Positions 1 to 64,000 of a stretch of 64,000 nucleotides of DNA are shown piece by piece. Location: positions 9,300,001 through 9,364,000 of the forward strand of contig OY754464.1 in the NCBI GenBank assembly GCA_963575645.1, in the 5' to 3' direction. The notes beneath the pieces are model-generated. The model saw only the letters and a list, made by a program, of their open reading frames with translations. It was not told where the DNA came from and ran no database searches. Made by a program: the position numbers and the translations under genes. This DNA is from Xanthostigma xanthostigma (Eukaryota; Arthropoda; Insecta; Raphidioptera; Raphidiidae). Position 1 is the first letter of the stretch. Every line of letters begins with the position of its first letter.

Positions 1-196
1 TCTATATCCGACATAATTTGAAATATTAAAGTACAAAGCATAACTTTAGCATATACTTGATTTGTATCGGCATTAAATGAAAATTTACACAGTTCGTTAA
101 GTTTGGAGCAAATATCTGGCAACAGGGGAACAAGCGTACTCGGCTGAAGACAGCCTATCGCTCCAAGTGCTTCACAGAATATCCCACTCCATACAC
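1..196 (-). CDS. IntS7: IntS7 exon 7 (partial, cut by window edge)
   Basis: From a TTTGCAG acceptor the frame stays open for 65 codons to the left edge: VWSGIFCEALGAIGCLQPST, then VPLLPDICSKLNELCKF and MLCTLIFQIMSDI. It has Leu/Ile-rich helical-repeat character. The rest of the gene lies outside the window. Confidence 0.85.
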
Positions 197-3100
197 CTGC
201 AAACATCAACATTTACTGTACAGTGTGCTGGACACATAGAGTATGTAAACGCGTAAGGTGCACATAGGGAAATTAGCATTGGGAAAAAATACTTGGATCA
301 GAGTTAGCCATGACTGCATTAATTGTTATTTCTATTGAATTATCGTGGTAATCTTGAGGATTTCTATTTTATTTTGATTTATTTTTATTTTGCTTGGCTT
401 TTTTAATAATAAAACGCTCTTATATATCATTATTTTAATTTTTTTGTACAAAAATAAAATAAAACAAAAAAAAACAACTCCATCTGTTTGGAAACATTTC
501 ATTCAAAAATTGTCTGACTGGTATGACGTATGCGCGTTGGTAAATCAGTGACCCAATGTCTTTAGGTTCAACACGAATAGGCGGAGATATTTGATCTCGC
601 ACTATATTTAAGTATTTTTGAGAATTTAATGTCCCATTAATAAAAAAAGTCCGATTATGTTGTAATCATTTGAATATTTTCTTCGGTAGTATACACATTC
701 ATTTTGCAAAAGAATATTATCTGTCAAATTGAAAAATAAGATTTCAAAGCTCACTCTGATCCAGGCATTTTTTCCCAATGTTAATTTCCCTATGTGCACC
801 TTACGTGTTTACATACTGTATACATTTTTTTAATTTTAAGACTACTTAGGCCGGACCGGTCAGATCGACTCGGCAAAGGCAGATAATGCTATGACATTAT
901 ATCCGTTGAGCACACATTCTGTACACGAGACGAGCTCTAGACTCGAGAGCCATTGAGCCTACTCGGTAATGAAACAATAACAATTAAACAAACCTCCGAT
1001 TGACATCAAATTTGAACCGATGAGATCCGTAAAACCAGCACAATGACTCGGTTCTGCTTTGCACAGAGACACCGCGCAATGCAACGCCGTGTGCATTTGC
1101 GGTATGTATTTCTGATTGCTACTGTCCTCGGCTAGAATCATTGAAATTAATGTTTCTATATGATTAATCAACTCTTCGACGCAATAAACTGGCAGATTTT
1201 CCTTGTAGCTAAAAACAAACAAAAAACAAAAGTATTAAACTTATTAGGTCTGTTCCAAACAGTCAGAGAACGGTAACAGAACTTTTTATATACTGTTCTG
1301 GCTTTTGCGTTTTGATTGTGCATTTTTTATTTTATTTTTTAGATACATAAAAATATGCGGTAATTATCAGCAAATTAATCTTCATGACGCAAAGATTATT
1401 GTACAATGTACATTATAAAATAAAACCGGTCAAGTGTGAGTCGGACTCGCACACGAAGGGTTCCGTACACTATGTACTTTTTAAATACTTTTGTAAAAGA
1501 AACAAGAGAGGCGCTATAACAATATGTAACCAGTGGGAGTATGCAAGTAGTTCAAGAATTTCAAGGCGTGAAATTTTACATAATACACCCCGGCGTTTTT
1601 ATATTATAAACACTTTTTTTACAAAAATTTCTTGTAGAATAAAATAATATAAAGTTTTGATAAATATACCATTATATCAAATAACAACGTTATGGCAAAT
1701 ATCTCTGTTGCGCATACGCCGATTTCCCCAAAAAAAAATACAAAACTTTTGAATATTAAACCATTATGAAAAATATACCATTATTATATAAAAACAATGT
1801 TATAGCACATATCTCTTTGCGCATGCGCCGCCTTTCTCCCTAAAACTTTTTACAAAACTTTCTTTTAAACCATTATGAAATATATACTATTATTATATAA
1901 AGCAACTTTATTGCATATATTTCTTTTGCGCATGCGCCAATTTTTCCCAAAAAATTTACAAAACTTTTGTAAACATAGATAGAATAATAAACCGTTATGA
2001 AAAGTATGCCGTTATTATATAAAAACCAGCCTTATAGTATATATTTCTTCTACGCATGCGCCGATTTTTTTCAAAAATTTATTTTACAAAACTCCTGTAA
2101 AACAAAATAATAAGCCGTTATGAAAAGTATACTATTATCTTATAAAAACAACATTATAATATATATTTCTTTTGCGCTTGCGCCGACGTCTCTCAAAAAC
2201 AATAGGCCTCTTCATATTTGCATATCAAATATCCTCCCAAAATTTTGTTTCATTCCGCTTATCCATGGTGTTGGAATGGTAAAAAATGTCAAAAATGACG
2301 TTTGCATCTGTCAAAGCAATATGTTCTAATAATTAAAATTAGTTATTCAAATCGTTAACTCAGAAGGCGTTGCATTTCACAAAATACTAATGTCAAAAGA
2401 TTTGAAATGACATTCGTTTTTAAACAAATGCAATCTTTTTTTTTAAGACAAAACATACGCAATTTTTAAATTCCCATAGTACAGTATGCAACAAACGAAG
2501 ACAGACGATCCCCGTGTATGCTATGGATTAGACAAAATTGAATTTATACATTTTATTTCTATATAAAGCTGTATAAAAAAGTGTTTCGACGAATTCTGTT
2601 ATACAAAATCTATGTAAAATTTTCTGCTCTTTCGTTTAAGACAGGTCTCGAAACGATCTGATTTAAATTGAGCGACTTATAAGCAAAAAACTGAATTTGC
2701 TCCTCTTTGGGGAGTTTTGGGGGTTTTTTAATTATTTGTTGTTCTAGCGGCAATAGAAATACATACTCTGTGAAAATTTCAACTCTCTACCTATTACGGT
2801 TCTTGAGATACAGCCCGCTGACAGACAGACGGACAGACAGACAGACGGACAGCGGAGGCTTAGTAATAGGGTCCCGTTTGACCTTCGGGTACGGAACCCT
2901 AAAAATGGGGAATTATAAAATGGTCGAATAAAAAAACAAATTTGGTGACTGATGATGAGATACTGTTTTAATAACTTGAGATATTAAAATAATAGTTGGG
3001 TGACTAAATTACTAAGTGAGCGACTAAATTACTAAGTGAACGACTAAATTACTAAGTGAGTGACTAAATTACTAAGTGGGCGACTAGAATGCCTTCGGTA

Positions 3101-6100
3101 ATTTTGAAGCAGATATCTTCTTTTGTTTTTATTTTTTATTTTTTCACTTTGAGACTACAACTTAAAACTAATATTTTCATGAAGATTGAAAACCACCGCC
3201 GTTTTTTATAAAGGGGTATGCGAATTGTTTCGCAGTGAAACGCGATGGAGCAAAGGTGGAGTTTTTAAAAAAATAATTCCGGGGTGAACGATAAATGGGT
3301 ATGCGAATTGTAATTCCGGGGTGAACGATAAAGGGGTATGCGAATTGTCTCGCAGTGAAACGGGAAGGAGCAAATGTTGAATTTTTAAAAAAACAATTCC
3401 GGGGTGAACGATAACGGTGTATGCGAATTAAATAGTTAATTGTTTGAATAGAACTGCGTTTTCTAAAAAATGTATATTTAATTGACAGTCAATTAAATAT
3501 ATATTTTTTGGAAAACGCAGTTCTATTCAGTCGCTCACTTAGTAATTTAGTCACCCAACTATTATTTTCTCGTCACGCGCAGTCAGTCGCTCACTTAGTA
3601 ATACAGTAACCCAAATTGATTATTTTTGTCATCCAAAATTGTAATTTACTGTCACTCGTTTAAATACTACCCTAAAAAAATTCTCAATAACAGGGGATGC
3701 AGTTGTCTATCTTGGAATATATTTGTACGCACTAGTGTAGCTATTTATTACTTACCAATAATATGTTATTTTCGTCAATATTTCTATCGCTTGCGCCGCA
3801 ATAATTGGGCTCAGGGTATGACAACACTTATCACACAGGGTTCTTACGGATGAATCGGGATTCATATGCTTATGACACGTCACTGAAGAATTAACTAACA
3901 CTTGGATGACACCGAGAGACAAACTCTTAACAGCTTCTCCTTCCGTATTTAACGCGACATCAACAATTCCTAAAACAAAGAATACAAATTATTTTTGAGG
4001 TGATAAGGTCTTATAAATTGATGAAACACCAGCTGCACGCACGAAAAAGTGTAACGTTCCGCCTGACCCTGTGCGTGCAAGTGAGAGTGCAGTAATGTAT
4101 TATTAAATATGATATTCGAGCGGAATACGTTATCACGTAAAACTATCGTCCTTAAACCGACTTTACAGACAACCAATTTTTTGTCCTACACTGTCTATCT
4201 CGGGCGCAATGCTATTTTGATTCGTCTGACTGTTATAGTACTAACAGACGGTCGTACTTGGTTCGAAGCGGACAGCGGATCTGGTCCGCTTCGTACCAAA
4301 TCTGTTCGTCTGTAGAGTAGTCTGCGTGTCCGCCCGGTTCGATGGGATGCACGTCGTACTTGGTCCGGTCCGGTACAATATCCGAGCGTGTGTAGAGCAG
4401 TACGACGGACTTGATACATATAACCGTATAACGACGTCATTGTAATTCAAAACGTTGTGCACAATGCCGGATTTAGAGGTCTGGAGGCCTCGGGGCAACA
4501 AAGGAGTGGAGGCCCCCTGGCCCCAAATTATTTTCCAAATAAAATGGACAATTTTTTTCAGTCGATTTTTCCAATAAATAATTTATTATACAAGTATAGA
4601 TTCTTTTATTATTTAACAAACATATAAATATAATAAGAAACAAGAATTATCTAAAAATTAAATTTTAGCATTAACGAACAGAACTTTCCGAGCTGAAATC
4701 CAGTTCCCGAAGTAAATCACTTTCAATGCTCAGGAAATTTGAATTTTTTTTCCAAAGTCTCTATTGTGGGGCCCCTCTTTTGTGGTGGCCCCGGGGCTGT
4801 AGCCCCGGTTGCCCTCCCCTAAATACGGCCCTGGTTGTGCAACATGACAGAAATTTTGACAGAACGCGAAGTTCTTGGTGGAGTATTGGTATTATAAAAA
4901 GATTTCTCATGTTTGTGGGATCTATCAGATAAGTTATATTGTAACAGAGAAGCGCGTAACAACGCTCTAGAAATTCTTCGGGAGTGTTATTCAAAATATA
5001 ATCTTCGCTATCAAGCGATTTTATTAACTTCATATGACTAAATTCATCGCGATCTTTCAAATAGAATTTTGCCCACTCCTTTCTTTTCTTCCTTGTTGTT
5101 TGTGGCGGCATTAACGTTGCCGCTAGAATAATCGCAATTTTCGCGCGCTTAATCATAGGCATGATTACGTAACTGTGTACACAAGGAGACTGACAGATCC
5201 GGTCGTCTGTTGCAAGCAGCGGACTTGATCCGCCGTACCATGTCCGTTGTCGGACCGGACCAAGTTCGAGCGTCTGTTAGTACTATTAAGCTCATTAACG
5301 TTCGTTACGATGTCATGATTTTTGGCAAGTTTTCTCGAGCAGAGGTGCCTGCACTGTAGGTGCGTTTGTTCGATGAACTCTCTAATGTCTACAAAAGACA
5401 ATTCGTAATATATTCTTAGGCTGTGTGCATGAAACCTACTAGCGCCGCTAGTGGGTAATAGAGAATTATTGAACTCACTTTTTATGGAAATCGCAACATG
5501 TTTCTATGGTGATATAATTGGCCATGATGTGTCAAAAAAAATGTAATGAGAAAAACTGATGTTAATTTTATATATCATAAGATTCAGATTGTAAACCATT
5601 ATATTAATAGCATAACATAAAAGGTACGTAAAAATTATTTAATGAATAATAATTAATTTGTTTACATTGACAGCATAACGCCAAATTATGGCGCCAATAG
5701 TCTTTATTTTACTTAAATAGCCATCATCGCAACAGCCCGGAATACAACAAGCATTTCCAGATCGTCTAGTTTTGTCCATTTCCTTTGTAATTAAATTTTT
5801 TTATAAAATCATAACTATTTTCACTTTTAATAAACAGTGCTCACTGACATACAGTATGTACACACGTAAGGTGTACATAGGGAAATTAACATTGGGAAAA
5901 AATGACTGGATCAGAGTGAGCCTTGAAATCTTGTTTTTCAATTTGACAGATAATATTCTTTTGCAAAATGAATGTGTATACTACCAAAGAAAATATTCAA
6001 ATGATTACAACATAATCGGACTTTTTTTATTAATGGGACATTAAATTCCCAAAAATACTTAAATATGGTGCAGGATCAAATAGCTCCGCCTATTCGTGTT

Positions 6101-9100
6101 GAACCTAAAGCCATTGGGTCACTGATTTACCAACGCGCATACGTCATATCAGTCAGACAATTTTTGAATGAAATGTTTCCAAACAGATGGAGTTGTTTTT
6201 TTGTTTTATTTTTGTACAAAAAAATTAAAATCATGATTTATAAGAGTTTTTTATTATTAAAAAAGCCAAGTAAAATAAAAATAAATCAAAATAAAATAGA
6301 AATCCTCAAGATTACCACGATAATTGAATAGAAATAACAATTAATGCAGTCATGGCTAGCTCTGATCCAAGTATTTTTTTCCAATGTTAATTTCCCTATG
6401 TGCACCTTACGCGTTTACATACTGTATATGGAAAATTTTAGTGCTAGGTTTCCCCTAGTGCTCACCACAAACGCTCGCGTCAATAAATTTATAATTCTGC
6501 CTCCTTGCCCATACACAATTTTTGTTTATGATCTTCATTAAAGTAAAAAAAAAACTGCGGTCATGAATTAGACACCACTGTTCTAACGCTTTGTTACCTT
6601 CTATTGCTCCCGAAGGCCACAGATGAGCACCTTCTCTTGCAAGTTGTCGTAAATTTTTTAAGGCATGAGCTTTCACTGCCCATCTAGGATCGGTACGAAG
6701 ATAATGCAACAATAACGTTACTTGCTCCGGTATATCTACTAGAGTAGCCGACGATAATTGAGTTAAAGCATTTAACGTCACAATAACAAAATCTTTAGCG
6801 GGATATTTCGGAAGTAATTCTGTGCATAGCTGGCGAATCATTATGGCCGTGCTCGTGTCGTGATGCATGTGTTGAAGGATCGGTATTAAATCCAACTTCA
6901 TGTAAACTGGAGTGACTTGTCCTTGGATCATGTCTGAAATTTTGTTGCACATACTAACGGCAAACGTCCTGAAAATAATAATAATAATAAATATACTTTA
7001 TTAATGGTACATGTACACACGTATTAATAGCATCAGGCTTGACATAATATCATTGTCAAAGATAATTTTTTAAATCATAATTTGTTTCCGTAAATAAAAA
7101 TTCTTTTAGATTTTTTTTTCAGGTTAACCCCAGCTTTTATATGTGCAGGTACTTTATTATGTATCTGAATCATAGCGCTGAGGACACCTCTCTGAATTAT
7201 AGTTAGCAAAGATGCTACCGTTTTAAAATTATTTTTATTTCTTATCGAGCAGCTATGCTCAAAATTATTCTCGATAAAAAGAGAAGGATTATTGTTTACA
7301 AATAGTGCGCATTCTAGAATAAAAATGTCGTAAACGGTGAGAATTTTAAATTTTTTAAATAGCTCTCTACAGCTATGTCTAGGTGCCACACTCGCTATGA
7401 TTCGGATACATTTTTTTTGAAGTAAGAATACTTTTTTTGAAAGCGTGGAATTGCCCCAAAATATTATGGCAAACTGTAAGTTTGAATGGAAATACGCATA
7501 GTAGATGCTGAGAAGTGCATCAAAATTTACAACTCTTTTTAGATATCTTATTAAATATATTGATCTGCATAATTTTGATTGTAATTGTTCGATATGTGAC
7601 TTCCAATTTAAGTCACAGTCAATATTTATCCTTAAAAATTTTACATAATTAGTCAATGATACTTCTGAACCTAACAAATGCATTTTCCGCGGAAGTTGAC
7701 AGTAATTGCCGAATTTTATTATTTCTGTTTTACAGCTGTTTATTTTTAAACTATTTTCCTTAAACCAGGTGTTTAATATTTCAGTGGTGTGTCGAATTTG
7801 ATTTAGCAAAAGCCCTTCATCTCTTCCCTCACATATTACATTTTTGTCTGTAAATACTTAACGTGATTATTAGGCATTAGGCACTTACACTATTGGCGTC
7901 GGTCGGATGGTGGGACCTATGGGTCGGACCATAATTTCCCGACGATTTTTGAACATGTTTGTGTGCGTGTGTGTGTGTTAGCACGATAACTCTCGACAGA
8001 CTTAATCGATTTAAACGAAATTTGGTTCACATGTTGGAATCCGTCACCGCACAAAATTTATTTAAAACGGACCCAATCGAGGTGATATTTAGGAGTTGAA
8101 AATAATTTTTGAGTTAAAAAAAAAGGCTATTGTCTACATGGAGTAGCGTGGGGGAAAGGTATATAGGAACGTTCTCTAGTTCCTACGACAAAAGTTTTAA
8201 CTTTTAGTGTTCTTACTTTGATTTGGCTGCAAACTGCTCAGCAGCTCTGATGGCAGCCTGGACTTCAACCGTGTCATGCGCGTCCAAGCTACGATGTATG
8301 GCATGATGAACTTGCTGGCGTTCCGGAATTATGCCGGCGCATGCTGCCAACGCCCGAAGAGTCAAAGCGCGAGCTATGGGATCATTTGAATGCATTACAC
8401 TAAATACGCGTCGAACAAATTCATCTACGTTGAGAATTTTATCTAAATGTTTTTCGCTTTGCTCCAAAACTCTTAATATCCATATTCGTAAGAAGTTAGT
8501 TCTGGAATAATAAACCATACTTAATTAATAAAAGTATATTTTTTTCATTTGGAATTAGAGATATTTTCATAAAATCCAATGTTCTGAGTTGTCGATCGTC
8601 TGTAATCGCTACGAAATATTACAATCAATATTCTTATAGTTTTTTAATATACAGCAGACTGAGAAGTCGGTGAATTGGCAGTCTTCTGCGCTAATAATAC
8701 GTTATAAACTAACTTACCCTGTTCGAAACACATCTGCTAATTTTAAAAACGATGAGTTTATAAGTATTGGAAACGGATATTTTTCAAAGAGTCTTGGAAA
8801 ACGAACAATAGCTTCTGACTGTTCGCCAATCTTTCCTGACCGTAAACCTGTAATAATTAAAAACTAATTAAAAACAGCTAATCAAACATAAAATTCAGCG
8901 TAATTTCTTCGTTTTACTAGCTTTAAATATAATTGTTTTCTAGTACCAAAATCGTAAACTGTGCAAAAAATACTAGTGACCGCCGTTTTGTCAGTATGTT
9001 TTAGTCTAATTCAAGTCAACTTGAAAGGGTTTCAAACAGTGTTTCGTCAAGTACAGTTTTTAAAAACTTAAAATAAATCTTTTCACAAAATAGCTTAATT

Positions 9101-9222
9101 GAAAAAACTTTCGGCATAACCTTACTTTTATCCAATTCTGTCAAAGCGGAATTTGCATCCTGATCTGGTTCTCCTAAACCAGATTCAAAAGTGTTCATTC
9201 GAACTGCAATCATGTTGGACAT
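1..9222 (-). CDS. IntS7: Integrator complex subunit 7, N-terminal half (7 exons, runs off left edge)
   Basis: Integrator is the nuclear complex bound to RNA polymerase II that cleaves snRNA 3' ends and attenuates nascent transcripts; IntS7 is a helical-repeat scaffold subunit. Exons on the minus strand are 9222-9126, 8847-8718, 8501-8217, 6968-6598, 3969-3756, 1208-994 and 196 to the edge. All junctions are GT/AG and every phase fits, giving about 502 residues; the animal protein is roughly 960, so about half is here. Diagnostic stretches as I recall the family include SALTELDK, RFPRLFEKYPFPILINS, EKHLDKILNVDEFV, HSNDPIARALTLR and PILQHMHH. The start ATG (9220-9222) opens exon 1. Introns hold MITEs, a LINE fragment and hAT/MITE insertions, none touching an exon. 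Identity is strong; exon borders are my manual call. Confidence 0.95.
239..818 (-). mobile_element. Mariner-like MITE, copy 1 (in IntS7 intron 6)
   Basis: About 580 bp with long terminal inverted repeats (GTAAGGTGCACATAGGGAAA at the left, mirrored at the right) and TA at the right end. Inside, on the minus strand, it carries the same transposase scrap as the other copies (FFINGTLNSQKY, PNRW). It is a deletion derivative of a Tc1/mariner-type element; copies are at 5852, 20697 and 26034. Confidence 0.85.
994..1208 (-). CDS. IntS7: IntS7 exon 6
   Basis: 215 nt encoding YKENLPVYCVEELINHIE, then TLISMILAEDSS, MHTALHCAVSLCKAEPSHC and DLIGSNLMSIGG. Phase agrees with exons 5 and 7. The acceptor is TTTTTAG and the donor GGAG|GTTTGT. 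Confidence 0.88.
1420..2905. mobile_element. Dispersed element with GGGTTCCGTA / TACGGAACCC ends (IntS7 intron 5)
   Basis: It begins with CGGTCAAGTGTGAGTCGG...AAGGGTTCCGTAC and ends with a (GACAGACG)n tract followed by AATAGGGTCCCG...GGTACGGAACCCT. Between them are four diverged ~125-bp tandem blocks around TTTGCGCATGCGCCG (roughly 1690-2180). These ends are familiar from widespread insect repeats. A fragment of its right half recurs inverted at about 36850-37295. Only small non-conserved ORFs are present. Confidence 0.65.
2983..3610. repeat. Inverted-repeat element with 19-bp tandem units
   Basis: The left arm carries about four and a half tandem copies of a 19-bp unit, GACTAAATTACTAAGTGAG (3003-3086). 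The same unit occurs inverted at the right (3529-3605), including the adjoining AATAATAGTTGGGTGACT. Between them lie two imperfect ~120-bp direct repeats (GGGGTATGCGAATTGT...) and the hairpin at 3446-3529. It sits in IntS7 intron 5. Confidence 0.7.
3446..3529. repeat. 84-bp hairpin
   Basis: GAATAGAACTGCGTTTTC is followed by its near-exact inverted copy GAAAACGCAGTTCTATTC, with a short AT-rich self-complementary centre (TTAATTGACAGTCAATTAA). Confidence 0.8.
3756..3969 (-). CDS. IntS7: IntS7 exon 5
   Basis: 214 nt encoding IVDVALNTEGEAVKSLSLG, VIQVLVNSSVTCHKHM and SPIIAAQAIEILTKITYYC (last Cys codon shared with exon 6). It joins exon 4 in phase across a 2.6-kb intron filled with mobile DNA. 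Sequence similarity to the family is weaker here, but phase and order support it. Confidence 0.86.
3996..4192. repeat. MITE family 'ATAACGT', copy 1
   Basis: It has GTGATAAGGTCTTATAAATTG at the left and GAATACGTTATCACGTAAAA toward the right, with AAACCGACTTTACAGACAAC downstream. Longer relatives are at 35694-36128 and 36707-37366. It lies in IntS7 intron 4. Confidence 0.65.
4462..4833. mobile_element. hAT MITE with perfect 8-bp TSD GTTGTGCA
   Basis: It runs from CAATGCCGGATTTAG to TAAATACGGCCCTG. The 8-bp direct duplications GTTGTGCA flank it at 4454-4461 and 4834-4841. The interior is GC-rich (GGCCCC blocks) with an AT-rich core and no ORF. Confidence 0.9.
4842..5162 (-). pseudogene. Possible PIF/Harbinger-like transposase N-terminal fragment
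   Basis: The open frame from an ATG at 5162 contains RKKRKEWAKFYLKDRDEFSH followed by MKLIKSLDSEDY. This resembles the W-x-R/K...R-x-E/G...L-x-x-L N-terminal region of PIF/Harbinger transposases. It runs into the nested hAT and ends. The resemblance is weak; it could be another element class. Confidence 0.3.
5852..6424 (+). mobile_element. Mariner-like MITE, copy 2 (IntS7 intron 4)
   Basis: 573 bp flanked by TA (5850-5851, 6425-6426). The ends are CAGTATGTACACACGTAAGG and CTTACGCGTTTACATACTG. A plus-strand scrap encodes FFINGTLN-like text, then QDQIAPPIRVEPKAIGSLIY and RQFLNEMFPNRW, matching the segment of insect DDE transposases before the third catalytic residue. The catalytic blocks are deleted. 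Confidence 0.9.
6598..6968 (-). CDS. IntS7: IntS7 exon 4
   Basis: 371 nt encoding FAVSMCNKISDMIQG, LIPILQHMHHD and the DPRWAVKAHALKNLRQLA helical repeats. The donor is AAG|GTAACA and the acceptor ATTTTCAG. The acceptor lies directly beside the (ATT)n tail of a LINE insertion (6970 onward), so the LINE landed at or next to the 3' splice site. Confidence 0.94.
6969..7855 (-). pseudogene. 5'-truncated LINE: reverse transcriptase C-terminal fragment
   Basis: On the minus strand an open frame enters at about 7855 and stops at 7075. It has FTDKNVICEGRDEGL, then LNTWFKENSLKINSCKTEII, a typical post-palm region of Jockey/CR1-type RT, and LQFAIIFWGNSTLSKKVFLL. The catalytic F/YADD site reads FTDK, so it is inactive. 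The 3' tail is an (ATT)n microsatellite (6970-6995) abutting the IntS7 exon 4 acceptor. The element is 5'-truncated, as is usual for LINE insertions. Confidence 0.85.
7868..8216. other. Rest of IntS7 intron 3
   Basis: No gene. It includes a short GT run (7963-7979) and TTAATCGATTTAAACGAAATT, which looks like old repeat sequence but has no second copy here. Confidence 0.5.
8217..8501 (-). CDS. IntS7: IntS7 exon 3
   Basis: 285 nt encoding NFLRIWILRVLEQSEKHL, then LNVDEFVRRVFSVMHSNDP, RALTLRALAACAGIIPERQQ and HHAIHRSLDAHDTVEVQAA. This is an alpha-helical repeat region. The acceptor is TTCCAG and the donor GTAAGA. Confidence 0.95.
8718..8847 (-). CDS. IntS7: IntS7 exon 2
   Basis: 130 nt between a CAG acceptor and a GTAAG donor. 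It encodes the highly conserved LRSGKIGEQSEAIVRFPRLF region followed by FLKLADVFRTG. No complete minus-strand ORF covers it, because it is short and bounded by introns on both sides. Confidence 0.93.
9126..9222 (-). CDS. IntS7: IntS7 exon 1
   Basis: 97 nt from the ATG at 9220-9222 to a GTAAG donor (plus 9121-9125). It encodes about 32 residues ending in the conserved SALTELDK block and leaves one base, which joins exon 2 in phase. Confidence 0.9.
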
Positions 9223-10167
9223 TTCTCTATCACTAAATTATAAACTTGTACAGTTACACTTATACATAGCAAACTGTTTATTGTGACACTTGTCATTTGA
9301 CAGATAATGCACGCCGCACGCTTCCACAATGAATCAAAGAACAGAACCAATAACCTATGCCAGTAGTAAACAAACAGTTTTGAATTTGCTGAGTTGTTCA
9401 ATGTTCATGGATCGAAGCAGATCACAGTAAAAAGATGATAAGTATTCAAACAATTAAAACCGCTACCATGGTTTTGTTACACAAAATTGTCATTTACCGT
9501 CACAAATTTTCCGTTTCATAACCATTTTGGCACGGGAGGGAAATCGTTTCATGAGATTAAAATTGTAAGGGAACGCTATAAAAATCGGGATTTTAGCATT
9601 AAGCTGAGGTGACGAGAGGTAAAGCGACCGTCTATTGTAAATTATAGACGCTCGACAACAGAGGTCATAAGCGAACGGTCGTTGATTCGAATCATTTTAG
9701 TTATTGCCATTAATTAGGTACAGGATGAATGTATTTAAATTTTAAAATAATGTATTAACCTATTCGACATAAATTTTCTTTTTTAATTTAAAATAAAATT
9801 GAAACTTTTTATGACGAATCACACACTTTCCAGTCAATGTGAAATAAAGTTATTATTATTATTGTCACAAACTGGGTCAGTGTCAATAACCGGGCCTTTT
9901 ATCTTATTTTGTACCAAATCGTCAAGGCGCTGCACACAAAACACTTTGTGGTGTTGCATTAGAAGTTTCGCTTCAATTCAAAACCAAAAAGACTACAAAA
10001 AACTCGAATAGTTAAAAACTATTAAAATAAAACCATCTCTGGATGTATTATTTTAATTGTCAATTAATGATAAGACTTTTCCATTCTTTTATATTCTGTT
10101 ATTAATTTCGTTGGATCATGACATGAATTTGCTACAGAAAAAGTTTCGTGAAATTTCACGTTTGATG

Positions 10168-10316
10168 TATATGTTACGGTTAATACAAGAAATTAGTTTA
10201 TTCGCGAATTAACCGGCTAATACCCGAATTAACCAAACGTCAAGGATTGGTTAATTCGGGTATTAGCCAGTTAATTCGCGAATTAACTACTTTCTTGTAT
10301 TAACCGTAACATATAC
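10168..10316. repeat. 149-bp palindrome
   Basis: Arms of about 65 bp: TATATGTTACGGTTAATACA ... CGAATTAACC, then a short spacer (AAACGTCAAGGATT), then the inverted copy ending TGTATTAACCGTAACATATA. It has only a few mismatches. It is probably a hairpin MITE. Confidence 0.85.
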
Positions 10317-11128
10317 CTATAATCCAAGCATTTTGGTGATCTTAAGTCTAACAAATAAAACTCAACTAATTTTCAAAAAAATATTTTTATTGTTAGCAAC
10401 ATACAATATGTTTTATACTCCTTGATGTTAATTAACAGCTCTGTGTAATTACAATACCTATAAATTTAACGACAAAATAAATAAAAAAAATTCAAACTCA
10501 TGCACAGAAGCTATTTTTTTTTCAATACAATATTAAAACACATTTTATATCAAACCGTAACTGCAAACTGGGTGTGAAGTTTTTAGATACATCGCACTAG
10601 CCAGTAATATAAATTAGTGATCCAGTGATATAGATCATAGTTTAAAGATTCAAGATGAACAATAATTTTGTAAAAAAACACTTTTTTTAACCGTATATAT
10701 CATGCCGAACTTGACAATACATTGTTTTCGATCGTTTTTTTGTCGAACGGTGTTTATAGATTTGTAAGTTGAACAAATAACCGGCTTATGAAAATTACTG
10801 ATCGCTAACCAAGTTTTATCATACAAGATAACTTGAACTTTTTTCCCTCTACGAGTTTCAAGACTGTTAAATTCCCTTATCCCGTTTACGCAAAAATTAA
10901 ATTACTGAGTAACTGGATCAATACAAATCTGAACTATTATTTTAGTTAGGGTTTACACATAAAAATCAAATCAGAATTAGTTAAGAATCAAATTAATATG
11001 TTGCAAATCAAATTTTCTGTAAACATACAATCAAAAAAAGTATTTATACATACATCATGTATTAACAAAAATTATAAAAGTGTTTATACCATACTAAACG
11101 GAATTTACATATTTTATTACAATCTAAA

Positions 11129-11592
11129 TTGGCTATTTGTATTTGTGTATTTGGCATATTTGGCAAACAATTACCAAGTGTGGACAGTATTTGACAAAGT
11201 GTTGGCCTTATTTGCCTATTTGACAAATAAGGCCAAAACCAAATACGCGTTACCGTGCGGTTGTCGGTTTTTCGAGGCACATCAAAGGAGTCAAATAGGC
11301 AAATACGCAAATAAACCGTCCACACAATGGCCATATTCAGACGTGCAGTATTTTTGTGTCTGTGCTGTGAGCGAGAACTGGAACAATTACTATTGAAAAT
11401 GAATTAGGACAAAGAAACAGTGCTAAAATTCCTGGAATTTTGAACATTGCGTTCTGCTGCCAAATGTTTGTGTGTTAGCTATTTGACTGCCATGTGTGGA
11501 TGGTCGTATTTGCCTCTATTTGCATGTTTGTCTTGAACGTCATATATTTTGCCAAATACAACAAACACCCAATAGCGAACACAAATAGCCAT
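11129..11592. repeat. Possible inverted-repeat element
   Basis: GGCTATTTGTATTTGTG at the left and CACAAATAGCC at the right. It is rich in repeated ATTTGGC / GCCAAAT and AAATAGGCAAAT motifs. No target duplication was identified. Confidence 0.4.
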
Positions 11593-12129
11593 GTGAAGTG
11601 CCACCTTTACATTCGAGCATTCAAAAAAATATATTAGAAGCACCAAGCTGAGATTTGAAACACTGTCAAATTATAAAAATATTTATCTGAAAATGCCATT
11701 AAGCTTACAGATAGGTATTTAGAATTGATCAGTTAATTTTTAATGCATTTTAGAATATGTAGTTATTCAAGGAAAAAAAAATGTAGAATACCGAGACGTT
11801 ATTACAGGTGTACAATAATCTACTGTAAACGCACCAATTAGAAAAATAATCCTGAGAGATCAATTTAATACTCACAGTTATTTGAAACACTTAAATTTTA
11901 CATTATTCAGCTTCTGGATTGAAAAATTTGCAATATTTAAATTAATAATATTATTTATATATTCTCTTCCTGTTAATAAGTATATCAATATGTATTAATG
12001 TTGTTAAAAAAAATGTGATTTTTGTTATTATAATAATAAACAAAAAAGAAATTCAATAAAAACCAGTCAATTTCTTCACAATGCACACAGCACTTAGGTA
12101 TGTTATAAAATTAAAACATTGGATTTCAA

Positions 12130-12427
12130 TTAAGGGTTTACGACAAGCACATTTCCGCGTGATGCTGAAGATTTCTCATCCGTCTCAGTTTCTTTAATAT
12201 CATCTTGTCCACGTATTTTTATGTTATGCTTTTCCTTATATTCATTAATATCATAACCTTTTTTCGTAAGCTGTTCTTTTATAGCTTCTATCACTTTTGT
12301 TAACTGTTCTTTGTTCGTTAATAATATCGGCATTACATCTTTTACGGTCCTTTCACAAAGGACTCCTCCGATCATGCGAAAACATTTGCGATCTTCGTTG
12401 ACAAGCTTTAAGGTTTCGATGACGATT
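12130..12427 (-). CDS. Pfdn2: Pfdn2 exon 2
   Basis: 298 nt from a GTACAG acceptor to TAA at 12130-12132. It encodes the hairpin and second helix with the family signature KCFRMIGGVLCERTVKDV. Confidence 0.95.
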
Positions 12428-13001
12428 CTGTACGCAACAAAATAATAACACATTTTAGAAAATAAAAGGGCAATTTTCGAGAAACTGTTAAAATTTTTGT
12501 TGAGAATTCTTCAGAAGTCTTCCGCCGTTTTTACTTAAATATGTACCGTAATAATCTAATTTACTCCAGAATATTCCTATTGATAAAAACGTGTTTCTGT
12601 AGCATAGATGAGTTCTAACGTCTGGAAGTAACTTTGCAAGCTATATTTTTTAGGTGCTCCTAAATCCACAGGATTTACCCTTACTGTAAAAGTTAGGTTA
12701 GAGTTTTCGGTCACTACAAAGTTTATGACAAAAAAGTACGGGACTTCTGAAGTAACTTTCTTACAAAGAATTATTCACTAGATATGTTTGCATTACGTCC
12801 TGCGTCAATTATATAAATATTTACTGTATTACAAATTCACATGTGTACCTACTTGTGTTCATTTAAATCAAATTCTAATTCTGACAGTTTATTGGCAAGA
12901 CCCCTTTGCTCATTCCTAAGTAATTGAAATCCTGCATAGATTTCTTCTTTGGAGGCCGGTTTTGCATTTTTCTTATCTTGCTTTTTACTTTCACTTGCCA
13001 T
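12130..13001 (-). CDS. Pfdn2: Prefoldin subunit 2 (2 exons)
   Basis: A beta-type subunit of the cytosolic hexameric prefoldin chaperone, which passes nascent actin and tubulin to the CCT chaperonin. Exon 1 is 13001-12853 (ATG at 12999-13001, donor CACAA|GTAGGT) and exon 2 is 12427-12130 (stop TAA). They join in phase as NEHK|IVIETLKLV to give 148 residues, close to the family length. Family features: EEIYAGFQLLRNEQRGLANK, then LSELEFDLNEH, KCFRMIGGVLCERTVKDV, EQLTKVIEAIKEQLTKKG and EYKEKHNI. That is two coiled-coil helices around the short beta-hairpin region. The C-terminal tail (ETETDEKSSASRGN) is low-complexity. It is divergently arranged with Vang, so the 807-bp gap probably contains both promoters. 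Confidence 0.96.
12853..13001 (-). CDS. Pfdn2: Pfdn2 exon 1
   Basis: 149 nt encoding MASESKKQDKKNAKPASKEE followed by the first coiled-coil helix. It is too short and intron-bounded to stand as a separate ORF. The donor is GTAGGT. Confidence 0.93.
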
Positions 13002-13807
13002 TTTTTGAACCTAAAATTTTTTCACTAGATAAAAATGTTATGGAGAATGAAATCTCTGCGATCACCACGATCACCAAAAAAAGATTTTTTTGGCTGCGTT
13101 CAACTATTCACGGATAGTTGATACGTTCATTGAAATGTTGCCTACCGGTTGATGAAATTTCAGAAAATAAGAAAATTAATGGATTTTTAGAAATGTTAAT
13201 CAATCACTTCAGTTTCTGTTGTCCAATTTACTTAAAATTATTTTTTATGCACTTTTTAATTTTTATATCACATTAATTTATTGATTAACTGAATACTCTC
13301 AGTAGCCATTTTGAAACGTAAACAAGCATGTCGGATAAGGTCATTTTTGACATATAAATTTGAAAAACACGGATTAATTACTTTATACAATATTTTACAT
13401 TAAATATAACTTAATGACGCGGTTTTAATAATTTCATAAAAACATAAGTATTTAAAATAAGTTTTTTTAACTAATGACTATGTGTGTTATGTTTTTCAAT
13501 ATATAATTGACAATAACCAATAATTTAAAAAATCCGGTTTGTGTAATGAGAATTTAAACCAATAAAAAATGAAGTTTGTAGATTCCTGTCAAGATTTAAG
13601 TGTGAATTAATTAAATATGAGTAATGAGTATACATTATTTACCTAAAATATAATATAGGTACATTAAAAAAAAATACTCGAAAAGTCATTGAACCCTGTA
13701 CGTGTGTGAAATAATTTTCAACTTAATTAACACCACCAAAAATTTAAAAATTGACAGATGATATCTTCGTGTGATTTGTTTTTAAAGTATTACATATTTA
13801 AATTTGT
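13002..13807. promoter_or_regulatory. Divergent Pfdn2/Vang intergenic region
   Basis: 806 bp between two head-to-head start codons. It is strongly AT-rich with no recognised repeat, making it the least TE-cluttered intergenic stretch in the window. No TATA or initiator can be assigned with confidence; the role as a shared promoter region is inferred from gene orientation. Confidence 0.5.
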
Positions 13808-13935
13808 ATGGGTAGCGAGGCTGCACAAGACATGGAGACCGAATCTGTGAAGTCTGAACAGAGTTCCAGATCTCGACGTTCCAGAGGTCATCGTGATCGT
13901 AGTAATCATCGACAACACTCTCATCGAAGCACTAG
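13808..13935 (+). CDS. Vang: Vang exon 1
   Basis: 128 nt starting MGSEAAQDMETESVKSEQSS. It encodes the basic Ser/Arg N-terminus and ends AG|GTAACT. It is in phase with exon 2 (R-SNKSQRKPED). Short and easily missed, but TESVKSE...RSRRSR is typical of insect Vang N-termini. Confidence 0.85.
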
Positions 13936-16498
13936 GTAACTAACTGACAAGGGTACAAATTTGAAATATCATCGATATCACCCTAAAAGCATTTCTTCGC
14001 CATATACTTGTATTCTATACTGAGCATAGGAATAAAATCACATTTGAACTATTAGGGTGCAAACATATACTTCTGTCTTTTTTTACGCCGTAAGCACTGG
14101 CGTATCCAGGAGAGCAAAACAAGCACGGGGGACCCGACTTAAGAAATTTCTAATTTGCCCCCTCTTGGGCCAAAAGCTGGGTACGCCCATGTTAACGTCA
14201 TAGAAAAAGACAAATTTTTTGAAACAGAGATACTTTATTCAGATTGAATGTAAGTACAGTAACCAATCCCATCATCGGAAAAATCAGGGAATTACATCGA
14301 AGAAAGAGACGCAGATATATTTTCGATATGCTTTGTTGCGTTCACTCACCGCACTTTGAGTAGATAGGCAATGATTCATATAGTTAATTCATATATGGGA
14401 GAATAAATTTGTTTACAAAAGATGTAAGAACGAGAGGATTGCATCTGTAGTTTGTAGAGCTGTAAAAGTAACGAGAAATTGTGTACCCGTATGTATTCGT
14501 TACTTAAAGAACCAGTACCCGTTACTTTCGCATCGTTACGTTACTCGTTACTTTTCATACGACATACAATCGTGTACTAACAGCATCAAGCATGTACCAT
14601 CGCATCGAGGCGCGTCGCATACGTGATACGGTATAACGTATAACCGCATCGAACGAGTCGAACTGACATGGATGCGAAAGATGCGAGTAACAAAATGAAT
14701 TTGTAAGTAACGATTCGTTACTTCGAGTCAGACGATGTACCCGTTACTCAGTAACGAATACATACGGTTTGTTACAGCTCTAGTAGTTTGGCTATTTGTA
14801 CAGCAAAGAATGCCAGTTCGTCCAGTTTAAGTCCCTATATATAACTTTTAACTAATTAGGAACCCGTATAAGATATCTCTGTATCTATGTAATAAAAATG
14901 AACTCACAAGCTGATTAATGTCAAAGTAATCACTATTTTTTTTTTATAGGAGTAATAAATCTCAACGAAAGCCTGAAGATATGGCGCCATTTCAGACAGC
15001 AGTTACAATGTCACCCGACAACCGTGACGGTCAAGAAATCATAGAAGTTCAGATTTTACCTCAAGACGATAACTGGGGCGAAAACACAACTGCCATAACG
15101 GGCAATACATCGGAACAATCTCAGTCGATGGAAGACGTCAGTAATTGGCCCGGTGAACCCGACACAGGTCTAAGTTTTGTATGTCAAAGGTATATAGGTA
15201 GCGTTCTCACCATAGTGCTATCGGTAGCAGCTTTCCTAAGTCCGTTGGCAATGGTCGTGCTGCCGAAACTAGGATTTTTTCCTGCGTTGTCATCGTCTAC
15301 ATTAGGATTACAACAGCGCACAAAACTACTCGCTTGCGGAGCAGAATGTAAAGGACAGCTTGTATCGTTAGCATTTAAATTAGTTATTTTAGCTGCGGGG
15401 GCATGGGCTATATTTCTGCGAAGACCGGGCGCAACTTTACCTCGCATTTTCCTGTTCAGAGCCGCGGTACTAGTTTTAGTCTTTATATGTACATTTTCGT
15501 ATTGGTTATTTTATATCGTACAAGTCACCGAAGCCGCTAGAGCAGCCATAACTCCGGAAGATTCGGTCGATTATAAAGCTCTAGTTGCATACGCGTCTAG
15601 TTTAACTGACACTTTGTTATTTATACATTATTTAGCAGTTATATTAATTGAAATAAGACACGTACAATCTACGTATTATATTAAAATTGTTCGTAGTCCC
15701 GATGGGGAAAGTAAAGCGTTTGCAATCGGCCAATTAAGTATTCAGAGGGCAGCCGTATGGGTCTTAGAGAAATATTATACAGAATTTCCAATTTATAATC
15801 CATACCTCGAACGAATACCGGTATCGAAATCGCGCAAGCAGTCGACGAGTTTTAAATTTTACGAAGTTGACGGAGTGAACAATTCGACGATACAGCAGAG
15901 TCAGTCACGAGCCATGCTGGCGGCTCATGCTAGACGTAGAGACTCTAGCCACAACGAAAGGTTTTATGAAGAGCACGATTACGAACGCAGGGTTAAAAAG
16001 CGTCGTGCAAGACTCATCACGGCCGCCGAAGAGTCTTTCACTCACATTAAAAGATTGCACAACGACCAAGTGTCCTCGATACCGATGGATCCACAAGAAG
16101 CGGCGCAAGCAATATTTCCGTCTATGGCTCGCGCGTTACAAAAATATCTTCGAGTGACGAGACAACAGCCCAGGCACTCGGTCGAATCGATATTGACTCA
16201 TTTAGCTAATTGTTTAAGTAACGACTTGACACCTAGAGCATTTCTTGAACCGTTTTTAATTCAAGAACCGGTTTTACAAAATGAAAAAGAACAAAAGTCT
16301 ATTCAGACATGGGCATTAATTTGTGAAGAATTACTTTCTAGACCAATTACGCATGGAATTACATTTCAGTTGAGGCAAAATGATGTCTCTTTGTTATGCC
16401 AGATCAAGAAGTTGCCTCATTTTAACGTCACAGAGGAAGTTGTTGATCCAAAAAGTAACAAATTTGTGTTAAGATTGAATTCAGAGACTTCGGTGTGA
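13808..16498 (+). CDS. Vang: Van Gogh / Vang-like planar cell polarity protein (2 exons)
   Basis: A four-pass plasma-membrane protein of the core planar-cell-polarity module that recruits Prickle and opposes Frizzled/Dishevelled. Exon 1 is 13808-13935 (ACTAG|GTAACT), exon 2 is 14950-16498 (TTTATAG acceptor), giving 558 residues. The N-terminus is Ser/Arg/His-rich (SRSRRSRGHRDR), with the conserved DDNWGENTTAITGNTSE at about 82-98. Hydrophobic segments are at about 125-147, 180-199, 212-235 and 258-278. The cytosolic tail has SIQRAAVWVLEKYYTEFP, SHNERFYEEHDYERRVKKRR, EESFTHIKRL, DPQEAAQAIFPSMARALQKY and VDPKSNKFVLRLNSETSV. The last residues, ETSV, are the PDZ-binding motif. Length and order match the family. 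Intron 1 (13936-14949) carries a dispersed repeat and a hAT MITE. Confidence 0.97.
14016..14392. repeat. Dispersed ~375-bp repeat, copy 1 (Vang intron 1)
   Basis: It shares ACTATTAGGGTGCAAACATA, CTGGCGTATCCAGGAGAGC and ATCAGGGAATTACATCGAAG with 33501-33883. The last ~120 bp also recurs at 37599-37715 and 45283-45392. The interior CACTGGCGTATCCAGG...GGGTACGCCCATG looks like worn hAT ends, but no matching 8-bp duplication is visible. Confidence 0.8.
14455..14782. mobile_element. hAT MITE with perfect 8-bp TSD GTAGTTTG (Vang intron 1)
   Basis: 328 bp with ends TAGAGCTGTAAAAGTAACG and GTTTGTTACAGCTCTA. GTAGTTTG is duplicated at 14447-14454 and 14783-14790. The interior is built from repeated CGTTACTCGTTAC / GTAACGA motifs in both orientations. 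Confidence 0.92.
14950..16498 (+). CDS. Vang: Vang exon 2
   Basis: 1549 nt carrying all four membrane segments and the complete cytosolic C-terminus to the TGA at 16496-16498. The internal ATG at 14981 is not the real start, because the frame continues upstream through the acceptor at 14948-14949 into exon 1. Confidence 0.96.
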
Positions 16499-17461
16499 CC
16501 AAAAAATCACCGATTAGTTTGATAAAATTTGATATTTTCAATTATTCTGTTTTATAAGAAAACAGTTGTGTGGTTTTAAGAAACCACGACGCAAGTGAAA
16601 CTTTTATTAGATTGTAGGCGTTGGATTGTAGACACTTATCCATCACGATTAATTATAAACAATATTCACATGAATACACGAATAAAAACATGTAAACACT
16701 GTACAGCACTTGCCCGCATGACAGACTGACTATGTGTTATACATACTACACGGTCAGCTGATGCTAACCATGGGCGCCGCCATATTGGCCTTGGCTGCTC
16801 TACCGAGCGCCTACTCCGAGCGCCTTTCACTTTACCCCTACTCCGCGGCCGCCTGTAATGCGACATGCAACAGAGGGCCAGAAAAATTCGGGGCGATAGA
16901 ATAAAAGTTTCACTTTAAAAACAGAAAAATTAAGGTGGCCATAGACCTAGAAAGTCTGGGAAAATCGTGAAAGTTTTATAAATTTTAAAATCAGGAAATA
17001 TTAATCAGGGAAAAATACATACATTTTCTTTCTTATACAACGAATCAATTGTGCGCTGACTCTTAGAGTCAGGCACTGTACTACGTACTATAACGGTATT
17101 CTTACTTAGCACATGACATTCGTTTGTTTGTTTTGCGAGGAAAAGAGACTGCTTGCTACTTAACGAGTATGCAGAATAAGGTCTGGGGAAAACGATGCTG
17201 AATTTCGAGCTCTCTTGCTTGCTTGAAGTCGTGCAGGCAGCTTTGCACGCTATGCTGCTGAATTGTGACGTCACTGATTGGTTCGCTGCTCGCTATCTTG
17301 CTATATTTGGGTGATCGGTTCAGTGCTATTTTTCATTCAGCGCTGCCTGCTTGTTTGATAATTTAACCAATTATGGAGTCATATTTTATCACGTGATATC
17401 GTCTGACATTCGTTAAATATGTTGTTGTTTGAAAAAAGTTTCAAGTGAACAGCGATGGAAC

Positions 17462-18543
17462 CAGGGCCCTCGCGCCCTATAGTGCGATGCGTGCGATGCA
17501 CGCGGGCGGCACATCCAAGGGGCGGCAAATGGCCTAGTTGTGATATGTTTTTTGTGCTGTATAGAAAAAATATATAACTGATATTATATCAATTTTATTT
17601 GCATACTCAAGCCTGCGCGACAAACTCTTGAGTAGTTATTTATTTTTTAATGAAATTCGAATTCGAAATATTTCGCGCGCAGTTTTCGATTCGATAGTTA
17701 GTTCACATCAGCGCGTAGACAGGGCGCCCCTATCGGGAGACTCCCGCGTATGTTTATATCTTGATTTTTCCTGTCGATTCCTACAAGATGAGAATGAAGT
17801 AAAGTATTTTTCAATCAACAAATACTTTTTACTAATTGATAAACTAATGATTATTTTGACTTAATGAATTTTCTCAGCTCAGCGGTGAAACTAAATTTTT
17901 CTCTCATTCATAAGTACGACAGGAGAAGAACACCGTGAAAAATCGCACGGAGTAAACTGTTTTTGTAGAGAACAGTTTACTCCGCGGAGTGATTTTTTTA
18001 GCGTGAAGAGAGAATTTTTGAAGTTCACTCTGTACGGAGTGAATTTTCAAAATTCACTGTTTAATGTGTTTCATTTTAATTGAATATATTTCATTATTTC
18101 ATCCCGCTTTTGTCCTGATTAAAAATTTGACTCGTTTTCACTTTTAGCCTATCATTTGTAAAGTATCTTTCACTGTTACATTTTTCACATTTTTATTTGT
18201 TTTAAAAAATTAATTTTCTTATTAGTATTTTTACCTGTCCAAATCGTTTTGTAATGACGATGTGAAGTGAAGCATTGTTGCATTTCAGGAAAGTAATGAA
18301 AGAAAAAAACCTTCGGGTGCACAATTTCGGCAACTTAAGAAAATTAGGCAAGAAGAAAAAAACAAAATGTCTGATTCTATGAAGACAAGGAAACAAAGTT
18401 TCTATTAATTGCACTTACAGTATTAGTTATTTAGGATTTTTAACGTTTTTCAATTTGACATATCGTCTAGTGAGTTTATCCCCAATAAGGGGCGTCAATT
18501 ATGAATCCGCACGCGGGCGGCGTGAGGCCTTACGAGGGCCCTG
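17462..18543 (+). mobile_element. hAT transposon remnant with perfect 8-bp TSD GATGGAAC
   Basis: 1082 bp with ends CAGGGCCCTCG and CGAGGGCCCTG. GATGGAAC is duplicated at 17454-17461 and 18544-18551. It contains a transposase N-terminal scrap (18300-18407) and a hairpin (about 17949-17983, AGTAAACTG...CAGTTTACT). It is internally deleted. Confidence 0.92.
18300..18407 (+). pseudogene. hAT transposase N-terminal fragment
   Basis: A short open stretch reads KKKPSGAQFRQLKKIRQEEK then NKMSDSMKTRKQSFY and a stop. The KPSGAQFR-x(2)K motif is typical of the N-terminus of one hAT transposase lineage (ZMYM/DUF4371-type proteins). It sits inside a hAT bounded by 8-bp duplications, which agrees. The remaining transposase is absent. 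Confidence 0.6.
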
Positions 18544-19186
18544 GATGGAACCAAAAATTGTAAATTCAAAATGTAAATGGACTCGACAAAAAATAAGTTT
18601 TCGCTCTGATTTTTCTCTTCTCTTCCGAAGCTTTTCAATCATTATTAAAGTCATAGTAGCAATTCGTCTATGACGAATTATTTCTTGCATAACCATTACA
18701 TCCAAATTTAAAATTAAATATAACTGTCAACCTAAAACAGCGAGCAAAAAAACAAGCTGCGTGTGAAGCGAAACTAGCAGCGTTCCCTACCAACCACCAA
18801 TTATGATTCCATTCATGGCAGCCTGCAAGACTTCAAGCAAGCAAGCCAGCTCGAAATTCAGCATCGTATGAAGGGGCCTTTAGAGACTGGAAAACCTGAG
18901 AAAGCCAGTTTTTTTTTTAATCTTTATGGTCACCCTGGAAATATTGTTTGTTTAGTTTCATCCTGCAACAGTTATTGGCTGGACCATTTTTTATTAATTA
19001 TCTGTTGCTTTGTTTTTAAATAAAATGGAAACAAGTATATTCCTTTAGAATTAAATCGATTTAATGTTGTGATGCAATGTGAACTGTTTATAAGATTTAT
19101 TTAATATATTATAACCGTACTCAATATTGTATTTGCTCATACCATTTGATCTGTTCACTTCAACAGATACATTATTTATTGATTAT

Positions 19187-19700
19187 TAGTGATGTGCCGG
19201 ATATCCGTATCCGCGGATATCCAAGGGGGGAGAAAGATTCGTATCCGTTAGTTTTTGGCGGATCTTTTACCTTATTAATTTTCAATTCATAGATAAAATT
19301 TTATATATATATATATAGGTGATTAGGTAATAATGAAAACCTGTTAAATTCCATTCAGATTATTTCTTATTTTTTTAAATCGTATTTGGCACCTTTATAT
19401 TGCAAAAATTTATCGTAGTGAGTACCATACTAATAGTGCATAACTCAAAGGTACTAAATCAACTATCTTTATAATGAGATATTGCACATCGGTCTTTGGA
19501 AAGAGACAATCTGTTATGAGAGGTCAATAACTTTTTCCCATAACAGATAGTCTCTTTCCAAAGGTCGATGTGCAATATTTACCGCCGCGTACACTAAGAA
19601 AGTTAAGATCAGTATCCGTATCCGCGGATCTTGAAACCAAAAATCCGTATTCTGATCCGCATCCGCGGATATACATTTTTAACGATCCGGCACATCACTA
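19187..19700. mobile_element. hAT MITE 'GATGTGCC', copy 1, perfect TSD TTGATTAT
   Basis: 514 bp from TAGTGATGTGCCGGAT to ATCCGGCACATCACTA. TTGATTAT is duplicated at 19179-19186 and 19701-19708. It contains repeated ATCCGTATCCGCGGAT motifs at both ends and an internal ~100-bp hairpin (about 19484-19578). A sister copy is at 41581-42106. Confidence 0.95.
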
Positions 19701-20696
19701 TTGATTATGCAATCTGGAAATGCGCGTTAAAGAGCTATCTAAGCCATTGATATACGAGTGCTCTGTCACTAAATATCTAAAGATCGGAGCCCGATTCATT
19801 ATGTAGTGTTTGGGGGAATCAGCACACCAGTTAGTATAGAATCATTGGTGGATAATTTCTTAAGCTCTAACATTTGTTGATGATTTTATTATTTCAAGAT
19901 TTGGAAATGGCTATGCGGAATTCGCTACCGTGGCTAGAGAAAATGCTTCGTGTACGCACTGCGCATGCGTCTAGAGTGCGCATGACGCTTTGACAGAGAG
20001 TAGAAACAATTTTCCCACTCTTTCCTCTCAACTGCCGGTTGAAATCGGATCCAGACCAATTTATCTCTCTAGCGCGCCTAAAAAAGTTTCACTTCAATGA
20101 ACTAAAAATTGTTTTGATCAAAAATATCCCCACGGTTTAGCAAACTTTGATAAAACATACGCACATAAATAGGAAAATATCAACAGCCAGTCAAAGCACG
20201 TAAATTTGAAAATAAATATATAGAGAAATGTTTCTATCATGAAGGATAGTTTAAAAAATTGGTATCATGTAATTTTGACATAACGTATTATTTTTTTAAG
20301 TTACGTTTAAAACGATAAGTTCTACGCAGTAATATTAGAATAGGGGTATATATCGTATATTTGGATTCTGTGAATCTGCTGTGTATATTATTTATATATA
20401 ATTTTTCGATACAAACTATTTAATTTTTATATTTTTAGAATATATTTTAGTTAATTAAATTTGTATACTAAGTAATTTTATATAAGGCTTAAACGTTTAT
20501 ATACCTATTAGTATATAATAATTATTTAAATTTGACACAAAACGTAAAAAATCAGTATTCATGGTACATAACCTTGAAAGGAATATTCGACACCAGTGCA
20601 GCTGTTTTTGTTGCATGGCGTCACGCACGCGCACAACTGTTTTTTTCATAAATCGAATCAAGTAGTCAGGAAATACTTTTTTTATACAGTATGTAA

Positions 20697-21239
20697 ACAC
20701 GTAAGGTGCACATAGGGAAATTAACATTGGGAAAAAAATGACTGGATCAGAGTGAGCCCTGAAATCTTGTTTTTCAATTTGACAGATAATATTCTTTTGC
20801 AAAATGAATGTGTATACTACCGAAGATAATCGGACTTTTTTTATTAATGGGACATTAAATTCCCAAAAATACTTAAATATGGTGCGAGATCAAATATCTC
20901 CGCCTATTCGTGTTGAACCTAAAGATATTGGGTCACTGATTTACCGACGCGCATACGTCGTACAAGTCAGACAATTTTTGAATGAAATGTTTCCAAACAG
21001 ATGGAGTTGTTTTTTTTGTTTTATTTTTGTACAAAAAAATTAAAATAATGATTTATAGGAGCTTTTTATTATTAAAAAAGCCAAGTAAAATAAAAATAAA
21101 TCAAAATAATATAGAAATCCCCAAGATTACCACGATAATTCAATAGAAATAACAATTAATGCAGTCATGGCTAACTCTGATCCAAGTATTTTTTCCCAAT
21201 GCTAATTTCCCTATGTGCACCTTAAGCGTTTACATACTG
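20697..21239 (+). mobile_element. Mariner-like MITE, copy 3
   Basis: 543 bp flanked by TA on both sides, with ends CAGTATGTAAACACG / GCGTTTACATACTG. The best-preserved transposase scrap in the family lies at 20804-21010: VYTTEDNRTFFINGTLNSQK, then YLNMVRDQISPPIRVEPKD and RQFLNEMFPNRW. Confidence 0.92.
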
Positions 21240-22047
21240 TATAGGAAATTTTCCAAAAATGCTGAATATATTTACTACTTTTTCAAAGCAATAGTTTTTC
21301 TTTAGGAAATTGTATTCTGATGTTAAAATAATAAATAATGATTGATGCTTTAATTTAAAAGAATGTTGGATAGGCTGAAACGGTCTATTTTTCGAATAAT
21401 ACGGTGTTTGACTGAGCAAACGCACATATTGCCAATCGAATTAAATAAATTATTTATTTTAAGTAAACTAAATCGCTGTTAAATGCGGGGATATATCGTC
21501 TATTTACAAGGAAAATACGTTAAAAACAAGGAATTCAATATTTTCGCTCACTGCTCATCTCTCTTTATGGTAGCGCTAAGCGTTAAAAATAGTACGTGAT
21601 TTGAGATTTAGCGAAAAATGAAACAGATGGATTTTAATGTATCATATTTAATGAATTTCACTAATCGATAAAAAAGAAAAATCCTAAAAATAGTGTAAAT
21701 AAGTAAAGAATAATAAAATGAGTCAGTATTTTCTTTGCAAAGTGATGATATGAGTTTTTGTCTCGTGTATGAGATTGGAGACGTCGGCCAAATGTTTGAT
21801 ATTATATTATTGTAAATTGTACGAGAACACTAGTGGTTTAATACTCATTTTATGCATTTTTAATTACCGTACTTTTTGACTGCATTTTTTTGCGTTGTAA
21901 TATCTGTAAAACTATTTATTGTTTATTAATGTACTATACAACACAGTATTCTAAACTAGATGTAGCTTTTTTATATGCCATGTGTTTTTTCAAAAATGTA
22001 TAGAGAATGGTAAAATATAAAAAATTTACTAGATAAGTCGTTTTTTA

Positions 22048-22235
22048 ATAAATAAAATTATCGACCAATTTTTCAGACAATATATTAACAAAAAAATATA
22101 TAATTAATACATTAACGTTTCGATCCGGATTTGAACCTTCTTCAGAACTGATCTAAAAAATATAAAAAATAATTAATATATTTAATTTCTAATTAGCTTT
22201 TTATAAAATTCTTTCAAAATTATTAATTAATATCA
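22048..22235. repeat. 'GTCGACCAATTTTTCAGAC' family, truncated copy
   Basis: The left end AATAAAATTATCGACCAATT and central AACGTTTCGATCCGG...CTTCTTCAGA match the complete copies at 57858-58106 and 58899-59180. The right inverted end is missing. Confidence 0.65.
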
Positions 22236-22271
22236 AAATAATTTTTTATTTCAGAAGTAGTATATTCACAA

Positions 22272-22339
22272 GGGCCGAAAGTCTGATATTCTTGCACTGC
22301 GCGCCATGACGTGCAGTGCAAAATATCAAACTTTCGGCC
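22272..22339. repeat. 68-bp hairpin
   Basis: GGCCGAAAGTCTGATATT, then TTGCACTGC, loop, GCAGTGCAA, then AATATCAAACTTTCGGCC. Confidence 0.75.
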
Positions 22340-22799
22340 AGTGTGGTGTATACTATTTTTCTTCATACCTCGGTCGTAAGTACGTTTATTAAATACAATA
22401 ATTAATTAAAATTACATAAAAACAGATAAATTTCAAGCAAGCAGCTTTGAGGTTAGGTATATCTGCGTAAAAATACGAATGACAGTTGTTCGCGACTATT
22501 AGTTAAAATGTAATAGGGCTGCTATGGAAACGACATCTAAACAACAGTTGATAGGCTATTTCCTTTACTGCCGCCCGAACGTACGTGCTTCCCGCATCAG
22601 TGTGTGTAATCCCACCAATGCGTAAATGCGAAACTTTCTGCCTTACAGTTGATGCTGAAAGTATGTACTTTCGATCGAGATATATGAAGAAAATAAAATA
22701 ATTTAGCCATATGCGTTTTTAAAATTTTATTTTGGTTGACGTTCCAGTATGAACAGCGTGGAATTTGGACAGGCAATGTGGCCACTACTCAGGGCAACA

Positions 22800-22990
22800 A
22801 ATTTTGAAGAGTGGCAAATTTTTTAAAATAAACGAAAAAAAATGTGTTGGCACATACGTGAAAGGGTTGCGTAGTTTTAGTATGACGTATTTGTGGGCTA
22901 TTTAATTAGTCATAGTAGTTGCTTGACAAATATCATACCCTACCCTAGAAATGCGTCATTGTAATATGTTGATATTGTTAATAATCAATA
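22800..22990. repeat. Repeat holding the paralogous empty site of the 48684 transposon
   Basis: In reverse complement it matches the sequence flanking the transposon at 48684-52273 (right flank 52274 to about 52400: GACGCATTTCTAGG...GATATTTGTCAA). At 22964-22967 there is one ATAT where the filled site has the insertion between two. Confidence 0.75.
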
Positions 22991-23006
22991 AATTTAATAA
23001 TAAATA

Positions 23007-23905
23007 ACTTTATTCAACACGCGTGACTAATATATAATTTCGGGACCCTGCTAAATTCGGGAGAAATAATAAATTACTTCAAGCATAGTTTCTGGACCAA
23101 TAGGAACGCGGCAAAAGTTTGTCGCGTTCCTATTGGTCCAGAAACTATGCAGTAATATATTACCGTGCAGTTTCGACTCATTATTCGCACTCATACGCAT
23201 CAACATGAAATAATTTATTATTTCTCCCTCTTTTATCAGGGCTCCGATTACATATTACTCGTGCTAGTTGAATAAAGTATTATGTGCGACTATTGAACGA
23301 AGGAGAATATTCCACTCACGTGTTACTGCACTCGCTACGCTCGTGAGGCAAATTTCACGCTCATGGAATCTTCTCCTTCTCTCACTAGTCGCACAATATA
23401 CTATTATTCAATACGCGTGAGTAATATGTAATTTCCGGGCCCTGCTAAATTCGGGAGAAATAATAAATTACTTCATAGTGACGCGTAGAGTGCTAATCAC
23501 AGAACGTGCTAATAATAAGCCGTACAGTGTGATAATAAATTTTCTAGACCAATAGAAACTCAGTAGCAAGCCCAAGCGTGAAATAATGAAAAAAAACTGC
23601 ACGCAGCTTCTGGACCAATAGGAACGTCATGGTAGGCGGTATTGTACCTATATATGAAAACAGCATCGCAATTCAGCGAAAGTCATGGCCATCTTGTGTG
23701 TATTGAGGGCGCTGGGTACGTCAATCAATGAAGTGATTTATTATTTTTCCCTCTTTTATCAGGGCCCCGATTACATATTACTCGTGCTAGTTGAATAAAA
23801 TATTATGTGCGACCATTGATCGAAGGAGAATATTCCACTCGCGTGCGTTTTATGCTCATGGAATCTCCTTCTCTCACTAGTCGCACAATATACTATTATT
23901 AATTA
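23007..23905. repeat. Two alternating palindromic blocks (X-Y-X-Y)
   Basis: Block X (23007-23278, 23404-23799) has inverted ends TTCAACACGCGTGAGTAAT ... ATTACTCGTGCTAGTTGAA plus GGGGCCCTG motifs. Block Y (about 23268-23410, 23790-23905) is a hairpin, TATGTGCGACTATTGAACG ... CACTAGTCGCACAATATA, around a GC-rich core. Blocks abut through TTGAATAA-like joints. A third X-Y pair is at 27199-27737. X1 contains a 68-bp hairpin at 23083-23150. Confidence 0.8.
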
Positions 23906-24240
23906 CTAAAGAATAAAACCGACGCCGAACAAATACGACTATTATTCTATAAGAAAATCCGGTACATAGCACCGGGCCTCTAGTGTCCATAAAATAGATT
24001 TCACTGTATTTAGAATCTTGCGATAGACTACAAAGTAAGCAGGTAATCTAAAAATTATAGTACTTATAACGTAATATTATCGTATCTTATAGATAAAGAC
24101 ACTTTCATTATTAGATATTTTATGTTTGTTTATGAATGACTAAGGAATGAATTTTTATTTAAATATTTGCTAGTATTTCATGTGTAGGTACCCAATTAAA
24201 AATCGTTTTTGTGAATATAAAGAATCGAAAGTTATACGAA

Positions 24241-25376
24241 ATGGTTAGAACGATGCTGTGTGCTGTTTTAATATTTTTCAATTTAATGTTAATAGTATTT
24301 TCCAAAACGCTGTGTGAAAATTCTAAGTGCTCTTGTGTGCAAGAAACCGATGCAACGGGAATAATTGTAAAATATATCGACTGTTCGTTGCAAAACTTTA
24401 ATGACATACCCAATAATGAAACGTTGCCCTATTTGTCTGTGTCGCTGGATTTCTCTCGCAATAATATTCGAATATTAAATAATAGTAATTATTCACTTTA
24501 TAGTGAAAGTATAAAAAAGATGGACCTTTCGAAAAATAAACTGGAAACTATTAGCAATGATTTTCTAAAATTAATTCCGAATTTAATAGAACTTGACTTG
24601 AGTTACAACGAGTTACGTGTTATTTCAAATGATTTGTTTAAACGAGTTAATAAAATACAAAGTTTAAATCTTAGTTTCAATAGAATTAAAGATTTACCAA
24701 ACGGGATATTTAATCCACTTCCCGATTTGAGTATTTTACTGTTAAGGAACAATTCTGTGGGAGAATGTTTAACAAGTGGTAATACAAGTGTTTTTAGAAC
24801 TGAAGGATTAAGTTTGACTCCAAAAATAAAAATTTTAAATCTTCAAAATACTAACATTACAAAGTTACCGTATCAAGTATTGGAAGGTGCAACTCAACTA
24901 AGTGAATTATATCTTTCGGATAATCCGCTTAATGAATTTCCAGATATCCCACCAAAGGTAGAAATTCTGGATATTTCTGGGACAAATATAAATGTCTTGT
25001 CTCCAAAAAAATTACGGTCTCGTGTATTAAAAACTTTAGTGATTAAAAGGATGCATAATCTAACAAAACTTGAAGATTATGCATTTATGAATTTAGCGTC
25101 AATAAAGAGCATTTCTTTGGATGATACTTATTCCTTACAAAATTTCAATCCGTTATCATTTGGAGTAAATAATCTTCTAAACGATTCTCGCTTCCATCCT
25201 TTAAAAAGTTTATCATTGGCTCGATGTGGCTTAAAGGAACTTAGTGAATCACTCGCTGATTTCTTCAAGAAAATGGACTACGTCAATTTAGACGGAAATT
25301 TATGGCACTGTGACTGTAATCTTGATTGGATAAAAGATTTAAAAATATTTAGGGATAGCAATACTGATTATTTAAG
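24241..25376 (+). CDS. LRR protein exon 1
   Basis: 1136 nt carrying the signal peptide, N-terminal cap, all LRRs and the first two Cys of the C-terminal cap. Reading through the donor gives an early stop at 25384-25386, which would leave the cap incomplete. Confidence 0.93.
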
Positions 25377-28300
25377 GTATGTATAATACAGTATCTTATT
25401 AACACGCTTATATTAGCTTGATCTGTATGTATGTATGTAAAGAAATCTTTCAGCGTAATTTTCACCAATTTCAAGAAGTCTGATTAACTTGAAAATTTGC
25501 ACACGTGTCAAGGGCCGATGACAATACAATTATTTCATAAAAATAAATTTGAATTTAAAAATTTTGAAAAAAATTACTTTTGATAATATCGTTTTGAAAC
25601 TAAAAATTAAAAAATTAATTATAGTTTTAAAAAACTAAAAAAAAAACAAGCTTTAATAGCAAACCGAACTTAAAAGTAGAAAATAATTTTTAACAAAATA
25701 AATCAATTATAGTAAAAAAGCGTGGGATGCCAATTACTACATTTTCATTATAACCATTGAGTAAGGTATTTTAATCAATGTTATAACTGATTTTAAAAAT
25801 TGTAGCATTTAATATCTAGTACCTCTTTGCTTTTTTACTGTAACTGAATTATTTTGTTAATAATTATTTTCTACATTTTAGTTCGGTTTGCTATTAATGC
25901 GTGTTTTATTAGTTTTTTTAAACTATTATTTATTTTTATCATTATATACTCTTTCCAACAGTTATATAGTAATCGCTATTTCTTTGACAAAAATGGACGT
26001 TCTAATTATACGTATCATCTGTGATGTAAATATAAAGTATGTAAACAGGTAAAGCAGTATGAACTCGTAAGGTGCACATAGGGAAATTAGCATTGGGAAA
26101 AAATACTTGGATCGGAGTTAGCCATGACTGCATTAATTGTTATTTCTATTGAATTATCGTGGTAATCTTGTAGATTTCTATTTTATTTTGATTTATTTTT
26201 ATTTTACTTGGATTTTTTAATAATAAATCATTATTTTAATTTTTTTGTACAAAAGTAAAACAAAAAAACAACTCCATCTGTTTGGAAACATTTCATTCAA
26301 AAATTGTCTGACTGGTATGACGTATGCGCGTTGGTAAATCAGTGACCCAATGTCTTTAGGTCCAACACGAATAGGCGGAGATATTTGATCTCGCACCATA
26401 TTTAAGTATTTTTGGGAATTTAATGTCCCATTAATGAAAACAGTCTGATGATGTTGTAATCATTTGAATATTTTCTTCGGTAGTAGGTATACATATTCAT
26501 TTTACAAAAGAATATTATCTGTCAAATTGAAAAAACAAGATTTCAAGGCTCACTCTGATCCAGTCATTTTTTTCCAATGTTAATTTCCCTATGTGCACCT
26601 TACGTGTTTACATACTGTATAAGTAACACTAGGTACCGGCCTAGAGCACCACCACATGAGGGTGAAAAATTAATTAAGTAGGCAATACAGCATACGTTGA
26701 TGTACGGCTTGTAAGCTACTTACAGTAATTTTTAAAGTTTAATAATTAATTTATATGTTTATATAAATTATTGTATTGTCATAGGTTCTTAATATGAGTG
26801 CAATATTTCAAATTATTCAGACGTCTGGAAGTGGGAGAAAATTAATTTGGAAGATTCCCTCACATAGATAGATAGATATATTTACACAATAAGATAGTAC
26901 ATACATATGTGACGTCAAATTTACACATTAAAATTCATAATTAAAAAATTCATCTACAGTGTAAAAACAGTTTTTGGTTAGAAGGCTCCTCAGTGATTTT
27001 TTAAAAGTTTCCAGTTTCAGCATTTTGATATCATTAGACAATTTATTGTAAAGTTTGAGAGACACATAAGTGAAACTTTCTTGAATAGTGGCTAGTCTAT
27101 ATACAGGTGAGTTTTAAGTTGATGCTTTTTTTTACAGCGTGTAAAAATCAAATAGACGAGCAAATATTTCAAATAGTTTTTTTATCAAAACTCATTAAAT
27201 AAATTTTATTCAACACGCGTGAGTAATATGTAATTTCGGGGCCCTGCTAAACGTGGGAGAAATAATATATTACTTCACTATAGTGTAATAATGAATTTTC
27301 TGGCGTGGGAGAAATCATATATTACTTCACTAGTGTAATAATGAATTTTCTGGACCAATAGAAACTCAGTAGCAAGCCCAAGCGCTAAATAATGAAAAAA
27401 ACTGCAAGTAGCTTCTAGACCAATAGGAGCGTGGTAGGCGGTATTGTATACTTATATGAAAACAGCATCGCAATTCAGCGAAATCATGGCAATCTTGTGT
27501 ATACACTGACGGTGGTACGTCAATCAATGAAGTGATTTATTATTTTTCCCTCTTTTATCAGGGCCCCGATTACATATTACTCCTGCTAGTTGAATAAAGT
27601 ATTATGTGCGACTATTGATCGAAGGAGAATATTCCACTCGCGTGTGTTTTACCGCACTCGCTGCGCTCGTGCGGCAAATTTCACGCTCATGGAATCTTCT
27701 CCTTCTCTCACTAGTCGCACAATATACTATTATTAAATTTTCTTTAATTTTGAGGTCGGTCCTGGGGTTATATTATGTCACTATAGACCAGTCATATGTT
27801 ACATTCGAAATTGCAATAATTGCGGTAAACTTGCTTTTTTGATATGTTGTTTGGATCCACCTAGATAGTGTTTTTCCAAATTTGCAGCCTTCTGAAATGT
27901 GAGCGCGCTCAGTTATTGCTGAAAAACCGCAATTTTTTCGGACTTTTTTTAGTTTTGTGCAAAAAAACCCACATAGGAAGGCTCTGACGAGGAAGGTCAC
28001 TATTACTTTTTTTAAAGTAGACAAAATTCCCGACAGTTCGAACCCAAATTAAATGTTCTAGGTCTAATAGCACTCAAGATACAGGGTTCCCAATATTCGT
28101 AATTTTTTTCAAAAAAGTTGAAAAAGGGAAAGTGGCCAATTTTCGACCAAAATATCAGGTATAATTAGGTATCTATGGGAAAATTCATGAGAAATGAAGT
28201 TGTAGCAAATTTAATTAACTTAATTATTAGACTATAGGTTTGTCCGTAGACGTGATAGTTCGTTCGATGACGACCATAAACCAAACAAACCTAAAATTGA

Positions 28301-31126
28301 GTGTTAAGGGGAAGTTACAATAATATTACTAGAAGTTTTCTCTATGTGTTTATTATTAAGTTACATGCTAATTTAAATTTACTACAAGTTAAAGAAAAAA
28401 GAAAATAAACAAAAATTATTATAAAAACTAATATTTAAAAAACCTTATGCCGGTCACACACGTAACTGCATACTTGTCAAGTATACATGCGCTTGACGTT
28501 TGATCAAGTTTGCATGACCGTGTGTATGATAATTTTAATAAAATATTTTGACTTGACTGCCGAACGAATTTTCAATCTGCATACTTGAAGACTTGTCAAG
28601 CGGCCAGATATTGTGACGTGACAATCAGGCGTTCATAGCTGATAGTCTGTTGTGACTTACTCCTTTTCTATATACTTTACATGTGTTTCGTGCAAAATGT
28701 CTACTGATATTCGTAGAACATTTCGCGAAGTGTTTGAAGAATTTATTGATATATACTGAAGCGAATCTTGTTTATGGCACATAAAAAATAAACACTATCA
28801 TGACAGAGATAAGAGAAATGTCGCGTACAATAAATTAATAGAAAAAATAAAAGAATTCGATCCAAGTACAGACCGCCAACAAGTTGTAAACAAATTAATA
28901 GTATCAGAACAAATTACAGGAAAGAAAAAAAGAAAGTTGATGATTGACTTCGGTCTGGATCAGGCACTGACGAAGTTTATAAACCAAAATTATGGTATTT
29001 TAACTCCTTACATTTCCTTTCTGATCAAGACATTCCAAACAGTACAGTTTATTCTACGTTTCTGAACCATTTCGGTAGCCAACACCAAACCAATTATTGC
29101 TAAAGCCTCATCATATGTGGATGCCATAGTCGATAACTTTACTTTTGCACGTCACTTCTGGTTGGAGAATGATGTAGAACTGACGCCGCTTCAAGCAAAC
29201 TTGTGCCGTGTGTGTCCTGGCCATCATGTAAACTTGATCAAACTTCAAGCGCATGTATACTTGACAAGTATGCAGTTACGTGTGTGACCGGCATTATATA
29301 ATTTTACATATAACTAGGCTCACTAACACTGTTGGGCTTAGGTTAACCTACGCGTCTTCTTTGAGGGCCCAGGAGTATCAAAATCAAGGTGCACAAGAAC
29401 CCTACTGATTAGGGATGGCATCAAACAGACTCGGGTTTGATGCCAACCACGACATCCATGCTTCCAGCCCCTCAACTACTTCTGAAAAGCCTATCCTGCA
29501 TGTGCGAGAAAGGTTGTGCTGGGTCTTGCTCTTGCAGGAAGGCTGGAATGAAGTGCTCTACACTCTGTAAATATTGTAAGGGGTGTGTCCAATAGAGGAT
29601 GTAGAAGAAGATGGAGACTACCCCAATGATGAAATTGAAAAAGAGTTTGATGTCTCTCCTGCTTTTCAAATGGGCATTAACCTCCCCATCGACATCTCCC
29701 CACTCGTCGAAGTTGATTTTGATACTCCTGGGCCCTCAAAGAAGACGCGCTAACCTAAGCCCAAGAGTGTTGGTGAACCTAGTTATATGTAAAATTATAT
29801 AATTAAATATTAGTTTTTATAATAATTTTTGTTTATTTTCTTTTTTCTTTAACTTGTAGTAAATTTAAATTAGCATGTAACTTAATAATAAACACATAGA
29901 GAAAACTTCTAGTAATATTATTGTAACTTCCCCTTAACACTCAATTTTAGGTTTGTTTGGTTTATGGTCGTCATCGAACGAACTATCACGTCTACGGACA
30001 AACCTATAGTCTAATAATTAAGTTAATCAAATTTGCTACAACTTCATTTCTCATGAATTTTCCCATAGATACCTAATTATACCTGATATTTTGGTCGAAA
30101 ATTGGCCACTTTCCCTTTTTCAACTTTTTTGAAAAAAATTACGAATATTGGGAACCCTGTATCTTGAGTGCTATTAGACCTAAAACATTTAATTTGGGTT
30201 CGAACTGTCGGGAATTTTGTCTACTTTAAAAAAAGTAATAGTGACCTTCCTCGTCAGAGCCTTCCTATGTGGGTTTTTTTGCACAAAACTAAAAAAAGTC
30301 CGAAAAAATTGCGGTTTTCAGCAATAACTGAGCGCGCTCACATTTCAGAAGGCTGCAAATTTGGAAAAACACTATCTAGGTGGATCCAAACAACATATCA
30401 AAAAAGCAAGTTTACCGCAATTATTGCAATTTAGGCGATTTTTTGTGTACGTTATGACTGGCCTACTATGGAAATAAGTTGTTATTATCAAGTATGTTGG
30501 TGCTTATTTGAAACTGGCAAATGTATTGTTCTGTTTTTGAGAGATAATAACAACTTATTGCCATAGTGACATAATATAACCCTAGGACCGACCTCAAAAT
30601 TAAAGAAAATTTAATAAAATTTATTTAAACTTCGAAAGGCTGTTTCTCTCTTATTTTTGAGTTTTGATAAGAAAACTATTTGAAATATTTGCTCGTCTAT
30701 TTGATTTTTACACGCTGTAAAAAAAAGCATCAACTTAAAACTCACCCTGTATACATACAGTCCAAGGTATTAATAATAATCATCTACGCGAGCGAAGCCA
30801 GTTAATCAATAATACTAATCTTACTACATGTTGTACATAGGTGCAATTCTCCATTACGCTACAAGAACGCTCCGCTGGTACGATTACAGAAGACTCCATT
30901 CGTCTGTGAGTCAATTAGTTCCAACGTTGACTTGGTCTACGAAGTGTTGGTGGTTATTCTGGTGGCGCTGATCATTACACTCATTGCCCTAACAGTATAC
31001 CTCGTTATGCTCGGACCTTATTCAAAGAACAAATCCCAGTACGAAGGTCAAGTTGGTCCTTCGTCTCCATACAGAAGGATTACCATTTCACCAAACGATG
31101 CCGAAATTGTGTATTTTTCTAAATAG
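24241..31126 (+). CDS. Single-pass leucine-rich-repeat membrane protein (2 exons)
   Basis: Exon 1 is 24241-25376 (TTTAAG|GTATGT) and exon 2 is 30841-31126 (GTACATAG acceptor); they join in phase as DYLR|CNSPL to give 473 residues. I start at the ATG at 24241; the frame extends upstream only through non-ATG codons. Residues 1-21 are a signal peptide, followed by a Cys-rich cap (CENSKCSCVQ). About eight to ten LRRs follow (LDLSYNELRVISNDLF, LNLSFNRIKDLPNGIF), then an LRRCT cap split by the intron (WHCDCNLDWIKDL ... CNSPL ... FVC). A transmembrane helix lies at about 412-436 (YEVLVVILVALIITLIALTV), with a 37-residue cytosolic tail ending IVYFSK. The architecture suggests a cell-surface adhesion or receptor protein. 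I do not recognise the orthologue. Confidence 0.88.
25623..25924. repeat. 302-bp inverted-repeat MITE (LRR gene intron)
   Basis: AGTTTTAAAAAACTA then TTAATAGCAAACCGAACTTA at the left, with TTCGGTTTGCTATTAATG then AGTTTTTTTAAACT at the right. Arms are about 110 bp; no ORF. Confidence 0.8.
26034..26617 (-). mobile_element. Mariner-like MITE, copy 4 (LRR gene intron)
   Basis: Inverted relative to copies 2 and 3; the right end GTTTACATACTG is followed by TA. The left end is rearranged (GTAAACAGGTAAAGCAGTATG). The minus-strand transposase scrap is as in the other copies. Confidence 0.85.
27199..27737. repeat. Palindromic X-Y block, third copy
   Basis: Same organisation as 23404-23905: TTCAACACGCGTGAGTAAT ... 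GTGCTAGTTGAATAA, then TATGTGCGACTATTG ... CTAGTCGCACAATATA. Comparison with the intact opposite arm of the host element shows AAATTTTATT and ATTAAATTTTC flanking the insertion. Confidence 0.8.
28448..29293 (+). mobile_element. PIF/Harbinger-type element, TSD TTA
   Basis: 846 bp flanked by TTA (28445-28447, 29294-29296). Inverted ends begin TGCCGGTCACACACGTAACT and are nearly identical for about 48 bp. It carries a broken MADF-domain gene; Harbinger elements typically encode a transposase plus a Myb/MADF protein. The transposase is absent. Confidence 0.9.
28697..28960 (+). pseudogene. MADF-domain DNA-binding protein fragment of the Harbinger element
   Basis: From ATG 28697: MSTDIRRTFREVFEEFIDIY, an in-frame TGA at 28757-28759, then SESCLWHIKNKHYHDRDKRN and NKLIEKIKEFDPST in the same frame. 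Conserved MADF features are the F-I-x-I-Y helix, C-L-W, the Y-x-D-R-x-K-R loop and the following helix. The single nonsense codon and loss of frame further on make it non-functional. Confidence 0.75.
29489..29760 (+). pseudogene. Cys-rich (CXC-like) transposon protein remnant
   Basis: In the unique centre of the long-inverted-repeat element one frame reads SCMCEKGCAGSCSCRKAGMK then CSTLCKYCKGC, followed by a stop. This is an ordered C-x-C-x(3)-C-x(3)-C-x-C-x(6)-C-x(3)-C-x(2)-C pattern. After a frame change, an acidic tail (EDVEEDGDYPNDEIEKEF) and PGPSKKTR follow. It is probably the C-terminus of a lost transposase or accessory protein; the family is not certain. Confidence 0.5.
30841..31126 (+). 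CDS. LRR protein exon 2
   Basis: 286 nt completing the LRRCT cap (CNSPLRYKNAPLVRLQKTPF then VC) and encoding the membrane helix and short tail to TAG at 31124-31126. The phase and the two missing cap cysteines tie it to exon 1. Confidence 0.9.
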
Positions 31127-31137
31127 TTCGAGATACC

Positions 31138-31468
31138 GGTATAATATGAGCCACGAATCTAAAAGGCTCGGAAGTTAGATGCGAATGCGGGCTTGCGCTT
31201 GTACACTCTGTTGAAAAACTACAAACTCGCAACTCAACAAAACTAAAATTACAATAACAACTTGACAATAGCGTACTCGACTGTACTTTAAAGCAGGAAA
31301 GCGACAAGTGACAAAGGCAACGAGAGACTACGGCCAATCACCGACGAGCGCACGTTTCGTGCAGGTAGCTGGGAGGTGGTGGGTGTCTCAACGGCTTTAA
31401 AATGTATCTTTTCGACGCTGTCTGTGACTAACTTCAGAACCTTTTAGATCCGTGGCGCGTACTATACC
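31138..31468. mobile_element. MITE 'GGTATAATA', copy 1 (12 bp downstream of the LRR gene stop)
   Basis: 331 bp with imperfect inverted ends (GGTATAATATGAGCCACG / CGTGGCGCGTACTATACC) and internal inverted motifs TCTAAAAGG / CCTTTTAGA. It begins 12 bp after the stop codon, so it probably forms part of the 3' UTR. A sister copy is at 46034-46368. Confidence 0.85.
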
Positions 31469-32331
31469 ATAAAAATAACTTGCGCTCTCATTGTCTCAAC
31501 AAACAAATTCTATAATTATATAAACATAAAATTGACTCCTTCATTTTTAATAAAATGATACCAAAAGTGTTCTAAAAAAGAAATAAATATATATTGATAG
31601 GTAGGTAGGTCAAAAATAGACTTTAATTTCAACTCTTATCATTTGAAAAGAATTAATTAATTGAATTCAGAACGAATAATCTGTAATAGTACTTAACTCA
31701 TAATAAATTATTTTAAATATGATTTAATTTTTTATTTTATTATGGTCCTTAAAAAAGAAAAAAATAATCCGATTTCCATCGATTTTTGTGTCGTGAATTT
31801 ACTACAGTTTTAATTTTACCGGGCCTATAGAAGGAATTTATTGATCACGAGGTGACGAGAGCCTACTTCATTGTTTTGGGAGAGTCCATCGAAAAAATCT
31901 GTGTAGGTATTTAATGGTAAATTCAAGGTCGTACTAAGCGTTAAAAAGTAGATAGTGAATAGATCAGAATTAAAGGCATACCAAAAAAAGGACACTGACT
32001 TTCGATTGTGATAACATTTCGATGGTGTACATTCCAAAGTCTATTTAAATTATATTAGTCAAAGCTATCATATAGAATTTAAAATAAAATTGATCTAACT
32101 GCGACCTTTAATTTGTAACAAGTTGCATTTCAATATCAAAGCAATGATGGCCTGTAATCGGCTACCATTATTAGTGCCAGCTCGTTACCATCAACCCTCT
32201 ATGTGCTACCGTATCTATTGTTGCGCCGCGGCCGTTTGAAGTGAGACTCTCTGATAAATCGTGGATGATACTACATACTGTTAGTCGATACACGATACCG
32301 TTACAGTGTTGTCAAATTAATGCATATATGC

Positions 32332-32653
32332 TAATATATTATAAAGCTGAAGAGTTTGTTTGTTTGTTTGGTTGAACGTGCTAATCTCAGAAACTACTGG
32401 TTCGAATTGAAAAACAAAATTTTTGTTGGATAGCTCATTTATCGACGAAGGTTATAGGCTATATATAATATCACGATACGACCAATAGGAGCGGAGCATC
32501 AAATGTAACTCAAAATTTGTCCGTCCGACAAAAACTTTTGAACGGTAACTCCAATCATCATGAAATTTGGACACAACGTTCATCTCGGTAAACTAAGATA
32601 AATGTGCGTATTCATGTCCCTCCCCCCGGGTGAAACCGGGCGGGATCGCTAGT
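32332..32653 (+). mobile_element. Short nonautonomous Helitron-like element
   Basis: It starts GCTAATATATTATAAAGC and ends with a hairpin (CCCGGGTGAAACCGGG), then CGGGATCGCTAGT, i.e. CTAG followed by T. The family also has the inverted copy at 37717-38431. The TC 5' terminus is not clear here. Confidence 0.7.
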
Positions 32654-33500
32654 ATATAATAATACTATATGCAGAAGCATTGCCTATTTACTCAATGTGC
32701 GGAGAGCGAAGGCGACAAAGCGTATCGAAAATATATCTGTGTCTCTGTTTTCGAAGTAGATAATTCCTGGGTTTTTCCGACAATATATATTATATATATT
32801 AGAAAAAGTCTTATGTCTTTATCTATGGCGTTAGCCAATCAGAACCAACGAGCTCTTATGACTTAAAAAAAGACAGAAGTATATGTTTGCACTCAAATGG
32901 TTTGATTGCGATTTTATTCCTATGCTCGGTATATAGTAAAATTATATGCTTGGATTATATATCACAGAACACACTGTTTTATTCTGATCAGACTGTATAA
33001 TAAACGTAAGTATTTGGTAGTTACTGCTGGTTGGGTAGACGAAGGTCAAATTACAATTATTCATGCGTGATGCGATGCTCTTTTGTTGCCAAATTATCTT
33101 TGTACGCAGCATTACGCGCGTAACTTGATCTTGCATTAATGTATAAATAAAATGAAGCGTGTATATTATCATCATCGAGGCATGAGATTTTATACAAAAG
33201 CAATATTTTATGCTGAACTTGTTAAAACCTTATTTGCAACAGAACATCATATCAAAAAACTATTGGGTATCAAGTCACGTTCGGGGTCATGACAGGTACG
33301 TCATAATGTAATGAATGATGAAAATTTTTATGGTTATTTCTGAGATTAAAAGTGTCTTCTTAGGTACACGCATTAATTTGGCAGCCTAAAGGTCGCTGCA
33401 CACGAGGCTGGTTTTGCCGCTAGCTTCCTTGCTAAATTTGGCTGCTGCGTTTGAAGAAGTTAAAATTTTAATACGCGAAAATCGCTTGCATACTTTATGG

Positions 33501-33883
33501 CATATACTTTTATTTTATACTGAGCATAGCAATAAAATCGCAATCGAACTATTAGGGTGCAAACATATACTTCTGTCTTTTTTACGCCGTAAGTACTGGC
33601 GTATCCAGGAGAGCAAAACAAGCACGGGGGACCCGGCTTAAGAAATTTCTAATTTGCCCCCTCCTGGGCCAGAAGCTGGGTACGCCCATGTTAACGTCAT
33701 AGAAAAAGACACAGTTTTTGAAACAGAGATACTTTATTCAGATTGAATGCAAGCACATCAACCAATCCTATCATCGGAGAAATCAGGGAATTACATCGAA
33801 GAAAGAGACGCAGATATATTTTCGATACGCTTTGTTGCGTTCACTCACCGCACATTGAATGATTCATATAGTTAATTAATAGA
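33501..33883. repeat. Dispersed ~375-bp repeat, copy 2
   Basis: Closely matches 14016-14392 over its length (ACTATTAGGGTGCAAACATA, CTGGCGTATCCAGGAGAGC, ATCAGGGAATTACATCGAAG). Confidence 0.8.
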
Positions 33884-34546
33884 TATATGGTTTATGGCAA
33901 CCAAAAATTCAGCCTAAACAGTTTCGCCTTGCTAGTGGTTGTGACAAGTTTGAACAAAAGTGGTACAAAAGGCTTTATCTTCGGGTCTTAAATAGTGTTT
34001 GATTGAATGCTGGATAAGAACGGATCTTTCGTTTAGATTATATTGTATAGTTTAACAGTGGTGTTCAATTTCACACCTCTATGCTACACCTTATCGGACT
34101 CATATCTCATAACTTGTCATTTATCATCACACCACAGATCGCTACAGCATCATTACAAAATCACGAAAGTGAAAATATATGTAGTACTGTCATTTATTTT
34201 TGTCCTGCTCAACTTAACTGCAGGCCTGAATAACCTTTTCGGTTCGTGATCCATTCGTATTATACAGAGCGTCCACCGAAAGTGGTCACAGACAACAGTG
34301 AATAATTCGAGTATCCTACTAGATACGAAAAAAAAGTTTAAATAGTTTCTGTGTCGGAGATTGCTAAGATATCTTTTTTGTACTTCTATTTCAACCGGAA
34401 GTATACACGCATTTTTTTCAAATGGCATACATATGTTTTTTACATTTTCGAAATCTCAATTTTATTCTGTATAAATCCATGTAAAATGTTCATAAGGTTA
34501 CATAAGAAAATATTCGAGAAAAACGTTAGATTTTGGGATAGATATA

Positions 34547-35618
34547 CAGAGTGAGTCAGACCACCCGTACCGGTCGTTTTTTTCGAAAACGGTTAGTCGT
34601 AGAGAGTTGTGTCAAAAATCTGTATTATAAAATCCCTAATGAAGAATCGAATGGTGATATTTTTTCCCCCGGAAAGGTCGGCTTCCCTATTAGTTTGCTC
34701 CGGAATGTTCAGAACTCCGGAATTTTAAATGACACGATAGGTCGAAAGTGGTATTGTTGAAAAGATCTTTAAAAAATAAGCAAGTTTTGTAGGACATTTT
34801 TTTTTTATTACTGCCATCCCTGTTAAGTAATATTCGTTTGAAATTATTAAATTGAAATGTCATAATAACGAACTTAATTTTAAAAGTTGACATTTAAAAT
34901 CTAGTTACCTAATTAAACAATGTCACAGGCCTAGTTTATATGAGAGGCGTTCAACGCGCGTTGGCCCAACGCGCGTTTACAGCTTCTATACAATTGTATA
35001 GGACTGTTTATATGATAACGCGCGTTGGTGGCGCGTTGAACGCGCGTTATCATATAAACAGTCCTATACAATTGTATAGAAGCTGTAAACGCGCGTTGGG
35101 CCAACGCGCGTTGAACGCCTCTCATATAAACTAGGCCTAAGTTTACAATAATTGCAATTGTTTTTTTTTTTGTCAGAAAATACTTAAAGGCACTCATAGC
35201 GTATCTAGAAGAGCTCAGCAGTGTTTAGAAGTAAATGGAAGAAAGTTTAAACATTTATGACATTGTTTAATTAGGTAACTAGATTTTAAATGCCGACTTT
35301 TAAAATTAAAATTTAATAATTTCAAACGAATATTACTTAACAGGGGTGGCAGTAACAAAAAAAAAATGTTCTATAAACTTGCTTATTTTTTAAAGATCTT
35401 TTCAACAATACCACTTTCGACCTATCGTGCCATTTAAAATTCCGGAGTTCTGAACATTTCGGAGCAAACTATCAGGGAAGCCGATCTTTCCGGGGGGAAA
35501 AAATATCACCACTCGATTCTTCATTAGGGCTTTTATAATACAGATTTTTGAGACAACTCTCTACGACTAGCCGTTTTCGAAAAAAAAACGACCGGTACGG
35601 GTGGTCTGACTCATCCTG
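34547..35618. mobile_element. Long-inverted-repeat element with nested palindrome
   Basis: 1072 bp with TA at both ends; the ends CAGAGTGAGTCAGACCACCC and GGGTGGTCTGACTCATCCTG are followed by ~380-bp mirrored arms (ACCGGTCGTTTTTTTCG...). The CAG-x-x-TGAGT start resembles the 27104 element, suggesting one family group. The centre is occupied by the 212-bp palindrome at 34927-35138. Confidence 0.88.
34927..35138. repeat. 212-bp near-perfect palindrome built of AACGCGCGTT motifs
   Basis: AGGCCTAGTTTATATGAGAG ... CTCTCATATAAACTAGGCCT. Inside are six or more copies of the self-complementary AACGCGCGTT and paired CTATACAATTGTATAG. Because it is a palindrome, both strands give nearly the same conceptual protein; neither is a gene. 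Confidence 0.92.
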
Positions 35619-35693
35619 TATATTTTAACATGTTATGTCGCCATTTTAACCAAGTTGTGCTCTACAAACCAAGGTGATTGATTTTCAGTTTTT

Positions 35694-36128
35694 ATTTTTT
35701 TTGACGTGATAACGTCTTATAAATTGATAAAACACCGGCTGCACGCACGAAAAAGAGTAACGTTCCGCAAGCGAGAGCGCGATATAAGCAATAGTCTCTC
35801 TCTTCTCGCGTGACGTCAGAGAGTAGTGTGCGTTCAACAATTTTTTCGGCTGTTCCAGCGAAAGCTACATCTGACAGATGGCCAGATAAATTATACGGTT
35901 TGTTAACAAATATAAGTATAATATATATACCTACATTCTTTTAAATGTCTTTTATAATTGCTTAAAAATATGTATTTTGCTTTGGTTGATCAAATTATTA
36001 GTCGGTAAAAATATAGTTTGACAGCTACTAAAATTTAGGTTATGTATTATTAAATATGATATTCGAGCGGAATACGTTATCACGTAAAACTATCGTCCGT
36101 AAACCGACTTTACAGACAACCAATTTTT
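35694..36128. repeat. MITE family 'ATAACGT', copy 2
   Basis: 435 bp from GACGTGATAACGTCTTATAA to AATACGTTATCACGTAAAAC and CCGACTTTACAGACAACCAA. It is the fullest copy of the family also seen at 3996. Confidence 0.75.
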
Positions 36129-36706
36129 CTTCAAGTTTTTGAAGTACCTACATAATATCATTTTGTTTGCATAACACGGTTATTAAGAAACGGGGGTTGT
36201 AGAATGTCAGCAGACGTAGGATACTCATCCGGCACCCGACACCCGGTGGTTGAGGAGACAGCTCACAACGTTGTGACATCTGATGACAAGAAAAACACTC
36301 GAAAGACATTAGCGCCACTTGGAGTGGTGTAGTATAAACAAAACACTGCACACATATATCCACCACTTAAAGGAACTACATAATACATAGTATCTATGTA
36401 GAAACATCTTTTACTAAACATTTTTAAAACAATAACATTTTTCTTTCTAATGTTTTAAAAAAGTTCCAGCCAATTGGGCGACGGGACCATTCCAACTTCA
36501 AAAATGTTGACATTTGATTAATATAAAGAAAATAAAATTTCTGATAACGTGTGAGGTGACGCGGGTAATGGCTAGTATTCAATATATTTGCTATTCGTTG
36601 CCATGGTTACCTACATTATGTTATACGTCATGTAAACATTAATCAAAGCATGCCGAACTAGTTTATTTCTGACAGATCCGTAAAACAAAAAAGCGGCTGA
36701 TTTTTT

Positions 36707-37366
36707 TTGACGTGATAACGTCTTATAAATTGATGAATCACCAATCTTATAAATTGATAAAACACCGGCTACATGCACGAAAAAGTGTAACGTTCCTAAA
36801 TCTTAACGTTCCTAACGTTCGTAACGCGTAACGTTCCGCCTGACCCTGTGGGTGCTTTTTGCTAATTTCTCGCTCAATTTAAATCAGATCGGTTTAAAAC
36901 CACTCTTAAACGAAAGAGGAGAACATTTTACATAGATTTCGTATAACAGAATTTGCCTAAACAGTTTTTTTATACAAAATATAGAAAAATAGCTGTATAA
37001 ATGCAATGTTGTCTAATGCATGGTACGACGCGGTCGGTCGTCTTTGTTTGCCGTACATGGAAATTAGAAGATAACGTATGTCTTGTCTTAACATGAAAAC
37101 GGCTGCATTTCTAATGTTTAATTCAATTTTTTGACATTAGTATTTTGTGAAATGCAACGCCTTCTAAGTTAAGTATTGGAATAACTAATTATTATTAGAA
37201 CATAATACTTTGACAGTTGCAAACGTCACTTTTGACATTTCTTATCATTCCGACACCAAGGATAAGCGGATTGAAACCAAATTTTGGGAGGTTTAAGTTA
37301 TGTATTACGGAATACGTTATCACGTAAAACTATCGTCCGTAAACCGACTTTACAGACAACCAATTT
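36707..37366. repeat. MITE family 'ATAACGT', copy 3, interrupted
   Basis: It has the same ends as copy 2. Between about 36850 and 37295 it contains an inverted fragment of the 1420-2905 element (for example AATGCAACGCCTTCTAAGTT), so it is a nested insertion or a recombinant. Confidence 0.7.
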
Positions 37367-37598
37367 TTTTTTTATTTTCAAAATATTTCCGAAAATTTTT
37401 TGAAGTTGGAATGATCCCGTGGCCCAATTGACTGGAATTCGCAAAATATTCGCATGATGTACTTTGCGAATGCGAATGTAAAAAAATATGCGAATATTCG
37501 TAATATCACTAAAAGGTAGCCTATATAGTACGGGATTATATTTATAGGTAGTATAGGTATATACCATAGATTTATATTTAATAGATTGCGGATACACT

Positions 37599-37715
37599 AA
37601 TAATCGGAGAAATCAGGGAATTACATTCAAGAAAGAGACGCAGATACATTTTCAATACGCTTTGTTGCGCTCACTCACCGCACATTGAGTAGATAGGCAA
37701 TGATTCATATAGTTA
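37599..37715. repeat. Dispersed repeat tail, copy 3
   Basis: AATCGGAGAAATCAGGGAAT ... TAGGCAATGATTCATATAGT matches the last ~120 bp of 14016-14392. It directly abuts the Helitron-like terminus at 37717. Confidence 0.75.
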
Positions 37716-37716
37716 A

Positions 37717-38431
37717 ACTAGCGGTCCTGCCCGGTTTCACCAGGGTACAAAAGAACGAATGGGGAAGGAAAGGACATGAGTACGCTCATTCATCTTAGTT
37801 TACCGAGATGAATGTTGTGTCCAAACTTCATAATGATCGGAGTTACCGTTCGAAAGTTTTTGTCGTTAAAAAGCAGTATTTAGGTATACTTTTTTTAAGT
37901 AATAAATTTATTTTAATATAATAAATATTTAATTGAAACAGTGTAGGAAAATTATCTTTATATAGGTATAGTTGTAACAGTTTTCAAATGAGCTATTAAT
38001 TAGATTTATTTAATTTTAATTAGTCGTAATGAAATTTTAAAAATTGAAATGTAAGCCTTAGAAGAAAGCAATGTAGAAAATAAAAAAAAATAAAAATATA
38101 TTAATGGCATTAAGAGTCTTACGCTCTATTGACTGAGCTATCCAGGCTTGTGAACGTGACGCGCTAATATTGCAATATTTATAGTTAAGGCATTTCACCT
38201 GCAGATAATATTTGTCGGACGGACTAATTTTGAGATACATCTTGCAACATTTTTCATTGATGTTCCGCTCCAATTGGTCGTAGCGTGATATTATAATATA
38301 GCCTACAGCCTTCCTCGATAAATGGGCTATCCAACAAAAACATTTTTTTTTCAATTCGAACCAGTAGTTTCTGAGATTAGTTCGTTCAACCAAACAAACA
38401 AACAAACTCTTCAGCTATATAGATAATAGAT
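37717..38431 (-). mobile_element. Helitron-like element, minus, with an internal insertion
   Basis: Minus-strand 3' end: GGTGAAACCGGGCAGGACCG then CTAGTT. The 5' end is near 38431. It is about 390 bp longer than the sister at 32332-32653; the extra block (about 37869-38210) lies between two copies of CGACAAA and contains a tRNA-Lys-like half. Confidence 0.75.
38106..38147 (-). tRNA. Truncated tRNA-Lys-like sequence (5' half)
   Basis: On the minus strand GCCTGGATAGCTCAGTCAAT then AGAGCGTAAGACTCTTAATG: acceptor strand, D-arm with A box (TAGCTCAGT) and an anticodon loop with CTT, as in eukaryotic tRNA-Lys. The T-arm and 3' acceptor strand are absent and an AT/T-rich tail follows. It is a tRNA-derived fragment or SINE head, not a working tRNA gene. 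Confidence 0.7.
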
Positions 38432-38807
38432 ATAATATGTTGGAACCATTCCGTACAATGCTCAAGGATAGGCATCCGCTATCTATTTATTATTATATAT
38501 ATCTATGGTATATACCTATAGCCTATAGGTGAGGGAGAAGTCGAGGCAGGCACAATAGCAAATGCGGGGAGAGCCAATGTAATAATCTAGTTCAATATAA
38601 TGTAACGATAATGAAGTCTGAATATGAAGTTTGTGCTGTTCAGTGACCGTAATATGCACATCTCAGTCAATCCTCATAGTGGATATATACCTATACCTAC
38701 ATATACGCATACAAATCCTTGCAGTATGGGTATACTATATCCTGATCCGCAGACGGCGACACTATCTGTCTCACTCGCGACGCCGTATCTATCCCGCGCG
38801 ACAGACA

Positions 38808-38860
38808 AAGACATCGTCGTCATCATCGGCGTCGTCGTCATCATCATCATCATCATGTCA
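38808..38860. repeat. (CGT/CAT)n trinucleotide repeat
   Basis: CATCGTCGTCATCATCGGCG ... (TCA)n microsatellite. Confidence 0.85.
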
Positions 38861-39144
38861 TGACAGAACAACGACGGAAGGGTACACACAATCTCTTCCT
38901 GCGTCTCTGAGGGTCAAGCCGAGCGGAACAATCTCGTTGAAAAGAAATTTCCTTTTTCAATTTTCATTTCTGTTTTGTGTCAATTTCTTACACTTATTTT
39001 CCTCCGTTGTATAGTCATATATGAGGGATGTATCGCAGGGTACTATATAACAGAAGTTACAAAGGTACCGGACATAGTTCTCGTTATTTGTGCAGAGCAG
39101 AGTTTCTCAACATGGAACTTCTCTTGCATCTTAATAGTCCAAAA

Positions 39145-40083
39145 GCTAGCTACGGAAATAGGTTTGCAATTTATAGAGCAACGAAATCCCTCTAGTTAGT
39201 GTGCCATACTAGCATTATTAATTAATCCGGGCGCCTGGCAGCTGTTCAGCGGTGGGTGTGAGAGTGGATGGGCAACAAAGGGGTTGTAAAATCAATTGAA
39301 GGTGTGCAATTTATAGAGCTCTGTGTTTGGTGTGATATTATTATGTATTATGTTTGGTGTGATATATATTATGTGTTTAATTCGAATATAACATTGCCAG
39401 GCGTTTTAATTGGGGGAAAAGTAGTGCCAGGTGACATCCAAGGTGCGGAAAAAAGTGCCAAGTCGTCTCATTTACTGGGTCAAATTTTATCGTGACCTGA
39501 TTTTTTCAGAATTAATAACAACATTCATTTTTCCTGCATAGCTAAGGAAAACTAATTTTGACAAAAATCACATAAGAGTGAGAGAGAGAATTAATGTGGG
39601 CGGGGGTAGCGCAGACGTCGCGTGCAACCCGGGCGGCGCGAGTTGGAGCCAGTTGCTCTTTGTCGTCGCTTAGCGGGGTGATCGACTGAATATTCCCGCC
39701 TGTATTTTTGCACACACGATTCTGAAGGTCCACTTTAATGAAAAAGTATAGGCCCAGTCCTCTATAAATGAGACGACTTCGGACTTTGGTACTGTTTCCC
39801 GCACTTTGGATGTTACCTGGCACTACTTTTCCCCCAATTAAAACGCCTGGCAATGTTATATTCGAATTAAATACATAATTAGCTATAATATCACACCAAA
39901 CACAGAGCTCTATAAATTGCACACCTTTAATTGATTTTACAACCCCTTTGTTGCCCATCCACTCTCACACCCACCGCTGAACAGCTGCCAGGCGCCCGGA
40001 TTAATTAATAATGATAGTATGGCACACTAACTAGAGGGATTTCGTTGCTCTATAAATTGCAAACCTATTTCCGTAGCTAGCTC
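39145..40083. mobile_element. ~940-bp element with ~320-bp inverted arms
   Basis: Left arm 39145-39475, right arm 39765-40083 (AGCTAGCTACGGAAATAGG ... CCTATTTCCGTAGCTAGCT; GGATGGGCAACAAAGGGGTT mirrored). The 290-bp centre contains a tRNA-like promoter region (39600-39655). Both strands give an arm-encoded MGNKGVVKSI ORF, which is a by-product of the inversion. Confidence 0.85.
39600..39655 (+). ncRNA. Possible tRNA-derived SINE promoter (A and B boxes)
   Basis: GTAGCGCAGACG (39606-39617) resembles a Pol III A box and GAGTTGGAGCC (39640-39650) a degenerate B box, with ACCCGGGCGGCGCG between. It is GC-rich unlike its surroundings. The resemblance is partial. Confidence 0.35.
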
Positions 40084-40205
40084 TCCGTCTATAATGTTTC
40101 TGACTTTTGTCGCGGAATACCGTTTATGACTTATAAAAATATCCCTGCTTCAGCCTCTTTGTGTAAACACTTTGTGTAATTAAAATTGATTGAGTTAGTG
40201 TAGAC

Positions 40206-40527
40206 CAGGCCTGGACAAATGGCGGCCCGCGGGCCGGGTTCGGTCCGCAGTGCAATTTTATGCGGCCCGCGAAGCATTTTAGAAAATTTTAGAAAAATAG
40301 TAGCGGAAATAGAATGCGGGGACGGACCTTTTTTTTTTGCTCTCCACATGCGGAAATAGAATGTGAGGACCTTATTTTTTTGCTCTCCGAATGCGGAAAT
40401 AGAATGTGAGGATCTATTTTTCTGCAAATTTTTGGCCCGCGGTGAAATTTTCGTCAGCCATCCGGCCCGCGTTCAAATTTTCATCAGCTATGTGGCCCGC
40501 CGATCAAAAGATTTGCCCGCCCCTATG
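40206..40527. mobile_element. hAT MITE, TSD GTGTAGAC/GTGTAGAT
   Basis: 322 bp, CAGGCCTGGACAAATGGCGG to TTTGCCCGCCCCTATG. The 8-bp duplications match 7/8 (40198-40205, 40528-40535). The interior has repeated GGCCCGC blocks and two imperfect ~60-bp direct repeats (ATGCGGAAATAGAATG). Confidence 0.88.
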
Positions 40528-41032
40528 GTGTAGATTGTAGGATCACTATCTATAGAACAGTGATGATAAAGATATGACTTGCGACTAGAATCTATCAAGT
40601 GAGGATTTTAGATGGCGGACCCGATGTTATTTTATGTGAGAAATAAAAAGTTTGGTCGGAAAATTACAAAAAAATCTGGATTTCGACAACCATCGGGTCC
40701 AACTGCAGCTAAGAACCATTTAGGTGACCCCATAAGTACAAAAAAAATCATCAAAATCGGTCAAGCTGTTTATATTCAGAGTGCCCATCGGCAGAAATTT
40801 TATTGGCACATTCTCTCCCCAAACTTTCTATATTATGGCTTCATTAGGCCTAGTCTGACACCTATTTCCTCTATGACTTTTCTTTATTTTGGGGCGTTTT
40901 CCCTCTAAATTTTCCGAAAGATGTCGTTTTGACGACATGTAAAAATTTATAGATGTTTTTAAATGGATAGCTTAAAAACTTCAACCAAAACGCTAAAATA
41001 ATGTTCTCTGACAAATAACATGAACCATTTGC

Positions 41033-41217
41033 GAACGGTAATATTATCGTTAGAGTCATGCGCAGTAGTTAAAACGAAACTGTATCGGTTTTCTGCGCAT
41101 GCGTCGACTTGACTGCTTTGTGGCTTAAAGGACAGTGCTAGAACCGTTCGAATCTCGGTTGGAACACGTTTTATCAACTGCGCATGACTGTTACAATAAT
41201 ATTACCGTTCGCAGAAA
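41033..41217. repeat. 185-bp inverted-repeat MITE
   Basis: TGCGAACGGTAATATTATCG...GTCATGCGCAG mirrored by CTGCGCATGAC...AATATTACCGTTCGCA. Confidence 0.8.
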
Positions 41218-41580
41218 GTTGGAACAGAGATATTGTGAACCGCTGTCTCCGCTGTATTTTATTTCTCGCTACAATGCTTACAGAGCTAAGAAAAAGAGCG
41301 AGATTTGATTTCATTTGTTTTGCCGAGATTCTTTTGTTTCAGCGATGCGACCCTATGGAGGTACACGGCTGTATAGGCATTAGCTATACACAAATGAAAC
41401 AGAGAAAGACAAGCGTGTATAGCTTCTATGTTTTGTACTGCTCGTACAATGTGGGATGCTGTACAATAAATGTAGAAATTTACAACTTATGTTACTTAAT
41501 TCTTTTATTTGTTCACTGAATGCATTACGCTATGAAATACAAATAAACTACAGTAGACTATCGATTTATCTACTGCAGAT

Positions 41581-42106
41581 TAGTGATGTGCCGGATATCC
41601 GTATCCGTATCCGCGGATATCCGAGGAAGAAGAAAGATCCGTATCCGTTAGTTTTTGGCGGATCTTTTACCTTATTAATTTTCAATTCATAGATGAAATT
41701 TTATATATATATATATAGGTGATTAGGTAATAATGAAAACCTGTTAAATTCCATTTTTTATTTTTTTAAATCGTATTTGGCACCTTTATATTGTAAACAT
41801 TTATCGTAGTGAGTACCATACTAATAGTAAATAACTCAAAGGTACTAAATCAACTATCTTTATAATGAGATATTGCACATCGATCTTTGGAAAGAGACAA
41901 TCTGTTATGAGAGTTAACTCTTAAAGAGGTCAATAACTTTTTTCCATAACAGATAGTCTCTTTCCAAAGGTCGATGTGCAATATTTACCGCCGCGTACTC
42001 AAAGAAAGTTAAGATCCGTATTCGTATCCGCGGATCTTGAAACCAAAAAGCCGTATTCAGATCCGTATCCGCGGATATACATTTTTAACGATCCGGCACA
42101 TCACTA
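41581..42106. mobile_element. hAT MITE 'GATGTGCC', copy 2, TSD CTGCAGAT/CTCCAGAT
   Basis: 526 bp, same ends and internal hairpin as 19187-19700. 8-bp duplications 7/8 identical (41573-41580, 42107-42114). Differences from copy 1 include an extra TCCGTA near the left end and an insertion within the hairpin loop. Confidence 0.94.
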
Positions 42107-43114
42107 CTCCAGATATCCATTAATAATGCTGGTCTGCTATGTTCCATGTTTTAAAAAGTTGTATTTTTATTTATAACGAAAAATACCTTAGCTGTTTTAA
42201 CAACAACAATATTATTTTATAGAGGATATCATTATCAGGACTATAACTAGCTTTTTAAGGGCCCTGAGCAAGATCTGAGGCCCAGACTAAATTTTATTAA
42301 TTATAAATAAAGCTGCTTACTCATTTCCCAGTAGTACAACCAGAAAAACAAATTTTGGAGGAAGCCAAGCAATTTTTAACTGCATAATATGTTTCCATTG
42401 ATTTCATGATTGATTTTCGAATAGATGTATATTTTTTTAATATAATGCGATTTTTCTCGATCTTTCTGGGGTCCCCCTTCCGTCTGGGCCCTGGGTACGG
42501 CTCTGAATTATATAATTAAAAAAAATATGAACTTTTAAAAAATGTCACAAATGATTTTTATATCTATAAAAAGTTTACTTACATATTATATACTCTGTAG
42601 CATAAATAAACTTATAACCATAAAAAATTGTAGACTATTTTTTACAATGTTCAGCCAGTTTTTTTTCTGTCGTCTAAAATCTCAACGCTCTGAAGAAACG
42701 TTTGTTTTTTTAGTCTTTGAAAAATAGTTATTTATGTTCCGCTCTGTATGCATTTTGTATGTAGATATTTATTTGTAAATAAGCAATACGTCAATCATAT
42801 TTCTGCAAATCGGCTTTGCAGATCATCGTGTGGCCACCAGTGGGATTAGAATACACTCATGTTGTTTGTTGCTCATCCCAATATGAAATGTGGGTTTCAA
42901 TTTGTATACAGAATGTTTTTCAAAGTGCGAGACATACCATTATTGAAAATATAATCTAGGAATTAAGTGAACAATGAAATAAAGTTAATGGAGATCAATA
43001 AAAAGTATGAAGACCTAACTTTTTATGTAAAACTTCTTTTGATTCGGTGAAGATTGAAAATGTTACAAACGTATCGCAATGTGCACAGACTATAAGAATC
43101 GGCTGTAGAATATT

Positions 43115-43166
43115 GAGCTAAGTTGGCGGCACTTGCCTCGTAACCTAATGGTCGTATTTCGATCCA
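43115..43166 (+). ncRNA. Possible tRNA-derived SINE head
   Basis: GAGCTAAGTTGGCGGCACTT then GCCTCGTAACCTAATGGTCG and TATTTCGATCC resemble D-arm/A box, anticodon arm and T-arm/B box of a tRNA (about 52 bp, slightly shortened). A T-run (43184-43192) follows, as for Pol III termination. No working tRNA fold is claimed. Confidence 0.45.
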
Positions 43167-43455
43167 GGAAGCCGATTCCATTATTTTTTTTTACAATTAT
43201 GTCAGTTTTATTTATGTAGTGTAAAATACAGTTTCTTTTTGTCAGGAAAACCCTTCCCAAGAATTCCTCGCATTCCGTTGGGCTTTTGTGTTTTTTTTTG
43301 TGAATTCTACCGACGAAGTAACTCTTTCGGTTGAAACTCGGTATTTTCAATACCTATACTAAATGAATTAAATATAATCAATGGAGTCTATAAAAATTTG
43401 TCTAGAAATCGATGGAATCATTCCTTGCAAACTATTGAAATATATATAGGAATCT

Positions 43456-43919
43456 ACGATGAAGGAAGGTTTTGGTTGAGGATTATAAATAAGCTTTACC
43501 AATGTTACGCTAGTGGCCAACGTTTCGAAAAATTTATTTTCATCTTCAGGGCCTCAAGCTGGTCAAAAGGTGGTAACTTGTTAAAACAATATATATGATC
43601 ATATTATTATGAGCATCAAATATCAGTCTACAGAAAATTCTTTTTGGTTATATATTTTCAGACAAATATTTCAATAAATTTTTTTACTTCGTGACATTTT
43701 ATATAAAAATTGAATAATTTTTTTAATGGTTTTTATAATAAGATGTTTATAATAATATTTTTTAACTCATATAATAATATGATCATGTATATTGTTTTAA
43801 CAATTTACCACCTTTTGACCAGCTTGAGGCCCTGAAGATAATTTTTCGAAACGTTGGCCACTAGCGTAACATTGGTAAAGCTTATTTATGATCCTCAACC
43901 AAAACCTTCCTTCATCGTA
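43456..43919. repeat. Inverted-repeat element with CTGAAGA...GAAAC motifs
   Basis: Arms of about 160 bp: ACGATGAAGGAAGGTTTTGG ... CCAAAACCTTCCTTCATCGT. Each arm contains CTGAAGAT...TTTTTCGAAACGTTGGCC (left arm on the minus strand, right arm on the plus). Confidence 0.85.
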
Positions 43920-44114
43920 ACATTCTTTTATGCTGAAGATGGGAATCTACCATACTACGAAAATGTCATGAGAGTTTCGTTTGCATTTTGCATGTTAATA
44001 TCAACTGTACCAAGCTTTGCCTATTTTCTCAATGTAGAAGACAACAAAGAGAGCAAAAAATATATTTCCGTCTCATTTTTCGAAGTTATTCCTTGATAAA
44101 TCCAACAATGATAA

Positions 44115-44269
44115 GTTCGTTCCAAGCAGCCAGTGAACGGTTTCGAAACCGTCACCCGCATGCGCACTAGGTAAACCGAAGCTGTTAGTGGCGATTTTAG
44201 AACACGTTTTAGCTAATGCGCATGCGGGTGACGGTTTCGAAACCGTTCGCTGGCTGCTTGGAACGAACC
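44115..44269. repeat. 155-bp palindromic MITE
   Basis: GTTCGTTCCAAGCAGCCAG...GACGGTTTCGAAACCGT arms mirrored, including GCATGCGC; the loop is about 50 bp. Confidence 0.85.
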
Positions 44270-45282
44270 TATTATTAGATAGAGTATGTCTCTCTTCCAT
44301 GTCTTTATCTATGACAGTGGCCAATCAGAACCGACGAAATGTTACCACAAAAAAGACAAATACACGATGGCGCCCTATAATCGTGCTAACACGATTTTCA
44401 TTCTATCCACCACTAGAACCACTAAGAAAGTTTATGTAATTTAAAGATGTGTTAAATGATGTGCAAAATGTGCATTTACATCGTCCAAAAATGTATAAGA
44501 TTGTTATAGTTTTCCAATAAAGTTGTTTATTGATGAAAAATTTAATCGATAAGCACCGTCAGGCGTTAAGGGTAAATTAGGTTAAGGGAAGTCTTCGTGG
44601 ATCATACGTCCATATAGCGTTTACGCATATAAACTCACAGCGCACCCTATTTCTCAAATGCAGTTATAAGCGGGTAACTTTGTTATTTGTAATGATATAG
44701 ACTACCTATATATACGTGTCAAATAGGTCAAGTAGTACAGTTTTCATTTTCTGCTCTGTTTTCAAAATCTTTGGTAGTTCAGTTTGTGTAGGTTGTAATG
44801 CCCGAACAAAAAATTGAAACCTGGCTGAAGGGTAGTGGGGCCTATAGTCCAAGAACGATCTTCGTGAAATACCTAAAATCTCAAACGGCTAAAAATTTGA
44901 GTGATCGTTCTTGGGGTTACAAGAAACTATTCTGACTATGAAAAAATGTGCTCCGATTTGCAGTTAGGGTAGAAACCGCCCCTTTAAATTTTGTTTCCTA
45001 TATTTATCTCACAAACTATGAGATATATGAAAAAAGGTTTCGACAAAAAATTGTAGATTTTTATATTTGCTATAAAAAAGTGCTCCACCCTCTTACCCCT
45101 ATCTACAATAGTTTACCCGTAAACCGCTCCTAAATTTTAATACTTTCAAGTTCTACATTCTTGTGTGAACATTCTATTCAATTTTTTTTTCAACCAGTGA
45201 CGAATAGGCAGTGATTTTGAAACAAAGACGTAATATATAGTATATAAATAAACCTAGCATTCCCTATATTAGTCCTAGCATC

Positions 45283-45392
45283 GGAGAAATCAGGGAATTA
45301 CATCGAAGAAAGAGACGCAGATATATTTTCGATACGCTTTGTTGCCTTCACTCACCGCTACATTAAGTAGATAGACAATGATTCATATAGTA
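45283..45392. repeat. Dispersed repeat tail, copy 4
   Basis: ATCGGAGAAATCAGGGAATT ... GATTCATATAGTA matches 14272-14392, 33769-33883 and 37599-37715. Confidence 0.75.
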
Positions 45393-45410
45393 GGTACTAT
45401 AAATTATTAA

Positions 45411-45801
45411 ATATCGTCGTTGGTTCTGTAATAGCTCTTATGTGCATAGTTGGCAGATTTTACGTTTTAAATGAAAAGATTCAGAAAACGGAGCTCTATA
45501 CACTAGTAATACCTCCAAATTAATTTTACAGTAACCAACAAGGGGAAGTAACTCTTATGTGAAAAGTTGTATCAAATAATTCCTCCCATGTGCCAATAAA
45601 TCCGAAATTAACGTTAAATATTTTTTAAGAAAATACTTCGTCTTAATTAAACACGTATAGTAAAGATAAGTATGAATTAGTAATATATCTCTGAAATTGC
45701 TAGTTCTTACCATCCGCGTTGCTGAAATAACCACTTTTTGGCCTTTCCTGCAAATTTTACTTTTTGCACATAAGAGGTATTACAGAACCAACAACGATAT
45801 A
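45411..45801. repeat. ~390-bp inverted-repeat MITE
   Basis: ATATCGTCGTTGGTTCTGTA...CTTATGTGCA at the left, mirrored by TGCACATAAGAGGTATTACA...ACAACGATAT at the right. Confidence 0.75.
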
Positions 45802-45834
45802 TGACATATTATATGAAACAGGGACACAATATGG

Positions 45835-46035
45835 GTGGATCATAAGGATATTGGAATCAGGACCACGGAAGTTCCTCGGATCCCAACTGACTTGAATGTG
45901 CCATTTCCATTAATTTATAATGCTCTATCAATTACATCATTCAATGCTCATTTGCAATTTGGCAACATTGATAGAGATTTGTTTTCACCGTTTAGAGTGC
46001 GATTAGTTGCGGGCAGCAAAAAATGTACTATTTAC
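45835..46035 (+). other. Unidentified open fragment, possible orphan exon
   Basis: It reads DHKDIGIRTTEVPRIPTDL, VPFPLIYNALSITSFNAHLQ, FGNIDRDLFSPFRVRLVAGS and then enters the MITE at 46034. Amino-acid composition looks protein-like rather than random AT-rich noise. It is pinned between two MITEs. I do not recognise the family; it may be a captured or degraded exon. Confidence 0.3.
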
Positions 46036-46368
46036 AATACGCGCCACGAATCTAAAAGGCTCGGAACTTAGATGCGAATGCAGGCTTGCGCTTGTACAGT
46101 CTGTTGAAAAACTTAAACTCGTAACTCAACAAAACTAAAATAAAAATAACAACTTGACAATAGCGAGTACTCGACTGTACTTTAAAGCAGAAAAGCGACA
46201 AGTGACAAAGGCAACGAGCGATCACGGCCAATCACCGACGAGCGCACGTTCCGTTCAGGTATAGATGGGAGGTGGTGGGAGTCACAACGGCTCTATAAAA
46301 TGTGCCTTTGCGACGCTGTTTGTAACTAACTTTCGAATCTTTTAGATCCGTGGCCGTGTATTATACCC
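46034..46368. mobile_element. MITE 'GGTATAATA', copy 2
   Basis: About 335 bp, closely similar to 31138-31468 (GCCACGAATCTAAAAGGCTC ... TTTTAGATCCGTGGC ... TATACCC). Confidence 0.82.
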
Positions 46369-47902
46369 ATGAGCTGCGCACATATTTCACATAGTTCAGA
46401 GCCGTCCCTGCATTCATAGGTATAGTATATATTTAGATATTGTACATAAATGGTTCCATTCCTCAGTGTCGTATTATTACAGAACGAGCAAGAGAAATAT
46501 GAGTTGAAATATACAATGATAAATCACATACGTATGTAATATGGATAGGTATATCATTGACTTATAGACCGCGCGCACTTGCCAAGCATAAACCAGCATG
46601 ACCTGTACAATAAGGATAAGGAGTCGGGGGGTAAAGGGGGTAATTACCCCCCCCCGATCATAATAATAAAAAATGAAACTGAAAATAATACGAATATATG
46701 GCTAAAAAATAAAATTTAGAAATACTTATACTTCTTCAAAAAAAATTTGTAAAAATGGTTTGAGAATTAATCTTTTGCTTGACACCATCCTAAATGAGTA
46801 GGTATTCTTGTGTGATATTAATAAAACTTAAAAAATATTGATTTTTTTGCTTTGCATTGACACTTTAAAGAAATTAAATAAATTAGTCTGCTTCATTGTC
46901 CGTAATTAGTTTATAATTTTTCAAATCCGTCAAGTCCTTGAAAAGTTATAATCGAACATACCTAATATAAAAAAATAATCTTTTTTAAAGTCAGTTAAAA
47001 ACGACTGAATCGATTGTTATAAAAAATTTTTTGTTGTAATCCGGAAAAATTCTGAACGAAATGGCGTTGAAATTTTTTAAGGAGGTTGATGCGTTACAGT
47101 CCCAATCAAAAGTAAGTCGAATTCTAAATGGGAACTTTTCCATAATACATTTTTACAAAAGGTTATAAGTCGATGATACTAATAAATTATTGTCATAAAG
47201 GCATAAATAATTTTTTTTTTAATATTAATTAATTATTTCAGTATTTTATTATTAATGGACTAACTTTTGAATTTTTTGTACAAAGTTATACGTTAGAAAT
47301 AATTAATTTATTAAAATATCTGTATTTTACATATTTTTTGCAGTAAATAATTAAAAAAAGAAATTAGAAGTAATAAAAATAAAAATTAAATCATTAAAAA
47401 ATTGAAAATTCAGTTAAAATTGTCAAGAATAAAAGTCCATAATCGAAAAGTGCTAAGGTTTACCTAATAATTTTTTTTATTGATTTAAAGTTTCCTAATT
47501 AAATTGGAAAAAATATTAAAATATGCGTAAGACATCGATGCTTTACATAGTTAGTTTTCGGAACTGCTGACATTATTTGGTTATTTGCAAAAAATTAAAA
47601 TGTACCGTTTGCATGCTATAGATTGACATATTTTCCATAAGACTATACCTACATGTAAAAGTTTTTTTTAATTTTGAACTTTATATAAATCTCCTAATGA
47701 TTTTGGATTTTTTACAGAAAATTTTGTCATAAAAAAATCTATTACCTAAAAAAACTTTATTTCAGATTTTTTTCATAATCTTCGTAAAACAGATCAACCT
47801 CCTTAAATCGGTTAATGTTTCGAAAAGTTATGGCTGAACAATTGACATAAATAAAAAATATACGTGTCGAACATAAGCCTGCTTTTTTTGAAGTCGGTTA
47901 AT

Positions 47903-48054
47903 TATATATGTCGCCGGGATATTGTCAAACCCGTGATATTATAATTTCACTTAGTGAAATTATAATATAACGAATCTTTGTCAATCGTGATATTGTAATT
48001 TCACTAGTGAAATTACAAAATCACGGATTTGACAATATCCCGGCGACATATATA
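47903..48054. repeat. ~150-bp palindromic MITE
   Basis: TATATATGTCGCCGGGATAT ... ATATCCCGGCGACATATATA outside, with two inner small hairpins (AATTTCACTTAGTGAAATT and AATTTCACTAGTGAAATT). Confidence 0.88.
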
Positions 48055-49053
48055 AAATAGACCTTAAAGGACTCTGGTTCGAACGCGAGGAGCGTACAAC
48101 TACCGCCGTGTACCTATCGTTTTTAAACGATATTTTTGCTGGACTGTTGCACAGTGCATTCTCTAAGTCAATTGTATAAATACAATGTACACAACAATAA
48201 CAACTACAGAGTGTCAACTTTTCATTAAAATATATGCACCATTATTACAGCATACATTCATTGTTATAGCTGGGATGAGCGATTATAAGGTACGTATTTG
48301 AGATTTGTATAAAAAACTGCTGAAAAAATACTTCAAAAACAAATGTTGAATATGCTTTTTTGATTTTACAATAAGTAGAGACACCTAAAATAGTTCAATG
48401 GACTCATCCTAGATATTACCATTCCAACCCATAAGTGGGGAATGGTATCTACTAGTTTAGGTCCCCCGAATCCAAAAAACATATTTTTGAAAAATCTCTG
48501 TGCGTCTGTTAGTCTGTCTGTTTGTCTGTGAACACGCGGATACAGGTCAAACGGTTGAGCGGATTGAAACCAAAGGAAGGTCCCATGTGATTTTAATAGT
48601 GCAAATAAATATAGGTACTCGCATGGATATATTCGACTTCTTTTTTAATTAATATAATAATCTACAAAACAGTAACAACATATCGTCCCCCTAATATTAC
48701 AAGGTTGTATGTAACATTTTTGAGAATTTTCAGTTTTAAGTATTACAAGGTTCTATGGGACAAGTACTATATTTTGATGTTAGAATGGACTCGCTAGCTC
48801 ACATAGAACCATCATACCATAAGAAAAATCAAAGATGTATGTCATAAAAGGCGGATGTTCGGTACGTCAAGGTTGTATGTTAAACATAGTACTCCGTGAT
48901 ACAAGACTTTTCAATAAAAGTAAATGTAACATAGTCCTATGTTACAACATGATATCACAGTGTATATTTTGAGGTTATGTTATCAATGTGTTATATCAGT
49001 TTGACCTAAGTTCGTGTTTGTGCCCGACAGTGTTAGATTAAGTTAATCAAGTT

Positions 49054-51608
49054 ATGGATGATAGTTATATTAGTGATGGCTATGACTATGACTCGGATAA
49101 AGACAAGGAATATATTCCAGATATACAACATGAAATATCAAATAGGAAAGGAACGAGGTACAAATACAATATGACACATTAGTTAGGTTAGGTTTCACGG
49201 GGCTATAACGCATTTTACTTTTTATTTTAGATTAAAAATTCGCGGCAGGTGGTTTGACCTTGCGATATCAGATAGCGACAGTGACATTAATTCTAATGTG
49301 GTTTCAAAAACTCATTGCTACAATGATTCAAGGTATTTATTCATCATGCTTTTTCTGTAGTTTGTTGCACACTTTTTGATGGATACAGTAAATTATAATA
49401 TTGTGTATGTACTCTCTTTCTTCTAGGGACGAGCCTGGCTGTTCCACAAATAAAAACTCTAAAAGCGACAGATATTTTCCTAAATCAGCTAAAGATATTG
49501 CAAATACTAGTACTGCAATAATTGGTGAGAATTATACGTTCTCACCAGAGTCTTTTTCCAAAAAAGGTGCTACGGTAAACATTCCGGCACCTATAATTGA
49601 TTATGATACACAGATTGAGAAATTTACTTCCAGCTATTCAGAAGAGCCCCTACTCCTAGATGCTCTCCCTGAACGTGTTATGGAAAATTCCGAACGTCCT
49701 ACAGAAAATAAAACTCAGGTATTTTAACTATTCAATATGCATATTATGTAAAATATGTAGAAATGAAGCTTGCTTTCCAATCTCAAGACTTTTAAATACC
49801 ATAAAATTATGAACACGGCGATTTTATCATTATAATTCCATATTTGTTTTTTTGCCTTTTGCGAGTTGCATGACTTTTTTCAAGATAATAATTTAAATAC
49901 AATGATATAATATTTTATGCAGGATGGGAATACTCACAGCCATTCTGCAGAAGAGGTTCATAACAATACGAAGAAGAAGCTAACACGAAAACGAAAGATA
50001 AATGTTTCCGAGTGGGCGTGTAACGTTAGAAAATCAAAATTCGATCAAGGCCTTGAATACATTTCTTCGAGGAAAAAAGTTGTGCCAGCTAAAGAAATAC
50101 AGAATAAGAAAGATTGTGTACAAAAATGCTTGTTCAAATGCTCGCGAAAAATAAGCGACGAGCAAAGAAAAGAAATTTTTCAAAATTATTACAAGCTCTC
50201 TGCCAAAGAAAAAAAAAATTATATCTTGAATACAACTGAAGTAGATATCCCTAGAAGAAGAAGAAAGGAAAAAAACGAAAATAATTCGAAAAAAGGCAAA
50301 AGTTTCAAATATTATTTTAAATTAAATGAGGATAAAGTGCAAGTTTGCAAACTTTTTTACACTGGAACGTTATCTATCAGCCAAAAGCCAATTTACACCG
50401 TTCATAAACATAAAACCGTTACTAATACATTACCCCAAAGCAAGCAAGGAAAACATCAAAAACGTGTGACAAAACAAGAAGATGTTGATTTCGTAAAAGA
50501 ACATATTAATTTATTCCCACGAGTGGAATCCCATTATTGTCGCAAAAAAAGCAATAAAGAGTATATTGATGGTGACCTGACAACTAAAAGAATGTATGAA
50601 ATGTATTTGGAATATGCAGAAGAAAAAGAAAAAACTCCAGTTACATTTTGTATGTACAGAAAGATATTTTGTGGACATTTCAATATAGCTTTCCATAAAC
50701 CTCGCAAAGATAGATGCGACCAGTGTGAAGAAATGAAATTGAAGAAAGAAGAAAATAAAGTAGATGAACAGTTGGAAAATGCATTCAAAAATCATCTAAG
50801 AGAAAAAGAATATATGAGAGAAGAAAAACAAAAAGATAAGGAAAGTGGAAAACCAATCTTGTGTTTCGATCTAGAAAACGTACTTACATGTCCAAAGGCA
50901 GACATAAAAAACTTTTTTTACAAAAGCAAATTAAACGTCTATAACATGACTGGTCACCTCTCGATCGGAAAAAGGGTTTACTGTGCTGTTTGGACTGAGG
51001 CTTTGCACGGTAGAACGGGGAACGACATTGCTAGTGCAGTCTATAAGATACTACAAAAAGTACTAGAAGAACATCCCGAGTTTGAAGAAATAATATTGTG
51101 GAGCGATAGCTGCGTTCCTCAGAACAGGAACAGTCTGATGAGTTATGCACTCACGCATATCATTCAAAGCAGCAATAACCTGAAAAATATCACAATGAAG
51201 TTTTCCGTTCCAGGGCACTCGTGCATTCAAGAGGTAGATGCAATTCATAGCTCAATAGAAAGGTCACTGAGCAAACTTGAGTACTTTTCACCAGTTTCAC
51301 TTATCCGAGCCCTAATAAAAGTAAATAGGTTTAACCCTTATAAAGTAATTCAAATGCAGAAGCAAGACTTCATAGATTTTCAATCATACTCTGCACAACT
51401 AAATTACAATACTGTACCATTCTCCAAAGTCGTTTGCTTACAGTTTTCAAGATGCTTTTCTGAGCTTAAATATAAAGTTTCATTCCAACCCACGGAATCT
51501 GTATTTAATACAGCCAATTTGCACTTACGTAGACTTCGGAGGAATGTCGCAACTACAGCCACGTCCAAGCAACCTGACATATTTCCTTTAGAGCTAAAAA
51601 AAAAATGA
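49054..51608 (+). CDS. Transposase of the 48684 element (4 exons)
   Basis: Exons 49054-49157, 49231-49332, 49427-49718 and 49923-51608; all introns are GT/AG and all phases agree, giving 727 residues. The start MDDSYISDGYDYDSDKDKEY is acidic, then a Lys/Arg-rich stretch (KKKLTRKRK). A Cys cluster follows (CVQKCLFKCSRKISDEQRKE), then FPRVESHYCRK, a second Cys pair (KPRKDRCDQCEEMK) and a coiled Lys/Glu segment. The catalytic core has FDLEN (D at spliced residue 482), WSDSCVPQNRN (D561) and QEVDAIHSSIE (D605), consistent with an RNase H-fold DDD/E enzyme. The frame ends at TGA in an A10 tract, while codons past it continue to look coding; see findings. Confidence 0.85.
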
Positions 51609-51720
51609 TATCGATATTGCACTCCCTCAAACAAAAATCGACGCTATAAGATCCATGTTCCGATGGATGCCTGAGATGGATAAGACGTACTTTGAGACCG
51701 TTTTACGCAAAAAAAAGTAG
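51609..51720 (+). pseudogene. Displaced C-terminal segment of the transposase
   Basis: One base out of frame with the upstream ORF, this segment reads DIDIALPQTKIDAIRSMFRW then MPEMDKTYFETVLRKKK and a TAG at 51718-51720. That has the composition of a genuine transposase tail. The shift is at the A-run 51596-51605. Confidence 0.7.
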
Positions 51721-52273
51721 TAGGGCGTAATTAGGAATCATTTTCAAGAAGATGATTATCTTGGATAATTAATTAAGACATTTTCAGGTACATATTAATT
51801 TATTTAATTGAAAATAAATTCTATCACGGATTTTCTTCGAATTTTTTTTAAGTTATTGTTAAGAATGTCTTAAATCATGACAAATTTTGTTGCACTACTA
51901 AAATAATTCAATATATTATGTGTTAATTAGATTATCTTTTCCATTTAAATATTGCATAGGAATATTTTTTGATGTTTTAAGTAATGTAAGTATTGTTGTT
52001 TTGAAGTTCTATGTAACTTTATTTTCTTTTTAATAAACCTTATGATTATCAAAGTTCTATGTTTTTTTTTAAATAAAATATTTTCCGGGATATTGTTTAT
52101 TATTTGATCAACTTTTCGCTAAATCATATTAATACTTAACCAAATAACTTATTTGTTCAATAAAAGAGTTGAAAATGGCAATATGAACAATTTTTAGGGA
52201 GGTCATTTTTTTAAAGGCGTTTTTCTCAGAAACACGTCGTTGTCACTTACAACCTTGTAATATTAGGGGGACG

Positions 52274-52500
52274 ATATTGCAATGACGCATTTCTAGGTTA
52301 GAGTATGATATTTGTCAACCAACAAAAGCTACCCATAAATAGGTCATACAAACATTGTATACGCAACCCTATATCATATACTTATTATGTGTGCCCAAAA
52401 TTGGACGGTTTTTTAAATTGTTTTTTTCTCCGCATTCAAAATTGGAAAAATGTATCATTTATCGTGAATGAATTCTCATTAATTTTATTTCACCACTTTC
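52274..52500. repeat. Right part of the repeat into which the transposon inserted
   Basis: In reverse complement it matches 22800-22963 (GACGCATTTCTAGG, GATATTTGTCAA, ACGCAACCCT). Confidence 0.65.
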
Positions 52501-54597
52501 ACAGACTCTACCGTTCTACGGCTTAGGTTTTTTGGTAAAATTTAAAGTATCTATATTATTTTTATCTACATACTCAGTGGACTATTTATGTACAACTATA
52601 TAATCCATGTAGATATGTAGGTATCACCCACGCCATATATCGTAACTATACCTATATACCTATATAGGTATATACAGCATTTTGTGTTGATGTGATATTG
52701 TCTTTCATAATGAATTCGTTCGAGAACGAGACGTTTGAATGTACTATATAGGGCCTCCAATATCGATGATTCTCAATTCCGGATTTGAATTTATTAGCAT
52801 TCGGTTCCTCAGTTCCAGAATTCAGAAACTAGTTTCAATACTTATCGAAAAAAGTAAAAAAAAAATATAGAAGAAACGTATTTTTTAAAAACTGCAAATA
52901 TGTTAATATTTTGATACCTATAGAAAAAGTCGAATCAAATTTCGAGTCAGAAATTTGCAAACAAGCAAAAATTAAAGTCGACATTATCAACTAATATCTA
53001 TAATATAATTAGGAACACTTCGAACAATAAACTATAGAAAAAAGTCCATCACCGTCAACGGCGAACGCTGTAGGTCGATGATTACCAACTTATTCTTTTG
53101 GCCTAAATTGGATGATATATGGACATAATATGTGGTTTCAACAGGACGGCGCTACGTGCCATATCAACTCATGCCACATTGGACAATCTGCATGAGCGAT
53201 TTGAGGGCATGGTCATTTCACGTGGAGGTGATGTGAATTGGCCACCGAGATCATGCGATTTGACCCCCTTTGACTTTTTCTAGTGGGATTTTGTTAAGTC
53301 GCGAATAAGCCACAAGCCACAGGGGCCCTCAAAGTCAATATAACCCATGCTATCGGTCAAATTCAACCTGAATTATGCACCAAAGTCATGGAAAATTGGA
53401 CATTTCGGATGCGCGTCACCCAGAGAAGCCGCGGTGGACATTTGAACGATGTTATAATTCCACACATAATGGCATCGATAGGTCTTTCAAACGATTAAAA
53501 AATTTCGATGATATCTCACACACACTTTGTTTTCTTTAAATTTTAAAGATAGGAAGAACCATTAGATAACATTTCAATTTTGTATGTACCTAATCTGATT
53601 TATCTCTGTATACACTTTATACACTTATTTGTGGCTGGCACTGTATATATAAATTGTATATAGTTCAAATGAATCGACGTAGGAAGAATCGAGTCTAGAG
53701 AAAATGTTTCTTGTTGATCGACGCTATCATACTACACACAAAAGATAGGAGAATAATATTCTTAACCCCTCAGGAAAGTCGGATAGACACACACGTACAT
53801 ATTATGCAACTGTACATTTCATATGGAAAGGTGCCGTATAATACAATATACGAATGTGAGCCCCATCCTCATATTATATCAGATTCTGGCTTGCCGTTCA
53901 TTGGTTGGTATCACGCCCCGTTACCGTGGCAACGTCAACTCGACTGGCCAATCGCATCGGCGACGGATTGCAAACACCAGCCACCCCGATCACTGGCCTA
54001 GAGATAGACAGACAGTGTTACAAAGATCGTCTCTTGTTCGGTAGTCATTTACTGGTCAAACTGGACTTAAAATGATACACCTATTTATTACATTATTATA
54101 ATAGGTATCTGTCCGCGTATGTGAGTGCAGTTGTGAACCTTCCGGACCTGAAATGACTTCAGAACAAAACAACGCAAAAGCTATTGTTTTGTTTTGGATC
54201 TGTTCACCAACAATTTTTAACATTCACTACATTTGTGCGCGAACTTTAAAACTTACTTAATTTAATCTGTGCAATTCTGTAAAAATTAACAAAATGGACT
54301 GTGATTTAATGAATGTGTGTGAAATATATTTTGTGTCATGAAATAAGTAAAAAAATAAATGCAACTGAAATATCAAAAAAGTTATGGATTCATTCGATAT
54401 ATTTTAAAAATAATTGCAGTCAGTTTAGTCAATTTATTTATCAGTAATAAATGTAGCGAAGTATAGAAATTAAGCGATGAGTGACACATAATTTATATAT
54501 GAACTGTATTAAGTTTATTAATATTCGGTTAAGTATAAATTATTAACTCGAACAGTGATCCGAGTTACTAGTTTTAACCACGCTGGCAACTCATGCG
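52501..54597. promoter_or_regulatory. Optix upstream region
   Basis: About 1 kb directly upstream of the Optix ATG (53500-54597) lacks recognisable transposons apart from the mariner relic at 53090-53500. It probably contains the 5' UTR and promoter; no core element is assigned. Confidence 0.4.
53090..53500 (+). pseudogene. Mariner/Tc1-type transposase relic
   Basis: NMWFQQDGATCHIN (second catalytic Asp block), then after a frameshift HERFEGMVISRGGDVNWPPR and SCDLTPFDFF, a stop where insect relatives have FLWG, then WDFVKSR. A later frame gives QPELCTKVMENW. Motif order is that of insect DDE transposases of the mariner group. Several disablements; it is a fossil fragment without visible ends. 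Confidence 0.8.
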
Positions 54598-55316
54598 ATG
54601 GCACTCGGCCTAGGCTCCGGATTGTGCTCCGGTAGTTCTGGGCCGGGTTCCGGGGCACGTTCAGATGGTTCCAATTCCAGTGCCGGACACAGTCCGGGTG
54701 TCAGTGTGCCTCTGGCGATTCCGGCGCCAATAATGCCGAACCCGATGTTTGCACTGCCGACGCTAAATTTTACTGTCACGCAAGTGGCCGCCGTTTGCGA
54801 GACGCTCGAAGAAAGCGGCGACATCGAGCGCCTGGCGAGGTTCCTTTGGTCGCTCCCGGTCGCTCATCCCAACATCGGGGAACTAAACAAAAGCGAGGCA
54901 GTTCTCCGAGCCAGAGCTATTGTCAGTTTTCATAGTGGAAATTTTCGTGAAATGTACTCTATATTAGAACACCATAAGTTTACGAAAGACAGTCACGGTA
55001 AATTACAAGCTATGTGGTTGGAAGCGCACTATCAGGAAGCTGAAAAATTGCGCGGTAGGCCGTTAGGGCCGGTAGATAAGTATCGGGTGAGAAAAAAGTT
55101 CCCGTTGCCGAGAACGATATGGGACGGAGAACAAAAAACACACTGTTTCAAGGAAAGGACGAGAAGCTTGCTGAGGGAATGGTATTTACAAGATCCGTAT
55201 CCAAATCCGACTAAGAAGCGCGAACTGGCTCAGGCGACTGGCTTGACTCCGACACAGGTCGGCAACTGGTTTAAAAACCGACGGCAAAGAGATCGGGCAG
55301 CTGCTGCAAAAAACAG
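54598..55316 (+). CDS. Optix: Optix, Six3/6-class homeobox transcription factor, exon 1
   Basis: A nuclear DNA-binding protein for head/eye development and, in some insects, colour pattern. The ATG at 54598 is the first in frame after a TGA at 54556. Residues 1-56 are a Gly/Ser/Pro-rich N-terminus. The SIX domain is at about 58-170 ([20 protein letters not shown], then [20 protein letters not shown]). The homeodomain is at about 172-232 ([40 protein letters not shown]). QVGNWF and AAAAKNR separate it from Six1/2 (QVSNWF) and Six4/5. A donor AACAG|GTTAGT follows KNR; reading through would add a non-conserved tail to 55407. The tail exon is not in the window. GC is far above its surroundings. 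Confidence 0.95.
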
Positions 55317-56264
55317 GTTAGTGGCTACCTCACACGTTCATATCGTTTCATTAAACTGTACCATTTATCTTATTTTAAAAGTGTATTTTAAGTTCAATAA
55401 TAATTAATAGATATTTATTGTTTTCGTGTGTATAAAATGATATAAACACCATGAAAATTGATATACTCAAATCAGGACCTATAATATTAAATTACGGCCT
55501 TTTATACAAATTATAGTAATTAATAATGGTTCCTTTTGTTTTATTTTAATAATCTACGTCTAGGTAGAAGTGTATTGAAAACGCAATGACGTGACTCCGT
55601 AGATATATTCAATGTCAGCGATGAGACAGTAAAAAAAACTGTAGGTAGACGCCAATAAATTTTTTAATTTGTTAAAGATGAAAATATGAGTGTTATTTTT
55701 AATAATGAAACAATGTTTTTAAAATAAAAAAATCCCGATTACCTATACGGTTAAAGTACAAACTGTGGTTTTCTAAACTGATACTAGAACAATAAAATAT
55801 TGCGAATTCATATTAGAAGGAATTGTTTTATAATGTTAAGTTACTATTTATATGTTTTGATTAATTATCATAATAATATTGAAAATAATGGTGTTCGAGT
55901 AAAAATAATATTATCGAATTTTTTTAACCATATAATAATTATTATTTGATTAGGCATTAATAATCTAAATATGAGTAATTGTTTTTTAATATAATTTCCC
56001 TTTCAATACTGGTAGTTTTACTCATGCGTCCAAAACAATTTTACAAAAAGTTGTCATTTTTATATAAATATAATACGGCCCTGATGAAAAAATCAATTCG
56101 ATTAATAAGTAGAAACGATTCAGGTTAGTATATTAATAATACCTATCGTATTATTTGAGTATACCTACAAAAATAATAACTTGTAAAATAATTTTAGATG
56201 CATATAGTTTTTCTTCAAAGTTCAAATATACTTATATAAAACTAAAAATCAAAAAGTACTGGTA

Positions 56265-57180
56265 TCAACATCTTATTTATTTAATTATATTTATTATTAA
56301 ATTATATAAGTAGAACCTGCAAATGATTTTCTTATACCTATCACTGGCACAAAATCTAAATAATACCATTAAAAAATAGTGAAAAAATCGTAAATTCATA
56401 TCGAATACTGGTAAAAACATTAACGCACTCTGTTCATTCTATAAATTAAAATAAAAAATAACCTCTGTCCCCTTAACAACTATAGATTAATTGAATTAAC
56501 TATATTATTAAATAATATTAGTAAAACCTACAAATTATGTTCTTACCCCTACGGGCACAAAATCTATTACCAAAAACAGTGAAAATAAATCACACATTGA
56601 AATCGAATAAAAATATTTCTATTTGTATATTAATTATAAAGAAAAATAAAAAAAGAACCGGTATCCCCTCGACATCTATTTTAATTAAGTAATTAATTAT
56701 TATATTAAATAATATTAGTAGAAAATGCAAATAATTTTTTTACACGTACTGGCACAAAATCTATTACCAAAAACAGTGAAAAAATAAATCACACATTGAA
56801 ATCGAATAAAAATATTTCTATTTGTGTATTCATTATAAAGAAAAATAAAAAAAGAACCGGTATCCCCTCGACATCTATTTTAATTAAGTAATTAATTATT
56901 ATTAAATAATATTAGTAGAAACTGCAAATAATTTTTTTACACGTATCTACTGGCATAAAATCTATTACCAAAAACAGCGAAAATAAATCACACATTGAAA
57001 TCGAATAAAAATATTTCTATTTGTGTATTAATTATAAAGAAAAATTAAAAAAAGAGCCGGTATCCCCTCGACATCTATTTTAATTAATTAATTATTATTA
57101 AAATAATATTAGTAGAACATGCAAATAATTTTCTTACACGTACTGGCACAAAATCTGTTACCAAAAGTAGTGAAAAAAAT
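56265..57180. repeat. Tandem array of ~200-bp units (about 4.6 copies)
   Basis: Units contain ACTGGCACAAAATCTATTAC, AATAAATCACACATTGAAAT and AACCGGTATCCCCTCGACAT. Equivalent points at 56662, 56861 and 57061 give a 199-200-bp period. The first two units are more diverged (ACCTCTGTCCCCTTAAC at 56461), the last three nearly identical. Confidence 0.92.
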
Positions 57181-57857
57181 TTTATTACCCTGCCTGAGAT
57201 TTAATTGAAAAGGTATCGCTGCGAGAACTAATTTATTAAAACACCGAAAAAATCGCTCGTAAACATTAGATAAATACCTTTGCATCAGCTGCCCTTACAC
57301 GCGTAGAAAACATATAATGCATTCGTTATAGATAGATAGATGTATTAATATAGGTATTTTTATACAGATAGAAGCTACACAATATTTCCAACTGGTGTTA
57401 TAGGCGTTATAGATATGCGCGGGCAGAAAGATTTATGGTTATTGTTTTATTATTACGTTGCGGTTAATATTTATGGGTAGCATCTTTCTTAATTATTGAT
57501 TTATTGCTCTATAATATGGGCAAATTATTCGTTGATAGTTTTAATGGTTTGATCTATACGTGCTGCTATATAGATATTTAGTGCTATTGACACGACCTAC
57601 CGCTGTTCAACACATTTATTTAAAAAAGAAAAATTAATTTTATGTGGTTATAAAACCCCGCTTTAATGGTTATCTAAAATTATGACGTCTATTTTAATAC
57701 ATTTTTAATGAAAAAACCTTTTTTTAACTTCAGAAAATTTTTGAAGTGGTAGGTAGGTATATATTATTATAATCTCATGTAATTATGCGAGTTCGCGGGC
57801 CTTTTAATGTTTGCGTTAAATATTTAACGATAACCTGCTCGAAAAGGAAAAACGAAT

Positions 57858-58106
57858 AATTAAAATTGTCGACCAATTTTTTTCAGACTAGGATTGACAT
57901 AAAAAATAAAATTATAAATCAACATTACACAAGATGACGTGCGATCCGGATTTGGATCTTCTTCAGATTTCAGAAATAGGTAATCTAAAAAATATAAAAA
58001 TTAATTAGTATATATTATATCTACTTATTTTATAAATTAATTATCTTTTGTAATATTGATTGTCAATATATAGTCTGAAAAAAATTGGTCGACAATTTTA
58101 TTTATT
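57858..58106. mobile_element. 'GTCGACCAATTTTTTTCAGAC' MITE, complete copy
   Basis: 249 bp; AAATTGTCGACCAATTTTTT mirrored at the right (AAAAAATTGGTCGACAATTT). The centre contains GATCCGGATTTGGATCTTCT. Relatives at 22048 and 58899. Confidence 0.85.
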
Positions 58107-58898
58107 TGAAGAATTCTATTCAGACGTTAATTAAAAATTTGAAAAAAATCTTTAGGTTTAGTTGTGAATTTTGCTAAGTTTCCCTTTTTAAGTGTATATT
58201 GTAAACAATATAATATTAATCTTATATTTTATAAAAAAAAAATACCGGCCGTGTTGTAGTACTTTGGCCACTTATACAAATGGACGGAAAAAAGGGCTAA
58301 CCGTGCATTTTGGATAAGCATCGATTTCATGTTTGGGATCGTAGAGACCAGGTCAGTGGTATGAGTAATTTAAAACTGATATTTCGGGACATAGTGTCCC
58401 TATTTGGCCATCATCTTAAAATGAGGTTATAAGTAGTTTTTTTTTTGCTGTATATATATCTATGGCATCATACATAGGTCTTTTGAGTGACCCTATTTTA
58501 GAACTATTAAAAACCAAATAAAGCTTTTAATGATTAAATGTAGTAACAAATATTTTTAGTAATAAAATATTTTCGTTTAAAATTAACAAATTTAAAAACT
58601 TTATTAACATTTTTGTTATTAACGCTACACAAAAAAGTTATTACAAAGCTAGTAGAGAATTTTATTATCTATAAAATTACTGTCTACATATTTTTGGTCA
58701 GATTACGGGTCTGAAGATACAGTAAAAAAATTATTACACTCTTCATTTCAAGGTGGCGTCCAAATGTGGGTATACTCTTCGTCCCTAAAACTTAGTTTTA
58801 AGGATCCTCCTATAATGAATCTCAGACAAAAAATTGCTGCTTACCAAACGAAAATGCATGTTTGAAAGATGAACTGACTCCGCGCTAAATAGCATTGC

Positions 58899-59180
58899 AA
58901 TAAATAAAATTATTGACCAATTTTTCAGACAAATATATTAACAAAAAATAGGTATATAAATTCAATACATTAACGTTTCGGTCCGGATATATTATTTGAA
59001 GCTTCTTCAAAACTGATCTAAAAAAATATAAATATTAATTAATTATTAGTATCTAATTGGTTTTTGATAAAAATTCGCTTCAAGTTTTTAAATATTGAAA
59101 TATTGAAAAATGTATTGAATTTATATATTTTTTGTTAATATATTTGTCTGAAAAATTGGTAGATTATTTTATTTATTGAA
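58899..59180. mobile_element. 'GTCGACCAATTT' family MITE, third copy
   Basis: AATAAAATTATTGACCAATT ... AATTGGTAGATTATTTTATT with AACGTTTCGGTCCGG...CTTCTTCA in the centre. Confidence 0.8.
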
Positions 59181-59379
59181 GAGTTCTAATCAGACGTTAA
59201 TCAAATATTTGTTTATTAAGTAAGTTCCATTTTTGAAGAATGTAAATCATACGCTTGATAAAGTATCTAAACTAAATTTTACTGTGAAACCTTTGAATGT
59301 TGCATAATAATTATTACATTTCTTCCGAGTGCCGCGATTAACTTTTTTTTTTGTCTGGGAACTGCATCTTAACTAAATA

Positions 59380-59623
59380 TCTATACTAATATTATAAAGA
59401 GGTAAAGTTTGTCAGTTTGGATGTAGGAAATAATCTTTGAAACTACAAATCCGATTTCAAAAATGTTTCCATCAATATTTAGAATGGAGCTCTAGAATGG
59501 ACATAGGCTACATATTTATATCGCGTTAAAAAGTTCTTTTCATGGAGATCAATTTTGCAACGTAAGTCGACGAAAAAACGGTGGCAATCTACAAATTCAG
59601 ACGAAGCAGGACCCGGCCGCTAG
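59380..59623 (+). mobile_element. Short nonautonomous Helitron, precise A|T insertion
   Basis: 244 bp starting TCTATACTAATATTATAAAG and ending CCGGCCGCTAG. The preceding base is A and the following base T, as for rolling-circle Helitron insertion (5'-TC...CTRR-3' between A and T). Confidence 0.88.
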
Positions 59624-60923
59624 TCTGATATAACTTTATATATATTTGTTACAAAGAAGTTTCTGGTTTAAATAAGTTAATTACACTGAAAATATTATAA
59701 TATAGTATTATCGTAAATATGTGTTACTTTTAGGATTACTTTTTTTTTAAATATGAAAGAAACTGTAATCATAATCTTAATTATTTGTTCAAAAACAATA
59801 TAAAAACATTGAATGGATTCGACATTCGTATATAAAACGACAGTTCGATCAAAATAATAAATGACATATTTTATTTCAGAAATTAAAAACCACAATTCTT
59901 TTATAAAAATATGTTTGCCACTATAGGCATTTATACATTCTGTAAGTGGTTTATACACCTCTCCAAATATTTACATATATTTCTATAGGTACTTAACGTA
60001 GGCCGTCGGTAGATTCGGTTATAGAAATAATTAGAAAAACATTTATTTGAATATTTGATATATTTTCATAATATTTTTACTATTATCTGTAATAATATCT
60101 ATTGATATTTTTATTTTATTATTATAATTGAGATATGTGATACCTCTCAATAAATTACCAACAAAATAAGCTTAAAAAGAGACTGCGCCTCCATTAATCT
60201 CTTAGAAAATTGGAAATTATTTTGATTTCTTTGTTTATACATTTAAAAAAGAGTTATTATATAAGTTTTTAGTTCAACGGGTGCCCCACGCTTGTAAAAT
60301 TTTCAACGTTTTAGTGTTGGCAAAAACATGTTTTTTAGATTTTTTCAAAAAAAAAAATACATTTTAAAATTTTTAGACATTATAATATTTGTATTATAAT
60401 ATATTGTTTTAAAATTTAAACACATTTTCCCACCATTAGCACCGTCACTCCCACCATTTGATTTTTTATTTCCATATTTTACTTGTTATAAGTAGTATAA
60501 ATATGAATATAACCAAAATATCAGAATGCTTGTATTGTCACTGAAAATCGAGTTGAAAGATTTTTTTAGATATTTATTAGAATGCAATATACAAGTCAAG
60601 CTAATATAGAAATGTGTTAAAATAAGGAAGAATAAATAAATTTTGAGATCAATTTATAAAATAATATAAAAAGTTTTAAGGAACAACCTCCTATTATTAA
60701 AGTTATTTTTTTCTTCTTTTTAGTAAGTAGATTTTTCACGGCGGTACTATTTTTTTATAAAAAAAATCTATTTTTTGTACTAATATACTATATAGGTAGA
60801 TTATAAATGCATGCGTTGTCATAATATATATACTAATATCTTATATACGTTCTTATTTTAATTTATGGGAGTAAAATGATAAGATTAAGAACAAATTATT
60901 AGGTGAAAGCCTTCTTGCTTTAC

Positions 60924-61309
60924 CAGTGGCGGATTTAGGCCCGGACCAGGAATGACAAAATTTAGGAGGCGACTAAAATTTGAAAGGAGCTAAAAATTCA
61001 AAATTGAATGAGTTTTCTGTTGATTGTTTTCTCTCTCATAGTCACGATCAGAAATGTTAATATTTCATGACTATCATTACTGTACTTAGTAATAAAAGCA
61101 CACGCAATTACTAAAATTAATAAATATCAAATAAAAAGTAACGGTTTTAGAATATAAATGAAAAAAAGTCAAAACGGATCCGCCATAGGGATAATAATTC
61201 TTCGTCCAAGAGGATAGGAACTTCGTAAAAACATATTCTTTGACATTATACAAGAAGCGCGGCATATCAAAGCGGGCCTAGGGCTACATCAGAAACAAAT
61301 TCGCCCCTG
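60924..61309. mobile_element. hAT MITE, TSD TGCTTTAC/TGCTTAAC
   Basis: 386 bp, CAGTGGCGGATTTAGGCCC to AAATTCGCCCCTG, with 8-bp duplications matching 7/8 (60916-60923, 61310-61317). Confidence 0.75.
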
Positions 61310-62619
61310 TGCTTAACATTAATAACGTGCTTATTAATAATATTAAAAATATGTACATTTTAGTATAGGTTTAAAGTAGCAGCAATAGCTATAACGATTT
61401 CATTGTTTACATCAAATATCTAACTAAATGCTACTATATATATTCAAAATAATTTTGAAATAAATTGTTTGAAACATTTTATAGGTAATGATTAATTATT
61501 GATTTTTTCCTTTTTTTTTAATTTTTGCAAAAAATGTTTCGTCATACAAGTAATTTCGAAGCACGGTATAGGCCTGAAATTGTTTACCTGTCAAATTTTG
61601 TTCATTATTAGTTTTGTAATTTTGTAGAGTATACCTATAATGAACTTTAACACACTAGTACCAGCTGTATAATCATGAAATTTCAGGCCACTCGCCTTCC
61701 TCTGAAAACGACTGCATCATACAAGTTATTGTTTTTAACATTGGAAATTATACATTTTAGTTCTATGGGGACCGAGCTTCGTTATTTTCACGCCAACTGG
61801 TGGTAAAAATGTTAATTTTATGGGAGCATTTATTCAAAATAAGTATAATGACATACCTAATATGAGCAGGCTTTGGATAAAAAAAATTGCATTTATATGT
61901 CAATTATAGTGACAGTTTGCTTTTTTATAGTTATCGAAAATATAAGTAAATTGCAAAGTAAAATACTAATACAAAATATTATATTATAAAGAAGAAATTA
62001 TTTATACATAGCGTAATTTTTACATTATACACTTTAGACAGTGTTGTTTGTGGTACAACTTTGCGGTTATGACAACTTGCCCATTTAAATAACCTTCGAC
62101 AACATCATATACATGACCAGAATTATATAATTTTTCGCCTTTTGAGCTATTCTGTCCATGTACACGAGTATTAATTACAGGTTGAAATGCGTACTTATTT
62201 TTTTCATTTTTTCAAATATTTTTCATTGTTTACTATTATAAAATCATCCCATTTTCTTCATTAATTAGATACTAGAGAGCGCCAACTTCGTCAGTAGTGC
62301 TGACTCTATGTTTCACGCACGATTCCAATAAGCTTTATACTATGAGTTTTTTAAAGTAGGTAAATTAAATTAACTATCTTTAAAAATAATTTTCGATGTT
62401 TGTGCACCCTTTTTCTAAATATAAAAAGATAAATGTACATTTTACAAACATATAAAATAAATCAATTATAATTTGACTAGTGTGACCTGTGCGAATTATT
62501 CGCACTAAATAATTAGTATAATAATTATCACTTTACAAAATTATTTTTTAAATATGATTGCAGGTATTCAATTAGTTTCTAATTTTGCACACTGCTTATA
62601 ACGTTCTTCTTTTTGTTGT

Positions 62620-62905
62620 ATTTAAATATGAAGCTCAGATGACAGATCGAAGAAATATTTTACTAAAATTGTCATATAGAGGCGCAAGTAGCAAAAGCGT
62701 TGAGCTTAGCCATCAGATGGCATCATGCAGCATTGCTGTGACGTTGTTCAGCGTTGCTCGCTGTTTCAAAATTAAAGCCGTCAGATGGCAGGATGCAGTA
62801 TTATGTCTGTTGTATTACAATATGAAGGTCAGATGACAGATCGAAGTGTTGACGTTGTTTCAAAATTAACGCCGTCAGATGGCAGACGTTGTTCAGCGTT
62901 GCTGT
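62620..62905. repeat. Degenerate direct repeats
   Basis: ATATGAAG-x-TCAGATGACAGATCGAAG occurs at 62627 and 62820, and GACGTTGTTCAGCGTTGCT and GCCGTCAGATGGCAG also recur. This is a scrambled partial duplication of about 190 bp. Confidence 0.75.
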
Positions 62906-64000
62906 ATTTTAAATAATTTACAAAAACAAAAATCAATAATAAATTTTTTAGTTGTCGATGTCAGTAGAGCAAGCAATTATCTGTAAAATGATATATAATT
63001 TATGTGGAGAAATTGTGAGGTTTTATCTAAAAAGGGAGGCAAACATCTTAACCTTAGCGTATTAATATATATTATATGATTATATGATGTTCATATTTTC
63101 ATTGTTTAAATAAACAGTGTGTATAGCTGCGTCAATTGAGATATTATCCAGCGATAGGCATTTCTCTGTTTACCGACTGTCCGGTAATACTTTTTCATTC
63201 TTGCACTTTGTCATAAAAGTTGCAAGAGATTTTAGAATTTAACAATAGTTTATATACCTACATAAAATATTGTGTGTCAGTAAGCAGGATGTGTTGGTTA
63301 TTTAATGCGGATTATGGTAAATAACAATAGCAGCTCAATACTAATTTGCCTTAAGATTTTCTAAGTAAAATTTGAATTAACTTTTGTGGGTATTTGGTTT
63401 TCCCAACTAAACACACATTAATGCGAAAGTCATGTCAAAATGCGGGTTTTTGTTTAATGGTGTTTACATTTCTTATCTATCATTTCATTATACTGTTTAT
63501 AAATAAAGATAACCTTCAAAGAAATTACTGGTAAGAAGTTAAATATTGTGTTGTTTTTCGAGTCTATTCTTTTTCTGTTATTATAACCAATGAGCTGTAG
63601 ATATGGAGTGCTAGATTGGGCTGCACGAGCAATTTATGACAGAAAGATATAGCGGTAGTCAATCCGTCTTTGTTCAACAACAGACAACAAGACGGGCCAG
63701 AAAGAGACGTACATATATATACAGTGTTTATTGCATTCTCTTTCTTGTTGGTTTGCTTGGTTTTGCCACTACATCGATTAACTACGACACAAAAAAGTTT
63801 TAAATACTCTGCGCATTGAAATTTTTTAATAAGCTTCTTAATCATTTGCAAACCTTGCCTACGCAAAAATTTAAAAAACAAACAAAATTGGTTTTCACTA
63901 CTAATTAATGTTAGCTATATTATAACATAGAGGAATTTTTTGACTCTCGATTTTAATTATTATTGTATCTCTATCTCTGATGACTTCACACTGTATGTAA

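Follow-up and report, generated by a model that had tools for sequence, protein, structure and literature searches.

Described superfamilies and the place of the element

TnsB of Tn7 generates target duplications of 5 bp and Mos1 duplicates TA, both unlike the 4 bp of the element analysed here, and Ginger elements are equipped with a retroviral-type integrase core (rve). Sola2 is among the closest described systems. In a published description, Sola2 duplications are 4-bp, A/T-rich and of the form AWWT (ATAT, AAAT, ATTT), and the ends are short, with 12-21 nt in case of the amoebozoan elements (PMC3627910). In Repbase, Sola1-3 are subgroups of one superfamily (PMC4455052), and piggyBac is characterised by TTAA (PMC5199201).

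The window, i.e., the whole 64,000-nt stretch of Xanthostigma xanthostigma DNA that was analysed, contains a 3590-bp element that resembles Sola2 in its terminal inverted repeats and in its 4-bp, A/T-rich duplication, but differs in the length of its ends (26-33 nt vs 12-21 nt of amoebozoan Sola2 in PMC3627910) and in the sequence of the duplications, as AWWT is strictly present in 10 of 20 (hand count). With piggyBac it shares the duplication length, but TTAA was found in none of the 20 duplications. TnsB of Tn7 and Mos1 are among the best fold matches of the predicted protein model, but TM-scores are low and the protein has no sequence match in the PDB. Relatives of the element exceed the Pfam cut-off for DUF7869, a family that Pfam lists without a function, but the exon-4 product of the window copy has no match to it at E<=1.

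From the length and character of the duplication, compared with the description of Sola2, the best reading is a Sola2-like element. Taken as a whole, we assign a probability of roughly 0.8 to an autonomous cut-and-paste DNA transposon with a transposase of the DUF7869 family, most likely of Sola2 type, that was very recently active.

Membership in piggyBac was rejected due to the absence of TTAA from the 20 sites and of a DDE_Tnp_1_7 match in the Pfam search with the window's exon-4 product at E<=1. In the same search no rve match was obtained at E<=1, and membership in Ginger was rejected.

Ends, target site and copies of the element

The following features were assigned to the element and its target (strand in brackets where applicable).

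48684..52273 (+): full-length DNA transposon, 3590 bp, based on paired ends, 4-bp duplication and five other full-length copies
48680..48683: left target-site duplication, ATAT, from the flank sequence
52274..52277: right target-site duplication, ATAT, from the flank sequence
48684..48716 (+): left terminal inverted repeat, 33 nt with 2 mismatches, 26 nt identical
52241..52273 (-): right terminal inverted repeat
48701..48879 (+): left end and subterminal repeats, motif AAGGTTSTATG at 48701, 48747, 48802 (reverse), 48831 and 48869
52003..52256 (+): right end and subterminal repeats, motif AAGGTTSTATG at 52003, 52051 and 52246 (reverse)
48629..48679: left portion of the target, an abundant interspersed repeat split by the element, as far as matched
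52278..52417: right portion of the split repeat, as far as matched
22918..22967 (-): uninterrupted paralogue of the target repeat within the window

The terminal arms of 33 nt are 94% complementary and identical over the outer 26 nt, and the element length, the 26-bp identical ends and the ATAT on each side given in a preliminary description of this DNA were all recovered. That description had called the element nearly complete, which is too modest: it is full length, with a one-base length difference in an A-run near 51596 as the visible defect. The motif AAGGTTSTATG matches 11 times in the element (<=2 mismatches) compared to 2.9 times on average in 30 mononucleotide shuffles, an excess that is partly circular because the motif was derived from the element itself. 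Eight of the 11 matches are situated outside the exons, and the subterminal repeats are possible transposase-binding sites.

The paralogue within the window had been put forward as proof of both ends. For the right end this holds, since the right flank matches it with 92% over 50 nt (22967-22918). For the left end the support is thin: the left flank alone has no match to the paralogue at E<=1e-4, and the joined flanks align to it with 136 of 195 identities (70%) and 21 gaps. Both ends and the 4-bp duplication are nevertheless correct, as shown by the genome search with the joined flanks (one ATAT removed) and by five further copies with duplications of their own. Among the 40 scored matches of this search, out of 688 first-look candidates, 39 are target repeats without the element, with 81-90% identity and the junction spanned in 39 of 39, and therefore the empty state is usual for this repeat. 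The repeat that hosts the insertion (48629-48679 and 52274-52417, with the paralogue at 22918-22967) is thus abundant and interspersed, with the 688 first-look candidates mentioned.

In the genome of 623 Mb (28 contigs), six full-length copies were detected, located on contig C1 at 9.35 Mb (the window copy) and 62.74 Mb and on contig C10 at 10.77, 13.37, 14.78 and 15.45 Mb. Their flanks are distinct and their sites unrelated, and each copy has its own perfect 4-bp duplication (ATAT in three cases, ACTT, AAAT and AGTG). The five further copies with the same ends are what the preliminary description had proposed to search for, and no duplication of another length, which it had named as grounds for refutation, occurs among the six. 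Allowing <=2 mismatches, a 21-nt end motif matches genome-wide exclusively at the twelve ends of the six copies, so that no short derivatives were seen at this threshold; the reversed control motif has no match in the genome.

Between copies, 0-5 substitutions were counted over about 3.59 kb, and four copies are mutually free of substitutions. The family of the window element is young and was probably mobile very recently. Five length differences occur among the copies, three of them in long A or T runs, and these three may be assembly errors. The difference near 51596, by which the window copy deviates in length by one base from the other five and which shifts the frame before the C-terminus, could be a homopolymer error of the assembly. 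The copy with the most substitutions (C10, 13.37 Mb) is embedded in a long inverted repeat of other DNA with arms of at least 60 nt.

Transposase gene and catalytic core

The predicted gene model comprises four exons.

49054..49157 (+): exon 1, start codon at 49054, predicted GT-AG model with boundaries equal in six copies
49231..49332 (+): exon 2, predicted GT-AG model
49427..49718 (+): exon 3, predicted GT-AG model
49923..51608 (+): exon 4 with conserved Cys/His clusters and DDD RNase H-like core, predicted; end as in the frame of the window copy

This GT-AG model is open in four of six copies, encoding 764 aa in three and 769 aa in the fourth. The window copy, with a predicted product of 727 aa, closes early after the A-run difference, its exon-4 frame ending at 51608 and thus about 40 codons short of the frame in the four other copies, and the copy at C10 13.37 Mb contains an early stop.

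In the exon-4 product, D320, D399, D443, H436, H446, C269, C272 and H295 are invariant in 30 of 30 aligned family members, and C69, C73, C77 and C146 are kept in 28-29 of them. Of the 30 members, 27 retain E441 and 28 retain E450, which makes D443 the best third acid, while E450 could take this role instead, judged from the alignment. The distant relatives L067, L070, L071 and L073 carry substitutions near the third acid (P or T in place of E441; D or V in place of E450) and are useful for separating D443 from E450.

A predicted structure model (pLDDT 85.1, pTM 0.65) shows the strand and helix order of the RNase H fold, with D320 at a strand end, D399 just past another strand and D443 within the helix that follows the next one. 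This placement of the acids is expected of RNase H-like transposases. According to the model, three invariant acids (D320/D399/D443) are thus carried by an RNase H-like core, the feature by which DDE/D transposases are recognised. With Foldseek against the PDB, a single chain was retrieved at E<=0.001, namely chain M of 9bw1, the TnsABCD transpososome of Tn7 (E 9.8e-4). TnsB (7pik) and Mos1 (4u7b) come next, mixed with chains of MutS, Piwi and NurA close behind, and the transposase matches have low TM-scores of 0.13-0.31. A sequence search of the PDB returned no match, neither for the window's exon-4 product nor for the 30-row profile. The fold search against viral structures gave two matches at E<=0.001 and nothing informative, the better one being a fragment of a mismatch-repair ATPase (E 8.7e-5) and the other unnamed. 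Three stretches of viral contigs fit a pattern in the comparison with the profile, none of which was confirmed as a relative.

Concerning DUF7869 (PF25273), the family named in the preliminary description, the assignment is supported by way of relatives. In Pfam scans, neither the window's exon-4 product nor its exon-3 frame, scanned separately, has any match at E<=1, and the exon-4 product of another copy (L011) has no DUF7869 match at this threshold. Three of eight relatives, L029 (41% identical to the window family), L023 (45%) and L020 (47%), exceed the Pfam cut-off, and 7 of 14 family members match at E<=1. In L023 the match spans 436-605, i.e., most of the catalytic core. Other Pfam matches of the 14 members belong to four families, of which the best has an E of 0.015 and none is a transposase by name. 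Genome-wide, at least 150 matches exceed the DUF7869 cut-off (scored among 363 candidates), and DUF7869 is not mentioned in the literature searched.

Wider family and target preference

With the exon-4 product as genome query, all 77 scored places match at E<=1e-5; as these are the best 77 of 656 candidate places, the family comprises at least 77 matches. Ends were sought at 30 loci (the six copies and 24 relatives), and 22 of these have paired ends beginning with CG, flanked in 21 of 22 by an exact 4-bp duplication. Within the DNA covered, no paired CG ends were found at L018, L026-L030, L037 and L038. In case of L023 the duplication is imperfect (three of four bases agree), and L020 and L021 have common flanks owing to a segmental duplication in the C10 region. 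Without L023 and L021, 20 independent target sites remain. These sites are palindromic around the duplication, with a pattern of roughly AAC-ANNT-GTT: 71 half-positions are matched in the 20 sites, whereas 5000 control draws, taken from the window and from two samples of C10, average 44.8 and do not exceed 69. Within the duplication, A is first in 18 of 20 sites and T is last in 18 of 20.

The six copies, the empty target repeats, the related families and the RNase H-like core of the model account for the assignment as DDE transposon with a 4-bp duplication, as already stated in the preliminary description. The likeness to Sola that it had inferred agrees, in length and A/T character of the duplication, with Sola2 as described in PMC3627910. 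It is unlikely, though to be taken seriously, that this cut-and-paste DDE transposon belongs to another or unnamed superfamily and has just the duplication length in common with Sola2: the ends of 26-33 nt exceed the 12-21 nt given for amoebozoan Sola2 in that paper, and half of the duplications (10/20) deviate from strict AWWT, but the 4-bp A/T-rich duplication and the DDD core fit Sola2. In Pfam, the window's exon-4 product is without a match at E<=1 and, besides DUF7869, the 14 members match four families, none a transposase by name, at E 0.015 or worse.

Segmental duplication is present in the same C10 region (L020/L021), but as an explanation for the spread of the six copies it is ruled out by their different flanks and own duplications along with their exact end-to-end match. 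Between three families compared, pS is saturated (0.87-0.91) and pN amounts to 0.25-0.33; therefore purifying selection acted on the protein, and together with the long open frame this would suit a host gene domesticated from a transposase, which is ruled out by the flanks, the intact ends and duplications and the six near-identical, dispersed copies.

For the preferred reading, a Sola2-type cut-and-paste transposon, the following course is proposed. The four-exon message would be translated into the 764-aa transposase, which would bind the ends of 33 nt as well as the AAGGTTSTATG repeats next to them and cut the element out by means of an RNase H-like active site, formed in the exon-4 product by D320, D399 and D443. 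For insertion, a short palindromic target similar to AAC-ANNT-GTT would be cut with a stagger of 4 bp, and gap filling at the stagger would result in the 4-bp duplication.

A transposon-rich, strand-polarised region on C10

A region of C10 at about 8.6-16.4 Mb, 7.8 Mb long and equal to 1.25% of the genome, contains four of the six copies together with most of the relatives found on this contig. Under uniform insertion, the chance of finding four of six copies there is about 4e-7 (by hand, post hoc). When hits to DUF7869, piggyBac, hAT and reverse transcriptase were merged, at least 263 places were obtained on C10, of which at least 240 fall within the 7.8 Mb, the limits of the region having been set after the hits were seen. 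Since the superfamily searches scored the best candidates alone, these counts are lower bounds; other contigs have at least 340 hits. A C10 preference peculiar to the window family was rejected, as piggyBac and MULE hits are concentrated there as well. DDE_3 hits lack such a concentration (11 of 95 in the region), and 7 of 150 LTR-integrase hits are in the region.

Of 154 pairs of adjacent hits from different superfamilies on C10, 137 share their strand, compared to 77 on average and at most 101 in 20,000 shuffles, although these pairs are partly non-independent because some neighbours are segmental duplicates; strand runs number 28 compared to 120 expected. On the other contigs, 26 of 48 such pairs are on the same strand (a few entries left out). 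From the three nearest hits of other superfamilies, the strand was predicted correctly for 103 of 117 DUF7869, 62 of 63 piggyBac, 41 of 43 hAT and 13 of 17 reverse transcriptase hits. The four C10 copies of the window family likewise have the strand of their three nearest other-superfamily hits; in case of the copy at 10.77 Mb, the fourth and fifth nearest hits are opposite. Of the superfamilies searched later, MULE agrees with the strand map in 27 of 31 hits, with four misses near a sign change, and DDE_3 in 8 of 11, without reaching significance (P 0.11). Retroelement polarity in C10 is less clear than that of the other superfamilies, with the 13 of 17 reverse transcriptase hits given above and agreement, by eye, in six of the seven LTR-integrase hits of the region. 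An 8-kb sample from a minus block contains three frames of at least 110 aa, all on plus and one of them integrase-like; of five frames in a plus-block sample, four are on plus and the fifth overlaps one of these (both by eye).

At 13.06-13.10 and 13.81-13.86 Mb, with an offset near 760 kb, three superfamilies have hits of the same scores, probably due to a segmental duplication inside the C10 region. Smaller gatherings of transposon genes were observed on C11 at 7.6-9.3 and 11.4-11.9 Mb and on C13 at 17.0-18.2 Mb, which possibly are further regions of the C10 kind. At C11 11.46-11.90 Mb, five of five listed hits are on minus.

Transposons are mostly antisense in uni-stranded piRNA clusters of the flamenco type (PMC13172572), and flamenco measures hundreds of kb (PMC10495008). 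In the uni-strand clusters of Trichoplusia, antisense accounts for 57.1% of insertions and 79.7% of transposon nucleotides (PMC5844692), and piRNA clusters of Rhodnius, which can exceed 700 kb, lack polarisation (PMC11614815). The C10 region resembles uni-strand clusters in that its transposons predominantly have one orientation over long stretches. As a cluster, it would be larger (7.8 Mb) than the sizes cited for flamenco and Rhodnius and more polarised than the clusters of Rhodnius or Trichoplusia. A literature search by titles and beginnings of abstracts retrieved no megabase-scale or polarised piRNA cluster, which is not proof of absence in print. Thus it is tempting to speculate that C10 at about 8.6-16.4 Mb would be an array of giant uni-strand piRNA clusters in which four of the six young copies have already been caught, a proposal based on strand and position of the hits to which we give even odds. 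The alternating blocks could also be one long polarised array cut by scaffolding flips.

Significance

The finding is confirmed and stronger than first claimed. Its larger interest is given by the likely function of DUF7869 and by the place of the element in the C10 region. For DUF7869, so far a domain of unknown function, a likely role as catalytic core of a transposase emerges, in elements that moved recently, have defined ends and 4-bp duplications and prefer palindromic targets. The substitution-free copies, four in number and with an open gene model, make the family well suited to a transposition assay and to structural studies of a little-studied superfamily. If the C10 reading is true, the capture of an invading transposon by piRNA clusters would be visible as it happens, and the young element would provide a test of such capture.
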